A stretch of DNA of 64,000 nucleotides from Paenibacillus humicola (lineage in GTDB: Bacteria > Bacillota > Bacilli > Paenibacillales > Paenibacillaceae): positions 4,180,501 through 4,244,500 of the forward strand of contig NZ_JAQGPL010000001.1 of assembly GCF_028826105.1 (NCBI RefSeq), in the 5' to 3' direction. The notes beneath the pieces are model-generated. The model searched no databases, had not been told where the DNA came from, and was given only the letters and a program-made list of their open reading frames with translations. This document shows positions 1-64,000 of this stretch, in pieces. Made by a program: the position numbers and the translations under genes. The number at the start of each line of letters is the position of its first letter. The stretch's first letter is position 1.

Positions 1-1001
1 TTTCCGCAGGAGTCGCGAATTATGAGCCTTGGTTTCAAAAGGAAATGATCCGCAGGTCCTTTGCCGCCTCCTTCGATTTTTTGCAGCAGGCCTTCGGCCG
101 CTTTCATGCCGATATCCTGGAACGGCTGCCGGACCGTCGTGAGGGACGGGTACACCCATTCCGATATCGTAATGTCGTCGAAGCCGACGATCGACATCTG
201 CTTCGGCACGTTGTGGTCGTATTCCTGGACGGCGCGCAGCGCGCCGATCGCCGTTTCGTCGTTCGAGCCGATGACCGCGGTAAAGCCGGCGGTTTCGAGC
301 AGCTTCTTCATCGCTTTGTAACCGCCCTGATTGCTCCAGTCCGATTCGACGATCCAGTCTGCGTTATAGGTCAGCTGAAGCGCTTCCATTGCCTGCAAAT
401 AGCCTTTCAGCCGGTATTTGTTGGCGGCTGCATGATCCGGACCGGTAATATACGCGATTTTCCGGTGGCCCAGGCCGTGCAAATATTCGACGATTTCGTA
501 CACGCCCGCCGCGTTATCCACATCGACGGAGAAAATGTTGTCCATCTCGCCGTGGTCGCCGACCAGCGCGACCGGATAGCTGGAATCGCGGATTTGCTCC
601 AGATTCGCTACGCTGCGCTTTTGGAAGCTGACGAGAATAACGCCGTCCACCTGCCCTTCGTACAGCAGATTGAGAAAGGATATCTCTTCGGCATAGTTGG
701 AGGTCCAGCTCAGAAAGATGCAGTTATAGCCTTTCATATTGGCGACCCGCTCAATCCCGCGGATGATGCCGGAATAGAAAATGTTCGAAATGTTGTCTAC
801 GACGACGGCGATGATATTCGTCCTGTCGAGCACCAGTCTGCGCGCGTTGGCGTTGCGGTGGAAATTAAGCTCCTTGATCGCTTTCTCCAGCGCTTCCTGC
901 GTGGCCTTCTTCACTTTTTGCCCGTTCAAATACCGGGAGACGGTGCTTTTGGACGTGCCCGCAAGCCTTGCGACGTCATGAATGGTCGGTCCCATTGCCA
1001 T
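1..1001 (-). CDS. LacI/GalR-family transcriptional repressor (3' end off window)
   Basis: Reading the minus strand from an ATG at 1001 gives a LacI-family protein that begins MAMGPTIHDVARLAGTSKST, the typical N-terminal helix-turn-helix and hinge-helix region. It continues into a periplasmic-binding-protein-like effector domain (VVVDNISNIFYSGIIRGIE, later VGFDDITISEWVYPSLTTVR). The C-terminus is cut by the window edge just after a segment typical of the family's end (LKPRLIIRDS), so only a few residues are probably missing. The SD is GGAAAG, with an ATG at 995 as an alternative start. Such repressors usually sense a sugar or sugar phosphate. The ligand cannot be inferred here. Four copies of a perfect palindrome lie just upstream, which suggests autoregulation. 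Confidence 0.93.
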   Translation of the reverse strand, partial: MAMGPTIHDVARLAGTSKSTVSRYLNGQKVKKATQEALEKAIKELNFHRNANARRLVLDRTNIIAVVVDNISNIFYSGIIRGIERVANMKGYNCIFLSWTSNYAEEISFLNLLYEGQVDGVILVSFQKRSVANLEQIRDSSYPVALVGDHGEMDNIFSVDVDNAAGVYEIVEYLHGLGHRKIAYITGPDHAAANKYRLKGYLQAMEALQLTYNADWIVESDWSNQGGYKAMKKLLETAGFTAVIGSNDETAIGALRAVQEYDHNVPKQMSIVGFDDITISEWVYPSLTTVRQPFQDIGMKAAEGLLQKIEGGGKGPADHFLLKPRLIIRDSCG

Positions 1002-1056
1002 CACTCTTTCCACGTTAACGTTTCCCGAACCCGGTTTTCTAATATCGCCTGATTTT

Positions 1057-1350
1057 GGGAACGTTCCCATTTTACCAAAAAGAAGGTTCCGGCGATACCC
1101 ATCAGATTGGGAACGTTCCCGATTTACGAAGAGCCCTTCCGAAAACTTCTGTCTCCACGATTTGCTGATGAGAAACTAAAAATGGGAACGTTCCCAAAAA
1201 GAACATTGCAAAAATGACCTCTTTGCCTGCAGCCCGTGATCCCATGCTTCCGTCTTCTCCCGTTTGCTGCAGTCCATTCATCGATTCATTCATTTCTATG
1301 CACCGACAGCCGGATAGATAAGAAACCCGGATCATTTTGGGAACGTTCCC
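1057..1350. promoter_or_regulatory. Four perfect palindromic operators, GGGAACGTTCCC
   Basis: The 12-bp palindrome GGGAACGTTCCC occurs at 1057-1068, 1109-1120, 1184-1195 and 1339-1350, upstream of the LacI-family gene. The central CG flanked by an inverted repeat is the form of LacI-family operators. A degenerate relative (GGGAAACGTTAACG, minus strand) lies at about 1011-1026, next to the start codon. Spacings between centres are 52, 75 and 155 bp. I infer binding by the adjacent repressor; the sequence does not show which promoter besides its own is controlled. Confidence 0.8.
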
Positions 1351-1675
1351 GTTTTGATAAAAGAAAATCATTTATGCCTCTATGATAGCGGCTGCGGCGA
1401 AGCGTGTCAACCCTCATTTGAAGCGATCTGCGCGTGCCGCTGACGCTGACCCGCTCCCTTCTTACTTATGGATATGCCGCCATTCACCGGTTTATGCCAC
1501 CGCTTATTCCCTATCCGCCTTCCGCTCCGCCGGCGGCAACGCCCATTTCGTCAAGCAGCCGTCTATGGTCAAACACCAAGGGATAGATGTCCTCATATGA
1601 TGAATTAATTCGTGTAAATACCTACAGGCCGCTGGCTAATTCCTCCATCCTCCAGCAAACGGAAGGAGATCCGCG
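1351..1675. other. Intergenic stretch before the ATP-grasp operon
   Basis: No convincing gene is seen in these 325 bases: the short open frames lack a ribosome-binding site. The leader just before the first ATP-grasp gene should hold its promoter. A CATATGAT element at 1594-1601 resembles the -10 of mother-cell sigma factors (SigE/SigK), but I cannot find a well-spaced -35, so this is only a suggestion. Confidence 0.4.
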
Positions 1676-3034
1676 ATGCTGAAAACAAAAGTCGCCGTTC
1701 AGGTGATCAGCACAGGCATCTTGCCGGACGATGCGATCATGCTGGGCGAAGCTCACCTCAAAAAGTGGAAAATACCGCAGGGCCAGCCTGTAACGCTGAA
1801 GTTCGGCTCGCAGCGGCATCCCGTCAAGGTCGTGCCGGTCCTTCATTTCGACGGTCTGCGAATCGGGCAATCGCTCGCCAGACGGCTCGGCCTACTCGAA
1901 AACACGACGCTGCGCCTTCAGTACCGAAGCCAAAGCTCCACGCTTGCGCTCGGCCCGCTGATCGGCGTGCTCGTCAGCCGAGACGATCCGGGGAATCCGG
2001 AGCGGCCGTTCGGCTCGATCACGATGTTTTGCAAGGAGCTCGTCGATGCCTGCGCCGCGCAGGGCGCCTATGCGTATTTCTTTACCCCGAACCAGATTAC
2101 AGGCAGCACCTCGGTTGACGGGTGGATCTATGCAGGCGGCTGGCGCAAAACGACGATGCCGATTCCCGACGTTGTCAATAACCGGCTTACGTCCAGAAAA
2201 CTGGAAAATAGACCCGCCGTCCAGCTTTTTATGAAGGAAGTGAAGCAGCGCCACAACAGCGCCGTATTCAACGAAAAGTTTCTCGACAAGCCGGAGGTGT
2301 TCGATGCGCTGAGCAAAGATCCCTCGGTCGTGCGTTATTTGCCGGAATCGCATCTGCTCCGGAATTTCAGCATGCTGAAGACGATGTGCACCAGATATCA
2401 CACCGTCTTCCTGAAGCCGGTCCGGGGCAGCCTCGGCAAAGGCATCATCCGCATCTCCCGCTTGGATAAAGACGGCTATCAAGCCTTGTATGCCACCGCA
2501 GCCGGGACCCGAAGACAGCAATTTCCGAGCCTGCTCAAGCTTTTCGGTTCCATTTCCGGAAAAATGAAAACGGTCCGGTATCAAATCCAGCAGGGGCTGC
2601 ATCTGATCGATATCGGCGGCCGGCCGGTCGATTTCCGCGCTCTGGTGCAGAAAAACGAAGCCGGCAAGTGGGCGCTGACCTCGATTGTGGCCCGCACGGC
2701 GGGCAGCCGCCATTTCGTTTCCAACCTGGCGCGCGGCGGAACGCTCAGCACCGTCAGAGAAGCCGTCGCCAAGTCGAATTTGTCCGGCGCGAGCGACTCG
2801 TCCGCGCGGCTGCAGCGGGCGGCACTCGACATCGCCAAAGCGATCGACACCAACATTCCCGCCCATTTCGGCGAGCTCGGCATCGATCTCGCACTCGATT
2901 CGAACGGCCGGGTCTGGCTGCTGGAAGTGAACTCCAAGCCGTCGAAAAACGATAACACGCCGCTGCAGGACCGGAAAATAAGGCCTTCGGTCCGCAATAT
3001 GATCCGGTATGCGCGGCATTTGGCCGATTTTTAA
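1676..3034 (+). CDS. YheC/YheD-type endospore coat-associated ATP-grasp protein 1 (long, YheD-like)
   Basis: This 452-residue protein has two parts. Residues 1 to about 95 form a beta-rich N-terminal domain containing GQPVTLKFGS. From LGPLIGVLVSR onward comes the YheC/YheD ATP-grasp region. Visible ATP-grasp elements are the glycine-rich loop FLKPVRGSLGKGI, the central DFRALVQKNEAGKW, and the metal-binding C-terminal strand GIDLALDSNGRVWLLEVNSK. In Bacillus subtilis YheC and YheD are sporulation proteins associated with the forespore or coat; the reaction and substrate of the family are not established. ATP-grasp enzymes usually ligate a carboxylate to an amine. SD GGAAGGAG precedes the ATG. 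It is the first gene of a five-paralogue operon. Confidence 0.9.
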   Translation: MLKTKVAVQVISTGILPDDAIMLGEAHLKKWKIPQGQPVTLKFGSQRHPVKVVPVLHFDGLRIGQSLARRLGLLENTTLRLQYRSQSSTLALGPLIGVLVSRDDPGNPERPFGSITMFCKELVDACAAQGAYAYFFTPNQITGSTSVDGWIYAGGWRKTTMPIPDVVNNRLTSRKLENRPAVQLFMKEVKQRHNSAVFNEKFLDKPEVFDALSKDPSVVRYLPESHLLRNFSMLKTMCTRYHTVFLKPVRGSLGKGIIRISRLDKDGYQALYATAAGTRRQQFPSLLKLFGSISGKMKTVRYQIQQGLHLIDIGGRPVDFRALVQKNEAGKWALTSIVARTAGSRHFVSNLARGGTLSTVREAVAKSNLSGASDSSARLQRAALDIAKAIDTNIPAHFGELGIDLALDSNGRVWLLEVNSKPSKNDNTPLQDRKIRPSVRNMIRYARHLADF

Positions 3035-3052
3035 CCGAAAGGAGAAGCCGCC

Positions 3053-4303
3053 ATGAACAGCGCCAAGCGCCGGCCGCACGGTATCCGCGGCATTCTCGGC
3101 ATCCTTGTCAGCGAAAGGCGCCCCAGCCGGAATGATGGGCGGGAGCGGCCGTCCGGCATGCCCGAGGACACGTTCTGCCGGAGGCTGTGCCTGCAGGCCG
3201 AAGAGAGCGGGCTTGACGCCTTCGTCTTCGACGCCGAATCCGTGCTGTCCGCCGAGGCAAACGGCTCTTTGCAGGGCTGGAGGCTTCACCGGGGAGCGTG
3301 GCGGACCGAGTCCGCGCCGCCGCCGGAGCTCATCTACGACCGGTCGATGTGCCGGAATCCGGCCGAACGCGAGCGGCGTTCCAGTGCGCTCGCTTCCCTC
3401 TCCGGCCTGAACCGCTTCGTGCTGCTCGGCGGCTCGCTGCCCGGCAAGCCGGACGTCAACGCCGCTCTGCAGGACGACGAGGCGGTCCGCCCCTATTTGC
3501 CGCCGACCTTCCGGCTTGGCGAAGGGCCGCCGCTGGAAACGCTCGCCGGCCGCTGGCCGGAAGGCCTTTTCCTGAAGCCGGCTGCCGGCATGCAGGGACG
3601 CGGCGCGCTCTCCGCCCGCGAAGACGGCGGCCGGATTGCGGTGCTCGGGCGGGACCGGGCGAACCGCCCGCTCGACCGCGAATTCGCCCATTGGCCCGCT
3701 GCCGTCCGCTGGCTGAAACGATTTGCCGGCGGAAGCGAATATATCGTGCAGCCGCTTTTGCGGCTGACAAGCGGCGGCGGTCTCGCCTTCGACGTCCGCG
3801 CGCTCGTGCAGAAGGACGGCCGCGGCCGCTGGGCCTTTACGGGCGCGGCGGTGCGCGAAGGCGCTCCGGGCAGCGTCACCTCCAACCTGCACGGCGGCGG
3901 TAAGGCTTACCCCGCCGGCACCAGGCTGGCCCTGCTCTTCGGCGAGGAGCAAGCGGCGAAGCTGCTTGCTCGGATCCGCCGCACCGGCGAGCGCGCGGCA
4001 GCCGTCCTGGAGCGCCGCTTCGGCCGGCTAACCGAACTTGGCTTCGATTTCGGCATTGAGCCGGACGGCCGGATCTGGCTGCTTGAAGCGAACGCCAAGC
4101 CCGGACGCGAAGCGTTCGAAGCCGATCCGCATTTGTCCCGGCTTGCCGTCCGCAGGCCGATTCAATACGCGGCGATGCTGCTGAGCCGCCGCGGTCCCGT
4201 TTTTCCAGCCGCCATTAAGCTTTCAACCGATTCCAATGCCGCGACAAGAAACCTGCAGATGCCCGAATCCAAAAGGAGATACGTCCAGGAGGTTCTTCCA
4301 TGA
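3053..4303 (+). CDS. YheC/YheD-type ATP-grasp protein 2 (short, YheC-like, GC-rich)
   Basis: This 416-residue paralogue starts directly with the core domain (IRGILGILVSERR) and lacks the N-terminal beta domain of protein 1. The ATP-grasp landmarks are FLKPAAGMQGRGA, FDVRALVQKDGRGRW, GSVTSNLHGGG and ELGFDFGIEPDGRIWLLEAN, followed by AKPGRE. The nucleotide loop is less conserved than in its neighbours (Met-Gln where others have Ser-Leu). The gene is visibly richer in Ala, Arg and Gly codons than the flanking paralogues and has a basic tail of about 40 residues. It starts 18 bp after gene 1 (SD AAAGGAG) and its stop overlaps the start of gene 3 by 4 bp. It could be a diverging copy. Confidence 0.87.
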   Translation: MNSAKRRPHGIRGILGILVSERRPSRNDGRERPSGMPEDTFCRRLCLQAEESGLDAFVFDAESVLSAEANGSLQGWRLHRGAWRTESAPPPELIYDRSMCRNPAERERRSSALASLSGLNRFVLLGGSLPGKPDVNAALQDDEAVRPYLPPTFRLGEGPPLETLAGRWPEGLFLKPAAGMQGRGALSAREDGGRIAVLGRDRANRPLDREFAHWPAAVRWLKRFAGGSEYIVQPLLRLTSGGGLAFDVRALVQKDGRGRWAFTGAAVREGAPGSVTSNLHGGGKAYPAGTRLALLFGEEQAAKLLARIRRTGERAAAVLERRFGRLTELGFDFGIEPDGRIWLLEANAKPGREAFEADPHLSRLAVRRPIQYAAMLLSRRGPVFPAAIKLSTDSNAATRNLQMPESKRRYVQEVLP

Positions 4304-5673
4304 GTTTGACATCGTGTCACGTACACTTTTCGCCGCAAAGCGATAAAGTCATCTACTTGTCGGGTTCGCTCCTTAAAACGCTCAAGCTGTCCGGCAAGAA
4401 AACGATCCAGCTGAAGTTCGGAGGCGAGTCGGTTACCGCGGTCGTCAAACCGCTCAAGCGGCCGGGACAGCATCTGTATTTATCCTCCGGCGTCCGTCAG
4501 CGGATCCGCATACCGAAAACGGGCAGCGTCACGCTGCTTCAATCCGGCGACAGCGAGTTCCAGATCGGCCCGCTCATCGGCGTGCTGACCGATTCCGCCG
4601 TGCGTACGGCCAGTCATCCGTTCGGCTCGCGAACCGCTTATATCCGGCAGCTGCTGCGCACCGGCGAGAATAAAGCGTATATGTTCGCCTTCACGCCGCG
4701 CGACATCAACTGGCAGCAGGACCTGGTTTACGGGTATTTCCTGACGAGTCAAGGCGGCTGGTACCGGAGAACCATACCGCTGCCGGACGTTGTGTACAAC
4801 CGGCTCCCGAGCCGCAGAGCGGAAACGACCGAATCGATCGTGACGCTGCGCGAACGTTTTGTCCGCCGCAAAATCCCGTTCTTCAACTGGAGCTTTTTCA
4901 ATAAATCCGACGTCTACAAGCTGCTCGACCAGGACGTCGAAGCGCTGCGGCATCTGCCCGAATCGGTCAACAATCCGCGGCCCGAGAAAATCAAGGAAAT
5001 GCTGGAGAAGCACCAATTCATCTATTACAAACCGACCGCCGGCAGTCTCGGCATCGGCATTTACCGGCTCACCTACCATCCGCAGCGAGGATATTTTGCA
5101 AGGTACCGGCGAAACGGCAAAAACGTGCTGCTGCGCTTTACCCAGTTCAACAGCCTGATGCGGATGCTGCAAGCCCGCCACGGCAGCGCCCTCGGCCGGT
5201 ACGTCAGCCAGCAGGGCGTCCGGCTGATCGAAATCGACGGCTGCCCGATCGATTTCCGGTTTCATATGCACAAGAACGGCAATAACGAGTGGGTTCCCGT
5301 CGGCATCGGCGCGAAAAAAGCCGGGCGCGGCAGCGTAACGACGCACATCAAGAACGGAGGCCAGCTGCTGACGCCGGAAACGGCGCTGAAGCAGGCGTTC
5401 GGCGACGAGGCCGACGACATGCTCGATAAAGCGAAGAAGGTTTCCGTCAAACTGTCGGAAGCGATCGAGCGCAATTTCCCGCATACGCTCGGCGAGCTCG
5501 GTCTGGACATCGGCATCGACAAGGACGGCGAGGTCTGGATGTTTGAAGCGAACGCCAAGCCCGGCCGCTCCATCTTCCACCACCCGGCGCTCCGTTCTCA
5601 AGGCCGTTCCTCGCTCAGTCATATTCTCGAACACTGCATGTATTTAAGCCGGTTTCAAGGAGGGAGCAGCTGA
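4300..5673 (+). CDS. YheC/YheD-type ATP-grasp protein 3 (long, YheD-like)
   Basis: This 457-residue protein has the same two-part build as protein 1: an N-terminal beta-rich domain (TIQLKFGGESVTAVVKPL) and, from IGPLIGVLTD, the ATP-grasp region. Motifs are YYKPTAGSLGIGI, IDFRFHMHKNGNNEW, RGSVTTHIKNGG and ELGLDIGIDKDGEVWMFEAN followed by AKPGRS. The central motif reads RFHMHKN where the other copies have RALVQKN, so the nucleotide or substrate pocket differs slightly. Its ATG overlaps the stop of gene 2 (ATGA), and its TGA overlaps the ATG of gene 4 by one base. This implies translational coupling and probably balanced production. Confidence 0.9.
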   Translation: MSLTSCHVHFSPQSDKVIYLSGSLLKTLKLSGKKTIQLKFGGESVTAVVKPLKRPGQHLYLSSGVRQRIRIPKTGSVTLLQSGDSEFQIGPLIGVLTDSAVRTASHPFGSRTAYIRQLLRTGENKAYMFAFTPRDINWQQDLVYGYFLTSQGGWYRRTIPLPDVVYNRLPSRRAETTESIVTLRERFVRRKIPFFNWSFFNKSDVYKLLDQDVEALRHLPESVNNPRPEKIKEMLEKHQFIYYKPTAGSLGIGIYRLTYHPQRGYFARYRRNGKNVLLRFTQFNSLMRMLQARHGSALGRYVSQQGVRLIEIDGCPIDFRFHMHKNGNNEWVPVGIGAKKAGRGSVTTHIKNGGQLLTPETALKQAFGDEADDMLDKAKKVSVKLSEAIERNFPHTLGELGLDIGIDKDGEVWMFEANAKPGRSIFHHPALRSQGRSSLSHILEHCMYLSRFQGGSS

Positions 5674-6833
5674 TGGAAACCGTCGTGCAGGGTGAGAACG
5701 CCGCTTTGAACATTCAGGCCAGCCGGCCGGTGCTGGCCATCCTGACGATCGAGGACGACATCCAGCTGTTCCGGGGCAACCGCAGCAATTTCGCCGACCT
5801 CATCATGACCGGCCGCGAGCACGGGTTTATCGTATATGTGCTGGCAGTGAGGGATTTAAAGCTGAGACGCAAGCAGCTTGACGGCTTCGGCTACGAGGAA
5901 AAAACGGACACGTGGGTGCTGGGCAAGTTTCCTTTTCCCGATTTCATCTACAACCGCATTCCGCTCCGGGAAGACGAACTGCAGCCGGGCGTCAGGCAAA
6001 AAATTATATCCTGTCTGAAGGATCCGCGCGTTACGCTGTTCAATCCATCGTTTTTCAACAAATGGAGTCTGTTCAAATGGCTTCGCCAGTCGCCCACGAC
6101 GCGGCCCTATATCCCCTCGACGAGAAGGATGCTCACGCGCGAGGGACTCGGAAAAATGATGGTGAAGCACCGGTTCCTGTATTTAAAGCCGGTCAGCGGC
6201 AAAGCCGGAAAAGGGATTATGGCGATTCAGGTGCGCCCCGAAAAAACGCTGCCTTACCGGCTTAAAATCCAGGCCGACCGAAAAAGCATCACCTACAACT
6301 GCGGTACGATCAGCAGTCTGTGGACACGGATCAAGAAGGAAAGCTCCGGCGAGCGATATATCGCCCAGCAGGGCATCCGGCTTGCCTCCTACAACGACCG
6401 TTCCTTCGACCTGCGCGCGCTCGTCCAGAAAAACCAACTGGGCGAATGGGAAATTTCCGGAATCGGCGCCCGCGTCGCCGGTTCCGCCAGCATTACGACC
6501 CATGTGCCGCGCGGCGGCAGCATCGACGACCCGGAGAAGCTGCTCTCGAGCGCATTCGGCGAGGAAGAAGCGCATAAGCTGCTTGTAAAGATACGCAGAA
6601 CGGCGCTCATCATCGCACGCCAGATCGAACGCGGCGCCCGTCATAAGCTGGCGGAAATGTCGATGGACCTGGGCGTCGACCAGCAAGGCTCGGTCTGGTT
6701 TTTCGAGGCCAACGCGAAGCCGATGAAATTCGACGAGCCGGATATCCGGAAACGGTCGCTCGAGCGTATTTTCCAGTACAGCCAGTATGTGCTGAAATCA
6801 AAAAAAAAGAGACCGGTCCGAACCGGGGACTAA
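5673..6833 (+). CDS. YheC/YheD-type ATP-grasp protein 4 (short, YheC-like)
   Basis: This 386-residue paralogue opens with a short leader and the core strand PVLAILTIEDD. Landmarks are YLKPVSGKAGKGI, FDLRALVQKNQLGEWEISG, ASITTHVPRGG and MSMDLGVDQQGSVWFFEAN followed by AKP. The acidic residue and Asn of the final strand that bind metal in ATP-grasp enzymes are kept. The C-terminus is lysine- and arginine-rich (SKKKRPVR). The start overlaps the stop of gene 3 by one base, and an SD GGAGGGAG sits inside the end of gene 3. The gap to the GNAT gene downstream is 45 bp. Confidence 0.9.
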   Translation: METVVQGENAALNIQASRPVLAILTIEDDIQLFRGNRSNFADLIMTGREHGFIVYVLAVRDLKLRRKQLDGFGYEEKTDTWVLGKFPFPDFIYNRIPLREDELQPGVRQKIISCLKDPRVTLFNPSFFNKWSLFKWLRQSPTTRPYIPSTRRMLTREGLGKMMVKHRFLYLKPVSGKAGKGIMAIQVRPEKTLPYRLKIQADRKSITYNCGTISSLWTRIKKESSGERYIAQQGIRLASYNDRSFDLRALVQKNQLGEWEISGIGARVAGSASITTHVPRGGSIDDPEKLLSSAFGEEEAHKLLVKIRRTALIIARQIERGARHKLAEMSMDLGVDQQGSVWFFEANAKPMKFDEPDIRKRSLERIFQYSQYVLKSKKKRPVRTGD

Positions 6834-6878
6834 GTCCGGATCATTCAACGACGGGCATCATGCAGGAGGTATCGGAGC

Positions 6879-7427
6879 ATGGAAGTGAGGCTGCTGTCGC
6901 CGGCACAACTCGAGGCCGTGCACAACCGGCTGCTGGCCTTCTGCCGGAAATACGGCGACAGCCGGCTGACGGCTGCGGCCCTTCGCGAGCTGCGCGAGCT
7001 GAAGGCCGAGGAGCTGGCGGCGCCGGAAAGCGCAGCGGCACGGCCGGCCGGCCGCAGCGCGGCCGCAGGCACCGCCAACGCCGGCGGAGCCGCCGGCAGC
7101 TGGGTGCCGGCATCGCGCGAGCCGCGGCGCACGGCAGCCGTCGCCGTCGCCGTCGGCGGCGGTAGGCTCGCCGGCGTCGCCTTCGCCGCGGACGCCGGCG
7201 AGCGCGCATGCCTCGTCGCCGTGCGCCCCGAGGCAAGAGGCCGGGGCACAGGCGCCTCGCTTCTCCTTGCGCTGCGCAGCCGCTGGGGGCGGCTCAGCTG
7301 CAGCGTCGCCGCCGATAACCCGGCGAGCATGCAAATGTGCTTTCGCGCCGGAATGAAGGCGGTCGGCCTGTTTGCCGGGCCGACCGGAAAGCCGACGCTC
7401 CGGTTCGAAAGCGAGCCCGAGAACTAG
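6879..7427 (+). CDS. GNAT-family N-acetyltransferase with low-complexity middle
   Basis: This 182-residue protein shows the acetyl-CoA-binding motif of the GNAT fold (LVAVRPEARGRGTGASLL, about residues 108-126), then a segment with Asn-Pro-Ala-Ser and Phe-Arg-Ala-Gly-Met typical of the final GNAT strands (residues 140-160). Before that, residues 48-90 are almost entirely Ala, Gly, Pro, Arg and Ser, so they are likely an unstructured linker between an N-terminal helical part and the catalytic half. The family moves acetyl groups to amines; the substrate is unknown here. It lies inside the ATP-grasp operon, with SD AGGAGG and 11 bp to the next gene. I infer a linked job, for example capping an amine that an ATP-grasp protein makes or uses. 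Confidence 0.82.
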   Translation: MEVRLLSPAQLEAVHNRLLAFCRKYGDSRLTAAALRELRELKAEELAAPESAAARPAGRSAAAGTANAGGAAGSWVPASREPRRTAAVAVAVGGGRLAGVAFAADAGERACLVAVRPEARGRGTGASLLLALRSRWGRLSCSVAADNPASMQMCFRAGMKAVGLFAGPTGKPTLRFESEPEN

Positions 7428-7438
7428 GAGGAATCCGC

Positions 7439-8596
7439 ATGGGCCAGCCCGTGCTGGGCATATTAACGCTCTATTTAAACGACAACGGCTTGCTGGAAGA
7501 AAGAACGGTCTATCAGAAAATGACGGAGGCGGGCCGCAAGCTGGGACTTGACATCTTTGTTTTTACGCCGGACGACGTCAACTATAAACAAAACCGGATC
7601 CATGCGCTCATCTTCGATCCCGCGACAAAACGCTGGTCGCGCAAATGGCGGTCGTTCCCCCATTTGATTTACGACCGCTGCCGGATCCAGCGCAGCTCCC
7701 GGTTCGAACGGCTGCAGGTGTTTCGCAGCAAATACGGGCATTTGACGTTTTTGAACCGGGTGCTCCGCAACAAATGGACGGTATACAAAACGATGCGGCG
7801 GGAGGAACGGTTCCGCTCCCACCTGCCGCTTACCCGATCTTACGAATCGCCGAACGATCTTACCGAAATGGTCCGCAAATATCCGCTCGTTTATTTGAAG
7901 CCGATCGACGGCACCGGCGGACGGGGAATCCTGCGGATCGAGAAGCAGCGGGACGGCACCTGCCTGATTCAGGGCCGCGATCTATCGCGGCGCATTATCA
8001 GCCCGCAGCTCGTGAAGCTCTCCTCGCTGCACAGCCGGTTATCCGGCTGGAACCTGAAGAACAGGCGCTATCTCGTGCAGCAGGGCATTCAGCTCAAGCT
8101 GCCGAACGGCCGGGTGCACGATTACCGGATGCTGGTGCAGAAAAACGGCCGCGGCGCCTGGGAGGTAACCGGCTGCGCCGGGCGGGTCGGAGCGGCGCGG
8201 AGCATTACGTCCAACCTGCACGGCGGAGGGCACGCGCGCACGATGCAGAGCCTGCTCAGCCAGTGGCTCGGCGACGAGGAGAAGACGAAGGCGGTCAAAC
8301 AGCATGCGGAGGAGCTCGGTGTCGAAATCGCCGATTTTCTCGAACAGTCGTACGGCAGACTGTGCGAGCTCGCGCTCGATCTGGCCATCGACCGCAATGG
8401 CCACATTTGGCTGCTCGAGGTCAACCCGAAGCCGGCCCGCGAGGTGTTCGCCCAGGCCGGCGAGCGCACGACGTACCGGCGGGCGATTACCCGGCCGCTC
8501 GAGTATGCGCTTTGGCTGTACGGGCAAAAGAAAAACAACCGGGATAAGGCGCAAGTCGCCGATGCCCAGGAAAAAGCAAATCCCGGAACGCCTTGA
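7439..8596 (+). CDS. YheC/YheD-type ATP-grasp protein 5 (short, YheC-like)
   Basis: A start at the ATG 7439 (SD CTAGGAGGAAT) gives a 385-residue protein beginning MGQPVLGILTLYLNDNG, like the other short paralogues. An in-frame ATG further upstream exists but would overlap the GNAT gene and has no SD. Motifs are YLKPIDGTGGRGI, DYRMLVQKNGRGAWEVTG, RSITSNLHGGG and LALDLAIDRNGHIWLLEVN followed by PKPARE. All the ATP-grasp landmarks are present, so an active enzyme is likely. It is the last gene of the operon. A strong terminator hairpin overlaps its stop codon. Confidence 0.9.
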   Translation: MGQPVLGILTLYLNDNGLLEERTVYQKMTEAGRKLGLDIFVFTPDDVNYKQNRIHALIFDPATKRWSRKWRSFPHLIYDRCRIQRSSRFERLQVFRSKYGHLTFLNRVLRNKWTVYKTMRREERFRSHLPLTRSYESPNDLTEMVRKYPLVYLKPIDGTGGRGILRIEKQRDGTCLIQGRDLSRRIISPQLVKLSSLHSRLSGWNLKNRRYLVQQGIQLKLPNGRVHDYRMLVQKNGRGAWEVTGCAGRVGAARSITSNLHGGGHARTMQSLLSQWLGDEEKTKAVKQHAEELGVEIADFLEQSYGRLCELALDLAIDRNGHIWLLEVNPKPAREVFAQAGERTTYRRAITRPLEYALWLYGQKKNNRDKAQVADAQEKANPGTP

Positions 8597-8619
8597 CAGG
8601 CCGCTTCCGGGATTTTTCT
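8578..8619 (+). terminator. Rho-independent terminator of the ATP-grasp operon
   Basis: The stem AAATCCCGGAA / TTCCGGGATTT (8578-8588 with 8605-8615) is followed by a T-rich tract. It begins inside the last codons of the fifth ATP-grasp gene. Confidence 0.85.
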
Positions 8620-8635
8620 TTGCCGGGCGGCGCCT

Positions 8636-8824
8636 TTAGTCGAGGCTGTTCCGCTCCGCTTTATCGATGTATTCGTTCGGCACTTCGTGACCAAAAGGAT
8701 TGTTGTTCTTAAACTGGCTTAAACGGCCGTTGCGGAACTCCCCTCCGTGCACTTCGGAATCCCGCTGATCGTTGTTGTCGGTCCGGCCGCGCCGGTTGCG
8801 GTTGTAATTGACGTTCTCGCCCAT
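8636..8824 (-). CDS. Small hydrophilic protein, unknown function (62 aa)
   Basis: An ATG at 8824 with SD AGGGAGG gives 62 residues beginning MGENVNYNRNRRGRTDNNDQ. It is very hydrophilic, rich in Asn, Arg, Glu and Asp, with no Cys and no hydrophobic stretch, so it is probably a soluble or unstructured protein. The middle contains NNNPFGHEVPNEYIDKAERN. Such small Asn-rich proteins are common among sporulation and coat-associated products of Bacillales, but I recognise no family. A good SD and the absence of a competing gene support it as real. Confidence 0.65.
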   Translation of the reverse strand: MGENVNYNRNRRGRTDNNDQRDSEVHGGEFRNGRLSQFKNNNPFGHEVPNEYIDKAERNSLD

Positions 8825-8903
8825 GCGGCGCCTCCCTGTCCATAATGGCTGAACACGAAGGTTAGCATGCGGCCGTTCGGGCGCAATTATGCATCGGTCG
8901 GCG

Positions 8904-10043
8904 TTACCATTTGGCGGGATCGATATCCTGCGGCCGCAGACCGGCCCAAACGTTCGCAATATGCGCCTCTTCCGGATGCTCGAACACGAGCCACGCCGTC
9001 GGGAGATAGCGGCCCTCCGGACTTTTCGTCGACGGCTTGTTCAGCACCTTCCCGTCCTTGACGAGCATGGTGGACGAGCCTCCGTCCAAATTGGCGGCAA
9101 TGACGGCGCCGTGCTTCAGCATGATCTGCTGCACGTCGTACAAATTGGCGCCGATGCTTCGGCCGGGCTGCCGCCCGTCGATGACGACGAACAGGATCGC
9201 GCCGTCTGCGCGCTGCCCCATTGCCGTGCGCGGCGCGATGCCCCAGCCGTCCTTCGCGTTTTTGATCAGTCCTTTACCGTTCACGATAATACGCGGCTGG
9301 AACGTCACCGCCTCCTGAACGCCCATGTCCTGCATCTGTTTCAGCGTGTACCGCCCGGCAATCATTTTGCCGTTTTTGTCGATGCCGACAATCTGCGTCG
9401 TCTTGCTCTTGCCCGTGTCGTCGTAAAACACCTTGCCCTGCGAAATGACGACGCCGATTGGCTGGAAGCCGTTTCCTTCCCAATTCGGATCGGCAAAGCC
9501 GCCCGCGTTGACGCCGGCAATCGCGCCGTAGCGCTGAACCATGCTGAGTACCCGTTCCCCCTTGCCCGGGACAGCCGGCACGCCGAGCCGGATTTTGGTC
9601 GGATCGTTGACAATCATCAGAAACCCTTTGTAGCCCGCTCCGGAAATGTCCTCGACCTGCACGAGCGGCTTGGCTTCTTCGACCGCCGGCGGCGGCAGGG
9701 TGATCTGGTGACGATCCTTCTCCACGCCCATATCGTCGAACTGCTTCTGATACTCCGCCACCCGGCGGTTCAGCTCGGCCTGGCCGATGATATATTTCGC
9801 CAAATACCGGTGCTGCGTCGTAATGAGCGTATCGGCCGCAAGGTACCGGATATTCGTGCCCGAAGGCGTTAAAAACAGCCAGCCCACAGCCGATACGGCC
9901 AGCAGGACCAGCAGGAGGAACAGGCGAAACAGTGTGCGGCCGAGCCGTTTTTTATGTTTTTTTGCGCTTCTTCGCTGCCGTGCCGCAGCCGTCCGGCTGC
10001 GCTCGGACGTGACCGAAGAAGCGGATGTAAGCTTCGTATCCAT
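8904..10043 (-). CDS. Membrane-anchored phosphodiester glycosidase (NAGPA-type) domain protein
   Basis: From the ATG at 10043 (SD GAGG) the product has 379 residues. It starts with a basic cytoplasmic tail (RQRRSAKKHKKRLGR), then one transmembrane segment (LFLLLVLLAVSAVGWLFL, about 38-55), then an extracytoplasmic domain. The C-terminal half carries the hallmarks of the phosphodiester glycosidase family: GVNAGGFADPNWEGNG, APRTAMGQRADGAILFVVID, and the signature NLDGGSSTMLV. Bacterial members are thought to act on exopolysaccharides or wall glycans outside the cell. The substrate is unknown. Longer open frame upstream exists but lacks a ribosome-binding site. Confidence 0.88.
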   Translation of the reverse strand: MDTKLTSASSVTSERSRTAAARQRRSAKKHKKRLGRTLFRLFLLLVLLAVSAVGWLFLTPSGTNIRYLAADTLITTQHRYLAKYIIGQAELNRRVAEYQKQFDDMGVEKDRHQITLPPPAVEEAKPLVQVEDISGAGYKGFLMIVNDPTKIRLGVPAVPGKGERVLSMVQRYGAIAGVNAGGFADPNWEGNGFQPIGVVISQGKVFYDDTGKSKTTQIVGIDKNGKMIAGRYTLKQMQDMGVQEAVTFQPRIIVNGKGLIKNAKDGWGIAPRTAMGQRADGAILFVVIDGRQPGRSIGANLYDVQQIMLKHGAVIAANLDGGSSTMLVKDGKVLNKPSTKSPEGRYLPTAWLVFEHPEEAHIANVWAGLRPQDIDPAKW

Positions 10044-10264
10044 CCTGACGCCTCGTTTCTCACGCTGAAATGTACCTATTAAACGAGACGAATCGCGAAA
10101 AAGTTTCGGTTTGCGGCCAAAAATCGGCACGATCCGGGACCGCAGGCATAAGACCGGCAGGCACCGGTGAAAAAGAGGCGTTTGTATCTCTTGCAACCGC
10201 CAACGCACAAATACAAGCCGATTCATATCCATAACGTATATTGAACGAAAAGGGAAGATGCTCC

Positions 10265-10552
10265 ATGACCTGCCGAATCGGATATGTGCTCGTCGTCAAC
10301 AACGCGGGAACGATCATTTTCGGAAACGTCGATACCATCTCGACATCCGATACGTCGACGTCCAACAGCGGTTCGGGTGCCGAAGCCGGGCCGAACGGTC
10401 CGGCGGCCGAAGGCGGGAGCGGCGCCGCTGCCGGCGGCAGCGAGCCGGGCTCGCAAGCCGCGGGCGTTTCGTCAGCAGGAAGGCGGACTGCTGGACAATA
10501 CGCCCGGGCGCAAGCGGCGGCATCGGGGAGCAAGCGCAGGAAACGAACATGA
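10265..10552 (+). CDS. GerPA/GerPF-like small protein with Gly/Ala-rich tail
   Basis: An ATG at 10265 with SD AGGGAAG gives a 95-residue protein. Its first 40 residues (GYVLVVNNAGTIIFGNVDTI, then STSDTSTSNSGSG) match the pattern of spore germination proteins GerPA/GerPF: two short beta strands, a Phe-Gly, a Ser-rich stretch and a Gly-Ser motif. The remainder is Gly/Ala/Ser-rich and ends SKRRKRT. The last residues and the stop codon come from the first unit of an intergenic repeat (see 10525-10714), so the tail may have been altered by repeat insertion. Upstream TTG at 10241 is an alternative start. GerP proteins sit in the spore coat and help germinants pass. Family assignment is tentative. 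Confidence 0.5.
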   Translation: MTCRIGYVLVVNNAGTIIFGNVDTISTSDTSTSNSGSGAEAGPNGPAAEGGSGAAAGGSEPGSQAAGVSSAGRRTAGQYARAQAAASGSKRRKRT

Positions 10553-10714
10553 GCCATAACGGCAACAGACCGCACCGGGCAATTTCGTGGAGCAAGTGAA
10601 GAAATCGATGTGAGCCAAAGCGGAAACATGACCGCCCTGGCGCCGGTGGCAATTTCGGGGAGTAAGCGCAGGAAACGAACGTGAGCCATAACGAAAACAG
10701 ACCGCCCCCGGCAA
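10525..10714. repeat. Three imperfect tandem repeats of 58-70 bp
   Basis: Units start at 10525, 10587 and 10657. Each begins GGGGAGCAAGCGCAGGAAAC or a close variant and continues through ACATGAGCCATAACGGCAAC to a GGGCAATTTC-like end. The first and third copies are nearly identical; the second has drifted. The minus-strand translation repeats AHVRFLRLLP, but no initiation signal supports a gene. The first copy gives the stop codon of the GerPA/GerPF-like gene. This looks like an intergenic repeat family that could occur elsewhere in the genome. Confidence 0.8.
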
Positions 10715-10807
10715 GGTACGGTCTGGTCTAACCGAACTATTCATGACACACAAACGGCCGCTAGAAGCGGTCCAAACAAAGCGGCCCTTCATCACGGCCG
10801 CTGCAAA

Positions 10808-10838
10808 GAGGAGTCGATGGCAATCGGCTCCTCTTTTT
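10808..10838 (+). terminator. Hairpin terminator before cotJC
   Basis: GAGGAGTCGAT / ATCGGCTCCTC with a GGCA loop, followed by TTTTT. It would stop plus-strand transcription from the GerPA/GerPF-like gene. It lies 28 bp from the 3' end of convergent cotJC and could act in both directions. Confidence 0.8.
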
Positions 10839-10865
10839 ATTTTTATCCGTTCATGGATGGCTTCA

Positions 10866-11435
10866 TCAATATACCTTTTTCGTATCTCGGTCGGCTTTGA
10901 TCATCTCGACCGCTTCCTTGAACCGCATGGCGTGCACGACCTCGCGTTGGCGCAGGAACTTCAGTCCGTCCTGGAGATCGACGTCGTCGGTCAGGTCGAT
11001 CAGCCACTGATACGTCGCCCTCGCCTTCTCCTCGGCTGCGATATCTTCGTATAAGTCGGCCAGCGGATCGCCCTTCGCCTGAATGTAAGCCGCCGTCCAG
11101 GGAACGCCCGAGGAATTTTGATAAAACAGCGCGTTGTCATGCTGCGAATAATGATCCCCAAGTCCAGCCGCTCGCATCTGATCCGGCGTGGCATCCTTCG
11201 TCAGCTTGTAAACCATCGTCGCGATCATTTCGAGATGCGCGAATTCTTCGGTACCGATATCGGTCAGCAGCCCGATCACTTTATCGGGAATCGAATAGCG
11301 CTGATTTAAGTATCGCAGCGCCGCGGCAAGCTCGCCGTCGGCGCCGCCGTATTGCTCGAGCAGAAATTTGGCCATCATCGGATCGCATTTGCTGACGCGA
11401 ACCGGATACTGCAGCTTTTTTTCATAAATCCACAT
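10866..11435 (-). CDS. cotJC: Spore coat protein CotJC (manganese catalase family)
   Basis: A start at ATG 11435 (SD GGAGGG) gives 189 residues beginning MWIYEKKLQYPVRVSKCDPM, as in Bacillus CotJC. The protein belongs to the ferritin-like manganese catalase family: metal-binding segments are LLTDIGTEEFAHLEMIATMV near the N-terminal half, and DIAAEEKARATYQWL and REVVHAMRFKEAVEMI further on. In Bacillus CotJC is an inner coat protein needed with CotJA. Last gene of the cotJABC operon, 54 bp after cotJB. Confidence 0.96.
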   Translation of the reverse strand: MWIYEKKLQYPVRVSKCDPMMAKFLLEQYGGADGELAAALRYLNQRYSIPDKVIGLLTDIGTEEFAHLEMIATMVYKLTKDATPDQMRAAGLGDHYSQHDNALFYQNSSGVPWTAAYIQAKGDPLADLYEDIAAEEKARATYQWLIDLTDDVDLQDGLKFLRQREVVHAMRFKEAVEMIKADRDTKKVY

Positions 11436-11489
11436 TGTTTTCCATCCCTCCGAACCCGTCATCGGCTGCCGCCGTCCGGGGAGCTTTCG

Positions 11490-11753
11490 TTATACCTGCC
11501 AAGGCCAGGGAGTGTCGACCCACTGCCACGGGTATTTCGAAAAGCTGTGCCCGAACTGCATCAGCGGACCGTACTGCATTTCGAACTGGTAAGCGCACTG
11601 CTGGCGCTGCTGGGCCAGCTGATTGAACTGCTGCAGCGCCTGCATGTCGTTCGGGTGCGTATCCAAAAACAAGGTCAGCTCGACCAGCGCAAATTCCAGC
11701 TGCTGCAGCTCCTCGAGCTTCCGGTAATAGTTCTCGTCCAGCTGTTTGCTCAT
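11490..11753 (-). CDS. cotJB: Spore coat protein CotJB
   Basis: The 87-residue product begins MSKQLDENYYRKLEELQQLE and ends with a Trp- and Pro-rich segment (FSKYPWQWVDTPWPWQV), both typical of CotJB. Composition is rich in Gln, Leu and aromatic residues, with a predicted helical start. SD is AGGAGG. Its ATG overlaps the stop codon of cotJA by 4 bp (ATGA), so translation is coupled. In Bacillus CotJB is a coat assembly component made in the mother cell with CotJA and CotJC. Confidence 0.95.
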   Translation of the reverse strand: MSKQLDENYYRKLEELQQLEFALVELTLFLDTHPNDMQALQQFNQLAQQRQQCAYQFEMQYGPLMQFGHSFSKYPWQWVDTPWPWQV

Positions 11754-11980
11754 GGCTGCAGTCCTCCTTTGCCGCATTTCGATTCATACGGACTGTACAG
11801 CGCAGGCCAAAGCGTTCCGACATGGAGCGCCTGATGGAGCGGAAACTGCGGTAAATTCATGGGCTGGTAGGGGATGAACTGGTTGGGCGGCACGACGTAG
11901 GTTTTCACGTACTTCGGGGGGCATGGGTCGAAAGGCCCGACGAACGGATACCACTCGCGGGTCTGACTCGGCTCGTTCAC
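11750..11980 (-). CDS. cotJA: Spore coat-associated protein CotJA
   Basis: A GTG start at 11980 with a very strong SD (TAAGGAGGAAT) gives 76 residues. The sequence has the CotJA signature: YPFVGPFDPCPP, then VVPPNQFIPYQP, NLPQF and GTLWPALYSPYE. In Bacillus cotJABC is transcribed by SigE and the products are recruited to the spore coat; CotJA is needed for CotJC assembly. The first gene of the operon here. A longer upstream frame is open but has no initiation signal. Confidence 0.94.
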   Translation of the reverse strand: MNEPSQTREWYPFVGPFDPCPPKYVKTYVVPPNQFIPYQPMNLPQFPLHQALHVGTLWPALYSPYESKCGKGGLQP

Positions 11981-12148
11981 CAGCGGATTCCTCCTTAGGT
12001 TTCTTTTTTCTTTAGCTATCTTATGACGTTCGCCCATCTTTAGTTCCCGCAGCGCCCATTTTTTTGATCCCGGGGAAGTCCCTCGTTTCAAAGCCGCGAC
12101 AATCCGAACCTGCCGAGGTAACGGCCGTTTCCTTCCGTTCAAACGAAA

Positions 12149-12192
12149 ATCGCCCTCCGTTTCGGCTCGAGATGGCCGAAACAGAGGGCGAT
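12149..12192 (-). terminator. Terminator of the CNNM/CBS gene
   Basis: An 18-bp stem with one mismatch (ATCGCCCTC ... GAGGGCGAT) around an 8-nt loop, followed on the minus strand by ATTTTCGTTT. It lies 71 bp beyond the stop of the CNNM/CBS membrane protein. Confidence 0.8.
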
Positions 12193-12262
12193 ATACAAGG
12201 GTTAAACGACGCCGCGCGTCTTCCAAGCGGTTTTCAGCGACGCCCCCGGCTTCGGCAACCGT

Positions 12263-13609
12263 TCAGTGCCTTTGATCCAGAGGTTCGAACGCGGGCAGGA
12301 CGCTTTCCTGCTTGTAAATATGTATGCGAAGAACGCGAAGCCGTTTGCTTTCGGCAATTTCGAACGTGTAGCCGCCATGATGGACTTTCTTTCCTTTTAC
12401 CGGATTGCCTTCGACCTTCGTAAACAGCCAGCCGCCGATCGAGTCGACGTCTTCGTCCTCGATATCCAAGTTAAACATGTCGTTAATATCTTCGATCAGC
12501 ATGCGGCCGTCGACGGACGTGACGCTCCCCTTAACCACGACGTTCGGCTGCTCGGTATCGAACTCGTCATGAATTTCACCGACGATTTCTTCCAAAATCT
12601 GCTCGGTCGTCATCATCCCCGCCGTTCCGCCGTATTCGTCCACGACAATGGCTAGCTGCGAGTGATTGCGCTGCATCAGCTTCAGCACATGGCTGATTTC
12701 CATCGATTCCGGCACGTTCAGGATCGGCCGCAAAAAGCTGCGCAAATCGTGATCCTCGTCGGGGTCCGCCGTAAGCAGGTCGGTAATATGGACGAATCCG
12801 ATCAGCTGGTCCTTATCCTCGACACAGACCGGGAAACGGGTATGCTTCAGCCGGTATACGGTTTTCATGTTTTCGGCGAACGGCTGGTCGGCGTACAGGC
12901 AGTCCATGTCGGTGCGGGGAAGCATCACCTCTCGCGCCAGCCGGTCGGAAAATTCGAATACGTTATCGAACAGCTTTAATTCGTCCTTGTCGATAATGCC
13001 GCTTCGGGCGCTCTGGTCCATCAAAATCCGGATTTCCTCTTCCGTATGGGCAGTATCATGCTCCGCGGCAGGCTGGATGCCGAACAGCCGAAGCAGCCGG
13101 TTGGCAGCAAAATTGAGCAGCCAGATGGCCGGCAGGAACAGCCGGTAGAAGAGCAGCAGCGGCGCCGACAGCCACAGCGACGTCGATTCGGATTTCTGAA
13201 TGGCCAGCGATTTCGGAGCCAGCTCGCCGAGCACGATATGCAAAAACGTAATGACGAGAAACCCGATCACGACGGAAACGGAGGAAATGATCGTTTCGTC
13301 CGTCATGCCGGCCGCATGCATAATCGGCTCGACGATCAGCTCGGAGATGACCGGTTCGCCGACCCAGCCGAGCCCAAGCGAAGCCAGCGTAATGCCCAGC
13401 TGCGTAGCGGACAAATAGACGTCCAGCTTTTTGTTGACCCTCAAGGCATATTTCGCCCGGACATTGCCTTCGTTGGCCAGCTGAGTCAGCCGCGACTGGC
13501 GGACTTTAACCAGTCCGAATTCGGCCGCGACGAAAAAACCGTTCAGCAGGACAAGGACGAAAACAACGAGCAGATTGACGGCAATTCGGCCAAATTCAAC
13601 GTCTTCCAA
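12263..13609 (-). CDS. Hemolysin-family membrane protein (CNNM, CBS pair, CorC/HlyC domain)
   Basis: This 448-residue protein has the standard order for the family (B. subtilis YhdP/YqhB/YugS group). A CNNM transmembrane domain covers residues 1 to about 190, starting with LLVVFVLVLLNGFFVAAEFG. A pair of CBS domains follows (about 205-330, with VMLPRTDMDCL and VVDEYGGTAGMMT). The C-terminal CorC/HlyC transporter-associated domain starts near residue 350 (DGRMLIEDINDMFNLDI). Members are implicated in magnesium or other divalent cation transport; despite the name there is no real evidence for hemolysis. The start is TTG at 13609 with SD GGGAGGAG. It sits 39 bp behind yfkAB. Confidence 0.93.
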   Translation of the reverse strand: MEDVEFGRIAVNLLVVFVLVLLNGFFVAAEFGLVKVRQSRLTQLANEGNVRAKYALRVNKKLDVYLSATQLGITLASLGLGWVGEPVISELIVEPIMHAAGMTDETIISSVSVVIGFLVITFLHIVLGELAPKSLAIQKSESTSLWLSAPLLLFYRLFLPAIWLLNFAANRLLRLFGIQPAAEHDTAHTEEEIRILMDQSARSGIIDKDELKLFDNVFEFSDRLAREVMLPRTDMDCLYADQPFAENMKTVYRLKHTRFPVCVEDKDQLIGFVHITDLLTADPDEDHDLRSFLRPILNVPESMEISHVLKLMQRNHSQLAIVVDEYGGTAGMMTTEQILEEIVGEIHDEFDTEQPNVVVKGSVTSVDGRMLIEDINDMFNLDIEDEDVDSIGGWLFTKVEGNPVKGKKVHHGGYTFEIAESKRLRVLRIHIYKQESVLPAFEPLDQRH

Positions 13610-13648
13610 GGATCGGTTCGCTCCTCCCGTGCCAAAATCGGGCAGCCG

Positions 13649-14785
13649 TTAAAATTTTGCACGCCGCGATGTAAAGTCGACATCGCGATAGTACATTTCT
13701 TTGACGAGCAGATTCGGGCCGCAGCAGCCGGCCGCGGGACAGTGGCAATCGACGTTTCGGGCAAGCGGATGGCGGAGCCATCGCTCGAACAAGTCATCCA
13801 GCCTGTCGTCCCGGATATTGCCGAAAGCGGGCACATCGGAAAAATCGGTGACAAACACGTCGCCCGAAAACAGGTTGACGTTCAGCCGGTTGCGGCCGTC
13901 GGGGTCGTTGCGGACGGTCACATTCGGCTCGGCGGCAAGCCGCTCCAGCAGCATGCGGTCCTCGGGATCGTCGCTGCAGCGGAAAAACGGAAGCGTTCCG
14001 AACAGCATCCAGACGGACCGGTCCCGGCCGTCGAGCAGCCGGGCGACCGCGCTGCGCATCTCGTCTCTCGTCAGCATCGGCAGGCCGGCGGCAAATGCGC
14101 TCGGATACATGGGATGCACCTCGTGCCGCCTGCAGCCCATTTCGACGATGAGCTTGTGAATGTCCGCGATCTGCAGGTGAGTCCGGAAATTGATCATCGA
14201 TTCCGCCGAGACGAATAAGCCGCCTTCGCTAAGCCGCCGGGCGTTGTCGATCATTCGCTCGTACATCCGGGCAGCCGTTTCTTTCGCGACGGGATGACCG
14301 CTTCGGGCAAAGCCGATCCGGTGGAAATCGTCCGTGTTTACATAGTTGAAGGAAATATGCATGACGTCCAAATAAGGCGCGACGGCCTCGTAACGGCTGT
14401 AATCGAGCGTCACGTTCGAGTTGATCTGCGAGCGGACGCCCCGGCTGCGCGCGTATTTCAGCAGCGGGATAATCGTCTCCTTGACCGTCCGTTCGGAAAA
14501 GGAAGGCTCGCCTCCGGTAATGCTGATCGTCTGAAGCTGCTCGACTTCGTCAAGCCGCCGCAGCATATCGTCAACCGGCAGCTTCGGGGGCTCGGCCAGA
14601 ACGAGCGAATCGCCGACCGCGCAATGCTCGCAGCGCATGTTGCACAAATTGGAGACCGTCATTTCGACGCTGGTCAGCCGGTGACGGCCGAATGTCCGCA
14701 GCGAAACGATCGGATCCCATGGATCGTTGATAGGAGACAGAGCCGCCGGCTCCGTTTCCCGGTAATAGGAGCTTGCCTTGTACAT
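13649..14785 (-). CDS. yfkAB: Radical SAM/CxCxxxxC motif protein YfkAB
   Basis: The radical SAM cluster motif CNMRCEHC (CxxxCxxC) follows LTSVEMTVSNL near residue 45, and the C-terminus holds CHCPAAGC, the CxCxxxxC that names the YfkAB family. The SAM-binding stretch ISITGGEPS is also present. The family is conserved in Bacillales; its substrate is not known, and the second Cys set suggests an auxiliary Fe-S cluster. I chose ATG 14785 (378 aa; weak SD AGGTG) because the homologous start is close to it; an in-frame ATG at 14851 would add 22 residues without an SD. Confidence 0.88.
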   Translation of the reverse strand: MYKASSYYRETEPAALSPINDPWDPIVSLRTFGRHRLTSVEMTVSNLCNMRCEHCAVGDSLVLAEPPKLPVDDMLRRLDEVEQLQTISITGGEPSFSERTVKETIIPLLKYARSRGVRSQINSNVTLDYSRYEAVAPYLDVMHISFNYVNTDDFHRIGFARSGHPVAKETAARMYERMIDNARRLSEGGLFVSAESMINFRTHLQIADIHKLIVEMGCRRHEVHPMYPSAFAAGLPMLTRDEMRSAVARLLDGRDRSVWMLFGTLPFFRCSDDPEDRMLLERLAAEPNVTVRNDPDGRNRLNVNLFSGDVFVTDFSDVPAFGNIRDDRLDDLFERWLRHPLARNVDCHCPAAGCCGPNLLVKEMYYRDVDFTSRRAKF

Positions 14786-14929
14786 GTTCGTTTTCAGCAC
14801 CTGACTAAAGGAATAATGAACGCTTCGTATTCTTTTCATTGTAATGTTCATCGGCGATTGTTGCAAATCTTTGCAATGACGCCGGGTGTCTCCGCTTATC
14901 GCTTCAAGCCCGCCGATCTAACAAAAGAA

Positions 14930-14948
14930 GGAGCCTGTCAGCGGCTCC
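14930..14948 (-). terminator. Terminator of the HD-GYP gene
   Basis: GGAGCC / GGCTCC stem with a 7-nt loop, followed on the minus strand by TTCTTTTG. It lies about 45 bp after the stop of the HD-GYP gene and upstream of yfkAB. Confidence 0.65.
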
Positions 14949-14992
14949 CCCCGGGCGGCATTCGGCCCCAATGGGGCATAACATACCGCCAA

Positions 14993-16114
14993 TTATATGG
15001 TTACGCTTGCGGCCGCCGGCTTCGTCTGACCGTCGTTCACGCTGCCGATCATCATCGACAGCTGCTTGGATAAGTCGATTTCATACGGCGCCTTGAGCTC
15101 CTCGCCGGATTCGTTATACAAAATGCGGACAACCGGCCGGTGCGGGCAGGACGAGTTGATATCGACGACGACGCCCGTTTCCCCGGTTTGCAGCCGGACC
15201 GTTATGCCGAGCGGATAAATGGCAACCTTGTCCCGGAACAGCTGCAGCATCCGCTGATCGTAAAGCGTTCCCGTGCCCGCATACAGCGCCTCCACCGCTT
15301 GATGCGGCAGCATCGGAGCGCGGTATACCCGCGCGGTCGTCATCGCATCGTAGGAGTCGACCAGTCCGATCCATTTGGCGTACTCATGTATGTCCTCGCC
15401 TTTGATCCCCCGCGGATAGCCGCTGCCGTCCAGTCGCTCGTGATGCTGATAGGCGCAGTGCGCGGCAAGAAGCGGAATGTTCGGCTCATCCTTGAGCAGG
15501 ATATAGCCACGCTCCGCGTGCCGCTTCATTTCCTCGTATTCCGCCGGCGTCAGCGAGCCCTCTTTCTTTAGCAATTGAGGGCTGATTTGCGTTTTGCCGA
15601 TGTCGTGCAGCATCGCCCCCAGACCGAGCGTCATCAGCTCGTCGCGCGAATAGCCGCTCGCCGCGCCCAGCAAGGTGGAATAGACGCATACGTTCAAGGA
15701 ATGATGGACTAAATAATCGTCCACCGCGCCCATATTCATCAGCAGCAGCATGGCGTCACGCTGCGCGGTAATGTCGTCGATGACCATATTCATCACCTGG
15801 CGAAAAGGCTGAGCGATATACGGATAAGTCCCGCCCGATTTATGCCCGGATTTGTCCATCAGCATGCGGAAATTGGTACGGATCTCCGTTAAGGCGCGGT
15901 GCCTGGTTTCCTCGCCGATCATATCCGGCACGACCAGATCCGCCGTCCGGGGGTCGGCGATATAGACAAAGCTGACGCCGCACTCCTCGAGCTTCGCGAT
16001 CAGCCTGCCGGTCAATTCGACATTTTCCGCCAGCAGGACGAGCCCTTCCTCGGAATAGATTTTTTTGGCCAGCCTCATGCCGGGACGGCACGCCTGAATG
16101 GACAGCAACCGCAT
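14993..16114 (-). CDS. HD-GYP domain protein, probable cyclic-di-GMP phosphodiesterase
   Basis: The 373-residue protein starts with a domain of about 110 residues common in Bacillales HD-GYP proteins (MRLLSIQACRPGMRLAKKIY). It then has the HD-GYP domain: VHHSLNVCVYS, HDIGKTQIS, HCAYQHHERLDGSGYPRG and GLVDSYDAMTTARVYR. The HD pair and the GYP motif are intact, so hydrolysis of c-di-GMP is likely. No transmembrane segment or response-regulator receiver is seen. SD AGGAG precedes the ATG. A short C-terminal PilZ-like stretch (LQTGETGVVVDINSSCPHRP) resembles the tail of the second HD-GYP protein at 22.4 kb. Confidence 0.9.
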   Translation of the reverse strand: MRLLSIQACRPGMRLAKKIYSEEGLVLLAENVELTGRLIAKLEECGVSFVYIADPRTADLVVPDMIGEETRHRALTEIRTNFRMLMDKSGHKSGGTYPYIAQPFRQVMNMVIDDITAQRDAMLLLMNMGAVDDYLVHHSLNVCVYSTLLGAASGYSRDELMTLGLGAMLHDIGKTQISPQLLKKEGSLTPAEYEEMKRHAERGYILLKDEPNIPLLAAHCAYQHHERLDGSGYPRGIKGEDIHEYAKWIGLVDSYDAMTTARVYRAPMLPHQAVEALYAGTGTLYDQRMLQLFRDKVAIYPLGITVRLQTGETGVVVDINSSCPHRPVVRILYNESGEELKAPYEIDLSKQLSMMIGSVNDGQTKPAAASVTI

Positions 16115-16247
16115 GGGATCGACTCCTGACTTGCAGCTTTTTTCCTAAATCGATGTCCTCGTAATGTTAATGTAAGGGATTTTAAGGAAAAGGGCAACAG
16201 GTTCATCGCCAAATATCGACATTTCTTTACAGAGCCAGCCGTTTTGG

Positions 16248-17093
16248 TTACCGCATGATAAAGATCCAGAACAAGGCGGCGACGACCAGACGGTAGATGG
16301 CAAAATGAGTGAGCCTTACCTTCTGGATAACCTTCATAAATGCGATGATGACAAGCCACGCCACGATAAACGCGACGACAAATCCGACGATAAAGAAAAC
16401 GAGGTTGTGGCCGGTAATGTTTTTATAGTTGTCCAGCATCTCGTAGCCGGATGCGACGACCATGATCGGAATCGCCATCAGGAATGAGAAGTCGGCGGCC
16501 GCCCGATAGCTCGTTCCGACGAGCATGCCGCCCGCAATCGTCGAGCCGGAGCGGGAATAGCCGGGCCAAAGCGACAGGCACTGCAGAATGCCGATCATCA
16601 GCGCCTGCTTGTATGTAATATCGTCCATCGTTTCGGAAACGACGCGGATGCGGCGCGTTCTTACGAGCCATTCCGCCACAATCATATAAATGCCGCCGAC
16701 TACGAGCGCCAACAGCACCGGCTTTTGATTGAAGCCGTCGTCCTTGATGACGTTCCTCAGCAGAAAAGCAAGCGCGAGCGGCGGGACGATGCCGAGCGCG
16801 ACGTGGATCAGGTTCAGCCTGCTGCGGCGGTGCCCGATATTCGAGAAGGTCGCGACCGACTCGGTCTTTTTCGAGAGGCCGAACAAATTCAAAATGCGGT
16901 GGCGGTAAATGAGCGCGATCGCCAAAATCGCGCCCAGCTGGATAACGACTTCGAACGTCTTGATGATCTGGTCATCCGGCGTATAGCCGAGCAGCTTGTT
17001 GGCCAAAATCATGTGCCCCGTCGAGGAAACGGGCAGGAACTCCGTCAATCCTTCGATAATCCCGAGAATAATCGCGTTAATGATATCTCCCAT
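16248..17093 (-). CDS. uppP: Undecaprenyl-diphosphatase UppP (BacA)
   Basis: This 281-residue multi-pass membrane protein carries both signature motifs of the UppP/BacA family: GIIEGLTEFLPVSSTGHMI near the N-terminus and SLWPGYSRSGSTIAGGM near residue 175. It recycles undecaprenyl pyrophosphate to the monophosphate carrier for peptidoglycan and teichoic acid synthesis, and extra copies give bacitracin tolerance. Length is normal (265-285). It follows the YunD-like gene by 35 bp on the same strand and probably shares its transcript. Confidence 0.96.
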   Translation of the reverse strand: MGDIINAIILGIIEGLTEFLPVSSTGHMILANKLLGYTPDDQIIKTFEVVIQLGAILAIALIYRHRILNLFGLSKKTESVATFSNIGHRRSRLNLIHVALGIVPPLALAFLLRNVIKDDGFNQKPVLLALVVGGIYMIVAEWLVRTRRIRVVSETMDDITYKQALMIGILQCLSLWPGYSRSGSTIAGGMLVGTSYRAAADFSFLMAIPIMVVASGYEMLDNYKNITGHNLVFFIVGFVVAFIVAWLVIIAFMKVIQKVRLTHFAIYRLVVAALFWIFIMR

Positions 17094-17128
17094 AGTCTGG
17101 TCCGGTTCTCTCCTTTACTCTGTCTCTT

Positions 17129-18607
17129 CTATTCCGCTTGCGGCACCGGGCCGCTTCCGGACGGGCCTTCGGCAATCCAGCGCCTGCGGGAGCAATCCTC
17201 GATCGCCCCTTCGTCCTTCAGCTCACGGGCCAGCACGTCGCGGATAAATTCCGGCAAATAAAAGCGGATGTCCGCGCCGCTTTTCATTGTCTCATAGCCG
17301 ACTCCGAACGTAAACATGTCGATCGTCCCGACGCTGTACGTCCGCTCCGGCTCAAGCTCGGCGCCGCACACTTGGACGGAGCCGATTTTGGCGTAAGGAG
17401 GGCCGTCCGGATTCCAGTGCACGACGAGCCCGTCAACCGCCAGCGTGCCGAGCTGCAGGCCTCGGAAGCCGAAGCCGCGGATCGCCATCCCGATATATTC
17501 GCCGAGCAGCGCCTCCTCGAGCGCCCGGCGAATCGCCGTGCCGGACAGCAGCATCCGGCACGGATTGATCGGCGACGGGCAGAGGGCGTGGATATCGCCC
17601 TCGGTGACGTCGCCTGCGGCGAGGCCGCCGAGCAGCTGGCCCGCGTTAACGATGCCGATCTCGGCATCGGTCCAGCGCCGCAGGCCGGCGGCAAGCAAAT
17701 TGCCGAGCGGCGATTCCCGCTCGGCGCTGGCGGGCAGCGGCGCTTCCAGCCGGGCGACGACCCGGCTGAGCCGGCGCATGCCCGCCTCCCGGAAGCCGCG
17801 GTTGATCTCGGCGGCTTCGGGCTGCTCCGCATATGCGGCCATCGGCACGCACGTGCAGCGGAACACCGGGCGCGCAGAGACGGGATCGATGCCGATCTCC
17901 ACGCGGCCGACGTATTCGCCGAATTTGCCGGCGGCGCATATGCACGTGCCGTTCACGATCTCCGGGCTTTCCAGCAAATGGTGCGTATGCCCGCCCAGAA
18001 TCAAATCGAGGCCCGGAACCTCCCGCGCCATTCGCCGGTCCATCGGCAGCCCCAGGTGCGACAATACGACGAGCACGTCGACCTTGTCCCTGAGCCGCTC
18101 CGCTTCTTCCCGGACAGCCGCGATCGGGTCGGAAGCCTCCCATCCCAGCAGCGAATAAAAATCGGCGAACGCGGCCGTCGCGCCGATCAAGCCGATGTTC
18201 AGCCGGCCTTTGCGGATGACCGCATGGGCTTTCAACCAGTCAGGGCGTTTGCCCGAGCCGAGCTCCTGCATATTCGCGCAGACGACCTGAAAATCCGCGG
18301 ATGCGCCGTACGCCTCAGCCAGCTGCTCCGGCACCATGGTCAGCCCTTCGTTGTTGCCGAGCGTCACCGCTTCGTAGCCGGCCGCATTCAGCAGGGCAAT
18401 GTTGGCCAGGCCGTCGCTGCCCTCCGTCTCGACGCGCATGCGGTCCATATGGTCGCCGATATCGAGTGCCAGCACCCGCTCCGCGCCGTACGCCCGCCGC
18501 GTCTCCGCGATATAGGCGGCAATTTTCGCCGCCTGCTCCAGCCGGCTGTGGATATCGTTGCTGTGCAGCAAAATGAGCTCGGGAGCAGTGGAAGACGTTT
18601 GATTCAT
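17129..18607 (-). CDS. YunD-like metallophosphatase / 5'-nucleotidase family protein
   Basis: This 492-residue protein has the calcineurin-like phosphoesterase motifs in order: LLHSNDIHSRLE, ALDIGDHMDRM, TLGNNEGLTM, VVLSHLGLP and GGHTHH, all in the first 230 residues. The 5'-nucleotidase C-terminal domain follows (GIVNAGQLLGGLAAGDVTEG). There is no signal peptide, in line with cytoplasmic YunD of B. subtilis. The usual GNHE of the family is GNNE here, as also occurs in YunD-type members. Start codon 18607 has a weak SD (GGAGGCTTACATG). The gene lies 23 bp after the sulfite-oxidase-like gene and upstream of uppP. Confidence 0.88.
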   Translation of the reverse strand: MNQTSSTAPELILLHSNDIHSRLEQAAKIAAYIAETRRAYGAERVLALDIGDHMDRMRVETEGSDGLANIALLNAAGYEAVTLGNNEGLTMVPEQLAEAYGASADFQVVCANMQELGSGKRPDWLKAHAVIRKGRLNIGLIGATAAFADFYSLLGWEASDPIAAVREEAERLRDKVDVLVVLSHLGLPMDRRMAREVPGLDLILGGHTHHLLESPEIVNGTCICAAGKFGEYVGRVEIGIDPVSARPVFRCTCVPMAAYAEQPEAAEINRGFREAGMRRLSRVVARLEAPLPASAERESPLGNLLAAGLRRWTDAEIGIVNAGQLLGGLAAGDVTEGDIHALCPSPINPCRMLLSGTAIRRALEEALLGEYIGMAIRGFGFRGLQLGTLAVDGLVVHWNPDGPPYAKIGSVQVCGAELEPERTYSVGTIDMFTFGVGYETMKSGADIRFYLPEFIRDVLARELKDEGAIEDCSRRRWIAEGPSGSGPVPQAE

Positions 18608-18630
18608 GTAAGCCTCCGAAAATGGTTCGA

Positions 18631-19113
18631 TTAACGTTTTTGCCGCAGCTCCTGCGGCGAGAACGTCCGTTTGAAGCCGTAGGTTACGCTTCCTCGCTCC
18701 GCCTCCTCATGAATGAAGCGGCACAGGACGACGCCTTTCACGTTCAGGCACGCGCTTGAGCCGTCCGGCACGTAAAGCCGGACCGGTCCTCCCTTCGGAA
18801 GCGGCTCGCCGCCCGGCCCGCATTGGAAGGCCGCCTGGCCGAGCTGCTCCCACGGGATCAGCGCCTCGAACGAATCGGCCGCCTCCGTCTTCAGGTGCGT
18901 CGGCGCCGGGACGCCGTCCCCGAGCCGCCGCTCCGCGCGCCAGGCCGAATACCAGGCGTGAAAATCAAACGCTTCCCCGGCTGCGTTCTCCACCCGCTCC
19001 GACAGCGGAAAAACGCCGCCGGCCAGCGACGCCATTTCCCCGGCTGTCGTGTCGTGCGGCGGCAGTCCAAAATGCTCGATCCGAATATGGACGCTATGAT
19101 TATCGCTGCTCAT
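18631..19113 (-). CDS. Unknown protein with sulfite-oxidase-like (Moco domain) segment, 160 aa
   Basis: ATG 19113 with SD AGGAAC gives 160 residues beginning MSSDNHSVHIRIEHFGLPPH. The C-terminal half contains EPLPKGGPVRLYVPDGSSAC and VKGVVLCRFIHE, which resembles the GGPVRLxxP...VK element of sulfite-oxidase-type molybdopterin-binding domains. The protein is too short to be a complete such enzyme. It sits 59 bp after moaA, so a role linked to molybdenum cofactor is a reasonable inference. It could be a decayed or minimal domain, or an unrelated fold with chance similarity. Confidence 0.6.
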   Translation of the reverse strand: MSSDNHSVHIRIEHFGLPPHDTTAGEMASLAGGVFPLSERVENAAGEAFDFHAWYSAWRAERRLGDGVPAPTHLKTEAADSFEALIPWEQLGQAAFQCGPGGEPLPKGGPVRLYVPDGSSACLNVKGVVLCRFIHEEAERGSVTYGFKRTFSPQELRQKR

Positions 19114-19172
19114 CGTTACCGTTCCTTTCCCGTCTTGCGCGCCTGTTCTTCGCGAACCTTCCTCCCCGAGGA

Positions 19173-20174
19173 CTATCCGCCGATCTGCGACATTCTTCTT
19201 TCCGTCGGCACGTGGCTTTGCGCCTCGTCCGCCAGCTTGGCTGCCATTTCGTGATTGAGCGGCTTGATGTCCATCGCCCGCATGAACAAGGCCTGCATCG
19301 CCTCCGGGTTTCCGAGCGCCGGCTTCACATTCAGCTCGTCGACCCAATACAGGCACGGCTTGATGCTGCCGTCCGCGGTCAGCCGCAGCCGGTTACAGCG
19401 CTGGCAGAAATGATCGCTCACCGGATGAATCAGGCCGAACGAACCCGCCCCTCCGGCAATGCGGTAATCGTCCGACGGCCCGTTGCCGACGACGTTGTCC
19501 CGCCTTTCCGTCTGCAGCCCGAGCTCCTGCGCCATTTCGAGGACGCGCGAAAGCGGCAAATAATGCTTTTTCCAATTCTCGTCGGCGTGGCCGATCGGCA
19601 TATACTCGATAAAACGGACATGGAGCGGCTGGTCGCGGGCCATCATCAGGAAGGCGGCGATTTCGTCCTCGTTGACGCCCTTCAGCAGCACGCAGTTCAG
19701 CTTGATCGGCGCAAAGCCGGCTTTCGCTGCCGCCTCGATGCCGTCCAGCACCCGCTTCAGCTCGCCGCGCCGCGCAATAAAACGAAACCGCGCCGGATCC
19801 AGCGTATCGAGACTGATATTGACCCGGGTGACGCCCGCCTTTCGAAGCGCCTCGGCCTGATCGGCCAGCAGGACGCCGTTCGTCGTCAGCGAAATTTCCC
19901 GGATGCCCGGAATGGCTGCGAGCCGGCGGACGAGCGAATCGAGCCCCGGCCGGACAAGCGGCTCGCCGCCCGTAATGCGCAGCTTCGAAATGCCGAGCGC
20001 CGCGCCCGTTTCCACCACTTCGACGATTTGGTCGTATGATAGCAGGTCGTCCGACGGCGCGAATTGAACGCCTTCCTCCGGCATGCAGTATAAGCATCGC
20101 AAATTGCATCGGTCCGTGACGGATATGCGCAGGTAATCGTGTTTGCGTTCGAAACGGTCTATAAGTGCCGGCAT
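19173..20174 (-). CDS. moaA: GTP 3',8-cyclase MoaA (molybdenum cofactor biosynthesis)
   Basis: This 333-residue radical SAM enzyme converts GTP to 3',8-cyclo-GTP, the first step of molybdopterin synthesis. The N-terminal cluster motif is CNLRCLYC (residues 22-29) and the C-terminal cluster is HFCQRCNRLRLTADGSIKPC. ITGGEPLVRPG is the SAM site. The C-terminus ends QIGG, the Gly-Gly tail of MoaA that reaches into the active site. SD is GAGGAG. It is divergent from the moaD-moaE fusion gene over a 139-bp region. Confidence 0.96.
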   Translation of the reverse strand: MPALIDRFERKHDYLRISVTDRCNLRCLYCMPEEGVQFAPSDDLLSYDQIVEVVETGAALGISKLRITGGEPLVRPGLDSLVRRLAAIPGIREISLTTNGVLLADQAEALRKAGVTRVNISLDTLDPARFRFIARRGELKRVLDGIEAAAKAGFAPIKLNCVLLKGVNEDEIAAFLMMARDQPLHVRFIEYMPIGHADENWKKHYLPLSRVLEMAQELGLQTERRDNVVGNGPSDDYRIAGGAGSFGLIHPVSDHFCQRCNRLRLTADGSIKPCLYWVDELNVKPALGNPEAMQALFMRAMDIKPLNHEMAAKLADEAQSHVPTERRMSQIGG

Positions 20175-20252
20175 CGATCCCGCTCCTCTCAGCTTTCAAA
20201 GTCTGTCTCGGAAGTAAACCCCTTTTGGACCTCTTCCTACTAGCATAACATT

Positions 20253-20281
20253 TTTACACTGATTATGGTATGCTATATAAA
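20253..20281 (+). promoter_or_regulatory. Probable promoter of moaD-moaE
   Basis: TTTACA (20253-20258), 17-bp spacer, TATAAA (20276-20281), about 33 bp before the ATG of the fusion gene. Good match to the vegetative sigma-A pattern. Confidence 0.6.
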
Positions 20282-20313
20282 CCGACAATTCGAAGGATGA
20301 GAGGTTTTCTTCC

Positions 20314-21033
20314 ATGACATTTCAATGGAAAATCCATTTGTTCGCCGGACTGGCCGAACGGTTCGGACAGCCGGCCGTTACGCTGGAGCTGGACAGTGGC
20401 GAGCTGCAGGTTCAAGCGCTCAAGGAAGCGCTGATCGGACGTTTCCCCGAGCTGGAAGCGCTGATCCGCGTTTCGTTTATCGCCTCCAACCATGCCTACG
20501 CGGCCGACGGCGAGACGGTCAGCGCTTCGTCCGAGCTTGCGCTGCTGCCGCCGGTATCCGGCGGCGAGGAGGACGGTTCCGACGCCGGCCGGTACGTCGT
20601 GACGACGGAGCCGCTGTCCGTCGAGGCGGTGACCGCCCTCGTCATCGTCCCCGAGCACGGCGCTTCGCTGACGTTTACCGGCACGACGCGCGAATGGACG
20701 CAGGGACAGCGGACGGTCCGGCTGGAGTACGAGGCCTATGTGCCTATGGCCGAGAAAATGCTCCGTCAAATCGGCGAAGAACTCGGCAGCCGCTGGCCGG
20801 GAGCCCTGTGCGCCATCGCACACCGCATCGGTCTCGTGGACATCGCGGAAATCAGCGTCGTAATTGCCGTCTCCGCCCCGCACCGCGACGCCTGCTACGA
20901 AGCGAGCCGGTATGCCATCGAACGGCTGAAGCAGGTCGTACCTATCTGGAAGAAAGAGGTATGGGAAGACGGCTCGGAATGGAAAGGCCATCAGCAGGGG
21001 CCATGGAACCCTGCCGCGCCGCTCCATCCCTGA
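20314..21033 (+). CDS. MoaD-MoaE fusion, molybdopterin synthase
   Basis: This 239-residue protein joins both subunits of molybdopterin synthase. Residues 1-84 are MoaD (ubiquitin-like: IHLFAGLAERFGQPAVTLEL, ending LALLPPVSGG with GG at 83-84). Residues about 93-239 are MoaE, with LTFTGTTREW, VRLEYEAYVPMAEKML, and APHRDACYEASRYAIERLK to PIWKKEVWEDGSEW. MoaD needs a free C-terminal Gly-Gly to be adenylylated by MoeB and thiolated; here that diglycine is internal. Either the protein is cut after it, as reported for MoaX of Mycobacterium tuberculosis, or the chemistry differs. moeB follows. SD is GATGAGAGG. Confidence 0.92.
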   Translation: MTFQWKIHLFAGLAERFGQPAVTLELDSGELQVQALKEALIGRFPELEALIRVSFIASNHAYAADGETVSASSELALLPPVSGGEEDGSDAGRYVVTTEPLSVEAVTALVIVPEHGASLTFTGTTREWTQGQRTVRLEYEAYVPMAEKMLRQIGEELGSRWPGALCAIAHRIGLVDIAEISVVIAVSAPHRDACYEASRYAIERLKQVVPIWKKEVWEDGSEWKGHQQGPWNPAAPLHP

Positions 21034-21043
21034 CCCGGAAGCC

Positions 21044-21143
21044 GCGTTTTCTCCGAAAACGCCTGAGCTTACGCTTTCGATGCTGCGTTTTCTCCGAAAA
21101 CGCCTGAGCCTATGCTTTCGATGCGCGTTTTCTCCGAAAACGC
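21044..21143. repeat. Tandem repeat with palindromic core between moaDE and moeB
   Basis: The palindrome GCGTTTTCTCCGAAAACGC occurs three times, at 21044-21062, 21085-21103 and 21125-21143. The first two are each followed by CTGAG(C)TA(T/C)GCTTTCGATGC-type sequence, giving a repeat unit of 40-41 bp. Each core can form an 8-bp hairpin with a TCC loop. The last copy runs straight into the moeB ribosome-binding site (TAGGAGG). There is no T-tract, so these are not ordinary terminators. Confidence 0.9.
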
Positions 21144-21159
21144 TTAGGAGGTCACACAT

Positions 21160-22221
21160 ATGACGAATCAGAATGGCGAAAAGCTTGCTTCGTCCGCCGA
21201 CCGGTATGCCAGGCAGCGCCGCTTCGCGCCGATCGGCGACGACGGGCAGCGGCGGATCGGCGAAAGCCGCGCCGCGGTCGTCGGCATGGGCGCGCTCGGC
21301 TCGGTCGCCGCGCAGCATCTGGTCCGCTCCGGCGTCGGATTCGTGCGGCTGATCGACCGCGACGTGCTCGAATGGAGCAACCTGCAGCGCCAGGTGCTGT
21401 ATACGGAAAGCGACGTCAAACGGCTGCTGCCGAAGGCCGTTGCCGCAGCGGAGCGGCTCGGCGAGATCAACAGCCAGGTTACGGTCGAACCCGTCGTCGC
21501 CGATTTGACTGCGGTTAACGCCGAAGAGCTGCTGGACGGCGTCGACATCATCCTCGACGGTTCGGACAACTTTACGGTCCGTTACCTGATCAACGATGTG
21601 GCGGTTAAGAACGGCATCCCGTGGATGTACGGCGGCGTCGTCGGCGCCACCGGCATGACGATGCCGATCGTGCCGGGCGACACGCCGTGCTTTCGCTGTC
21701 TGTTTCCGGACGTGCCAGAAGCGGGCGCGGTCGATACGTGCGAAACCGCCGGCGTTCTCTCGCCGGCGGTTGACGTTATCGCCTCCCTGCAATCGGCCGA
21801 AGCGCTCAAATGGTTAAGCGGCAACCGGGACGCCCTCAGCCGCAGTCTGCTCCAAATCGACCTGTGGCACCAGCACTTTATGCCGCTCGCCGTAAGCGCT
21901 TCGAAGAAGGACGATTGTCCCGCATGCGGCCGAAGGCGGTTCGATTTTCTGGAGGAAGCCGGCTATGAACCCGCCGCCGTCGCGCTGTGCGGGCGCAACA
22001 CGATTCAAATCTCGCCCGCAAGGCCGGTGCAAATTCGGCTTCAGGAGCTGGCGGGACGGCTTGCGGCCGCGGGCGAGGTCGAACGCAATCCGTTTCTCGT
22101 GCGCTTTCGCCGCGGCGACGGGCTGACGGCCGTGCTTTTTCCCGACGGACGGACGTTGATCCAGGGGACGGAAGATCTTGCGGCGGCCAAACGGATTTAC
22201 AGCGAAATCTACGGTTTGTAG
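21160..22221 (+). CDS. moeB: MoeB/ThiF-family adenylyltransferase
   Basis: This 353-residue E1-like enzyme activates the C-terminus of MoaD (or ThiS) by adenylylation. The nucleotide-binding loop is VVGMGALGSVAAQHLVRSG (about 42-60), followed by RDVLEWSNLQRQVLY and DGSDNFTVRYLIND. Zinc-binding Cys pairs are CFRC and, later, CPAC. About 100 extra C-terminal residues follow, as in many Firmicutes members. Neighbours make a Moco role more likely than thiamine: moaA and moaDE are adjacent. SD TAGGAGG lies beside the third palindromic repeat. Confidence 0.9.
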   Translation: MTNQNGEKLASSADRYARQRRFAPIGDDGQRRIGESRAAVVGMGALGSVAAQHLVRSGVGFVRLIDRDVLEWSNLQRQVLYTESDVKRLLPKAVAAAERLGEINSQVTVEPVVADLTAVNAEELLDGVDIILDGSDNFTVRYLINDVAVKNGIPWMYGGVVGATGMTMPIVPGDTPCFRCLFPDVPEAGAVDTCETAGVLSPAVDVIASLQSAEALKWLSGNRDALSRSLLQIDLWHQHFMPLAVSASKKDDCPACGRRRFDFLEEAGYEPAAVALCGRNTIQISPARPVQIRLQELAGRLAAAGEVERNPFLVRFRRGDGLTAVLFPDGRTLIQGTEDLAAAKRIYSEIYGL

Positions 22222-22359
22222 GAACGGTTCCTCAAGCGGTTCCCCCCGAACAAAGGATGCAGCTTGTCCTATTTTTTAAATGTATCTTATTGCCAATCGA
22301 TCGTTTTGTTGCTACCATAGACATAACTCAGAGATGGAATCTAGTGCTAGAGGTGGAAC

Positions 22360-23415
22360 ATGAGAGTTCATGTAATGGAGCTGAAAGACGGCGATCGGTT
22401 AAGCCGGGATGCATTTAACGGATACGGACTGCATGTGCTTTCGAAAGGAACGATACTGTTCGCCAAGGAAATTGCCCGTTTGTTTCAGCATCAGATCGAA
22501 TACGTCGATGTCGAGGACCGTTTGCCCGCTATCACCGTCAATCGCACGATCGAATCCGGTCTCAGTCCAAAATGGCTGGAAACCGTCCGGCCGATTTATC
22601 AGGATGCGGTGAGCGGCTGCGAGCAGCTGTTTGCGGATGCGCTTCAGAAAGGGTTCATTGAAGAACGGGACGCCAACGAATCCTTTCAGCCGCTCGTCGA
22701 AAATTTCCGGATGGAACGCGACGTCGTCTCGATGCTGCTGCTGCTTAATACGAAGGACGATTATACGTATCAGCACTCCGTACAGGTCGGCATGCTGGCG
22801 TATTATTTGGCCTCCTGGCTCGGCTACAACGAACAGGATGCCGTATACGCCGGGAAAGCCGGCTTTTTGCACGATTTGGGCAAATGCCGCATTGAAGGCA
22901 GCATCCTGAACAAACCGGGCCGCCTGACGAAGGACGAATTCGAGAAAATCAAGGCGCATACGCTGCACGGGCACGACATTTTAAAAGCTTCCTTTGCCGA
23001 CACGGTCCCCGCACTGGTCGCGCTGCAGCACCACGAACGAGCTGATGGAAGCGGTTACCCGAACGGACTGACCGGCGACCGGATGCATCCGTTCTCCCAA
23101 ATCGTCGCCGTAGCCGACGTATACAGCGCCATGATTTCCTCCCGCGTCTATCAGCAAAAGCGCGATCTGTTGTTCGTGCTTCGGGAGCTGTACCGCATGA
23201 GCTTCGGCGAGCTGGAGCCGCAAACGACGCATACGTTCATCCGTCATATGATCCCGAACTTCATAGGCAAACGGGTCGAGCTGCATACGGGCGAGGTCGG
23301 CACGATTATTATGACCCATCCGACGGAATATTTCCGGCCGCTGATCCAGATCGACAACCATTTTGTCGACCTGACCGTCGACCGGTCGCTCGAAGTCAAG
23401 CAGGTCTATATGTAG
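22360..23415 (+). CDS. HD-GYP domain protein, second copy
   Basis: The 351-residue product has an N-terminal region (MRVHVMELKDGDRLSRDAFN) of the same type as the HD-GYP protein at 15-16 kb, then the domain itself: YQHSVQVGMLAYYLA, HDLGKCRIEG, HTLHGHDIL, LQHHERADGSGYPNG and VADVYSAMISSRVYQ. All catalytic motifs are present, so c-di-GMP hydrolysis is likely. The C-terminal part (HTGEVGTIIMTHPTEYFRP) again resembles that of the first copy. SD is AGAGGTGG. A strong terminator follows its stop codon. Confidence 0.9.
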   Translation: MRVHVMELKDGDRLSRDAFNGYGLHVLSKGTILFAKEIARLFQHQIEYVDVEDRLPAITVNRTIESGLSPKWLETVRPIYQDAVSGCEQLFADALQKGFIEERDANESFQPLVENFRMERDVVSMLLLLNTKDDYTYQHSVQVGMLAYYLASWLGYNEQDAVYAGKAGFLHDLGKCRIEGSILNKPGRLTKDEFEKIKAHTLHGHDILKASFADTVPALVALQHHERADGSGYPNGLTGDRMHPFSQIVAVADVYSAMISSRVYQQKRDLLFVLRELYRMSFGELEPQTTHTFIRHMIPNFIGKRVELHTGEVGTIIMTHPTEYFRPLIQIDNHFVDLTVDRSLEVKQVYM

Positions 23416-23420
23416 CACAA

Positions 23421-23463
23421 AAACTCCGAATCCGGCTTAGGCAGCCGGTATTCGGAGTTTTTT
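23421..23463 (+). terminator. Terminator between HD-GYP gene and suf operon
   Basis: Stem AAACTCCGAATCCGGCT / AGCCGGTATTCGGAGTTT with a 5-nt loop and a T-tract. The A-rich 5' side means it can also stop minus-strand transcription of the convergent suf operon. Confidence 0.9.
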
Positions 23464-23494
23464 AAACTGGTCATTTCGCCGGGCACGTATCGGA

Positions 23495-24892
23495 TTAACC
23501 GATCGAGCCTTCCATTTCGAACTTGATCAAGCGGTTCATCTCGACCGCATACTCCATCGGCAGCTCCTTCGTGAACGGCTCGATGAAGCCCATGACGATC
23601 ATTTGCGTCGCTTCCGCTTCGGTCAGCCCGCGGCTCATCAGATAGAAGAGCTGATCCTCGGACACCTTGGACACCGTCGCTTCATGCTCCAGCGTAATGT
23701 TGTCGTTCATGATTTCGTTGTACGGAATCGTATCGGACGTCGACTGGTTGTCGAGAATGAGCGTGTCGCATTTGATGTTCGCCTTGGAGCCTTCGGAGTT
23801 GCGTCCGAACGAAGCGAGTCCGCGATACGTCACTTTGCCGCCGTGCTTGCTGATCGATTTGGATACGATCGTGGACGTCGTATCCGGCGCGAGATGGATC
23901 ATTTTGGCGCCGGCGTCCTGATGCTGCCCTTTGCCTGCTACCGCAATCGACAGCACCATGCCTTTCGCGCCGCGGCCTTTCAGAATGACGGCCGGGTATT
24001 TCATCGTCAGCTTCGAGCCGATATTGCCGTCGACCCACTCCATCGTCGCGTTTTCTTCGGCTACGGCCCGTTTCGTCACGAGGTTGTAAATATTCGGCGC
24101 CCAGTTCTGAATCGTCGTATAGCGGGCGCGGGCATTTTTCTTGACGATGATTTCCACGACCGCGCTGTGCAGCGAATTGGTGCTGTAGATCGGCGCCGTA
24201 CAGCCTTCGACGTAATGCACGAAGCTGTCCTCGTCGGCGATGATGAGCGTGCGCTCGAACTGCCCCATGTTCTCGGAATTAATCCGGAAGTAAGCCTGCA
24301 GCGGGATTTCGCACTTCACGCCCTTCGGCACGTAGATGAAGCTGCCGCCGGACCATACCGCGCTGTTGAGCGCCGCAAATTTATTGTCGGTCGGCGGAAC
24401 GACCGTACCGAAATATTCCTTGAATATGTCCGGATATTCCCGAAGAGCCGTATCCGTATCGGTAAAAATGACGCCCTGCTTCTCCAGGTCTTCCTGCATG
24501 CTGTGATAGACGACCTCGGATTCGTACTGGGCCGAAACGCCGGCAAGGAACTTCTGCTCCGCTTCCGGGATGCCGAGCTTGTCGAACGTCTCCTTAATTT
24601 CCGCGGGAACCTCTTCCCACGTTTTCCCCTGCTTCTCCGAAGGCTTGACATAATACTGGATATCATTGAAATCCAGATCGTCCATGTTGCCGCCCCAGCG
24701 CGGCATCGCCGTCTTGTTGAACTGCTCCAGCGATTTCAGACGGAAATCGAGCATCCAGGACGGTTCGCCCTTCATTTCGGAAATCGTGCGGACGATTTCG
24801 GGCGTCAACCCTTTGCCGGATTGAAACACGGCCTTATGCTCGTCGCGAAAGCCGTATTTATATTCTTCCAAATCGGGCATTTGCTTCGCCAT
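23495..24892 (-). CDS. sufB: Fe-S cluster assembly scaffold SufB
   Basis: ATG 24892 (SD GGGAGG) gives a 465-residue SufB beginning [20 protein letters not shown]. Family features are visible: [35 protein letters not shown], the [18 protein letters not shown] segment and the conserved C-terminal [20 protein letters not shown]. SufB with SufC and SufD forms the SUF scaffold on which iron-sulfur clusters are built. Last gene of sufCDSUB, the standard Bacillales order. Confidence 0.98.
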
Positions 24893-24936
24893 CGTAACAG
24901 CCTCCCATCGTATAGCGCCGCAAGGCGGCGCATCCT

Positions 24937-27882
<2,946 letters not shown>

Positions 27883-27902
27883 TACCCGTTCGCCTCCTCC
27901 GA

Positions 27903-28682
27903 TTAAACCTGTCCGACCGTTTCGTCCACGATGCCAAGCTCTTCTTTAACCCAATCGTAGCCTTCGTTCTCCAGACGCTCCGCCAGCTCCGGTCCGCCGG
28001 ATTTGACGATGCGTCCCTGCATCATGACATGCACGAAGTCCGGCTTAATATAGTTAAGCAGACGCTGATAGTGCGTGATGACGAGGAAGCCGCGGTCCTC
28101 GGAACGCATGCTGTTGACGCCGGCCGCGACGATCTTGAGCGCGTCGATGTCCAGGCCGGAGTCGATTTCGTCGAGCACGACGATTTTCGGCTCGAGCATC
28201 AGCATCTGCAAAATTTCGTTGCGTTTCTTCTCCCCGCCGGAGAAGCCTTCGTTCAGGTAGCGGTGAGCGAACTCGGGGTTCATCTCGAGCTCCTTCATTT
28301 TGCTTTCCATCTGGCGGATGAACCGGATCAAGGAAATTTCGCTGCCCTCTTCGCGGCGAGCGTTAATGGCGCTCCGCAGGAAGTCGGAGTTCGTCACGCC
28401 CGTAATTTCGCTCGGGTACTGCATGGCCAGAAACAAACCGGCACGCGCGCGCTCGTCGACGGCCATCTCCAGCAAATCCTCGCCGTTCAGCTCCACCGAG
28501 CCGCCGGTCACCTCGTATTTCGGGTGTCCCATCAGCGCCGATGCGAGCGTGCTTTTGCCGGTTCCGTTCGGGCCCATGATCGCATGGATCTCGCCGCCCT
28601 TGATTTCCAAATTGATGCCTTTCAAAATTTCTTTATCTTCGATCGATGCCGTCAGACCGTCGATTTTGAAATGTGTTGCCAT
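27903..28682 (-). CDS. sufC: Fe-S cluster assembly ATPase SufC
   Basis: ATG 28682 (SD GGAGGGAG) gives 259 residues beginning [23 protein letters not shown] ATPase motifs are the Walker [10 protein letters not shown], the signature [11 protein letters not shown] and the Walker [13 protein letters not shown], followed by the switch His in [10 protein letters not shown]. SufC powers rearrangement of the SufBCD scaffold. It is the first gene of the operon; the upstream region carries AT-rich direct repeats. Confidence 0.98.
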
Positions 28683-28744
28683 TGGTAAACTGCTCCCTCC
28701 GTTGTATGTCCCTGTCGACATTCCCTGTTTTTTATAATTATTCT

Positions 28745-28795
28745 AAATTGATTCTCAGTGATTCTCAATAATTATTTTATTATAAGTGCTGTTAT
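28745..28795 (-). promoter_or_regulatory. Possible control region of the suf operon: direct repeats TGATTCTCA
   Basis: TGATTCTCA occurs at 28749-28757 and 28759-28767 (on the minus strand TGAGAATCA twice, 10 bp apart, one helical turn), followed by an AT-rich stretch. The motif resembles half-sites of Fur-type boxes, but the arrangement is direct rather than inverted. It lies 67-85 bp upstream of sufC, where the promoter should be. I infer a metal- or redox-responsive operator; the regulator cannot be named. Confidence 0.4.
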
Positions 28796-28850
28796 AAATC
28801 AACAAATCGGACCGCCGAAAGGCGGCCGTGCCGGGACGTTGCCAACGGAT

Positions 28851-29435
28851 TCAGCGTGAAAGCGCCTCCTTGATCCCCGCAGCCGCACGGGCGAACCGTT
28901 CATCCGTCAGCACCGGAATCCGCGGGGATTCCGGCAGCGGATCCTCCAGCGCGACCCACGATTTGCAGCCCGCATAGGAATCGCGCAGCGGCATGACCGC
29001 TGGCGTCTCCAGCGTATATACGCGAAGCAGCAGCAAATGCAGCGGCTTGGTCCGCTTCCACCGGAGCCGCTCCTCGGCGAAAGTATCGGTCCAAATATGG
29101 AAATCGCGGAGCTTGTTCAGCGTTTGCTGATCGCGGATTTCGATATCCTCTTCCGCTTCCGCATATACGTCAATCGTTACCGTTCCGCTGTCCGGTCTCC
29201 AGTCCGCCAGCGTTTCGGCGATGCCGCCGCGGTATTCCTCCTTCAGCAGCTCCGGCTTCTGGTGCTCGTATCCCGGCAGCAGATAAAAGCCTTTGCTGAT
29301 CAGCTTGAAATCGCGCGTTTCTTCGGCGATCCCGCCCTTGCGCAGCGCGACGATCATCCGGCCTTCCTTCAACGCCTTGACCGCCACGGCCCATTCCCGC
29401 AGCGCCGCCGGCCGGTTACTATACGTATTGCTCAT
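28851..29435 (-). CDS. DUF1802 family protein
   Basis: ATG 29435 (SD GGGGGAACG) gives 194 residues beginning MSNTYSNRPAALREWAVAVK. The family pattern is visible: ALREWAVAVKALKEGRMIVA near the start, LRKGGIAEETRDFKLISKGF, then FYLLPGYEHQKPELLKEEY. Function of DUF1802 is unknown; members occur in Bacillales, cyanobacteria and others. No membrane segment or signal. A weak GC hairpin (CCGCC GAAA GGCGG) lies about 25 bp beyond the stop. It is divergent from mtnK. Confidence 0.85.
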   Translation of the reverse strand: MSNTYSNRPAALREWAVAVKALKEGRMIVALRKGGIAEETRDFKLISKGFYLLPGYEHQKPELLKEEYRGGIAETLADWRPDSGTVTIDVYAEAEEDIEIRDQQTLNKLRDFHIWTDTFAEERLRWKRTKPLHLLLLRVYTLETPAVMPLRDSYAGCKSWVALEDPLPESPRIPVLTDERFARAAAGIKEALSR

Positions 29436-29532
29436 ACCCGTTCCCCCCTGTCGCAATGCAACCCTTCCCAATGCAGACGAACCCGTGCGCAGGCTCGTCA
29501 GCTGCTATGCTTCATTATAACAAATCCGGCTA

Positions 29533-29561
29533 TTCCAACGCGAAAAAATATTCGCTATACT
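29533..29561 (+). promoter_or_regulatory. Probable sigma-A promoter of mtnKA
   Basis: TTCCAA (29533-29538), 17-bp spacer, TATACT (29556-29561), about 60 bp before the mtnK start. No S-box riboswitch is seen between promoter and gene. Confidence 0.55.
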
Positions 29562-29621
29562 TATTTGAGGTTCGACGGGCCGCATGTGGCGGTCTCATTC
29601 CATAACGGAGGTGGACAAGCG

Positions 29622-30836
29622 TTGTCTGCTTATCATCCATTAACCGAACGGGAAGCGGTGCAAATCGCCCGTTCTTTGAACAGCCTTTTTCCCGAAGACG
29701 CGAAGCTGATCTGCCGCGAAATCGGCGACGGCAATTTGAACCTTGTCTTTCATATTACGGACGGCGCGCGCAGCGTCATTCTGAAGCAGGCGCTGCCTTA
29801 CGCCAAGGTCGTCGGCGAATCGTGGCCGCTGACGCTCGACCGCGCACGAATCGAGAGCGAAGCGCTTATGCTCGAAGGCAGGCTCGCTCCCGGGCTCGTC
29901 CCGGCCGTATATAAGTACGACGGCGAGCTTGCGCTGACGGTCATGGAAGATTTAAGCGATCATGTCATCATGCGCCGCGGCCTCATGGAAGGGGAGCGCT
30001 ATCCGCTGTTCGCCGACCATATCTCGACCTTTCTGGCGCAGACGCTCTTTTTCACGTCCGACCTCGGCATGAATCAGCAGCGGAAAAAGCAGCTCGTGCG
30101 CGAATTCATCAATCCGGAATTATGCAAAATTACGGAAGACCTCATCTTTGACGATCCGTATACCGATTCGCTCAACAACAATTTCGAAGCGCATATCCGG
30201 GACGAAGCGCAGGCGCTTTGGCACGACGGGCCGCTCCATCTGGAGGTCGCCCTGCTGCGCGAAAAATTTTTGACGCAGGCGCAGGCGCTGCTTCACGGCG
30301 ATCTGCATACGGGGAGCATCTTCATCAAGCCCGATTCGACGAAGGTCATTGATCCCGAATTCGCCTATTTCGGTCCGATGGGCTTCGATATCGGCGCGGT
30401 AATCGCCAACCTGCTGCTGAACTTTGCCGCGCGGGAAGGCCACGACAAGGAGGATGTAGCTCGCGCGGAATATCGGCGCTACCTGCTGGATACGGTCCGC
30501 GAGCTGTGGACGAAATTCGAAGCCAAATTCAGGGCGCTGTGGGAATCGGACGGCATCGACCGGCTCGCATCGGCGGCGCCGGGCTACCGGGACGATTATA
30601 TGCTGCGGCTGCTGCGCGACACGTTCGGCTATGCCGGCTGCAAAATGATCCGGCGCATCGTCGGACTCGCCCACGTCGCCGATATCGACCGCATCGAAGA
30701 CGCCGCCGCCAGAGAGCGGGCGCAGCGGCTCGCGCTGTCGATCGGCCGGTCGATCATCATGCGGGGCCGCAGCGCGGCTTCCATCGAGGAGCTGACCGGC
30801 ATCACCGAGTCGGCCGCCGCGGCGTTCCACGCTTAA
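29622..30836 (+). CDS. mtnK: S-methyl-5-thioribose kinase MtnK
   Basis: A TTG start at 29622 with a strong SD (ACGGAGGTG) gives 404 residues beginning with [20 protein letters not shown]. Kinase motifs of the aminoglycoside-phosphotransferase-like fold are visible: [13 protein letters not shown], the catalytic loop [12 protein letters not shown] and [17 protein letters not shown]. MtnK phosphorylates methylthioribose in the methionine salvage pathway. Longer in-frame starts upstream would run through the promoter and lack an SD. mtnA follows after 19 bp. Confidence 0.96.
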
Positions 30837-30855
30837 CGCAGAAAGGACGCTTGCT

Positions 30856-31914
30856 ATGGAAACGAAAGGTTATCAAGGACTGCAGTCGGTCATTTGGACC
30901 CATGACCGGGTGGAGCTGCTGGACCAGCGGCTGCTACCCGACGAAATCGTCTATCTCCCGCTTACGAACGTGGAGGACGTCTGGGAAGCGATCCGCCATC
31001 TGAAGGTGCGCGGCGCTCCGGCGATCGGCATCGCCGCCGCATACGGCGTCGTGCTCGGCAGCCGGGATGCGGAAGGCGTCGGACCCGAATGGCTGCAGGC
31101 CGTGCGGGACAGCGCGGAACGGCTCGCCACCTCGCGTCCGACGGCCGTCAATCTGTTCTGGGCGCTTGACCGCATGAAGGCGCGGGCGGAAGAGCTGGCT
31201 GCCGGCGGTCTGCCGCTCGAGGCGTGCAAACGGGCGCTGCTGGACGAAGCCATCGCCGTTCAGCGCGAGGACGAAGAGACGTGCCGCCTCATCGGCGAGC
31301 ATGCGCTGGCGCTGTTTACGGACGGCATGGGCGTCCTGACGCACTGCAATGCCGGCGGCCTGGCGACGGCGAAATACGGCACCGCGCTTGCGCCGTTTTA
31401 TTTGGCCCAAGAGCGCGGCATCGCCTTGCGCGTCTTCGCCGACGAAACCCGCCCGGTGCTGCAGGGCGCGCGGCTTACCGCCTTCGAGCTGCAGCAGGCG
31501 GGCGTCGACGTGACGCTCATTTGCGATAATATGGCCGGCATGGTCATGAGCAAGGGCTGGGTTCAGGCCGTCATCGTCGGCACCGACCGCGTCGCCGCGA
31601 ACGGCGACGTCGCCAACAAAATCGGCACGTACAGCGTCGCCGTGCTGGCCAAGGCGCACAACATTCCCTTTTACGTCGCGTGCCCGCTGTCGACGATCGA
31701 TTTGAATACCCCGTCCGGGGATTTGATTCCGATCGAGGAACGCAGCCCCGAGGAAATTACCGAAGGCTTCGGCAAGCGGACCGCGCCGCAGGGCATCAAA
31801 GTGTTCAATCCGGCCTTCGACGTCACGCCTCACGAATATGTAACGGCGATCGTGACGGAAAAGGGAATCATTCGCCCGCCGTTCGACGTTCATCTGAAGT
31901 CGCTGTTCTCCTGA
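30856..31914 (+). CDS. mtnA: S-methyl-5-thioribose-1-phosphate isomerase MtnA
   Basis: The 352-residue product belongs to the eIF2B-related isomerases. Typical segments are [20 protein letters not shown], the catalytic cysteine in [20 protein letters not shown], and the aspartate in [20 protein letters not shown]. It converts methylthioribose-1-phosphate to methylthioribulose-1-phosphate, the step after MtnK. SD is AGAAAGGACG. The rest of the salvage pathway (mtnW, X, B, D) is not in the window. Confidence 0.97.
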
Positions 31915-31929
31915 ACCGCCGCTGACGCA

Positions 31930-31984
31930 AAAGGGCTGTTCCGCGCCTTGGCTCGATTACCGTGTCAAGCCGGAGCAGCCCTTT
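31930..31984 (+). terminator. Terminator of mtnKA, also facing yunC
   Basis: AAAGGGCTGTTCCG / CGGAGCAGCCCTTT stem with a 27-nt loop. It lies between the convergent mtnA and yunC genes and is symmetrical enough to serve both. Confidence 0.75.
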
Positions 31985-32025
31985 GCTTCCTTCATCGGCA
32001 CATTCGTCATCCGATCCGTTTCGCA

Positions 32026-32328
32026 TCATACCATGAGGCGGACCGCATCCGCGCCTTTCATGCCCTTGACGATTCCCATCTCTTCCGCCTTCCAGGTGAC
32101 GGATTCGAGCGGCGCCTCCATCAGCTCCTCGAGCGTCCGGACGCCAACCGCGCGCCCGGCAATAATGCCCCGGTCTTTCAGCCGATCGTTCAGCAGGGAG
32201 ACATCGAGCGCTCCGCACATGATGTAGCCTTTATCGGTCGAAACGGCAAGCAGCGTCGTCTTGGGAAGCTTGACCTCGATGCCGAGCGCGGTTTCTCCCC
32301 CTTCCAACTGAATCGGAACCATGCGCAT
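32026..32328 (-). CDS. yunC: YunC family protein (DUF1805)
   Basis: This protein of about 100 residues begins MRMVPIQLEGGETALGIEVK and continues KLPKTTLLAVSTDKGYIMCG and AGRAVGVRTLEELMEAP, the pattern of YunC of B. subtilis. Function is unknown. The start lies behind AAAGGAGGTG; ATG 32328 is my choice, with a TTG directly before it (32331) as an alternative with better spacing. It is convergent with mtnA. Confidence 0.85.
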   Translation of the reverse strand: MRMVPIQLEGGETALGIEVKLPKTTLLAVSTDKGYIMCGALDVSLLNDRLKDRGIIAGRAVGVRTLEELMEAPLESVTWKAEEMGIVKGMKGADAVRLMV

Positions 32329-32542
32329 CAATGCAAACCACCTCCTTTACCGCGAAAGGATGATGGGCCGTCATCACTCATGCGGCAAAATGCTTCTTTA
32401 TTACTATATGCCGAGGATTGCCGGCCGGTGTAGACCTGCCCCATTCAAGGCGGGTGCCATCCTCGCGGAAAAAGCAGGACTACATGAACCCGGCCGATCA
32501 TGGTATAGTGGGTATATAGTCATGCTGATCGACGGAGGCATT

Positions 32543-33067
32543 ATGAAACCAACCGACAACGCCAATACGAAGCCAAACGCCTACATGTTCAACGTGGATC
32601 TGCTCGTCCGGGGCGAATCGAACGCGCTCGCGATGGAACGGCTGCTGCATGCGTTGAACCGGGGCGGTTTTGCCGATTTCCGCATCAAATCCGGGATCGG
32701 GCTCGGCAGGCTGATCCAGGAGCTGGAAACAAACGGAACGGCAGGTTCGCCCTCCCTCTCCTCATTGCCGCCAGTCGCCGGCGAACGGGAATCGGGAGCA
32801 GCCGGGACGGCCGCGAAAGAAGCGCCGGCCAAGCCGCCTGTCGATTCTCCCCCGGCCAAAGCGCTTGCGGCGGACAGCATAAAACAGATCATCCGGGATA
32901 ACCGTCTGATCCGCCTGTCGGTCAACAAGGGCTTCGGGGTTCGCTTGAATCTCCCCTGCCGCATTATTAATTTCGACGATGCCAGCGAGACGATTACCGC
33001 CTATCATGTCGACGAAAAACAGGTTTATTCGTTCAGATTGAACGAAATCGACGATTTTACATGTTGA
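32543..33067 (+). CDS. Unknown protein, two conserved-looking ends joined by a Pro/Ala-rich linker
   Basis: ATG 32543 (SD GGAGG, 5-nt spacing) gives 174 residues; an upstream in-frame ATG at 32522 would add seven. The N-terminal 65 residues (NAYMFNVDLLVRGESNALAM ... GGFADFRIKSGIGLGRLIQE) look folded with alternating strands and a helix. Residues about 70-110 are Pro, Ala, Ser and Glu rich. The C-terminal 60 (IRLSVNKGFGVRLNLPCRII ... VYSFRLNEIDDF) look like a small beta domain. I do not recognise the family. A strong terminator follows directly. Confidence 0.7.
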   Translation: MKPTDNANTKPNAYMFNVDLLVRGESNALAMERLLHALNRGGFADFRIKSGIGLGRLIQELETNGTAGSPSLSSLPPVAGERESGAAGTAAKEAPAKPPVDSPPAKALAADSIKQIIRDNRLIRLSVNKGFGVRLNLPCRIINFDDASETITAYHVDEKQVYSFRLNEIDDFTC

Positions 33068-33079
33068 CTTCCGTGCATG

Positions 33080-33119
33080 AAAAAGGGAACTGCCGCTCGA
33101 TCCGGCAGTTCCCTTTTTG
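33080..33119 (+). terminator. Bidirectional terminator
   Basis: AAAAAGGGAACTGCCG / CGGCAGTTCCCTTTTT, 7-nt loop, between the unknown 174-residue gene and the convergent GGDEF-EAL gene. Confidence 0.92.
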
Positions 33120-33128
33120 CCGCAGCCG

Positions 33129-35030
33129 TTATCCGGCGGGCGGCGCCTGCAGCATTTCCGCGATTCGCCCCTCGGGAACCGGCGGGCTCCAGAGGAAGCC
33201 CTGCATTTCATCGCAGGCATGCAATTGCAGAAAACGCATCTGCTCTTCGTTCTCGACGCCTTCGGCGATGACCTGCAGGTTTAAATTGTGCGCCATGGCG
33301 ATGATGGCCGCCACAATCGCCGCATCACCGGGGTCCTGCTCGATGTCGCGGACGAAGGAGCGGTCGATTTTCAATTTGCCGATCGGCAAATTTTTCAGGT
33401 AATGGAACGAGCTGTAGCCGGTTCCGAAATCGTCGATGCTGATATTGACGCCGAGCATCGTCAGCTCGACGAGACATTTCGCCGCATGTCCGATATCCAT
33501 CGTCATCGTTTCGGTTATTTCCAGATCGAGGTACTTCGCCTTCAGCCCGGTCCGAAGGAGGATATCCTCCACCTTCTTCGTTAAATTTTGCTGCAGAAAC
33601 TGCCGGATGGACAGATTGACGGACACCGGTATGGCCGGCAGGCCGGCGTCCTGCCACGCCTTGTTTTGACGGCACGCCTCAAGCATCACCCAATCGCCGA
33701 GATCGACGATCATGCCGTTTTCCTCCGCCATCGGTATGAATTCGCTCGGGGGAACGAGGCCCCGCTCGGGATGCCGCCAGCGGACGAGCGCCTCGACGCC
33801 GACGATGTTCCCGGTCATCAGATGATATTGAGGCTGGTACATCAGGACAAATTCGCCCTGCTTGAACGCCCGTTTCAGGTCGTGTTCGAGCGTAAGCCGC
33901 GCGAGCGACTGATTGTCCCACTGCTCGGAATAAACGAGATAACCGTTTTTTCCGCTTTCCTTCACTTTGGCCAGCGCCATGTCCGCCTTCTTCAGAAGCG
34001 CTTCCGCGTCGTCGCATCCCGGCACGCTTAACCCGATGCCGATGCTGACCGTAATGTGCAGCGGGACGCCCTGCAGCTCGAAGGGCTCTTCCAGCCCGCG
34101 CATAATGCTCCGCGCCTTGTCGCCGGCATCCGTTTCCGACAGAACGTCCGTAAACAGAATGGCAAACTCGTCGCCTTCCATGCGAGCGGCTATGTCGAGC
34201 CACGCCAGTTCCCGGGTCAGCCGTTCGGCAATCTGCATCAGCAGCATGTCGCCGAACTCCCGGCCGAATGAAGCGTTGATCAGCTTGAAGCGGTCAACGT
34301 CCAAATAAAATACGGCCGCCATGGGGCCTTCCCCGCGAGGCAGCGCTTCGCTTACTTTCTGCATAAACGATTTCCGGTTCGGCAGGCCCGTCATATCGTC
34401 GTAGTTGGCCATGTACTTGATTCGCTCGGTCGTCCTCTTGCGCTCGCTGATATCGTTCGTCAAAATGACGGCTCCTTCGATGCGTGAGCCGCGCTTCAAC
34501 GGAGAAGCGATCACGTGAAGATCGATGGCATAACCCGCTTTATGCCGGAGGGACAGGACCGCGTCCTGCGGGTAGCCGAGCAGCGTCTGCTCGAACTGCT
34601 GCAGAGCTTGCTTCCGGCTGCCGGTGTCCATATACGGCACGAACGATTGGCCGATCAGCTCGCTGCGCCGGAAGCCGATCAGCTGGCCGGCCGATTCGGT
34701 CGCTTCGACGATCGTGCCGTTCCGGTCTACGACCGTCAAGGCGAGCGGGCTGTACCGAATCAGGCTGTTCAAAATGGACGAACCTAACGTATCGTCCTCG
34801 CCGCTGCGGACCTGCCTGGCGTACAAAGCCGCCAGCCAGGCGATGGCCGCGATTGCGGCGGCCGTCAGTGCGGCGGCGCTCCAGCCGTACTCCCTCCGTC
34901 CGAGCCAAAACGGGGCAAAACTGTCCCACAATACGGGCAGCGCCCCGATGCAGCAGCTGGCCATCCACAGGACGCGTACGCTCAAACGCTTTCTCCGCCG
35001 CCGTTTGCCCGGCGTATCCGCTGCATCCAT
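33129..35030 (-). CDS. GGDEF-EAL protein with PAS domain and two transmembrane segments
   Basis: ATG 35030 gives 633 residues. A basic N-terminus is followed by two membrane segments (VLWMASCCIGALPVLWDSF and ALTAAAIAAIAWLAALYA), a PAS domain (NSLIRYSPLALTVVDRNGTI), a GGDEF domain (NYDDMTGLPNRKSF ... ARMEGDEFAILF) and a C-terminal EAL domain (GVEALVRWRHPERGLVPPSE, LEITETMTMD, ISIDDFGTGYSSFHYL). The EAL side has the usual catalytic motifs, so c-di-GMP hydrolysis is likely. The GGDEF motif reads EGDEF and the I-site arginine is absent, so cyclase activity is uncertain. Upstream extension of the frame has no SD; a GTG 12 bases before this ATG is another possible start. Confidence 0.9.
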   Translation of the reverse strand: MDAADTPGKRRRRKRLSVRVLWMASCCIGALPVLWDSFAPFWLGRREYGWSAAALTAAAIAAIAWLAALYARQVRSGEDDTLGSSILNSLIRYSPLALTVVDRNGTIVEATESAGQLIGFRRSELIGQSFVPYMDTGSRKQALQQFEQTLLGYPQDAVLSLRHKAGYAIDLHVIASPLKRGSRIEGAVILTNDISERKRTTERIKYMANYDDMTGLPNRKSFMQKVSEALPRGEGPMAAVFYLDVDRFKLINASFGREFGDMLLMQIAERLTRELAWLDIAARMEGDEFAILFTDVLSETDAGDKARSIMRGLEEPFELQGVPLHITVSIGIGLSVPGCDDAEALLKKADMALAKVKESGKNGYLVYSEQWDNQSLARLTLEHDLKRAFKQGEFVLMYQPQYHLMTGNIVGVEALVRWRHPERGLVPPSEFIPMAEENGMIVDLGDWVMLEACRQNKAWQDAGLPAIPVSVNLSIRQFLQQNLTKKVEDILLRTGLKAKYLDLEITETMTMDIGHAAKCLVELTMLGVNISIDDFGTGYSSFHYLKNLPIGKLKIDRSFVRDIEQDPGDAAIVAAIIAMAHNLNLQVIAEGVENEEQMRFLQLHACDEMQGFLWSPPVPEGRIAEMLQAPPAG

Positions 35031-35113
35031 GATCTCGCTCACTTCCCCCCATGCCCAACATCCGGATCGTGGTTTAATTGAAAGCGAAGTCCGCCGAAAC
35101 GGCAGCCTGGCGG

Positions 35114-35503
35114 CTACTCCTCTTTCGCTTTCCAGAGCGAATACGCGGCGAGCGCCCAAGCGACGATAAACGCCACGCCGCCGAACGGCGTGATGACGCC
35201 GAGCGGCTTGATCCCGCTTAAGCTCAGCGCATACAGGCTGCCCGAGAACAGAAAGATGCCGATGTGCATCATTCTGCCCGCCCAGCGGAGCGAAGCGCTC
35301 GTGCCAAGCCGGTCGGCGGCCAGCGCAATCAGAAACATCCCGATGCCGTGATACATATGATAGCGGACGCCCGTTTCGAAGACGTTCAGCATCTCCTCGC
35401 TCAGCCTCTCTTTCAGCCCGTGAGCCGCGAAGGCGCCGAGCAGAACGGCGAGAAGCGCATGAATCGCGCCGAAAGCTCCGTATTTGGCAAACATATCGAT
35501 CAT
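35114..35503 (-). CDS. DUF423 family membrane protein
   Basis: About 129 residues with four predicted membrane segments. The DUF423 pattern is clear: GAFGAIHALLAVLLGAFAAH with GLKERL, then FETGVRYHMYHGIGMFLIAL, GRMMHIGIFLFSGSLYALSL and the C-terminal GVITPFGGVAFIVAWALAAY. Function unknown; the family is widespread in bacteria (B. subtilis YwdK). Three ATGs lie close together (35509, 35503, 35494); 35503 fits the AAAGGA ribosome-binding site. Confidence 0.9.
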   Translation of the reverse strand: MIDMFAKYGAFGAIHALLAVLLGAFAAHGLKERLSEEMLNVFETGVRYHMYHGIGMFLIALAADRLGTSASLRWAGRMMHIGIFLFSGSLYALSLSGIKPLGVITPFGGVAFIVAWALAAYSLWKAKEE

Positions 35504-35702
35504 CTCCATCCTTTCTAATGACTGACAAATAGGTTACAATGGGCGGTATAATAAGTGATCCGCTGGTCTTCATTACCATGTCTATTATGGACTACAACAC
35601 GAAAGTCGGCAAGCGCTGGCTCCGAAAATCCGGCTGAATGAAAGCGCCGCCGATTAGAAGACGCAAATCTGTTTTTTACTGGAAAAAAGGGGCGAATCGC
35701 AG

Positions 35703-36575
35703 GTGGACATCAATCGTTTATCCCCCTACATCCGCGTGGCGATGGACAGCGTGATCGAACCGCCTTGGCATATCCCGGAACGGGTCATTTTCGATTACGA
35801 GCTGCTGTTTGTCAAGGAAGGCCATATCATCGTAACGGTGGAGGACGAGCAATACGCGGGCAAGCCGGACGACATTTTCCTATTCAAGCCGGGGCAGCGG
35901 CATTCCATCCGGCTTGCGGAAGGGACGAGCCGTTTTCGCCAGCCGCACATTCATTTCGATCTGATCTACCGGCCGGACAGCCCGAAGGTCAAGGTGAGCT
36001 TCAAGCCGCTGCGGCATATGACCGCCGAGGAGAAGGCGATGATCCGCGAGGACTGGACGGCCGGGCTGCCTGTGCGGCTGCCGGCCAAAATCGCGCTGGG
36101 CAATCCCGACTATTTCGAAAAGCTGCTTTTTGACGTCATCGCCGAATTTCAGATGAAGCTGCCGTTTTACGAAATGAACGTCAAAGGAATGTTCGTGAAG
36201 CTGTGGACTTATCTGCTGCGCGAAATGTACAGGGCGGAAAATCCGGAGGTCTACTCCCGGATGGACGAGCTGACGGCAATCAAAGCGTACCTGGAGCATC
36301 TGACGGACCGCGACGTGACGCTGGACGAGCTGTCGGCGCGCTTCAACATCAGCAAATACCATCTCGTGCGCCTGTTTAAGAAAGCGTTTGCGGCGACGCC
36401 GATTCACTATCATCAGATGGTGCGCATCGGGAAAGCGAAGGAAATGATCCAGTTCACGGGGCTCAACTTGACGAAAATTGCCGAGCAGTTCGGCTTCGGC
36501 AGCCTGGGCGCCTTCAGCCGGACGTTCAAGAACATCGAAGGCGTCCCCGCCTCGTATTACCGGAACCGGAAGTAG
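35703..36575 (+). CDS. AraC-family transcriptional regulator
   Basis: A GTG start at 35703 gives 290 residues. The N-terminal half is a cupin-like sensing domain (FDYELLFVKEGHIIVTVEDE, then DIFLFKPGQRHSI). The C-terminal 100 residues are the double helix-turn-helix of AraC proteins: VTLDELSARFNISKYHLVRL and LTKIAEQFGFGSLGAFSRTF. In Paenibacillus such regulators often control carbohydrate genes. The convergent DUF2961 gene 0.5 kb away is a candidate partner, but the sequence does not prove it. Confidence 0.93.
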   Translation: MDINRLSPYIRVAMDSVIEPPWHIPERVIFDYELLFVKEGHIIVTVEDEQYAGKPDDIFLFKPGQRHSIRLAEGTSRFRQPHIHFDLIYRPDSPKVKVSFKPLRHMTAEEKAMIREDWTAGLPVRLPAKIALGNPDYFEKLLFDVIAEFQMKLPFYEMNVKGMFVKLWTYLLREMYRAENPEVYSRMDELTAIKAYLEHLTDRDVTLDELSARFNISKYHLVRLFKKAFAATPIHYHQMVRIGKAKEMIQFTGLNLTKIAEQFGFGSLGAFSRTFKNIEGVPASYYRNRK

Positions 36576-36658
36576 CCACGTTACTTTGGACTTGAAGGGA
36601 AAACGGAACATTTTGGATCATCGATTGGGATGATCTGACGGCAAGCGGGGATGCCGCG

Positions 36659-36925
36659 ATGGATTATTCCGTCCTGCTGTGGCCGCTCTATCTGTCAAAG
36701 AACTGGCCGACATGGAAAGCGCGGCTCGCCGAGCGGGTAAGCGGAGACCTCCTCGAGCGTATGGAGCTCTATTGGCGGGCGAAATGGTTTAACGACGTTT
36801 TTGACGTGCTGGCCGATTACGTCGAGGCGGAGCAGATGCCGGATACGAAAGAACGGACGCAGCGGCGGGCGAAAGCGATTCAACTTCGCGTATACCCCGA
36901 ATATCGAAGCCGCTATGCGCGGTAA
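36659..36925 (+). CDS. Possible small protein, unknown (88 aa)
   Basis: An ATG at 36659 opens 88 residues beginning MDYSVLLWPLYLSKNWPTWK, rich in Trp, Arg, Glu and Leu, probably helical. The ribosome-binding site is weak (GGGG, 8 nt before the start). A terminator hairpin follows shortly, which supports a transcribed unit, but the AraC message would use the same hairpin. I do not recognise a family. It could be spurious. Confidence 0.4.
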   Translation: MDYSVLLWPLYLSKNWPTWKARLAERVSGDLLERMELYWRAKWFNDVFDVLADYVEAEQMPDTKERTQRRAKAIQLRVYPEYRSRYAR

Positions 36926-36957
36926 CGTCCGCACGGGGACGGACCGGCCGGCCGTGA

Positions 36958-36985
36958 AAAAGAGCCTCGCGGCAGCGAGGCTCTT
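36958..36985 (+). terminator. Hairpin terminator after the AraC unit
   Basis: AAGAGCCTCGC GGCA GCGAGGCTCTT, a perfect 11-bp stem. It lacks a clear T-tract on the plus strand; it lies between convergent units. Confidence 0.65.
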
Positions 36986-37056
36986 ATCGCAGCTCGCGCG
37001 GTTCCCCACGCGAGGTTTGGGCGGCGCTGAGCGCGGTTAACCGCGCTCCCGAAGCT

Positions 37057-38187
37057 TTAGTCTTCCTTTTTGCGCTCGTGGCCCCATAACGTCGGAGCTC
37101 CGCCCATCGCCTGGCGCCAAGCATGCCGCCACAAGTGCACGTCGGGCACGCCGATTTCCGGCATGTTGGCGCGCTGCTCCCGCGGCCGCATGGCGGGAAA
37201 CGGCTTGTGCGGCTCGCTCTGGTACCAATACGCGACGGTGCTGAGGTCGAGCGTCAGGTTGTTGTTGTGGCCGTGCTCGATGCTGGCTCTGAGTGATTTC
37301 TCGAAATAAACGGGGTCCTCCAGGAAAAACCGGTAGCAGTGCGTCCGGCCCATCCAGCCAAGCTTGCCGGGAATGCGGGCGTAGCCGAAATAAGGATGCG
37401 CGTAAAGCTCGTTCGGGCACCAAGAGCTGTTGAAGAAGTCCTCTGTCCCCGTGCCGTGCAGCGACCCGGGCCACGGCTCCCCGTCGACCATCCACATGTC
37501 GTCGCCTTCCCCGTACCACATCGGCCCCGGGCTGTCCACAAAATAGTTGATGCCGACAAAATGCCCTCCGCCTTCAATATCCGCGAACACGTAATTGCTG
37601 CGGTCCGATTGATTCGGTCCCTGCTCCGCCACGACACCCCACTCCGTCTCCCCCTCCTCGGGATGGACCTCCGTGATTTCCCGGTTCCACCAGGCATGGA
37701 AGCGGCCGAGCGAATCGTCGATCCGGGGATGCTCCTCGTAATCGATGTAATAATAGAAGCTCTGTACCTCATGCTCCGAATCGTTGTGCAGCGTAATGCG
37801 TGCGCCGCTGCCGAACGGCATCGGAAAATAGCAGTTCAGCGCTTTTCCTTCCGCCGGCGAGGCCGCCAGCGGCAAAGCGGCATACGTATAATGCTCGCCC
37901 CAGCCTTGTCCGAAAAAATCGCCGACCGGCGATTCGACGCTCGGGCTCTTCTCGCCGTCCCAATACATGCGGAGGATGGCGTTCCGCCGGAACATCGGAT
38001 CCTTCGCGCTGATCGTGAACCAGATATGTTTGATGATGCCCGCCCCTTCGATGCGCGCCAGCTCCGCCGTCTCTCCCGCTCCGATCCGGATACAGTCCCC
38101 GTTTCCTCCGCTCCGGTCATAGCTTGAAATCCGCTTCGTTCTCACGCCTTTCTGCAGCCGGTAAATCGATCCTAACGGTCCTTGCAT
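37057..38187 (-). CDS. DUF2961 domain protein (glycoside hydrolase family 172 type)
   Basis: The 376-residue product starts MQGPLGSIYRLQKGVRTKRI and shows the DUF2961 pattern: IKHIWFTISAKDPMFRRNAI, LRMYWDGEKSPSVESPVGDF, FYYYIDYEEHPRID, and HGTGTEDFFNSSWCP with the Glu-Asp pair typical of the family. Characterised GH172 members act on fructofuranosyl or arabinofuranosyl linkages. There is no signal peptide, so it would act on sugars inside the cell. Rich in Trp, Tyr, His and acidic residues. SD is AGGGAGAGG. Confidence 0.88.
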   Translation of the reverse strand: MQGPLGSIYRLQKGVRTKRISSYDRSGGNGDCIRIGAGETAELARIEGAGIIKHIWFTISAKDPMFRRNAILRMYWDGEKSPSVESPVGDFFGQGWGEHYTYAALPLAASPAEGKALNCYFPMPFGSGARITLHNDSEHEVQSFYYYIDYEEHPRIDDSLGRFHAWWNREITEVHPEEGETEWGVVAEQGPNQSDRSNYVFADIEGGGHFVGINYFVDSPGPMWYGEGDDMWMVDGEPWPGSLHGTGTEDFFNSSWCPNELYAHPYFGYARIPGKLGWMGRTHCYRFFLEDPVYFEKSLRASIEHGHNNNLTLDLSTVAYWYQSEPHKPFPAMRPREQRANMPEIGVPDVHLWRHAWRQAMGGAPTLWGHERKKED

Positions 38188-38384
38188 TCCAGCCTCTCCC
38201 TTCGGTTATTCAGATGCAAACAAGCTCACGGTACGATCATACCGCACCTGCCGGGAAAGGAAAGAGCGGCGGTTGCGAACGTTTTCACCGAAATTGCTCT
38301 TCCGTTTAGGCGGCCTGCCTCCGATGCCCGGGCTTCTTGCGACGAAGCCCTTCAGGATTGCTAGAGTTCGGGCGCATTTTGCTT

Positions 38385-38413
38385 CACATAACCTAAAGGG
38401 ACTTGAATACAAT
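38385..38413 (+). promoter_or_regulatory. Possible SigE promoter of yhbH
   Basis: GAATACAAT at 38405-38413 is close to the SigE -10 (CATACAAT-like), with ACATAACC upstream as a weak -35. yhbH of B. subtilis is SigE dependent. Only the -10 match is good. Confidence 0.4.
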
Positions 38414-38459
38414 GAATAACAACCGCTTAAATACCAGAAGGAATAGAGGGTGACGGGCA

Positions 38460-39611
38460 ATGACAGATCCGCTGTTTATCGTGTCTCGTGAAGATTGGTC
38501 CCTTCACCGCAAGGGATACCAGGACCAAACGCGCCATCAGGAAAAAGTGCGCGAAGCGATCAAACAGAATCTTCCCGATATCGTTTCGGATGAAAGCATC
38601 ATTCTGTCCGACGGGCAAAAAACGGTTAAAGTGCCGATCAAAAGCCTCGACGAGTACCGTTTTGTGTATAACTTCAACAAAAAGCAGCATGTCGGACAAG
38701 GTGACGGCGATTCGCAGGTAGGCGACGTGCTCGGCGTCGATCCGCAGGCCGCCAAAGGTCCCGGCAAAGGACAGGGCGCAGGCGACCAGCCCGGCGACGA
38801 GTATGTGGAGACGGAAATCAGTATCGATCAGCTCGAGGACATTTTATTCGACGAGCTCGAGCTTCCCAATCTGGAGCAGAAGCAGAAGGAGAACGTGCAG
38901 TCGACCGAAATCGTGTTTCAGGATATCCGCAAAAAAGGCATCATGTCCAACATCGACAAGAAGCGCACCCTGATCGAGAATTTGCGGCGCAATGCGAACG
39001 CGGGCATCTCCGGCATCGGCGGCATTTCGCCGGACGATCTCCGGTTCAAGACGTGGCAGGAAGTCATAAGGCCGCAGTCCAACGCGGTGATTCTGGCGCT
39101 CATGGATACGTCGGGCAGCATGGGCTCCTTCGAAAAATATTGCGCGCGCAGCTTCTTTTTCTGGATGACCCGTTTCCTCCGGCGCAAATACGAGCACGTG
39201 GAAATCGTCTTTATCGCTCACCATACGGAAGCGAAGGAAGTGACCGAGGAAGAGTTTTTCACCCGCGGCGAAAGCGGGGGCACGATCTGCTCCTCGGCTT
39301 ACCAGAAGGCGCTGGACATTATCGACAGCCGCTACCCGACCGCAAACTGGAATATTTACCCGTTCCATTTCTCGGACGGCGACAACCTGACCTCGGACAA
39401 CGAACGGTGCGTCCGGCTGATCGACGAGCTGCTCGCGAAATCGAACATGTTCGGCTATGGAGAAGTGAACCAGTACAACCGCAGCAGTACGCTGATGTCG
39501 GCCTTCAAGCATATTTCGAACAAGAAATTTATGTATTCCGTCATCCGCGAGAAAGGCGAGGTCTATAAAGCGCTGAAAACGTTCTTCACGAACAAGGCAA
39601 GCGGCGCCTAA
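38460..39611 (+). CDS. yhbH: Sporulation protein YhbH (DUF444, YeaH-type)
   Basis: The 383-residue product begins [20 protein letters not shown]. It is the DUF444 family: a linker rich in Gly, Gln and Asp near residue 90, then a von Willebrand A-like domain with the metal motif [20 protein letters not shown] and later [16 protein letters not shown] and [17 protein letters not shown]. In Bacillus YhbH is a SigE-controlled sporulation protein; in E. coli the homologue YeaH is encoded next to the kinase YeaG (PrkA). spoVR and prkA lie 8 and 10 kb further on. SD is AGAGGGTG. Confidence 0.96.
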
Positions 39612-39621
39612 TACGCAAACC

Positions 39622-39651
39622 GAAGCGGAGCCGGGCAGCCGGCTCCGCTTC
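39622..39651. terminator. Bidirectional terminator between yhbH and threonine synthase
   Basis: GAAGCGGAGCCGG / CCGGCTCCGCTTC with a GCAG loop, a perfect 13-bp stem between convergent genes. The T-rich tail is weak on both sides. Confidence 0.7.
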
Positions 39652-39677
39652 TGCCGTTGTTCGCGGCATTGTATCCT

Positions 39678-40901
39678 CTAAATCCCCGTCCGTTCGCCAA
39701 GGCGGATAAAATCGGCGTAGCTCCGGATGACCGGCAGCTTGATTTCCGGCTGCCAATGGACATATTTATCCGCATGCGCCGTATTGAAGATCGCCACCGA
39801 TTCGTCCGGCGCAATCCATCCCCGCTCCGCAAGCCGGATCGTCCCGGCGGCCGCGGCGGCCCCTTCGGGAGAGCTGGAGATGCCGCAGCCTCCAATGATC
39901 CGCTGCGCGGCGGCGATCTCATCGGCGGTGACGGCGACGGCCGTGCCGCCCGTCTTCCGGATCAGCCCGGCGATGAGCTCGCCGTCGGGAGGCTCCGGCA
40001 CGCGCAGTCCGGTCGGGCTCGGGCTTGGCGGAAAGACGCAGCCGCTCCGCGATTCCGGTTCTTGCCGCACCCGGTCCACGATCGGGGTGCAGCCCTCCTC
40101 CTGCACGCTGACAAGCCGGGGAAACCGGTCTTCGATCCAGCCGAGCGCATGCAGCTCGCGAAACGCCTTCCACAGTCCGACGATACCCGATCCGCCGCCG
40201 GTCGGGTACACAATGACGTCGGGCAGCTTCCAGTCGAGCTGTTCAGCCAGCTCCAGCCCCATCGTCTTTTTGCCCTCTACCCGGCCCGGCTCCTTCAGCG
40301 TCCCCGCATGAAACCAGCCCTGCTCCGCGCGGCCTGCCTCCACGATCGCGGCGGCGTCGTGAATCAATCCGTCCACGATATAGACGGAAGCGCCGTACCT
40401 TACGCTTTCGCCGACGATAACGCCCGGACAGTCCTTCGGGACGAAGACGGCGGCTTTCATGTCCGCGCGCGCCGCATAAGCCGCAAGCGCCGACGCCGCG
40501 TTGCCGTTGGAGGGAACGGCCGCATAGCGGATCCCGTGCTCGCGCATAAGCGAAACCGCCGCGGAGAAGCCTCTCGCCTTGAAGCTCCCGGTCGGATTTT
40601 GCTCTTCGCGCTTTACCCATACCCGCTTCAGTCCGAGACGGCGTTCGAGCCCTTCCAGCCGAAGCAGCGGCGTCCAGCCTTCCCCCAGCGAAACGATATG
40701 CCGCTCATCCTTCACGGGAAGCAGCTCCCGGTACCGCCACATCGATGTCCCGCGGCCGACGAGCGACGACTTCGGCCATGTTTTTCTCAGCCGCTCCAGA
40801 TCGTATTCGACCAGCAGGGTTCCCCCGCAACCGCATTTCGCGTTCAGGCTGAACGATACGGTTGCGCCGCATTTCGCACACACCTGTCTGCAGTGTTCCA
40901 T
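39678..40901 (-). CDS. thrC: Threonine synthase (long form with N-terminal zinc ribbon)
   Basis: ATG 40901 (SD GGAGGATG) gives 407 residues. The N-terminus has a Cys4 element (CAKCGATVSF ... CGCGGTLLVEYD), followed by a fold-type II PLP domain with SLGEGWTPLLRLEGLERRLG, the PLP lysine in NPTGSFKARGFSAAV, and the phosphate-binding YPTGGGSGIVG. It converts O-phosphohomoserine to threonine. The length exceeds the 350-residue Bacillus ThrC because of the ribbon. No other threonine genes are nearby, so a threonine-synthase-like enzyme with a different substrate is possible. Confidence 0.85.
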   Translation of the reverse strand: MEHCRQVCAKCGATVSFSLNAKCGCGGTLLVEYDLERLRKTWPKSSLVGRGTSMWRYRELLPVKDERHIVSLGEGWTPLLRLEGLERRLGLKRVWVKREEQNPTGSFKARGFSAAVSLMREHGIRYAAVPSNGNAASALAAYAARADMKAAVFVPKDCPGVIVGESVRYGASVYIVDGLIHDAAAIVEAGRAEQGWFHAGTLKEPGRVEGKKTMGLELAEQLDWKLPDVIVYPTGGGSGIVGLWKAFRELHALGWIEDRFPRLVSVQEEGCTPIVDRVRQEPESRSGCVFPPSPSPTGLRVPEPPDGELIAGLIRKTGGTAVAVTADEIAAAQRIIGGCGISSSPEGAAAAAGTIRLAERGWIAPDESVAIFNTAHADKYVHWQPEIKLPVIRSYADFIRLGERTGI

Positions 40902-41078
40902 TTCATCCTCCGCCCCGCGTTTGACGTTCGCTCGCCGCATGACGTCGCTCACCATTCCTATTTAACATACTCGCCGGCAGGGGGAACGAAACGGTGTAAG
41001 CCTATTTTAAGCCGCCCCCGGGAAACATTGAGCCGTATACCCATACGATGGGATAGGAACGTGTGAAGGAGGCCGCAA

Positions 41079-41477
41079 ATGCTGCGCTTGATGTGCAAAG
41101 GCAAAATTCACCGCGCTTCCGTCACGGAAGCCCGGCTGGACTATGTGGGCAGCATTACGCTCGACGCGCTGCTGATGAAAGAAGCGAACATCCAGCCTTA
41201 TGAAATGGTGCAGATCACCAGTCTTCGCAATGCGACGCGGTGGAAGACGTACGCCATCCCCGCCCCCGAGGGCTCCGGGAAGGTGTGCCTGAACGGCCCG
41301 CCGGCCCATCTGTTCGCGCCTGGCGATTTGGTCATCGTGCTCAGTCTCGGTTTGCTCGACGAAACGGAAATCGGCCGCCTGAAGCCGGCCGTCGTGTTCG
41401 TCGACGAGCACAACCGGATCACGAGCGTGGAAAGCCACGATCTGGTCGTGTGGAAGCAGGACGAAGCCGGCGAATAA
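41079..41477 (+). CDS. panD: Aspartate 1-decarboxylase PanD
   Basis: The 132-residue proenzyme begins MLRLMCKGKIHRASVTEARL. The self-cleavage site Gly24-Ser25 lies in DYVGSITLDALLM and yields the pyruvoyl cofactor. Conserved ATRWKTYAI and the C-terminal VVFVDEHNRIT are present. It makes beta-alanine for pantothenate and CoA. panB and panC are not next to it, which differs from the panBCD operon of B. subtilis. SD is GAAGGAGG. Confidence 0.97.
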   Translation: MLRLMCKGKIHRASVTEARLDYVGSITLDALLMKEANIQPYEMVQITSLRNATRWKTYAIPAPEGSGKVCLNGPPAHLFAPGDLVIVLSLGLLDETEIGRLKPAVVFVDEHNRITSVESHDLVVWKQDEAGE

Positions 41478-41604
41478 GCGTTTCCGATGCTTGCGATACC
41501 GCACTCGGATCCTAAAACCGCCAAGCCTTTTGCTTCCGGACTGAGTGATCGCTGAAGGGACGTGAACCGCGAATATACCTGCAACGTTCGGGAGGATCAA
41601 TCGT

Positions 41605-42423
41605 TTGGGAAAATGGAAGCTTCATCAGTTTTACAGTCGCGACGAGGGACTGCGCGGCCTGCTGCCGAGCACGTCCCTGTACAGTCCCGCTGCCCTGAAG
41701 CGTTATTTGAATCGTTACCGGGCGGTTTATATTAAGCCGGATATGGAGCATACCGGAAAAGGCATCGTGAAAGCATGGCGTACGGGCGAAGGCTATGCTT
41801 TCATCAAAGTCCGCGGTCGGAGGTCCGCGTCCGTTCCGGGCACGGAAGCGCTGCATAAGCAAATGGGTCTCGGCGGCAAACGGGGCGCCTACGTCATTCA
41901 GCGCGCGATCGAGCTTGCTTCCGTCAAGGGACGGGCGTTCGACGTGCGGGTGATGATGATGCGCTACCGGGGCAAATGGACGTATGCGGGCATGATCGCC
42001 AAGGTTGCGGGGCCGGGCAGCATCGTGACCAACGTGCGCCGCGGCCGCGGGTATACGATGACGGTTCCGGGCGCGCTGCGGGTATCCGGCCGGTTTGACG
42101 GCGGCGAGATCGAGCGCTTCACCGGCCGGCTGGTCGCCGTCAGTCGGAAGGTATGTGCCCGGTTCGACCGGTATAAATTCAGCCGCCAGATCGGCATCGA
42201 TTACGGCATCGACAAGAACGGCCGGCTGTGGATCATCGAGGTCAATTTCGATTACCCTTCCCATGCCCTTTTTCTCGGCCTGAAGGATAAAACCTTTTAC
42301 CGCAAAATAAAACGCATCCAGGCGTCGTGGAAAAAGCGGACGAAGTCCGAACCGCGGCCGGCTGAAGCCGTTTCCAACCTTGGCCTTTCGGGTCCGGCCG
42401 TTCCCGCCGAGCGCAAAAAGTAG
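41605..42423 (+). CDS. YheC/YheD-type ATP-grasp protein 6, short and diverged
   Basis: A TTG start at 41605 (SD GGGAGGATC) gives 272 residues, containing only the ATP-grasp region. Landmarks are YIKPDMEHTGKGIVKAW, FDVRVMMMRYRGKWTYAGMI, GSIVTNVRRGRGYTM and GIDYGIDKNGRLWIIEVN. The Lys-Pro after the final Asn, present in all five copies at 1.7-8.6 kb, is replaced by FDYPSH, and the glycine loop reads DMEHTGKG. The C-terminus is basic. This matches a common Bacillales group of short YheC/D-like proteins, so it is a family member with altered specificity rather than a broken copy. Confidence 0.85.
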   Translation: MGKWKLHQFYSRDEGLRGLLPSTSLYSPAALKRYLNRYRAVYIKPDMEHTGKGIVKAWRTGEGYAFIKVRGRRSASVPGTEALHKQMGLGGKRGAYVIQRAIELASVKGRAFDVRVMMMRYRGKWTYAGMIAKVAGPGSIVTNVRRGRGYTMTVPGALRVSGRFDGGEIERFTGRLVAVSRKVCARFDRYKFSRQIGIDYGIDKNGRLWIIEVNFDYPSHALFLGLKDKTFYRKIKRIQASWKKRTKSEPRPAEAVSNLGLSGPAVPAERKK

Positions 42424-42453
42424 CCCGCACAGGGCGAAGAAGCCTTGTGCGGG
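42424..42453. terminator. Hairpin between convergent genes
   Basis: CCCGCACAGGG / CCTTGTGCGGG around an 8-nt loop, starting directly after the stop of the ATP-grasp gene. No T-tract, so activity is uncertain. Confidence 0.5.
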
Positions 42454-42472
42454 CCGCGTATACCGGCCGCCG

Positions 42473-44392
42473 TTATTTGCGCTTCGGGAGCGCGCGCACG
42501 TAGCGGTCGGAGATGTCCATCAGCTTCAGGACGTAATCGTAGTCCTTGCGGTATTTCGAGAAGTCCTTCACGGGCTTCAGCGTCCGGATCGACACCGCCG
42601 TGCCGTCATCGAAGCCTTTGCCGGGAACGAACAGGATGTCGTCATTAAAGAACGAGCCCGTCGGCAAATAATACCGCATGCCGAATACGTTGCGGTCGAT
42701 GTTCAGCAGATCGTGGCCGAACGCGACGAATTTCTCGTCCTTCAGCGATATTCCGAGCAGGTTGGCGACGGTCGGCATAATGTCGAGCTGTCCGCCGACC
42801 TGATCGATCACTTTTCCCGCGGTTTCCCCGGGCATATGGATGATCAGCGGGATATTAAATCGCGTTATCCGCGGATCGTATGGAATGCCTAGCTGCTTCG
42901 TCACTTCGCCGGGATCGTTGTCCTGCGGCTGCAGCCCGAAATGATCGCCGTACAGGACGAGCACCGTATTGTCCCACATGCCGTTTGCCTTGAGCCGGTC
43001 GATCAGGGTGCCGATCGCATAATCGGTATAGTTGAGCGCCGTCAAATATTTGCCGAGCTGCGACCCCTCCATGGAAGCCGGGACGTCGATTTTCTTGCGG
43101 TCGTCCGGCACGTCGAACGGAAAATGGCTCGATACGGTGATGAACTGGGCGTAAAACGGCTTATGCTGCTGCTGCAGTGCGGACAGCTTGTCCACCCCTA
43201 CCCGGTACAGCTCCTCGTCGGAAGCGCCGAAGCTGTTGAAGTGATCGTTATGGTAAAACGGCTTGTCGTAATAATGGTTGAAGTTAAGCGCCGGATACAG
43301 CTTGATCCGGTCCCAGAACACGACGTTGTTCACATGGAAGGTATCGGCTTCGTATCCCCGCTCCTGCAGCAGGCGCGGCATGCTTGGCAGTTTCCGGTCC
43401 CCGTACCCGGTGGACATCGCGATTTTTCCGGTCGGATAGATGGACGTGTTCGACATAAATTCCGCGTCGGACGTGTTCCCCTGCCCGATCTGCTGAAAGA
43501 TATGCGGAAAATAGAAGCTTTCATCCGCCAGCTTGTTCAGCACCGGCGTCAGCTCCTTCCCGCCCAGCTTCAGATGAAGCGCAAAGTTCTGGAACGCCTC
43601 CATCTGCACGAGAATGACGTTTTTCCCTTTCATCGACCCGAAATAAACGGGCGTTTTGAGTCCCGGCGGCGAGAACGGATTGGCCGCCTCGAACGCGTCG
43701 TATTCCTTCACGATATCGCTCAGGCTGCCTTCCGCCTCGACGCTGTTATCCTCCGCGGACTTGATTGCGGAAGCGACCTGGTAGCCCAGAAAACCGACGT
43801 TCTCCGACTCGACCAGCTCGTTATCGATCGGCAGGCCAAGCTGTATGAAACGGGCACATACGGTCGCGCACAGGACGAGCGTCAGCGCCGCGCCCGTTTT
43901 CCAGACCGGGCGTGCGCTCGTCAAACGGCGGCCGCCGGCCGCCTTCCGCACGATCCCTATGACGGCGCCTGCGATCAGGTCCGCAAAATACAAATAGTTG
44001 CTGAGCCGGATCGTCGCCTGCACGCTGGACCCGATCTCCCCTACCTGATGCAGCTCCGTCAGCGCCGTATAGGTCGGCACCGAGCCGAAGTGGGAGAAAT
44101 AGAGCGTCGATGCGAACAAGGCGAGCGAATATACGGCATTGAGTGCCCAGTAGACCGCATTTTTCGCTTTCATCGGAGACAGCAGCTCGACAAGGCTCAA
44201 GAGGACGAGCACGGAGGCCGCGTCCGCCGTCACCCGGCCCCAGGCGATCTCGCCGTAGAAGAAATAACGAAGCAGCACCATTTTCAGCACAAACAGCAGC
44301 GCCATGATATAAAAGAGCGGAATCCGCCCCTGCGCCTGCCGGCGAAGCGGCAGCGGCGCGCGGGATTTTCCGCTCATCGTGAGTGGTTTCAT
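42473..44392 (-). CDS. Lipoteichoic acid synthase-type sulfatase-fold membrane enzyme
   Basis: The 639-residue product has five predicted N-terminal membrane segments within the first 200 residues, then an extracellular alkaline-phosphatase/sulfatase-fold domain. Catalytic features of LtaS are visible: the metal ligand in NVILVQMEAFQNFAL, the nucleophile threonine in GNTSDAEFMSN, and the C-terminal metal site LYGDHFGLQPQD. Such enzymes polymerise glycerol-phosphate from phosphatidylglycerol onto glycolipid. B. subtilis has four paralogues, including sporulation-linked YqgS; which type this is cannot be told. Confidence 0.93.
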   Translation of the reverse strand: MKPLTMSGKSRAPLPLRRQAQGRIPLFYIMALLFVLKMVLLRYFFYGEIAWGRVTADAASVLVLLSLVELLSPMKAKNAVYWALNAVYSLALFASTLYFSHFGSVPTYTALTELHQVGEIGSSVQATIRLSNYLYFADLIAGAVIGIVRKAAGGRRLTSARPVWKTGAALTLVLCATVCARFIQLGLPIDNELVESENVGFLGYQVASAIKSAEDNSVEAEGSLSDIVKEYDAFEAANPFSPPGLKTPVYFGSMKGKNVILVQMEAFQNFALHLKLGGKELTPVLNKLADESFYFPHIFQQIGQGNTSDAEFMSNTSIYPTGKIAMSTGYGDRKLPSMPRLLQERGYEADTFHVNNVVFWDRIKLYPALNFNHYYDKPFYHNDHFNSFGASDEELYRVGVDKLSALQQQHKPFYAQFITVSSHFPFDVPDDRKKIDVPASMEGSQLGKYLTALNYTDYAIGTLIDRLKANGMWDNTVLVLYGDHFGLQPQDNDPGEVTKQLGIPYDPRITRFNIPLIIHMPGETAGKVIDQVGGQLDIMPTVANLLGISLKDEKFVAFGHDLLNIDRNVFGMRYYLPTGSFFNDDILFVPGKGFDDGTAVSIRTLKPVKDFSKYRKDYDYVLKLMDISDRYVRALPKRK

Positions 44393-44423
44393 CGCTTTCG
44401 TCCCGTATTCCTTTCCTCGTCAA

Positions 44424-45629
44424 TTAGACTGCCATGCTGCTCGCGGGCTTCGGTTTGCTCGTCACGCTTCGCAGCAAGATGAAACCGATCACCGCGGTTA
44501 CGCACCCGAGCGCTCCGACGATGACAAAACCTTCGCGCAGCGTCAGCCAGTCGCCCGCCGCGCCCATGAAGAGCGGTCCCGCGAACATGCCCAGCCCGTA
44601 AATGGCCTGATAGAAGCCCATCGCCGTGGCGCGCTTGCCCGTGTCCATATGCTTGATGCTGAGCGACATCAGCACGGGCGAGGTGAAGCCGCGTCCGAAG
44701 CCCGCGATCGCCTGCGTCGCAATGAGCAGCCCGAGCGAGTCCGTAAACGGGATCAGCACGGTGAATACGCCGCTCAGCACGAAGCCGATGACGATGACCG
44801 TCCGCTCGCCCAGCTTCTCCGCGAAATATTTGCCGCCCATCCAGGCCGCCAGCGCGGTCGGAAACGTCGAGCAGAACGTCAGCAGCCCCAGCCCCAGCTT
44901 CGTTGCGCCGAGCGACTGCGCGTAAACGGGCGTAAACCCGAACACGGTCGCAAAGGTAAGCACCTGAAACAGGATCGACAGGAACGATACGGTCAGCAGC
45001 GTACGGTCGCCGGCCACCTCCATGACGCCCTGCAGAGTAATCTTCTGCTCGTTCTCGTCGAACTTCTCGACGATGAAGAGCGCCCCGGCCGCTCCGACGA
45101 GCCCGACGGCGGCGCCGATCAGAAACGCCGATTCCCAGCTGTAGTGGTCCGCGAACCAGCCGCCGCACAGAATGCCGCACATTTGGCCGAGCGAGTTGTA
45201 GACGGAGATCGTTCCCATCGCCCGCGTCGTCTCCTGCTTCAAATAGTAGCTGGCGAACAAAATCGTAAAATCGACCCAAGTGGCGGCCGCCACGCCGGCG
45301 ATCGTACGCAGCACGAGAATCCAGGTCAGATCGTGCGTAATGAGAATGCCCGCTCCGGACAGGACCGAAAACAGCAGCCCGAGAATAATGAACAGCTTGC
45401 GCTTATGCAGCCGGTCGGACAGAACGCCGACCGGTACCCTCAGCAGCATTTGGCTGAGGCCGTACATGCCGACGATGAGGCCGGCCATTTTACCCGATGC
45501 GCCCAAAAATTCTACGTAGGCGGTCAAAATCGGGACGCAGGTATACATCGAAAACCAGAACAAGAACGTGACCGCGCAAAACAGCGGGATGCGGTAATTG
45601 ACGCTGCCGGATACGGACTGGATGCTCAT
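44424..45629 (-). CDS. MFS transporter, probable drug or metabolite efflux
   Basis: A 401-residue protein with 12 predicted membrane segments beginning LFCAVTFLFWFSMYTCVPIL. The major facilitator signature between segments 2 and 3 is GVLSDRLHKRKLFIILG. Length and layout fit the DHA1-like group (B. subtilis YfkF type). Substrate unknown. It precedes the LTA-synthase-type gene by 31 bp on the same strand and may be cotranscribed. A hairpin lies just upstream. Confidence 0.9.
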   Translation of the reverse strand: MSIQSVSGSVNYRIPLFCAVTFLFWFSMYTCVPILTAYVEFLGASGKMAGLIVGMYGLSQMLLRVPVGVLSDRLHKRKLFIILGLLFSVLSGAGILITHDLTWILVLRTIAGVAAATWVDFTILFASYYLKQETTRAMGTISVYNSLGQMCGILCGGWFADHYSWESAFLIGAAVGLVGAAGALFIVEKFDENEQKITLQGVMEVAGDRTLLTVSFLSILFQVLTFATVFGFTPVYAQSLGATKLGLGLLTFCSTFPTALAAWMGGKYFAEKLGERTVIVIGFVLSGVFTVLIPFTDSLGLLIATQAIAGFGRGFTSPVLMSLSIKHMDTGKRATAMGFYQAIYGLGMFAGPLFMGAAGDWLTLREGFVIVGALGCVTAVIGFILLRSVTSKPKPASSMAV

Positions 45630-45660
45630 CGTGCTTCGATTGCCTTCCTTCCATTATAAA

Positions 45661-45687
45661 ATCCACCGGTCTCGCGGACCGGCGGAT
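45661..45687 (-). terminator. Hairpin upstream of the MFS gene
   Basis: ATCCACCGGTC / GACCGGCGGAT stem, followed on the minus strand by TTTTATAATGG. It is likely the terminator of the alpha/beta hydrolase transcript, which ends about 165 bp earlier. Confidence 0.65.
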
Positions 45688-45853
45688 CAAGGAAGCTCTC
45701 CGGGCGCACAATCGGGGTTCGAATAAAATCGGAACCTATTATCCGCCACAACCCGGCAAAAGTCAAAGCGCGTCTGCGCCGTTCTCGGCGCGAAAGCGAT
45801 CGTTTTCACTGCTTGTTCCGGCGCCTTGCTGGCCCTGGAACTTGTTTTTGGCC

Positions 45854-46636
45854 TTACTCGGCCGCAGTCCGGCGCCCTGCCGCATCGCCGCCACCCGTCA
45901 GCCTGCGCAGCCAGTCCTGCATCGCCGCCGAGACGGCCTCCTGCTGCTCCGCCTCGGTCAAGGAAGAGGGAGCGTCCGGAGGAAACCAGCGGTAGGAGCC
46001 GAACTGGATGTGATTCCCGCCCTTTACGGAAACATACTCGGTATCGGCAGGCAGCCGGCCGATATGGTTTCGCCACAAATTCGCATGAACGATGCCGTCG
46101 TTCGTCGCCGCGATATGCAGCACCGGCAGCTTTTTCGCCCGCAGATCGCCCGTCTTGTCGGCAAATGAGGCGATCAGAAACACGCCTTTCACCTTCTCCG
46201 GATGGGCCGAGGAGAAGCGGACGGCGGCGGTGCCGCCGAGCGAGTGGCCGCCGATCACGAACGATTCGCCGGGCTGCGCGGCCATCACGTCGAGCGCTCG
46301 GTTTAGGCCGAGCAGCGAGAGACGAAGCGGCATGTCGACGAGGTACACGCGGTGCCCGGCGGCTGCGACCCGGCGGCCGAACTCGGCGTAGCAGCGCGGA
46401 TCGGCGAACGCGCCCGGATAGAAGATGACGGAGGGCTCCTTCGCTTTGCCCGCCGGCTGCATCGAAATCCACCTGCCGTTATCGGTCACCCGGACCAGCC
46501 GGTCGCTCTTCATCGCAGCCAGCCCCCGTTTGCCCGGCTCAAGCAAATGGTACATGGCGGCAATCAGCGCCGAGCCGGCAAGCACGACGGCCCCAAGCCG
46601 CAGCGCAGCCCGCCGCATCTGAAATGGTTTTCGCAT
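45854..46636 (-). CDS. Membrane-anchored alpha/beta hydrolase
   Basis: ATG 46636 (SD GAGG) gives 260 residues. A basic start (MRKPFQMRRAALR) and a membrane segment (LGAVVLAGSALIAAMYHLL) act as an uncleaved anchor or signal. The catalytic serine lies in VIGGHSLGGTAA, the acid probably in AATNDGIVH, and the histidine in VKGGNHIQFGSY. The substrate is not evident. The region 45688-45853 downstream shows no gene. Confidence 0.87.
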   Translation of the reverse strand: MRKPFQMRRAALRLGAVVLAGSALIAAMYHLLEPGKRGLAAMKSDRLVRVTDNGRWISMQPAGKAKEPSVIFYPGAFADPRCYAEFGRRVAAAGHRVYLVDMPLRLSLLGLNRALDVMAAQPGESFVIGGHSLGGTAAVRFSSAHPEKVKGVFLIASFADKTGDLRAKKLPVLHIAATNDGIVHANLWRNHIGRLPADTEYVSVKGGNHIQFGSYRWFPPDAPSSLTEAEQQEAVSAAMQDWLRRLTGGGDAAGRRTAAE

Positions 46637-46850
46637 CGTGACGCCTCTTTCCTCATCCCGAGATTTCCGTTCGTTCCCTGTCCTGAAAATATGGTGCCCA
46701 AAAGGCGCATTTTCCAGCAAAATAAGGGTTTTAAGGCTTGTCCGGCCATGAGGGCTGAGGGCGGAATGGCCTTTCCTCCGGCCCGCATGGATCGCGCAGA
46801 CCGAATAAGCCGTCCCGAGCCCCATGCAGTCTCCCGGGACAGCTCACGAG

Positions 46851-47591
46851 TCAGGATTGCTCCGGCAGGCCGGCCGCCTTGCGCACCTCGTTGGCCAGCC
46901 GGTTGAATTCCGCCTTGTCCTGCGGCGTCGTGGCGGCGAACCAGGCCGCCGACAGGAAACGAATGATTTTTTCCGCATCCGCCTGCTTCATCTTCGGTTT
47001 GACCTCCTTTTTCAAACTCCACCAGCCCTCGCTGCCGTACGATTCATTCAAATCGAGCGGGACCCCCGCCACGGAAACGCCGTTCCGGTATTGATAAATG
47101 TTCGCCCGCCCGCTCCTGCTCCCCCGGCTCCACGCGTACGTCTGCCAGAAGCGCTCGCACGCGCCCCGCCTGGCCATTTCTTCTATGACGGCGTAAGAGC
47201 CGTAAACGCCGGCGTCGTAACCGTAGATTTGGCTGCGCGCCGAGCGCAAATACTGTTCGATGGCATCGTAATCGGCCGGCTGCGCGTCGTAATCGACCGC
47301 GAAATAAATGGCGCTGCCTGCCGGCTGGCCGACAAGACGCGCTTCGGCAAGCGCCAAGATGCCGTCCTCAAAGCCTGCGGCCGCGCCCTGCGACACCCGG
47401 TTGGCCGACAGCTCGAAGACGGACACGATCCGCATGCCGGCGTCCGAAATGATCTGCGCCTCGGCAGCCGTCAGCCGCTTCCAGGCGTAAGCCGGCGGCA
47501 CCAGGTAACGCGCCGCGAACGTCATGCCGGCCGCGGCAAGCGCTTTCGCTCGCGCGGCGTTCAGAGGTATGGCGCAATCGAAGCCTTTCAT
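46851..47591 (-). CDS. DUF1906 glycoside-hydrolase-like protein (Rv2525c-like)
   Basis: The 246-residue product starts MKGFDCAIPLNAARAKALAA and shows the TIM-barrel pattern of DUF1906: FAARYLVPPAYAWKRLTAAE, GSAIYFAVDYDAQPADYDAI and GYDAGVYGSYAVIEEM. The C-terminal tail (about residues 195-246) is Lys- and Ala-rich and may be a separate binding module. Members are thought to act on or bind cell-wall peptidoglycan. There is no signal peptide. SD is GGGAGGTG. It is divergent from spoVR. Confidence 0.87.
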   Translation of the reverse strand: MKGFDCAIPLNAARAKALAAAGMTFAARYLVPPAYAWKRLTAAEAQIISDAGMRIVSVFELSANRVSQGAAAGFEDGILALAEARLVGQPAGSAIYFAVDYDAQPADYDAIEQYLRSARSQIYGYDAGVYGSYAVIEEMARRGACERFWQTYAWSRGSRSGRANIYQYRNGVSVAGVPLDLNESYGSEGWWSLKKEVKPKMKQADAEKIIRFLSAAWFAATTPQDKAEFNRLANEVRKAAGLPEQS

Positions 47592-47832
47592 CGCGAGTAT
47601 TCACCTCCCTCTCAAGCCTGCAGCGGCCGGGGAATACAAGCCGCCGCTTTATTTTTATCTATATGTACCAAGCTTTAGCAGCGCAACCGCTATATAACCC
47701 GTAGGCTCGGCACGACGGGATCGGGCTTCGTATTCCGGTGCCGATTAGCCGCTGCGTCCGGCATAAGGTTCCCCGGCCCGCCATAAACATAGATATGAAC
47801 GTATCATGCATTCCATAAGGGGGGAGTGACGA

Positions 47833-49281
47833 TTGCAGCAGGAGGAGATCAAGGCGCTGGAGAGAGCCATCGACGAAATCACGGAAATCGCGCAGGGCTT
47901 CGGGCTCGATTTTTACCCGATGCGGTACGAGATTTGTCCGGCGGACATCATCTATACGTTCGGCGCCTACGGCATGCCGACTCGGTTCAGCCATTGGAGC
48001 TTCGGCAAAACATTCAATAAAATGAAAATGCAGTACGATTTCGGCTTGAGCAAAATTTACGAGCTCGTCATTAACTCCAATCCGTGCTACGCGTTTCTGC
48101 TCGACGGCAATTCGCTCATTCAGAACAAGCTGATCGTGGCCCACGTGCTCGCCCACTGCGATTTTTTCAAAAACAACGCCCGCTTCAGCGCATCGAACCG
48201 GAATATGGTGGAAAGCATGGCGGCGACGGCCGAGCGGATCAGCCAATACGAGATCGAATACGGCACGCAGGAGGTCGAGCAGTTTATCGATGCCGTCCTT
48301 TCCATTCAGGAGCACGTCGATCCGACGATCATCAAGCCCTACAGGCTTGACAAATCGCGGTATATCGAGATGCAGAGCAAGGAAAAGGAGAAGGAGAAGC
48401 GTTCCCCGCGCCCGCCCGCGCAGTCCGGCTACGAGGATTTGTGGTCGCTTGACGACCTGGAGAAAGAAGAAGGCGACGGCAAGACGGAGGACCGCAAAAA
48501 GTTTCCGCCCCATCCGGAGAAGGACCTGATCTGGTTCATCGAGGAATATGCGCCGTACTTGCAGGACTGGCAGCGCGACATTATGTCCATGCTGCGGGAC
48601 GAAATGCTGTATTTCTGGCCGCAGATCGAGACGAAAATTATGAACGAGGGCTGGGCTTCGTATTGGCATCAGCGGATTATCCGCGAACTGGACCTCACGA
48701 GCGAGGAAACGATCGAATTCGCCAAGCTCAATTCCTCGGTCGTGCAGCCGTCGCGCCACAGCCTGAACCCTTATTATCTCGGGCTAAAAATTTTCGAGGA
48801 TATCGAGCAGCGTTGGGATAAGCCGACGAAGGAGGAGCAGGAACGGTTCGGCCGCAAGCCCGGCCAGGGCCGAGACAAAATATTCGAGGTGCGAGAGCTG
48901 GACTCGGACATTTCCTTTTTGCGCAATTACTTGACGAAGAAGCTGGTCGACGATCTCGACCTGTACATTTTCGAGAAAAAAGGCGCCGAATGGAAAATTA
49001 CCGACAAGGCGTGGGAGGCGATCCGCGAACAGCTTGTATATTCGCGCGTGAACGGCGGCTTCCCGAGCATCGTCGTCTCGGACGGCGATTTCAACCGCAT
49101 CGGCGAGCTGTATCTCGTGCACCAATACGAAGGCGTGGAGCTCGATCTGAAATACGTGGAACGAACGCTTCCTCATGTCGTGCAGCTGTGGGGAAAAAAC
49201 GTCCACCTGGAAACGTTCGTCGAAGACAAACGAATCGTATTCAGCTGCGACGGCAAAAAAACGAGCCGGAAATTCATTTGA
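47833..49281 (+). CDS. spoVR: Stage V sporulation protein SpoVR
   Basis: A TTG start at 47833 (SD GGGGGAG) gives 482 residues. The family pattern is clear: [20 protein letters not shown], the conserved [36 protein letters not shown] and [18 protein letters not shown]. SpoVR takes part in spore cortex formation in B. subtilis and is SigE dependent. In E. coli the homologue YcgB belongs to the same functional set as YeaG and YeaH. Here prkA is 0.7 kb downstream on the other strand and yhbH 8 kb upstream. Confidence 0.97.
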
Positions 49282-49339
49282 CGTCCGGCGGGATATCGGA
49301 TCGCGAGAACAGGGGGCTCTCCCCGGAACGAAGAGGTGA

Positions 49340-49666
49340 ATGACAATCAAGAAGACGTTTGTTGTTTCTCTTGCTTCCGTGTTCATATTTTTGGTCGCCA
49401 TTGTATTCCGATCCAGCCACTGGAAAACGATCCGATCCGTTTCGGGACAGCACACGGACGATTTGCGGGAAACGCTCGCGTTTCTTGAATCGCGCGGCAT
49501 CCGGTGCCGGCTGCTGGCGGAAGAAGCAGGCGACGATTCAGCAGGCGATTTCCTGAAGCCGTTCGGCCTGGAGCTGCAGGTGCATGAAGAGGACCTTCAG
49601 GATGCGGCTCGCGCGCTCAGCCGGTACGAGCACAGCCGTTTCACGGGCAGCGGCATCGCGCCGTAG
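49340..49666 (+). CDS. Small membrane-anchored protein, unknown (108 aa)
   Basis: ATG 49340 (SD AGAGGTG) gives 108 residues. A membrane segment (TFVVSLASVFIFLVAIVF) lies at residues 6-23. The rest is a small soluble domain with a helix (DDLRETLAFLESRGIRCRLL) and a strand-helix (FGLELQVHEEDLQDAARALS); this layout is reminiscent of DUF2007-type domains, but similarity is weak. It lies 58 bp after spoVR and could be cotranscribed; a strong terminator follows. Confidence 0.75.
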   Translation: MTIKKTFVVSLASVFIFLVAIVFRSSHWKTIRSVSGQHTDDLRETLAFLESRGIRCRLLAEEAGDDSAGDFLKPFGLELQVHEEDLQDAARALSRYEHSRFTGSGIAP

Positions 49667-49705
49667 CTCCGGCATGGCTGTCGTGCGCGGCAGCGCTCGA
49701 ATGAC

Positions 49706-49748
49706 AAAGACCGGCACAGCCCCGTTAACGGCGGTTGTGCCGGTCTTT
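49706..49748 (+). terminator. Terminator after the spoVR unit
   Basis: AAAGACCGGCACAGCC with GGTTGTGCCGGTCTTT around a short loop, followed by CATTATG. Strong stem; works for plus-strand transcription. Confidence 0.85.
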
Positions 49749-49970
49749 CATTATGCTCGGCCGTTGCTCAACGGCCGATCTCCATGCCCCTGCCTCCCCA
49801 ATGATGCTTCCGTGACGGGTGCCGTGCTAGTGTTAAACTGTTCATCAGCGTCGCGACAGGCAAGCCCGGGAAGGTGGGCGCCCGATCGAACAGACCGGCA
49901 ATACGGGGCGTGTCGCAGCCTCGCTGCCGAGCGTCTCGAATTTGGCAAACAGCGCAAACAAGCGGCAAAA
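49749..49970. other. Intergenic stretch between two terminators
   Basis: I see no gene here: the open frames on both strands lack ribosome-binding sites and have no recognisable domains. Confidence 0.5.
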
Positions 49971-50008
49971 GGGACAGCGGCGCCGATCCCCATCGGCGCC
50001 GCTGTCCC
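49971..50008 (-). terminator. Terminator of prkA
   Basis: GGGACAGCGGCGCCGAT / ATCGGCGCCGCTGTCCC with a CCCC-type loop, followed on the minus strand by TTTTGCC. It lies 25 bp beyond the prkA stop. Confidence 0.85.
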
Positions 50009-50032
50009 CGTTATATTTTTCGGCAGCGTTCT

Positions 50033-51928
50033 TTATCGATTCAGCAAGCTGCCCACATACCGCAGCAGCTCGTTAGAGCAGACCGGGCAGTAGCCGTGGC
50101 CGTCCATCAGCGTCTTCGTCACCTCGTTGATCCGTTTCAACTGCCGCTCATCCGGCGTCTTGGTCGACGTCGTAATTTTCACGATATCCTTCAAATCGGC
50201 GAACAGCTTCTTCTCGATCGCTTCGCGCAGCCGTTCGTGGCTGGAGTAATCGAATTTGCGCCCTTTGCGCGAGTAGGAGGAAATCCGGATCAGAATCTCT
50301 TCGCGGAACGCTTTTTTCGCATTCTCGGAGACGCCGATCTGCTCCTCGATCGACCGCATCAGCCTTTCGTCCGGGTCCATCTCCTCGCCGGTCAGCGGAT
50401 CCTTGATTTTCGCCCAGTTGCAATAAGCCTCGATATTATCGAGGTAGTTTTCAAACAGGGTCCGGGCCGATTCCTCGAACGAGTAGACAAACGCCTTCTG
50501 CACTTCTTTTTTGGCCAGGCTGTCGTATTCCTTGCGGGCGATCGAAATAAAGTTCAAATACCGCTCCCGTTCGTCCTTCGTAATCGACGGATGCTGATCG
50601 AGGCCGTCCTTCAGCGCCCGCAGCACGTCAAGCGCATTGATGCACTGCAGATCCTGCTTAATCAGCGCGCTCGAAATCCGGTTGATGACATAACGGGGGT
50701 CGATGCCCGACATGCCCTCCTCCAAATATTCGCTCTGCATCTCCTTCAGGTCGGCTTCCTTGTAGCCTTCCACCTCTTCGCCGTCGTACATACGCATTTT
50801 CTTAACGAGATCCATGCCCTGCTTCTTCGTTTCCTTCAGGCGGGTCAGGATGGAGAAAATGGCCGCGGCCCGCAGCGCGTGCGGCGCGATATGAATATGC
50901 TTCATGTCGCTCTGGCCGACCAGCTTGTTGTAAATTTTCTCTTCGTCCGTCACTCTCAGGTTATACGGAATCGGCATGACGATCATCCGCGACTGCAGCG
51001 CCTCGTTTTTCTTGTTGGAAATAAACGCTTTATATTCCGATTCGTTCGTATGCGCGATAATCATCTCGTCGGCCGAGATGAGCGCAAAGCGGCCCGCTTT
51101 GAAATTGCCCTCCTGCGTCAGCGACAGCAGGTTCCACAGAAACTTCTCGTCGCACTTCAGCATCTCCTGGAATTCCATCAGCCCGCGGTTTGCTTTATTC
51201 AGCTCGCCGTCGAACCGGTAAGCCCTCGGATCCGACTCGGAGCCGAATTCCGTGATGGTAGAAAAATCGATGCTGCCGGTCAAATCGGCGATATCCTGCG
51301 ATTTCGGATCCGACGGGCTGAACGTTCCGATCCCGACGCGGTTTTCCTCGGAGATTAGCACGCGCTCGACCATGACGTTTTCGATTTCGCCGCCGTATTC
51401 CGTTTTCACCCGCATTTGGCAGGAGGGGCACAGGCTGCCCTCGATGCGCACGCCGAGCTCGCGCTCCGCATCCGCCCTCAGCTCCTGCGGTATCAGATGC
51501 AGCGGTTCCTCGTGCATCGGACATCCTTTAATCGCGAAAACGGCGCCGCGTTCCGACCGCGAGAACTGTTCCAGCCCCCTTTTCAGCATCGTGACAATGG
51601 TCGACTTGCCGCCGCTGACCGGCCCCATCAGGAGCAGAATCCGCTTACGCACGTCAAGCCTGCGGGCCGCCGAATGAAAATACTCCTCCACCAGCTTCTC
51701 GACCGCCCGGTCGAGCCCGAAAATTTCCTGCTCGAAAAACTTATATTTCTTTTGTCCGTGTTCCTCGACTACCCCATACGACTCGATCATTTCATAGACA
51801 CGCGCATGCGCCGTCATGGCCGGGGCTGGATCTTTCCTCAGCATATCAATATATTCCTTGAACGTCCCTGTCCATGCCAGCTTCTCGCTTTCCGCCTTGT
51901 ACGCCGATATCCGCTTCAAAATATCCAT
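50033..51928 (-). CDS. prkA: PrkA family serine protein kinase
   Basis: ATG 51928 (SD AGGAGG) gives 631 residues beginning MDILKRISAYKAESEKLAWT. The N-terminal AAA+-like domain has the Walker A GPVSGGKST and conserved MKGCPMHEEPLHLIP-type segment (here AIKGCPMHEEPLHLI), and DLTGSIDFSTITEFGSESDP. The C-terminal kinase-like region ends with CPVCSNELL, a Cys pair typical of the family. PrkA acts in sporulation in B. subtilis and in stress in E. coli (YeaG). It is functionally grouped with YhbH and SpoVR. Confidence 0.97.
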   Translation of the reverse strand: MDILKRISAYKAESEKLAWTGTFKEYIDMLRKDPAPAMTAHARVYEMIESYGVVEEHGQKKYKFFEQEIFGLDRAVEKLVEEYFHSAARRLDVRKRILLLMGPVSGGKSTIVTMLKRGLEQFSRSERGAVFAIKGCPMHEEPLHLIPQELRADAERELGVRIEGSLCPSCQMRVKTEYGGEIENVMVERVLISEENRVGIGTFSPSDPKSQDIADLTGSIDFSTITEFGSESDPRAYRFDGELNKANRGLMEFQEMLKCDEKFLWNLLSLTQEGNFKAGRFALISADEMIIAHTNESEYKAFISNKKNEALQSRMIVMPIPYNLRVTDEEKIYNKLVGQSDMKHIHIAPHALRAAAIFSILTRLKETKKQGMDLVKKMRMYDGEEVEGYKEADLKEMQSEYLEEGMSGIDPRYVINRISSALIKQDLQCINALDVLRALKDGLDQHPSITKDERERYLNFISIARKEYDSLAKKEVQKAFVYSFEESARTLFENYLDNIEAYCNWAKIKDPLTGEEMDPDERLMRSIEEQIGVSENAKKAFREEILIRISSYSRKGRKFDYSSHERLREAIEKKLFADLKDIVKITTSTKTPDERQLKRINEVTKTLMDGHGYCPVCSNELLRYVGSLLNR

Positions 51929-52178
51929 GCCGTACCTCCTCTCGTCCCTTCCGACGATGCCTGATTGCATTCTTTGCCGAGGGCCCTTATCTATCCATTT
52001 CCACTCTAAATGGACTTTGAATTTATGAAGTAATACATACCTATGCGCGAACCTAAGGGAAATTGCTCTAAATTATATTTGAGATTTCTCCAAAATCCCC
52101 CATACTTCTTCGTTCCAGCCGGAATCCGCCCGCGGAGCAATATGGTATAATCTCGGAAGAAAGGGGCGCTGCCGGGAG

Positions 52179-52916
52179 ATGGCCGTCAAGTACGAAACCG
52201 AATTGTACCAACCGATCAAATCGTATTACGAAGCGCGCGGATACGAAGTCAAGGGCGAAGTCATGCACTGCGACTTGGTCGCCGTTCATCCGGTAAGCGG
52301 CGAGACCGTCCTCGTCGAAATGAAGCGGACGTTCAATCTCGCCCTGCTGCTGCAGGGGATCGACCGGCTGCGGCTCAGCAGCCGGGTGATGCTGGCTGTC
52401 GAGCGCAACCGCAAAAAAACCGGCGCCGTGGGCCAGCGGTTCGGCGATCTGGCCGAGCTGTGCCGGATGCTCGGGCTCGGGCTGATGACCGTCACCTTCT
52501 TCAAGACGAAGGCGCCGCAGATCGAGCTGCTTTGCCAGCCGGGCGACCTGCCGGTACGCGGGCGGCGCAGGCTTCGCGGCGAGCGGCTGCTCGACGAATT
52601 TAACGAGCGCTCCGGGGATTACAATTTGGGCGGCAGCACGGGCCGCAAGCTGGTTACCGCCTACCGCGAAAAGGCACTGCGCGTGGCGTGGGCGCTCGGC
52701 GAATACGGCGAGCTGTCTCCGCGCCAGGCTGCGGAGCTGGCGGACGTTCCGCGCGCCGCGCATATCCTGCAGAAGGATTACTACGGCTGGTTCGAGCGGG
52801 CGCGCCGCGGCGTCTACCGGCTGCGCCCCGGGGGCGCAGCCGCCGTAGCCGAATTCGCGGACGTCATCGCCGGATGGCACCGGCAGACGACTGACGGTTC
52901 GTCAGCCGAAGGATAG
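52179..52916 (+). CDS. DUF2161 family protein, predicted PD-(D/E)XK nuclease fold
   Basis: The 245-residue product begins MAVKYETELYQPIKSYYEAR. It has the DUF2161 pattern: GEVMHCDLVAVHPVSGETVL followed by VEMKRTFNLALLLQGIDRL, which fits the D...ExK active-site arrangement of the PD-(D/E)XK fold (Asp in HCDLVAV, Glu-Met-Lys). The middle third is Arg-rich; the C-terminal part looks like a winged helix (PRQAAELADVPRAAHILQKD). Target unknown. A TATAAT at 52146-52151 may be its -10 element; SD GGGAG. Confidence 0.85.
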   Translation: MAVKYETELYQPIKSYYEARGYEVKGEVMHCDLVAVHPVSGETVLVEMKRTFNLALLLQGIDRLRLSSRVMLAVERNRKKTGAVGQRFGDLAELCRMLGLGLMTVTFFKTKAPQIELLCQPGDLPVRGRRRLRGERLLDEFNERSGDYNLGGSTGRKLVTAYREKALRVAWALGEYGELSPRQAAELADVPRAAHILQKDYYGWFERARRGVYRLRPGGAAAVAEFADVIAGWHRQTTDGSSAEG

Positions 52917-53061
52917 CTGCAGCGTGGACGTTAAAACGAATCCGGACGGGTATATAAAGTCGAACGGGGAAGGTGCCGGGATACGGCACGCGTTTCCGGC
53001 CGCGGCGGATGCCGGGCAGGAGCCTTGCCGCATCGTTTGAATGTGTGCATCCTCGTAATCG

Positions 53062-53099
53062 AAAAAAACGGCTTCCGTGCGGTTGCACGGGAGCCGTTT
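53062..53099. terminator. Bidirectional terminator
   Basis: AAACGGCTTCCGTGC GGTT GCACGGGAGCCGTTT, between the convergent DUF2161 and Gfo/Idh/MocA genes, with A- and T-rich flanks. Confidence 0.88.
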
Positions 53100-53174
53100 G
53101 TTCGTTTGGGACCGATTTTGAACCTTGCGGTTCATGTAACGTTAAAATGCGCGGAACCGGGCGCAGCGCGGCGG

Positions 53175-54251
53175 CTACAGCTCCCAGTTCAGCTTCACTT
53201 CGTGGCCCGTCCGCGACGATTCGTAGATCGCATCGAGCACGAGGTTGTTCGCGAGGCCGCTCATCGCGTCGCTGATCGGCTTTTTGCCTTCCCGGATGCA
53301 CTGCAGGAAATGGCGGCTCAGACGCACGCGCTCGCCTTCATCGTTATCCGGACGGCGAATGTCCGTCTCGGCCGGGCGGTCAAATTTCTCCGTGAGCAGC
53401 TTGCCGACGCTGCCGCGGTAAGCGGCGCCGCCCTCGGTGCCCATCAAGTGGATGAACGGCGTATTATCCGTATCCATATGAACGGCCCAGCTGACCTCCA
53501 GCGTCAGCGTGCTGCCATCTTCCATTTTAATCAGCGCGGAAGCCAAGTCCTCCACATCGTAAGTACCGTTCCAATCCGGGGTGCCCCAGCTGCCGATCCC
53601 TCTGCGCTTCGGGCCGAACTCCGCGTAGGTCGAGCCGAACACCGATACCGGCTTCGGGCTGCCCATCAAATAAAGCGCCAGGTCCAGCATATGCACGCCG
53701 ATATCGATCAGCGGACCGCCGCCCGACTGATTCATTTGCGTAAACCAGGTGCCCCAGCCGGGAATGCCCTTCCGGCGGAACCAGCCCGTCTTGGCCGAAT
53801 AGATCCGCCCGAGCTCGCCGCGGTCGACCTGCTGCTTGATCTGCATCGGCACCGATTCCCAGCGCATCTGATGACCGACCATCAGCACGTTGCCGGACTT
53901 CTGCGCCGCTCTGACGATCTGTCTTGCCGCTTCCGCATTGATGCCCATCGGCTTCTCGACCAGCACATGCTTGCCGGCTTCCAGCGCCTGCACGGCGAGC
54001 TCGGCATGATAACGGTTCGGCACGCCGATAATGACGGCATCGAGTTCCGGATTCCGGATCAGCTCTTCGTTCGAGCGGGCGACGACCGGAATGTTATAGT
54101 CGCGGGCGCGCGTTTCCGCACGAGATAAAATTTCGTCCGTAATCGCGACGATTTCGCATTCGTCCGCAAGCTTGGAAAACTGCGAGAGATGTACGCCGCC
54201 AATGTTGCCGGCACCGATCAGGCCGATTTTGATTTTACTGGCATTTTCCAT
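53175..54251 (-). CDS. Gfo/Idh/MocA-family NAD(P)-dependent oxidoreductase
   Basis: The 358-residue product has the Rossmann nucleotide loop IGLIGAGNIGGVHLSQF at the N-terminus, the family's LEAGKHVLVEKPMG (Lys of EKP is catalytic) near residue 95, and a C-terminal substrate domain with WFTQMNQSGGGPLIDIGVHM (Asp and His of the active site). Such enzymes oxidise sugars or inositol-type polyols. No sugar operon is adjacent, so the substrate is unknown. Its promoter is unusually strong and overlaps an imperfect CG-centred sequence (see 54398-54426). Confidence 0.93.
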   Translation of the reverse strand: MENASKIKIGLIGAGNIGGVHLSQFSKLADECEIVAITDEILSRAETRARDYNIPVVARSNEELIRNPELDAVIIGVPNRYHAELAVQALEAGKHVLVEKPMGINAEAARQIVRAAQKSGNVLMVGHQMRWESVPMQIKQQVDRGELGRIYSAKTGWFRRKGIPGWGTWFTQMNQSGGGPLIDIGVHMLDLALYLMGSPKPVSVFGSTYAEFGPKRRGIGSWGTPDWNGTYDVEDLASALIKMEDGSTLTLEVSWAVHMDTDNTPFIHLMGTEGGAAYRGSVGKLLTEKFDRPAETDIRRPDNDEGERVRLSRHFLQCIREGKKPISDAMSGLANNLVLDAIYESSRTGHEVKLNWEL

Positions 54252-54397
54252 CGTTTCGTCTCCTCCGTCTTCATATCAAATATCGGGTGCGCATCTTTTG
54301 CCTGCAGCCGCCGATCGATACCATCATGCTGCCGGTCGGCGATCGGACAAGCCGGGGGCATGCTGACACGTTTGTATGAACGCGCGTTTACGTTTCC

Positions 54398-54426
54398 ATC
54401 ATATAGACAATTGCAAACGCTGTCAA
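54398..54426 (-). promoter_or_regulatory. Consensus sigma-A promoter of the Gfo/Idh/MocA gene
   Basis: On the minus strand TTGACA (54426-54421), a 17-bp spacer, and TATGAT (54403-54398). GAAACGTAAACGCGCGTT follows just downstream of the -10, and resembles a LacI-type operator. Confidence 0.8.
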
Positions 54427-54471
54427 TCATTTCTTCATCGTCACATTTTGACGAAATTTTTCGCCCGTCGG

Positions 54472-54657
54472 CCGGAGACGGGACCCTCGTACCGCGTCTC
54501 TGGCCCTGCGGGTAGGCTGCTGCTAGTGGCGAGCCGGAAACGGAACCGCCGTACCGCGTCCCTGGCCCTGCGAGCAGGCTGCTGCTACCGGCGAGGCCGG
54601 AGACGGAACCGCCGTACCGCGTCCCTGGCCCTGCGGGCAGGCTGCTGCTAGCGGCGG
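54472..54657. repeat. Three tandem repeats of about 63 bp
   Basis: Units start at 54472, 54534 and 54597. Each begins CCGGAGACGG or CCGGAAACGG and contains TACCGCGTCCCTGGCCCTGC and AGGCTGCTGCTA. Copies 2 and 3 are nearly identical and 63 bp apart; copy 1 has more changes. The last copy overlaps the end of the aminotransferase-like gene and gives its stop codon (54648-54650). The 63-bp period keeps reading frame (21 codons), but no initiation site supports a gene in the repeats. Confidence 0.9.
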
Positions 54658-55844
54658 GCTGTAAATTCCTCCAGCGCCTCGGCGATGCGGGCGATGCCGA
54701 CCGCCATACGCTCGCCGCTCGTCTGCGCGAAGCTCAGCCGGGCCGTCGAGCGGTTCGGACGATCCACATAAAACGCGGCGCCCGGAATAAAAGCCGCGCC
54801 TTTCAGGAGCGCGCACCGCAGCAGCGCTTCAGCATCAAGCGCCTCCGGCAGCTCCAGCCACAGGAAAAGGCCTCCCCGCGGCTCCGTCCACGATACGTCA
54901 CCCGGCATGCAGCTGCGCAGCTGCGCCTGCATGTCCCGCATTCGCCGGCCGTATTCCTCTCCAATGCGCCGGATGTGCGCCTCCAGCGGAAACGATCGCA
55001 GCAGCTGCTCAAGCAGGCGCTGCTCGAACCCGCCGGTATCGGGAGCGGCAGCCCGTCTCGCCCGCTCCATCATCCGAACCGTCCCGGAACCGGAAGCCGC
55101 CCATGCCGTCTGCAGCGAAGGAGCGATTACGCTCGAGTACGTACCGATATAGATGACCGGGCCGTCTTCCGGATTGCCCTGAAGCGCAAAAAGCGAACGC
55201 TCTCCCGCTTCCGGGCCGAATTTGATCGCGCCGTACGGATCGTCCTCCAGAATGGAAACGCCGAATCGGCCGCACAGCTCCAGCAGCTGCAGCCGCCGCT
55301 TCTCGCTCCATGTCCTCCCGGTCGGATCGCCGAAGGTCGGCATCACATAGATGAGCTTCGTTTTTTTCTCGCGGATGAGCCGCCCCGCTTCCTCAAGGTC
55401 CATGCCGTCCTCGCCGCTGTCGACGGAAAGGATTTGCAGGCCGTTTAGCCTGAACAGCTGCAGAGCCATCCGGTTGGCCGGCCGTTCGACCAGCACGGTA
55501 TCGCCCGGCTCCGCCAATACCCGTACAGCGAAATCGATCGCCTGCAGCGAGCTAGAAGTCACGATCGTCTGTTCCGGCTGTGCCGTCATCCCTGCAGCCG
55601 CCATTCGTTCGCACAGCCGTTCGCGCAGCGGCGCCAGTCCTCCCGCCGGCCCGGAAAGCAGTGCCCGCCCGCCCATGCCGAGCACGCTTTGCGCCGCTTC
55701 CCCAAGCGCATCGACAGGGATCAGCTCGTCTGCCGGGAGTCCTTCTTCGAACGAAACGACATCGAGTCCCGGTGTTTCCCGCTGCTGCAAGCGCTCGTTT
55801 TCCGGTATCATCCGCCGCAATTGTTCCGAATATCGGATTTTCAT
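54648..55844 (-). CDS. Aminotransferase-fold (class I/II, MocR-like) protein lacking the PLP lysine
   Basis: ATG 55844 (SD GGAGACGG) gives 398 residues that align in layout with class I/II aminotransferases: LPADELIP, LLSGPAGGLAPLRERLCERM, IVTSSSLQAIDFAVRVL, VMPTFGDPTGRTWSEKRR, ILEDDPYG and the C-terminal ARLSFAQ arginine. The PLP-binding lysine motif (normally G-T/S-F-S-K) reads GTYSSVIAP, with Ser at 238 (codon AGC at 55131-55133). The Asn of the usual NPTG is Asp, and the Arg that should follow the lysine motif is Gln. The protein is therefore unlikely to be a normal transaminase. It has no N-terminal helix-turn-helix. Confidence 0.85.
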   Translation of the reverse strand: MKIRYSEQLRRMIPENERLQQRETPGLDVVSFEEGLPADELIPVDALGEAAQSVLGMGGRALLSGPAGGLAPLRERLCERMAAAGMTAQPEQTIVTSSSLQAIDFAVRVLAEPGDTVLVERPANRMALQLFRLNGLQILSVDSGEDGMDLEEAGRLIREKKTKLIYVMPTFGDPTGRTWSEKRRLQLLELCGRFGVSILEDDPYGAIKFGPEAGERSLFALQGNPEDGPVIYIGTYSSVIAPSLQTAWAASGSGTVRMMERARRAAAPDTGGFEQRLLEQLLRSFPLEAHIRRIGEEYGRRMRDMQAQLRSCMPGDVSWTEPRGGLFLWLELPEALDAEALLRCALLKGAAFIPGAAFYVDRPNRSTARLSFAQTSGERMAVGIARIAEALEEFTARR

Positions 55845-55875
55845 TTCACCGTCTCCTCTCCTCGTCATTCAAACT

Positions 55876-55987
55876 GCGTGTACGAACCCTTGCGGCTTCG
55901 TACACGCGCCAATTTGCACGCAGTTCCCTGCCGGATTTTGCTAAGCATGCGGTCCTGCGTACACTTGCCCCTGCAGTAGTGTACGCA
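55876..55987. promoter_or_regulatory. Two related palindromes upstream of the aminotransferase-like gene
   Basis: GCGTGTACGAA at 55876-55886 is inverted at 55897-55907, and TGCGTACACT at 55956-55965 is inverted at 55978-55987. Both arms contain the core GTGTACG/CGTACAC. They lie 32-63 and 112-143 bp before the start codon. I infer operator sites or hairpins; the rest of 55845-56155 holds the promoter of the next small gene and nothing else I recognise. Confidence 0.6.
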
Positions 55988-56155
55988 TCGATAGGCGGAG
56001 AAGCCACCGGAAATTCCCTTTCTCCTCGCCAAGCCGCCTCGTTCCGTTCGAAAACGCCGCTCATTCGCGCGAACGTAACAACTTGTTCACATCTTTACGC
56101 ATTTTCTTTTTGAGCCCGGTTGGGTATAATAATGAAAGTACTGGAGGTGCGCAGG

Positions 56156-56254
56156 ATGTCGATAAAATTACTCATCCTCGTGGTCATCACGGTTTTGTTT
56201 TTGACCGCCATTCTGACGGCGTCATACAATGACGACAAAACCAAAGGCATCTAA
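56156..56254 (+). CDS. Small membrane peptide, 32 aa
   Basis: An ATG at 56156 with SD TGGAGG encodes 32 residues: MSIKLLILVVITVLFLTAIL followed by TASYNDDKTKGI. It is one membrane-spanning helix with a short hydrophilic tail. A TATAAT box (56125-56130) and a terminator hairpin (56269-56312) frame it, giving a compact, complete transcription unit. No family is recognised. Too short for standard gene calls but well supported by signals. Confidence 0.65.
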   Translation: MSIKLLILVVITVLFLTAILTASYNDDKTKGI

Positions 56255-56268
56255 AATAAACGCCGAAG

Positions 56269-56312
56269 AGCTTCCGCCGTTTAGCGCATGCAATCCGGCC
56301 GGAAGCTTTTTG
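56269..56312 (+). terminator. Terminator of the small peptide gene
   Basis: AGCTTCCG (56269-56276) pairs with CGGAAGCT (56300-56307), followed by TTTTTGG. A moderate stem with a 23-nt loop. Confidence 0.7.
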
Positions 56313-56325
56313 GTTTGCTGCACGA

Positions 56326-56381
56326 CGAAACTTAAAACGAGCTTTGCATCCCGAAGGCTGCAAAGCTCGTTTTAAGTTTCG
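56326..56381. terminator. Perfect 23-bp inverted repeat, likely terminator of the AbrB-type gene
   Basis: The left arm 56326-56348 (begins CGAAACTTAAAACGAGC) and right arm 56359-56381 are perfectly complementary around a 10-nt loop. It lies 45 bp beyond the stop of the AbrB-type gene and its arms hold AAAA/TTTT runs, so it can end transcription in either direction. The stem is unusually long for a terminator. Confidence 0.7.
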
Positions 56382-56425
56382 TATGCGTTCCCTATGTTTA
56401 AAAGGAAGTATCGAGTGCGAGTGAA

Positions 56426-56677
56426 TCAGCCGCGGCGAAGCGCCGTCATATCGGACATGCACGCGGCACACAAATAACGCTCCTTAAATTCGCGGACATC
56501 TTCCATCGAACCGCAAAATACACAGCGAGGACGATAACGCTCCAAAATGATATGGTCCCCTTGAACGAGTATTTCGACCGGATCTCCTTCATTCATTTGA
56601 TATCGTTTACGAAGCGATTTGGGCAGCACGATTCTGCCCAGCTGATCGACTTTCCGTACAACGCCAGCAGGTTTCAA
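56426..56677 (-). CDS. AbrB-family transition-state regulator with C-terminal Cys4 motif
   Basis: A TTG start at 56677 (SD GGAGAGGTG) gives 83 residues beginning with KPAGVVRKVDQLGRIVLPKS, the swapped-hairpin DNA-binding domain of AbrB/Abh/SpoVT. GDPVEILVQGDHIILERYRP completes that domain by about residue 48. The C-terminal part has CVFCGSMEDVREFKERYLCA and another Cys (CxxC...CxxC), a likely zinc site that AbrB of B. subtilis lacks. A GTG at 56686 is an alternative start. Family members repress stationary-phase and sporulation genes during growth. Confidence 0.88.
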   Translation of the reverse strand: MKPAGVVRKVDQLGRIVLPKSLRKRYQMNEGDPVEILVQGDHIILERYRPRCVFCGSMEDVREFKERYLCAACMSDMTALRRG

Positions 56678-56823
56678 CGATTTCACCTCTCCAAGATCTT
56701 TTTACAATGCATAAGTTTACCTACGCCCCTATACCTTTCGATGGCGTGTCCTGTTTTCCTGCCCTCGCTTAGCATTTTCTTAATATCCTGCAAGTTATGG
56801 ATGTTCTTTGAAGGATGCTCCAT

Positions 56824-57288
56824 TTATTCCATTCCGGCAAAACCGGTTTGGCGCAGCGCCTCGTAGACGACGATCGCCGCCGAATTCGATAAATTGAGCG
56901 ATCTGACCTTGTCCGTCATCGGCATCCGCATGCATGTGTCGGCATGCTCGTCGAGCAGCCGCTGCGGGAGCCCCTTCGTCTCCTTGCCGAATACGAACAA
57001 ATCGCCGTCGCGAAACGAGAAGTCCGTATACCGTTTCGTCCCGCGCGTACTGGTAAAGAAAAAACGGCCGTCCGGATGTTGGTCTTTCACCTCCTGAAAC
57101 GAATCGTAATAATGGATCGTAACCGCATACCAGTAATCCAGCCCCGCCCGTTTAAGCGTCTTGTCGTCGGTGTTGAAGCCGAGTGGCCGGACAAGATGAA
57201 GATGCGTTCCGGTCGCAGCGCATGTCCTGGCGATATTGCCTGTATTGGCCGGAATTTCGGGTTCAACGAGCACGATATGAAAGGCCAC
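56824..57288 (-). CDS. trmL: tRNA (cytidine(34)-2'-O)-methyltransferase TrmL
   Basis: This 154-residue SPOUT-class protein begins MAFHIVLVEPEIPANTGNIA and shows the knotted SAM site DLFVFGKETKGLPQRLLDEH and RMPMTDKVRSLNLSNSAAIV near the C-terminus. It methylates the ribose at position 34 of certain tRNAs. Length is normal. The AbrB-type gene lies 146 bp downstream on the same strand. Confidence 0.95.
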   Translation of the reverse strand: MAFHIVLVEPEIPANTGNIARTCAATGTHLHLVRPLGFNTDDKTLKRAGLDYWYAVTIHYYDSFQEVKDQHPDGRFFFTSTRGTKRYTDFSFRDGDLFVFGKETKGLPQRLLDEHADTCMRMPMTDKVRSLNLSNSAAIVVYEALRQTGFAGME

Positions 57289-57400
57289 TTCTGATTTTCG
57301 CCTCCTTATACTTTTACACCCATTTTACGTACCCTTAATCTGCGGAAAAATGTCATTTGCCAAAATAGAGCCAGATTGAAAGAAAAGGAGAACCGGAATT

Positions 57401-58120
57401 ATGAAGAAAAAAATATTGGTCGTCGATGACGAGCCTTCCATCTCCATGCTAATCGAATTCAATCTCAAGCTGGCCGGCTTCGACGTCCGGTCCGTATACG
57501 ACGGCGAAGCCGTCTTCGACATGCTGAAGCCATTCCGTCCCGATCTCATTGTTCTCGATCTCATGCTGCCGAAGATGGACGGCATCCAGGTATGCCGCGA
57601 GCTCCGCAAGCAAAACAATGCCGTGCCGATCGTCATGCTGACGGCCCTGCAGGATGTGACCGATAAAATCGCCGGCCTCGATAACGGAGCGGACGATTAC
57701 ATGACCAAACCGTTCTCTCCGCAGGAGCTGATTTCCCGGATCCAGGCGATTTTCCGACGGACGCAATCCTTGCCCGGAGCCGCCGAAAACGTCGTCCATG
57801 AAATCGGCCGTCTGGCCGTATTTGCGGAGCAGCGCGATGTGCATGTCGACGGCAAGCCTGTCGAACTGACGCCGAAGGAATTCGAGCTGCTGCTCTTCCT
57901 GTGCCGCCACCGCGGTAAAGTGTTAAGCAGGCAGCAGCTCCTGCACGGCGTCTGGGATTACCATTTTCTTGGCGATACCCGCATCGTTGACGTTCATATC
58001 AGCCACCTGCGCGACAAAATCGAACGCAACGCCAGAACGCCGGAATATATTATGACCGTGCGAAACGTCGGCTACAAGCTGACCGGACCGAGCGCCGCCG
58101 ATTCGTCCTCGCCTGCTTAG
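57401..58120 (+). CDS. OmpR/PhoB-family response regulator (PhoP-like), no adjacent kinase
   Basis: The 239-residue product has a receiver domain with the acidic pocket (LVVDDEPS), the phosphorylated Asp in LIVLDLMLPKMDG and the conserved Lys in DDYMTKPFSP. A C-terminal winged helix follows (VELTPKEFELLLFLCRHRGK, TRIVDVHISHLRDKIERNA). It resembles PhoP of Bacillus and Paenibacillus, but no sensor kinase gene follows: the next gene on the right is convergent serC. SD is AAAAGGAG. Confidence 0.9.
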   Translation: MKKKILVVDDEPSISMLIEFNLKLAGFDVRSVYDGEAVFDMLKPFRPDLIVLDLMLPKMDGIQVCRELRKQNNAVPIVMLTALQDVTDKIAGLDNGADDYMTKPFSPQELISRIQAIFRRTQSLPGAAENVVHEIGRLAVFAEQRDVHVDGKPVELTPKEFELLLFLCRHRGKVLSRQQLLHGVWDYHFLGDTRIVDVHISHLRDKIERNARTPEYIMTVRNVGYKLTGPSAADSSSPA

Positions 58121-58184
58121 CCCGCAGGGGAACATTCGGTAAAGGATCTCCGTCCGGCCGTTACCGGTTCCTTATTTGTGCGAA

Positions 58185-58224
58185 GACCGCCCGGGCCTGA
58201 GATCGATCTCAGACCCGGGCGGTC
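58185..58224. terminator. Bidirectional terminator between regulator and serC
   Basis: GACCGCCCGGG pairs with CCCGGGCGGTC, and the inner part CTGAGATCGATCTCAG is itself a palindrome. Long near-perfect stem between convergent genes. Confidence 0.75.
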
Positions 58225-58249
58225 CTGGTTTGACAGCTCTAGCTGACGG

Positions 58250-59341
58250 TCATCCGTGACGCCGCTGGAATTCGACCATAAAATCGGCCAGCGCCTTGCA
58301 GCTTTCGAGGGGCACCGCATTATACGCCGAGGCGCGCAGACCGCCGACGCTGCGGTGACCTTTCAACCCGACGAATCCGTTCTGTTCGGATTCCTTCACG
58401 AACTGCTTCTCCAGCTCTTCCGAAGGGAGCCGGAACGTAATATTCATCATCGAGCGGCTGCCGGAATCGGCAAATCCGCGGTAAAATCCGCCGCTTTGAT
58501 CGATCTTGTCGTAAATAAGCATCGTTTTGTCGCGGTTAAGCTGCTCGATGGCGGAAACGCCGCCCTTTGCTTTGACCCATTTCAGCATCAGCCCGACCAA
58601 ATAAACCGAGAACGATGGCGGCGTGTTGTAGAGCGAGTTGTTTTTGACGTGTGTTTCGTAGCGCAGCATGGTCGGCACCGATTTGGGGCTTTCCGCCGCG
58701 AGATCCTCGCGCACGATGACGATCGTGACGCCGGACGGACCGAGATTTTTTTGCGCACCGGCATAAATCAGCCCGAACTTCGGTACATCGACCGGGCGGC
58801 TCAAAATATCGCTGGACATGTCGGCAATGAGCGGAACGTCACCTGTCTGCGGAAAAGCTTTATACTGCGTGCCTTCAATCGTTTCGTTCGAGGTCACGTG
58901 CAGGTATGCGGCGTTGTCCGGCATTTCGATGCTGGCAAGGTCCGGAATGCGGTTGTATTTATCCGCCGCGGAAGTCGCAGCGATCGCCGTCTCTCCGAAC
59001 AGCTTCGCTTCCTTCACCGCCTTGTCGGCCCACGACCCGGTATGCACGTACGCGCCCGTCTTGCCGGCCGGCAGCAAATTCATCGGGATCATGGCGAATT
59101 GGGTGCTTGCCCCGCCCTGAAGGAAAAGAATATGATAATGGCTCGGAATTCCGAACAATTCGCGGAGCAGCTCCTGAGCCTCGTTGTTGACCCGCTCATA
59201 AATCGCACTGCGGTGCGACATTTCCATAATCGACATGCCGCTGCCGGCATAATCGACAAATTCCCGCTGCGCCTGCTCCAGCACCTCAAGCGGCAGCGCG
59301 GCCGGACCTGCGTTAAAATTAAACGCGCGTTTCGTCAACAT
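58250..59341 (-). CDS. serC: Phosphoserine aminotransferase SerC
   Basis: ATG 59341 (SD GGAGTGG) gives 363 residues beginning MLTKRAFNFNAGPAALPLEV. Markers are SIMEMSHRSAIYERVNNEAQ, LFLQGGASTQFAMIPMNLL and the PLP lysine in LIYAGAQKNLGPSGVTIVIV; GLKGHRSVGGLRASAYNAV lies near the C-terminus. It transfers the amino group to 3-phosphohydroxypyruvate in serine synthesis. serA is not next to it. Confidence 0.97.
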   Translation of the reverse strand: MLTKRAFNFNAGPAALPLEVLEQAQREFVDYAGSGMSIMEMSHRSAIYERVNNEAQELLRELFGIPSHYHILFLQGGASTQFAMIPMNLLPAGKTGAYVHTGSWADKAVKEAKLFGETAIAATSAADKYNRIPDLASIEMPDNAAYLHVTSNETIEGTQYKAFPQTGDVPLIADMSSDILSRPVDVPKFGLIYAGAQKNLGPSGVTIVIVREDLAAESPKSVPTMLRYETHVKNNSLYNTPPSFSVYLVGLMLKWVKAKGGVSAIEQLNRDKTMLIYDKIDQSGGFYRGFADSGSRSMMNITFRLPSEELEKQFVKESEQNGFVGLKGHRSVGGLRASAYNAVPLESCKALADFMVEFQRRHG

Positions 59342-59679
59342 TACCCACTCCAGTCTCATAGATACATATGGCTACTATGATAGCAAGTTTGAAGTTTATC
59401 AGCAAGTATGAAGTCCCCACACCCTAAGGGCTTCCCCACCCTAAATCCCTCCCAAGGGAGGGACCCCAAGGGCTCCGCCCTCTGGACTCCCGAATATTTG
59501 CGGACCTGCCGCGCGGCCGTCTTCGATGGGCCTTTCGTGCCAATTCCCGCTCTTGCCCTCTGGGCAAAGCTTTGTGGCCCGCTTTTATTCGACACGTTTT
59601 GCCTTGTCGTGCGTCCTGCTGCTTTCGGTCCCTTATTGGTACAGGATCGCCGGCTGATCCGCTAATCCGGGCAATAAAA
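59342..59679. other. Intergenic stretch with GC-rich repeated-looking sequence
   Basis: No gene is seen. The segment 59405-59500 contains TCCCTCCCAAGGGAGGGA (59446-59463, a perfect palindrome) followed by AAGGGCTCCGCCCTCTGG. Sequences of this style are found scattered between genes of many high-GC Firmicutes. An open frame across it has no ribosome-binding site. The rest shows nothing I recognise. Confidence 0.5.
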
Positions 59680-59707
59680 ATCGGACTTCCCGGTTGGGAA
59701 GCCCGAT
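59680..59707 (-). terminator. Terminator of the glutamine synthetase gene
   Basis: ATCGGACTTCCC / GGGAAGCCCGAT around GGTT, followed on the minus strand by TTTTATT. It lies 20 bp beyond the stop of the glutamine synthetase gene. Confidence 0.9.
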
Positions 59708-59727
59708 GAGATAACGAATAAATTCGA

Positions 59728-61152
59728 TTAGCAATCGAAGTACAGGCTGTACTCGTGCGGATGAACGCGGATCGATACCGCTTTGGCTTCTTGACGCTTG
59801 AATGCCACGTAGTTTTCGATGAAGTCCTTGGAGAAGACGCCGCCTTCCGTCATGAACTCAAAGTCCGCTTCCAAAGCGTCAAGCGCTTCGTCGAGGGAGC
59901 CCGGTACGGAACGGATTTCTTTCTTCTCTTCGTCGGACAGCTCGTAAATGTTCTTGTCGAACGGACCGTAGCCCAATGCGACAGGATCGATTTTCCGCTT
60001 GATGCCGTCCAGACCTGCCAACAGCATCGCTGCGAACGCGAGGTACGGGTTAGCCGTGGAGTCCGGCGTACGGAACTCGATCCGGCAGCCTTTCGGCGTA
60101 ACTGCAGCGACCGGAATACGGATTGCCGCGGAACGGTTGCCCTTCGAGAAGACAAGGTTAACCGGTGCTTCGTAACCCGGAACGAGACGCTTGAACGAGT
60201 TCGTCGAAGGGTTCGTCAGCGCGATCAGCGCCGGTGCGTGATGCAGAATGCCGCCGATGTAATTCATAGCCATCGGGCTCAGGTTGGCGTATGCGCCTTT
60301 ATCGTAGAACAGCGGAGAATCGCCGTTGAAAATCGATTGGTGCACGTGCATCCCGCTGCCGTTGTCGCCGAAAAGCGGCTTCGGCATGAATGTAGCGACT
60401 TTGCCCCATTGGCGAGCTACATTTTGTACGATATATTTATATTTCAACAGGTTATCAGCCGTTTTCGTCAGCGTATCGAAACGGAAGTTGATTTCGGCTT
60501 GGCCGGCCGTCGCCACTTCGTGGTGATGACGCTCGACTCGCATGCCGCTTTCCTGCATCAGGCGAACCATTTCGCTGCGGATGTCCTGCTGGGAATCGAC
60601 CGGAGCTACCGGGACGTAACCGCCTTTGACGCCAACTTTGAAGCCAAGGTTGCCGCCTTCCTCTTTGCGGTTCGTGTTCCAAGCCGCTTCTTCGGAATCC
60701 ACAACATAGGTAGAAGAATTCATCGTGCTTTCATAGCGAACGTCGTCGAAAACGAAGAATTCAGACTCAGGAGCAAAAAACGCGGCCGTGCCGATTCCGG
60801 AATTTTGCAGATACTCTTCCGCTTTTTGTGCAATGCTGCGCGGATCGCGGTCATAGCGCTCGCCGTCGGGCGTGAAAATGTTGCACATCACGTTAAGCGT
60901 CGCATGCTGCGTGAAAGGATCGACAAAAACCGACTCCGTATCCGGCATCATGACCATGTCGGACTCTTCGATACCGCGGAAGCCCGGGATCGAGGAACCG
61001 TCGAACGCAACGCCGTTGACAAACGTGTCGCCGTCGACTTCTGTCGCCGGAAGGGTAATATGATGGGCGCGTCCGGACAGGTCAACGAAACGGAAATCGA
61101 CAAACTGGATGTTGTTTTCTTTAATCGTGTTCAAAACGTTTTGAACTGACAT
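59728..61152 (-). CDS. glnA: Glutamine synthetase, type I, long form
   Basis: ATG 61152 (SD GGAGG) gives 474 residues, longer than the 444 of B. subtilis GlnA. Markers are VNGVAFDGSSIPGFRGIEES, FFAPESEFFVFDDVRYE, GKVATFMPKPLFGDNGSGMH, NPSTNSFKRLVPGYEAPVNL and NRSAAIRIP. The segment DKNIYELSDEEKKE keeps the tyrosine that is adenylylated in proteobacterial GSI-beta enzymes. Together with the length this places it nearer the beta-type forms. Paenibacillus genomes often have a second glutamine synthetase besides the glnRA pair; no glnR is adjacent here. It has a sigma-A promoter and a GlnR/TnrA-type box upstream. Confidence 0.94.
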   Translation of the reverse strand: MSVQNVLNTIKENNIQFVDFRFVDLSGRAHHITLPATEVDGDTFVNGVAFDGSSIPGFRGIEESDMVMMPDTESVFVDPFTQHATLNVMCNIFTPDGERYDRDPRSIAQKAEEYLQNSGIGTAAFFAPESEFFVFDDVRYESTMNSSTYVVDSEEAAWNTNRKEEGGNLGFKVGVKGGYVPVAPVDSQQDIRSEMVRLMQESGMRVERHHHEVATAGQAEINFRFDTLTKTADNLLKYKYIVQNVARQWGKVATFMPKPLFGDNGSGMHVHQSIFNGDSPLFYDKGAYANLSPMAMNYIGGILHHAPALIALTNPSTNSFKRLVPGYEAPVNLVFSKGNRSAAIRIPVAAVTPKGCRIEFRTPDSTANPYLAFAAMLLAGLDGIKRKIDPVALGYGPFDKNIYELSDEEKKEIRSVPGSLDEALDALEADFEFMTEGGVFSKDFIENYVAFKRQEAKAVSIRVHPHEYSLYFDC

Positions 61153-61230
61153 GAGTAAGCTTCCTCCATTTCCGAACATTTGCGTTGGTTTGAACGACGA
61201 ACGTTCAATTTTTACACAAACTATGTGCCT

Positions 61231-61259
61231 ATTATAAATTTCGCGCACTTTGTCGTCAA
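61231..61259 (-). promoter_or_regulatory. Sigma-A promoter of glnA
   Basis: Minus strand TTGACG (61259-61254), 17-bp spacer, TATAAT (61236-61231). Leader of about 75 nt to the start codon. Confidence 0.85.
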
Positions 61260-61287
61260 TAGTTATGTAAGATATTTTTTGAGGAAG

Positions 61288-61304
61288 TGTCAGGTATCTT
61301 CACA
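61288..61304. promoter_or_regulatory. GlnR/TnrA consensus site
   Basis: TGTCAGGTATCTTCACA matches TGTNA-N7-TNACA at every fixed position. It lies upstream of the -35 of glnA, centred about 70 bp before the likely transcription start, a position more typical of activation than of direct blocking. Confidence 0.75.
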
Positions 61305-61347
61305 CATTTGTTGAATGTTTTCCCGCCGCCTGAGCCTTGAAAAATAG

Positions 61348-61386
61348 AAAGGCCGCAGCCCTTGTTCGACAAGGAGCCGCGGCCTT
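61348..61386 (-). terminator. Terminator of aroF
   Basis: AAGGCCGC..CCTTG pairs with CAAGG..GCGGCCTT around TTCGA, then TTTCTATTTTTC on the minus strand. Lies 35 bp beyond the aroF stop. Confidence 0.85.
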
Positions 61387-61420
61387 CGCTTAACGTATGA
61401 AAACCGTTCGCGCCAGACGT

Positions 61421-62485
61421 TTATACAACCTTCCAGGTGGCGAAATGCTCGGCCGGCTGCTTCGTTGTTTCGAACCGTTTGCCGACGAGCGGCGCGAGCT
61501 GCTCCAGCTCTTTCAGAAGTCTCGCGAACTGGTCCGGGAAAAGCGACTGAACGCCGTCGCCGGTCATCGAATTGTCCGGATCGGTGTGCATTTCGACGAT
61601 CAAGCCGTTCGCGCCGGCCGCGACGGATGCTTTGGCCATCGGTTCCACCAGCTCGCGCCGGCCCGTGCCGTGGCTCGGATCGGAAATGACCGGCAGGTGG
61701 CTGAGCTCCTGAAGCACCGGGATGGCCGCCAGGTCGAGCGTGTTGCGCGTATACGTTTCAAAGGTACGGATCCCCCGCTCGCAAAGCATAACGTTCGGAT
61801 TTCCGCCCGCAAGGATATATTCCGCCGCATTTAAGAATTCATCGTACGTCGCGCTGAAGCCCCGTTTCAGCAGGACCGGCTTGCGGATCGTGCCCAGCTT
61901 GCGAAGCAGGTCGAAGTTCTGCATGTTGCGCGTGCCCACCTGCAAAATGTCGGCGTATTCGGCGCAAATATCGACATACTCCGGCGTCATGACTTCCGTA
62001 ATCGTCAGCAGCCCGTGCTTGCTGCCCGCATCGGCCATCATTTTCAGGCCTTCGACGCCGACTCCCTGGAAGCTGTAAGGGCCCGTTCTCGGCTTGAACG
62101 CGCCGCCGCGCAGCACCTGGCCGCCGGAAGCTTTGACCAGGCGGGCGATTTCGTCAATCTGCTCCGGGGATTCCACGGCGCAAGGACCGCCCATAATGGT
62201 CAGGTTATCCCCGCCGATGCGGACGCCTTTCACCTCGATGATCGTATCGTCGGGGTGGAAATCGCGGCTGGCCAGCTTATACGTTTTCGATATTTTAATG
62301 ACGTTCTCGACGCCTTTCATTTGGCGCAAATGCTCGGCGAGCGTCGGATCCGCCTGGCCGATGATCCCGATAACGGTGCGGTCCGTCCCGCGCGATACGT
62401 GGGCCTGCACACCCGCTCTTTCAATGTGCTTCACAATTTCGCCGATACGCTCTTCCGAAATGTTGCTGTTGGTCACGACGATCAT
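61421..62485 (-). CDS. aroF: 3-deoxy-7-phosphoheptulonate (DAHP) synthase
   Basis: ATG 62485 (SD AAAAGGAG) gives 354 residues. The first 70 form the ferredoxin-like regulatory domain of type I-beta enzymes ([40 protein letters not shown]). The TIM barrel has [48 protein letters not shown] and [13 protein letters not shown]. There is no chorismate mutase domain, unlike AroA(G) of B. subtilis. It makes the first compound of the shikimate pathway. Confidence 0.96.
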
Positions 62486-62615
62486 AATGGACAACTCCTT
62501 TTCCCGCTTCAACGCGTGTCCGCTTTTATGCTTTGCGGCTTTTATGCTTTTAATCGCTAAAGCAAATATACAGGAAAAAACCGATCTCGTCAAGAGACCG
62601 GATTTGAGCTTCCTA

Positions 62616-63125
62616 TCATTCGGCGACCGGTTTCACATCGGTCATCGTCCGCCGAAGCTTCCGCTTCTCGCGGCGCTTGTTGGCGACATATCGGATGCTG
62701 AGCTTTACGGGAAAATAAAACAAGAACCCAAGCAGCACGCCGTCAATAATGCCGCCGACGATCAGCTTCAAATTGACGAGCAAAATATGATTGAGCCAGT
62801 GCGGCAGAAAATGCAAATGGAACCGCAGATGCCTTGGCAGTACCATACCGCCGACCATGCTGTTAATGAATGCGATCGGAAGGAAAATGATTTTGCCGAA
62901 GACAAAACCGACCAGCGCGCCCGCAAGGCTGGCGCGGAGCCAATAAATGAGCGGGAAAATAAGAAAAAATGCCAGACCGTACGTCGGGAGGGTAAACATT
63001 TCGACCGCAACGCCGATCGAAAAGCCGAGCGCCACGAACGAAGGACCTCCCGGCGCCCGCATCAAGCCGATATATTTCAGCTTCATCCAGCGGAAGATCG
63101 AGCGCTTTTTGTGCGGTGTTTTCAT
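62616..63125 (-). CDS. DUF2062 membrane protein
   Basis: ATG 63125 (SD GAAAGGGG) gives 169 residues; an ATG at 63146 would overlap ispH. A basic start (MKTPHKKRSIFRWMKLKYIG) leads to the DUF2062 pattern: GGPSFVALGFSIGVAVEMFT, LPTYGLAFFLIFPLIYWLRA and later LVNLKLIVGGIIDGVLLGFL. Three or four membrane segments are predicted and the tail is strongly basic (NKRREKRKLRR). Function unknown. It follows ispH by 17 bp. Confidence 0.87.
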   Translation of the reverse strand: MKTPHKKRSIFRWMKLKYIGLMRAPGGPSFVALGFSIGVAVEMFTLPTYGLAFFLIFPLIYWLRASLAGALVGFVFGKIIFLPIAFINSMVGGMVLPRHLRFHLHFLPHWLNHILLVNLKLIVGGIIDGVLLGFLFYFPVKLSIRYVANKRREKRKLRRTMTDVKPVAE

Positions 63126-63142
63126 ATCTGCGCCCCTTTCGC

Positions 63143-64000
63143 TCATATGGACGTCTTCGCGCGAACGGCCGGAAGCAGCTTGTTCCTGTTGACGGTTCGG
63201 CGAACCTCCCACGTTTCGGGATCGTTGTCGTCGTACCGCTCCAAATACGCGATGACCTCTTTTGTAATCGGCGTCGGCGTGGAAGCGCCGGAAGTTATCG
63301 CGACCCGCCGCTTGCCGGCCAGCCACTCGCGTTTGATTTCCGTTACGTCCGCCACCCGGTACGCCTTAACGCCGGCGATCTCCTCGGCAACCTGTGCCAG
63401 ACGGTTCGAGTTGTTGCTGCGCGGGTCTCCCACGACGATGCAAAGCTCGGCCTGTCCAGCCTGCTCCGCTACCGCCTCCTGGCGCACCTGCGTCGCCAGG
63501 CAAATTTCGTTATGAATTTCGGCCGTCGGGAATTTTGCCAGCAGTTTATTCATAATATGCTTGATATCCCATTGCGACATGGTCGTTTGATTCGTAATGA
63601 TGATCCGCGGCGTGTCCAGCGTCAGCCGGTCGACTTCCTCTTCCTTCTCGATCAGGTGGACATGCTCCGGCGCGATCCCGATCGCCCCTTCCGGCTCGGG
63701 ATGCCCCTTCTTTCCGATATAAACGATCTCGTACCCCTCGCCCGTCTTCTCGCGGATGAGCTCATGCGTTTTGGTAACGTCGGGACAGGTGGCGTCGACG
63801 ACCGTGAGTCCTTTCTCCCTCGCGCGTCTTCGCACTTCCGGCGAAACGCCGTGGGCGGTGAAAATAACCGTGCCCCGGTCCACCTGCTCCAAAATATCGA
63901 GCCGGTTCTCGCCGTCCAGCGTGATGACGCCCTCCTGCTCGAACGCCTTCGTGACATGGCTGTTATGCACAATCATGCCGAGTATATAGATCGGCCGCGG
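63143..64000 (-). CDS. ispH: 4-hydroxy-3-methylbut-2-enyl diphosphate reductase IspH (5' end off window)
   Basis: The reading frame is open to the window edge, where [15 protein letters not shown] is read; the true start and the first cluster cysteine lie outside. Inside are the second cysteine in [13 protein letters not shown] and the third in [13 protein letters not shown], both ligands of the 4Fe-4S cluster, plus [12 protein letters not shown] and [19 protein letters not shown]. IspH gives the last step of the MEP isoprenoid pathway. Confidence 0.97.

Follow-up and report, generated by a model that had tools for sequence, protein, structure and literature searches.

A conserved YheC/YheD-family ATP-grasp gene block in Paenibacillus humicola and its possible role in modifying the spore coat

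What purpose might be served by five ATP-grasp genes of one family, set side by side with an acetyltransferase gene, in the genome of Paenibacillus humicola? The block that raises this question (Table 1) lies in the window, by which we mean the whole stretch of 64,000 nucleotides that was analysed. Its nearest named counterparts, yheC and yheD of Bacillus subtilis, appear in the excerpts of PMC517825 and PMC7911427 as members of the same Pfam family (PF14398), adjacent long and short forms associated with sporulation, yet they form a spore coat-associated pair whereas the present block holds five such genes together with a GNAT gene.

Layout, distribution and ancestry of the block

Table 1. 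Features of the block, in window coordinates
Feature	Position	Strand	Description
Candidate promoter	1571..1602	+	Candidate mother-cell (sigma-E/sigma-K-type) promoter, 82 bp before A1 start
A1	1676-3034	+	Long YheC/YheD-family ATP-grasp protein, 452 aa; PF14398 263 bits
A2	3053-4303	+	Short YheC/YheD-family ATP-grasp protein, 416 aa; PF14398 198 bits
A3	4300-5673	+	Long YheC/YheD-family ATP-grasp protein, 457 aa; PF14398 270 bits
A3 N-terminal domain	4300..4587	+	Predicted double-psi beta-barrel
A4	5673-6833	+	Short YheC/YheD-family ATP-grasp protein, 386 aa; PF14398 258 bits
GNAT	6879-7427	+	GNAT-family acetyltransferase, 182 aa; PF13508/PF13673 slightly below cut-off
A5	7439..8596	+	Short YheC/YheD-family ATP-grasp protein, 385 aa; PF14398 278 bits on 7337 ORF

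An earlier note on this DNA had described five YheC/YheD ATP-grasp genes and a GNAT gene at 1676-8596, joined by overlaps of 4 bp and 1 bp, and the open reading frames, all on the forward strand, and the Pfam scores confirm this arrangement, just as the protein lengths confirm its division into long forms (A1, A3) and short forms (A2, A4, A5). All five proteins lie above the PF14398 cut-off of 26.8 bits (198 to 278 bits) and account for 5 of the 11 matches in the whole genome, a clustering that, like the kept gene order, goes beyond chance. These scores, together with relatives of the GNAT protein across the genus, rule out artefactual reading frames. The overlaps fall at A2/A3 (4 bp) and A3/A4 (1 bp), while gaps of 18, 45 and 11 bp separate A1/A2, A4/GNAT and GNAT/A5, respectively. 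The listed A5 frame begins at a GTG at 7337, within the GNAT gene; to judge from the sequence, the ATG at 7439, preceded by AGGAGG, is the more likely start. Positions 1-12000 gave no Rfam match at the gathering threshold, and the window contains no tRNA or tmRNA. A small reverse-strand frame at 8636-8824 has neither a Pfam match at E ≤1 nor a blast match at 1e-4 in 80 loci. Neighbouring LacI, NAGPA and Mn-catalase genes accompany the block in only some loci and so are not fixed members of it.

All 80 named Paenibacillaceae loci keep the order A1-A2-A3-A4, with gaps inside it mostly below 60 bp, and so do 25 of the 40 high-scoring loci drawn from elsewhere in the class, outside that family; overlap is the usual state of the A2/A3 and A3/A4 junctions. 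Loss of synteny, named beforehand as grounds for rejecting the proposal, was examined, and the preserved order in family and class did not refute it. The suggestion of an unusual expansion fared less well, as the block is the rule in Paenibacillaceae and common in the class. A5 adjoins it in 69 of the 80 named loci and was not found in 11. The GNAT gene is present in 63/80 named family loci (not found in 17/80) and 23/40 class loci, which bears out the view of an acetyltransferase as a recurrent partner of the ATP-grasp genes. The window's own GNAT protein scores 24.2 against a cut-off of 27 and 22.2 against 23.6 with the two Pfam models, but relatives L193 and L166 are above the cut-off for two models each; a relative was found in 22/22 genomes of the genus, with two separate matches in 13.

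In the family tree, A1 to A5 form five old orthologous groups whose clades span many families: A1 stands as its own clade, A2 is the sister group of A5, and A4 groups with A3, A2 being the fastest-evolving of the five. In a two-copy genome of the class only an A2-type gene, on a long branch, and an A3-type gene are left, and because of this the yheC-yheD-like pair looks, from sequence, like a reduced form of the larger block.

Enzyme family and predicted chemistry

The catalytic lysine, the glycine-rich loop, the Asp/Arg pair and the E-x-N metal motif, to which we assign the roles presumed from RimK-type enzymes, occupy columns whose conservation reaches at least 96% in every one of the five groups, counted above a 250-bit cut that left out 38 of the 80 A2 rows. 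RimK is a poly-alpha-glutamate ligase acting on ribosomal protein S6, and LysX/ArgX attach amino acids to LysW, a carrier protein. By VIA-align, the A3 model (pLDDT 89.5) has RimK, glutathione synthetase and LysX/ArgX as its nearest structures, and this predicted fold supports the earlier reading of the proteins as amide-bond-type ligases. The likeness to RimK resides in the modelled fold, at 16% identity, but RimK lacks the extra N-terminal barrel of the long forms and differs in genomic setting; LysX/ArgX and glutathione synthetase, likewise alike in fold, differ in that the present system is a multi-gene block, and no LysW-like carrier was noticed. The barrel, which precedes the ATP-grasp core, resembles in the model the N barrel of Cdc48/p97, and with its two beta-beta-alpha-beta units is predicted to be of the double-psi type.

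Sequence comparison is less generous. The A3 sequence alone has no match in the PDB at E ≤1, and the A1/A3 profile finds weak GshB and TTL matches, GshB being nearest (E 0.006). The RimK model TIGR00768, with a cut-off of 143.4 bits, gives 21.3 bits for A1 and 24.1 for A5, and the other ligase models tried were also missed by far. Given the similarity in structure and a TIGR00768 score far below the cut-off, the block proteins may act like RimK without belonging to its family. A1 exceeds the cut-off of the tubulin-tyrosine ligase model PF03133 (24.7 against 20.1 bits) through a match limited to residues 395-444. A PF14398 match alone proves neither a spore function nor a reaction, since a control search also found matches in E. 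coli, Synechococcus and two methanogens, as well as in B. subtilis. No precursor peptide of the kind that accompanies graspetide ligases (PsnB, AMdnB) was recognised in the gaps between block genes.

Sporulation, the candidate promoter and cotE

The block tracks sporulation. It co-occurs with SpoIVA across genomes, apart from 3 genomes with PF14398 without SpoIVA and 7 with SpoIVA without PF14398 (raw genome counts that ignore kinship), and in the one genus without high-scoring members SpoIVA is absent from 13/13 genomes; both co-occurrence and joint absence uphold the proposed spore linkage. The candidate promoter before A1 comprises CACC at 1574, a 16-bp spacer and CATATGATG at 1594. In 78 of 81 upstream regions a CATA[TC][GA]AT box precedes A1 at a distance of 70 to 113 bp (reversed control, 0), and the longer box TGTCCTCATATGATG is present in 61 of the 81. 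Our own regular expressions for sigma-E and sigma-K matched 0/81 and 5/81 of these regions, and the conserved CATA box favours neither factor over the other. Five sites in the genome match CACC-N16..18-CATATGATR, whereas the reversed control has one; of the five, one is the candidate A1 promoter, one precedes a spoVIF gene (PF14069), and beside the remaining three no convincing gene was seen. A further connection runs through a PF14395 amidoligase, whose gene lies within YheCD blocks in 17 of 30 loci and between cotE, a coat gene, and mutS in the other 13, and which adjoins cotE in 11/11 Paenibacillaceae genomes examined.

Proposed role, rival explanations and implications

The reading we favour, at a probability of roughly 0.55, is that the block encodes a set of amide ligases that act in sequence, in the mother cell, on a component of the spore coat, complemented by an acetylation step. 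The genes would be transcribed in the mother cell, for which co-occurrence with SpoIVA and conservation of the promoter are indirect signs, and each enzyme would activate a carboxylate by forming an acyl phosphate, then join it to an amine. Different residues would be added in turn, or different sites modified, on a protein of the coat or a peptide bound to it. The substrate may be held through the barrel modelled for the long forms; the GNAT enzyme would acetylate a free amine, either to cap the product or to yield an intermediate, and the PF14395 enzyme would form a further amide bond near CotE. Gene neighbourhood is the one line of evidence that points to a coat component as the substrate.

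That neighbourhood also weighs upon the alternatives. The enzymes might instead form a mother-cell cassette for a small, soluble, oligopeptide-like metabolite, comparable to glutathione or ligase-built dipeptides and stored in or around the spore, with coat proteins left unmodified. The rank of GshB in both structure and PDB sequence comparisons is consistent with this, as are the multiple ligases and GNAT enzymes reported for metabolite pathways in the excerpts of PMC4431377; yet no transporter or amino-acid-making gene was identified within the block itself, PF14395 adjoins cotE, and YheD is located on the spore surface according to the excerpts of PMC7911427, and we consider a metabolite unlikely. 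Less probable still is action on a spore envelope polymer (cortex peptidoglycan, or a teichuronopeptide-like or capsule-like material) that leaves coat protein untouched. D-Ala ligases, whose ATP-grasp fold serves the making of wall peptides, rank high in Foldseek, and PF14397, a sugar-transfer-associated ATP-grasp family, gives a weak second match in 4/5 proteins, whereas VIA-align scores Ddl at 16.9 against 20 to 22 for RimK, GshB and LysX/ArgX, and it is a coat gene, cotE, that lies in the neighbourhood. That the proteins are mainly structural, polymerising into a coat layer with vestigial catalysis, recalls B. subtilis YheD, which in the excerpts of PMC7911427 self-interacts strongly by two-hybrid and forms a shell, but is very improbable: each of the five groups retains the catalytic columns, which would be needless in a mere scaffold. 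A recent local expansion in a single lineage, with no special role, might seem to fit a PF14398 copy number that is high and variable in Paenibacillaceae (up to 16 matches), but is already contradicted by the orthologous clades across many families and the preserved order, which rule out recent local duplication and leave it barely credible.

The favoured reading, that of sequential ligation on the coat, may be extended, though with rather low probability, to many spore-forming Bacilli. On this view a coat peptide would be built without the ribosome, on an assembly line of separate RimK-type enzymes, A1 to A5, that work in order. Two of them would dock on a protein through the p97-N-like barrel; an acetyl cap would close the process, and the PF14395 amidoligase near CotE would attach the product to the coat. 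Lineages that have a yheCD-like pair, B. subtilis perhaps among them, would have lost most of the line, and this would account for its having been overlooked until now. Textbook coat chemistry is based on B. subtilis. If coats do carry ligase-built peptide modifications, the coat chemistry of most of the class would depart from that picture, and since Paenibacillaceae and numerous other families retain the fuller set of five ATP-grasp groups, GNAT and PF14395 amidoligase, the B. subtilis pair may not be where YheC/YheD function should be sought.

The suggestion that the system is undescribed finds no support, as such proteins are widely annotated as YheC/YheD family. The general idea of a spore-modifying role reportedly goes back to Iyer et al. 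2009 (Mol Biosyst), who are said to have predicted a part in spore modification for YheC/D ATP-grasp and COOH-NH2 ligase proteins in the vicinity of CotE. In the excerpts of PMC4431377 that work is cited for ATP-grasp ligases in operons with COOH-NH2 ligase or GNAT genes. A literature search that took in a minority of subscription journals found no report of a reaction or product of the YheC/YheD family, no paper joining ATP-grasp, spore coat and Paenibacillus, and none that brought yheC, yheD and ATP-grasp together. A further member of PF14398 is the YheCD-like orf14, flanked by gyrB and gyrA (Iiyama et al. 2014, as cited in the excerpts of PMC5627462); in the present genome a member of the family stands at C1:6489-7214. 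This is a lone gene and falls in another clade of the tree than A1-A5.

The block and its relatives

The block of five PF14398 (YheC/YheD) ATP-grasp genes, A1 to A5, with a GNAT acetyltransferase gene between A4 and A5, is real, conserved and spore-linked. An ORF listing confirmed the gene positions of the earlier note, and the 4-bp and 1-bp overlaps it had described were borne out by direct inspection of the sequence, which also favors ATG 7439, preceded by AGGAGG, over GTG 7337 as the A5 start. In Pfam profile searches, A1-A5 all clearly exceed the PF14398 cut-off; the GNAT scores slightly under its own cut-offs, and relatives of it were found in 22/22 genomes of the genus. PF14398 matches in the window's genome number 11, the block's five and six elsewhere, three of which are in the table. 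The lone gene is a long branch in the tree described below, and the stop-interrupted gene is probably a pseudogene. The protein encoded close to the chromosome start also matches TTL (28.3 bits, cut-off 20.1), and its gene is likely the YheCD-like orf14 which, as cited in PMC5627462, sits between gyrB and gyrA.

Features outside the block (C1, the contig of the window's genome, G000; L, fetched loci)
Feature	Position	Strand	Remark
PF14398 gene, lone, shorter	window 41605-42423	+	272 aa, 154 bits
PF14398 gene with internal stop codon, L008	G000:C1:4295166-4295825	-	profile match
PF14398 gene close to chromosome start, L007	G000:C1:6489-7214	-	profile match
Small Asn-rich ORF, 62 aa, convergent with A5	window 8636-8824	-	ORF listing; profile search of its protein gave no Pfam match
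PF14395 amidoligase, L208 6817-8325	G000:C1:2271557-2272309	+	between cotE (PF10628) and mutS

Gene order in relatives, which the earlier note had proposed checking, is kept. Among 40 Paenibacillaceae loci (20 from Paenibacillus, 20 others) picked for carrying a top-scoring PF14398 match, A1-A2-A3-A4 stand in order in 40/40, A5 follows in 39 and the GNAT is seen in 35; several broken ORFs in one locus, L066, were taken for draft errors. A scan of named genomes with an A3/A1 profile gave 503 relatives, and the best 80 of these, partly from the same genomes as the 40 loci, have A1-A2-A3-A4 in 80/80 (the presence of A3 being no test, because the loci were anchored on it), A5 adjoining in 69 and the GNAT in 63. 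With gene starts set by alignment to the window genes, the junctions are tight: 49 of these best 80 have a 4-bp overlap between A2 and A3, and the overlap between A3 and A4 is 1 bp long in 49 and 4 bp long in 19.

Among 40 loci from other families of Bacilli, likewise picked for high-scoring matches, the canonical order occurs in 25, from 13 families, by best-match assignment with slot two matching either A2 or its sister A5. Three of the other 15 have four genes of weaker assignment, and 12 have different two-to-four-gene arrangements; 23 of the 40, including 21 of the 25 canonical loci, carry the same type of GNAT. A tree built from 109 domains by a short search, with SH-aLRT as its only support measure, joins orthologues across families as A1 (99), A3 (97), A2 (95), A5 (94) and A4 (88), uniting A2 with A5 (98) and A3 with A4 (97). 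Because these groups span different families, the cassette is an old one. Of the only two copies in genome G217, one is of the A3 type and the other, a long branch, of the A2 type; we infer that this pair corresponds to B. subtilis yheC-yheD. Across the phylum, 25/71 genomes have PF14398 matches (three are of the window's own family), and multi-gene clusters also exist beyond the class. About a dozen matches stand in a row at about 96810-113733 of contig C3 of G307, a genome of another class.

Sporulation, the amidoligase partner and a proposed role

In 121 genomes of the class, as raw counts ignoring kinship, PF14398 and SpoIVA occur together in 87, and 24 lack the two; seven (one fragmentary) have SpoIVA only, and three have PF14398 only, namely G007, of the genus g7, and two with weak matches. 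Within the family, 141/148 genomes have PF14398 matches, and all seven others belong to g7, perhaps Saccharibacillus. SpoIVA and PF14395, a second amidoligase family, were each found in 0/13 g7 genomes, compared with 11/11 and 10/10 family comparison genomes, respectively. Yet 6/13 g7 genomes retain three or four PF14398 genes, the best match (7.8e-59) being weaker than the window's A1, A3, A4 or A5, and these members may lie outside spore function. B. subtilis YheD, according to PMC7911427 and PMC7769602, forms a SpoIVA-dependent shell, self-interacts and is of unknown function.

In several families a PF14395 COOH-NH2 ligase gene lies among the YheCD genes (325 to 350 bits for the three products tested). 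PF14395 occurs in 77/121 class genomes, all 77 with PF14398 and SpoIVA; ten genomes with those two are without it. In the best 30 loci it adjoins YheCD genes in 17, lies between cotE and mutS in 13 and is elsewhere in none; it adjoins cotE in 10/10 further family genomes, with mutS opposite in nine. Both Iyer et al. in 2009 and the Pfam text for PF14395 are said to have named this cotE/YheCD neighborhood already.

A chemically sensible role is proposed: the ligases would form amide bonds one after another on a coat component, and acetylation would be one of the steps. Linked ligases often work in succession, and a GNAT cap may come after, according to PMC4431377. The earlier suggestion of an undescribed system is not supported, as this kind of system is already known; as far as open-access literature searches go, the novelty resides in the five orthologous groups with their fixed order, a predicted double-psi beta-barrel in the N-terminal part of the long forms, the two-home count of PF14395 and the promoter footprint.

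A candidate promoter upstream of A1

A CATA[TC][GA]AT box lies 70 to 113 bp upstream of the A1 start in 78/81 regions, with none in their reversed control, and exact TGTCCTCATATGATG is present in 61/81. In regions whose middle has diverged, the CATATGATG box persists together with a stretch resembling ATCAC, as would be expected of a promoter. CATA is common to sigma-E and sigma-K promoters, and fixed regular expressions for either mostly gave no match in the A1 upstream regions. Similarly spaced elements precede spoVIF of the window's genome and point weakly to sigma-K, weakly because there were five genome matches versus one in the control.
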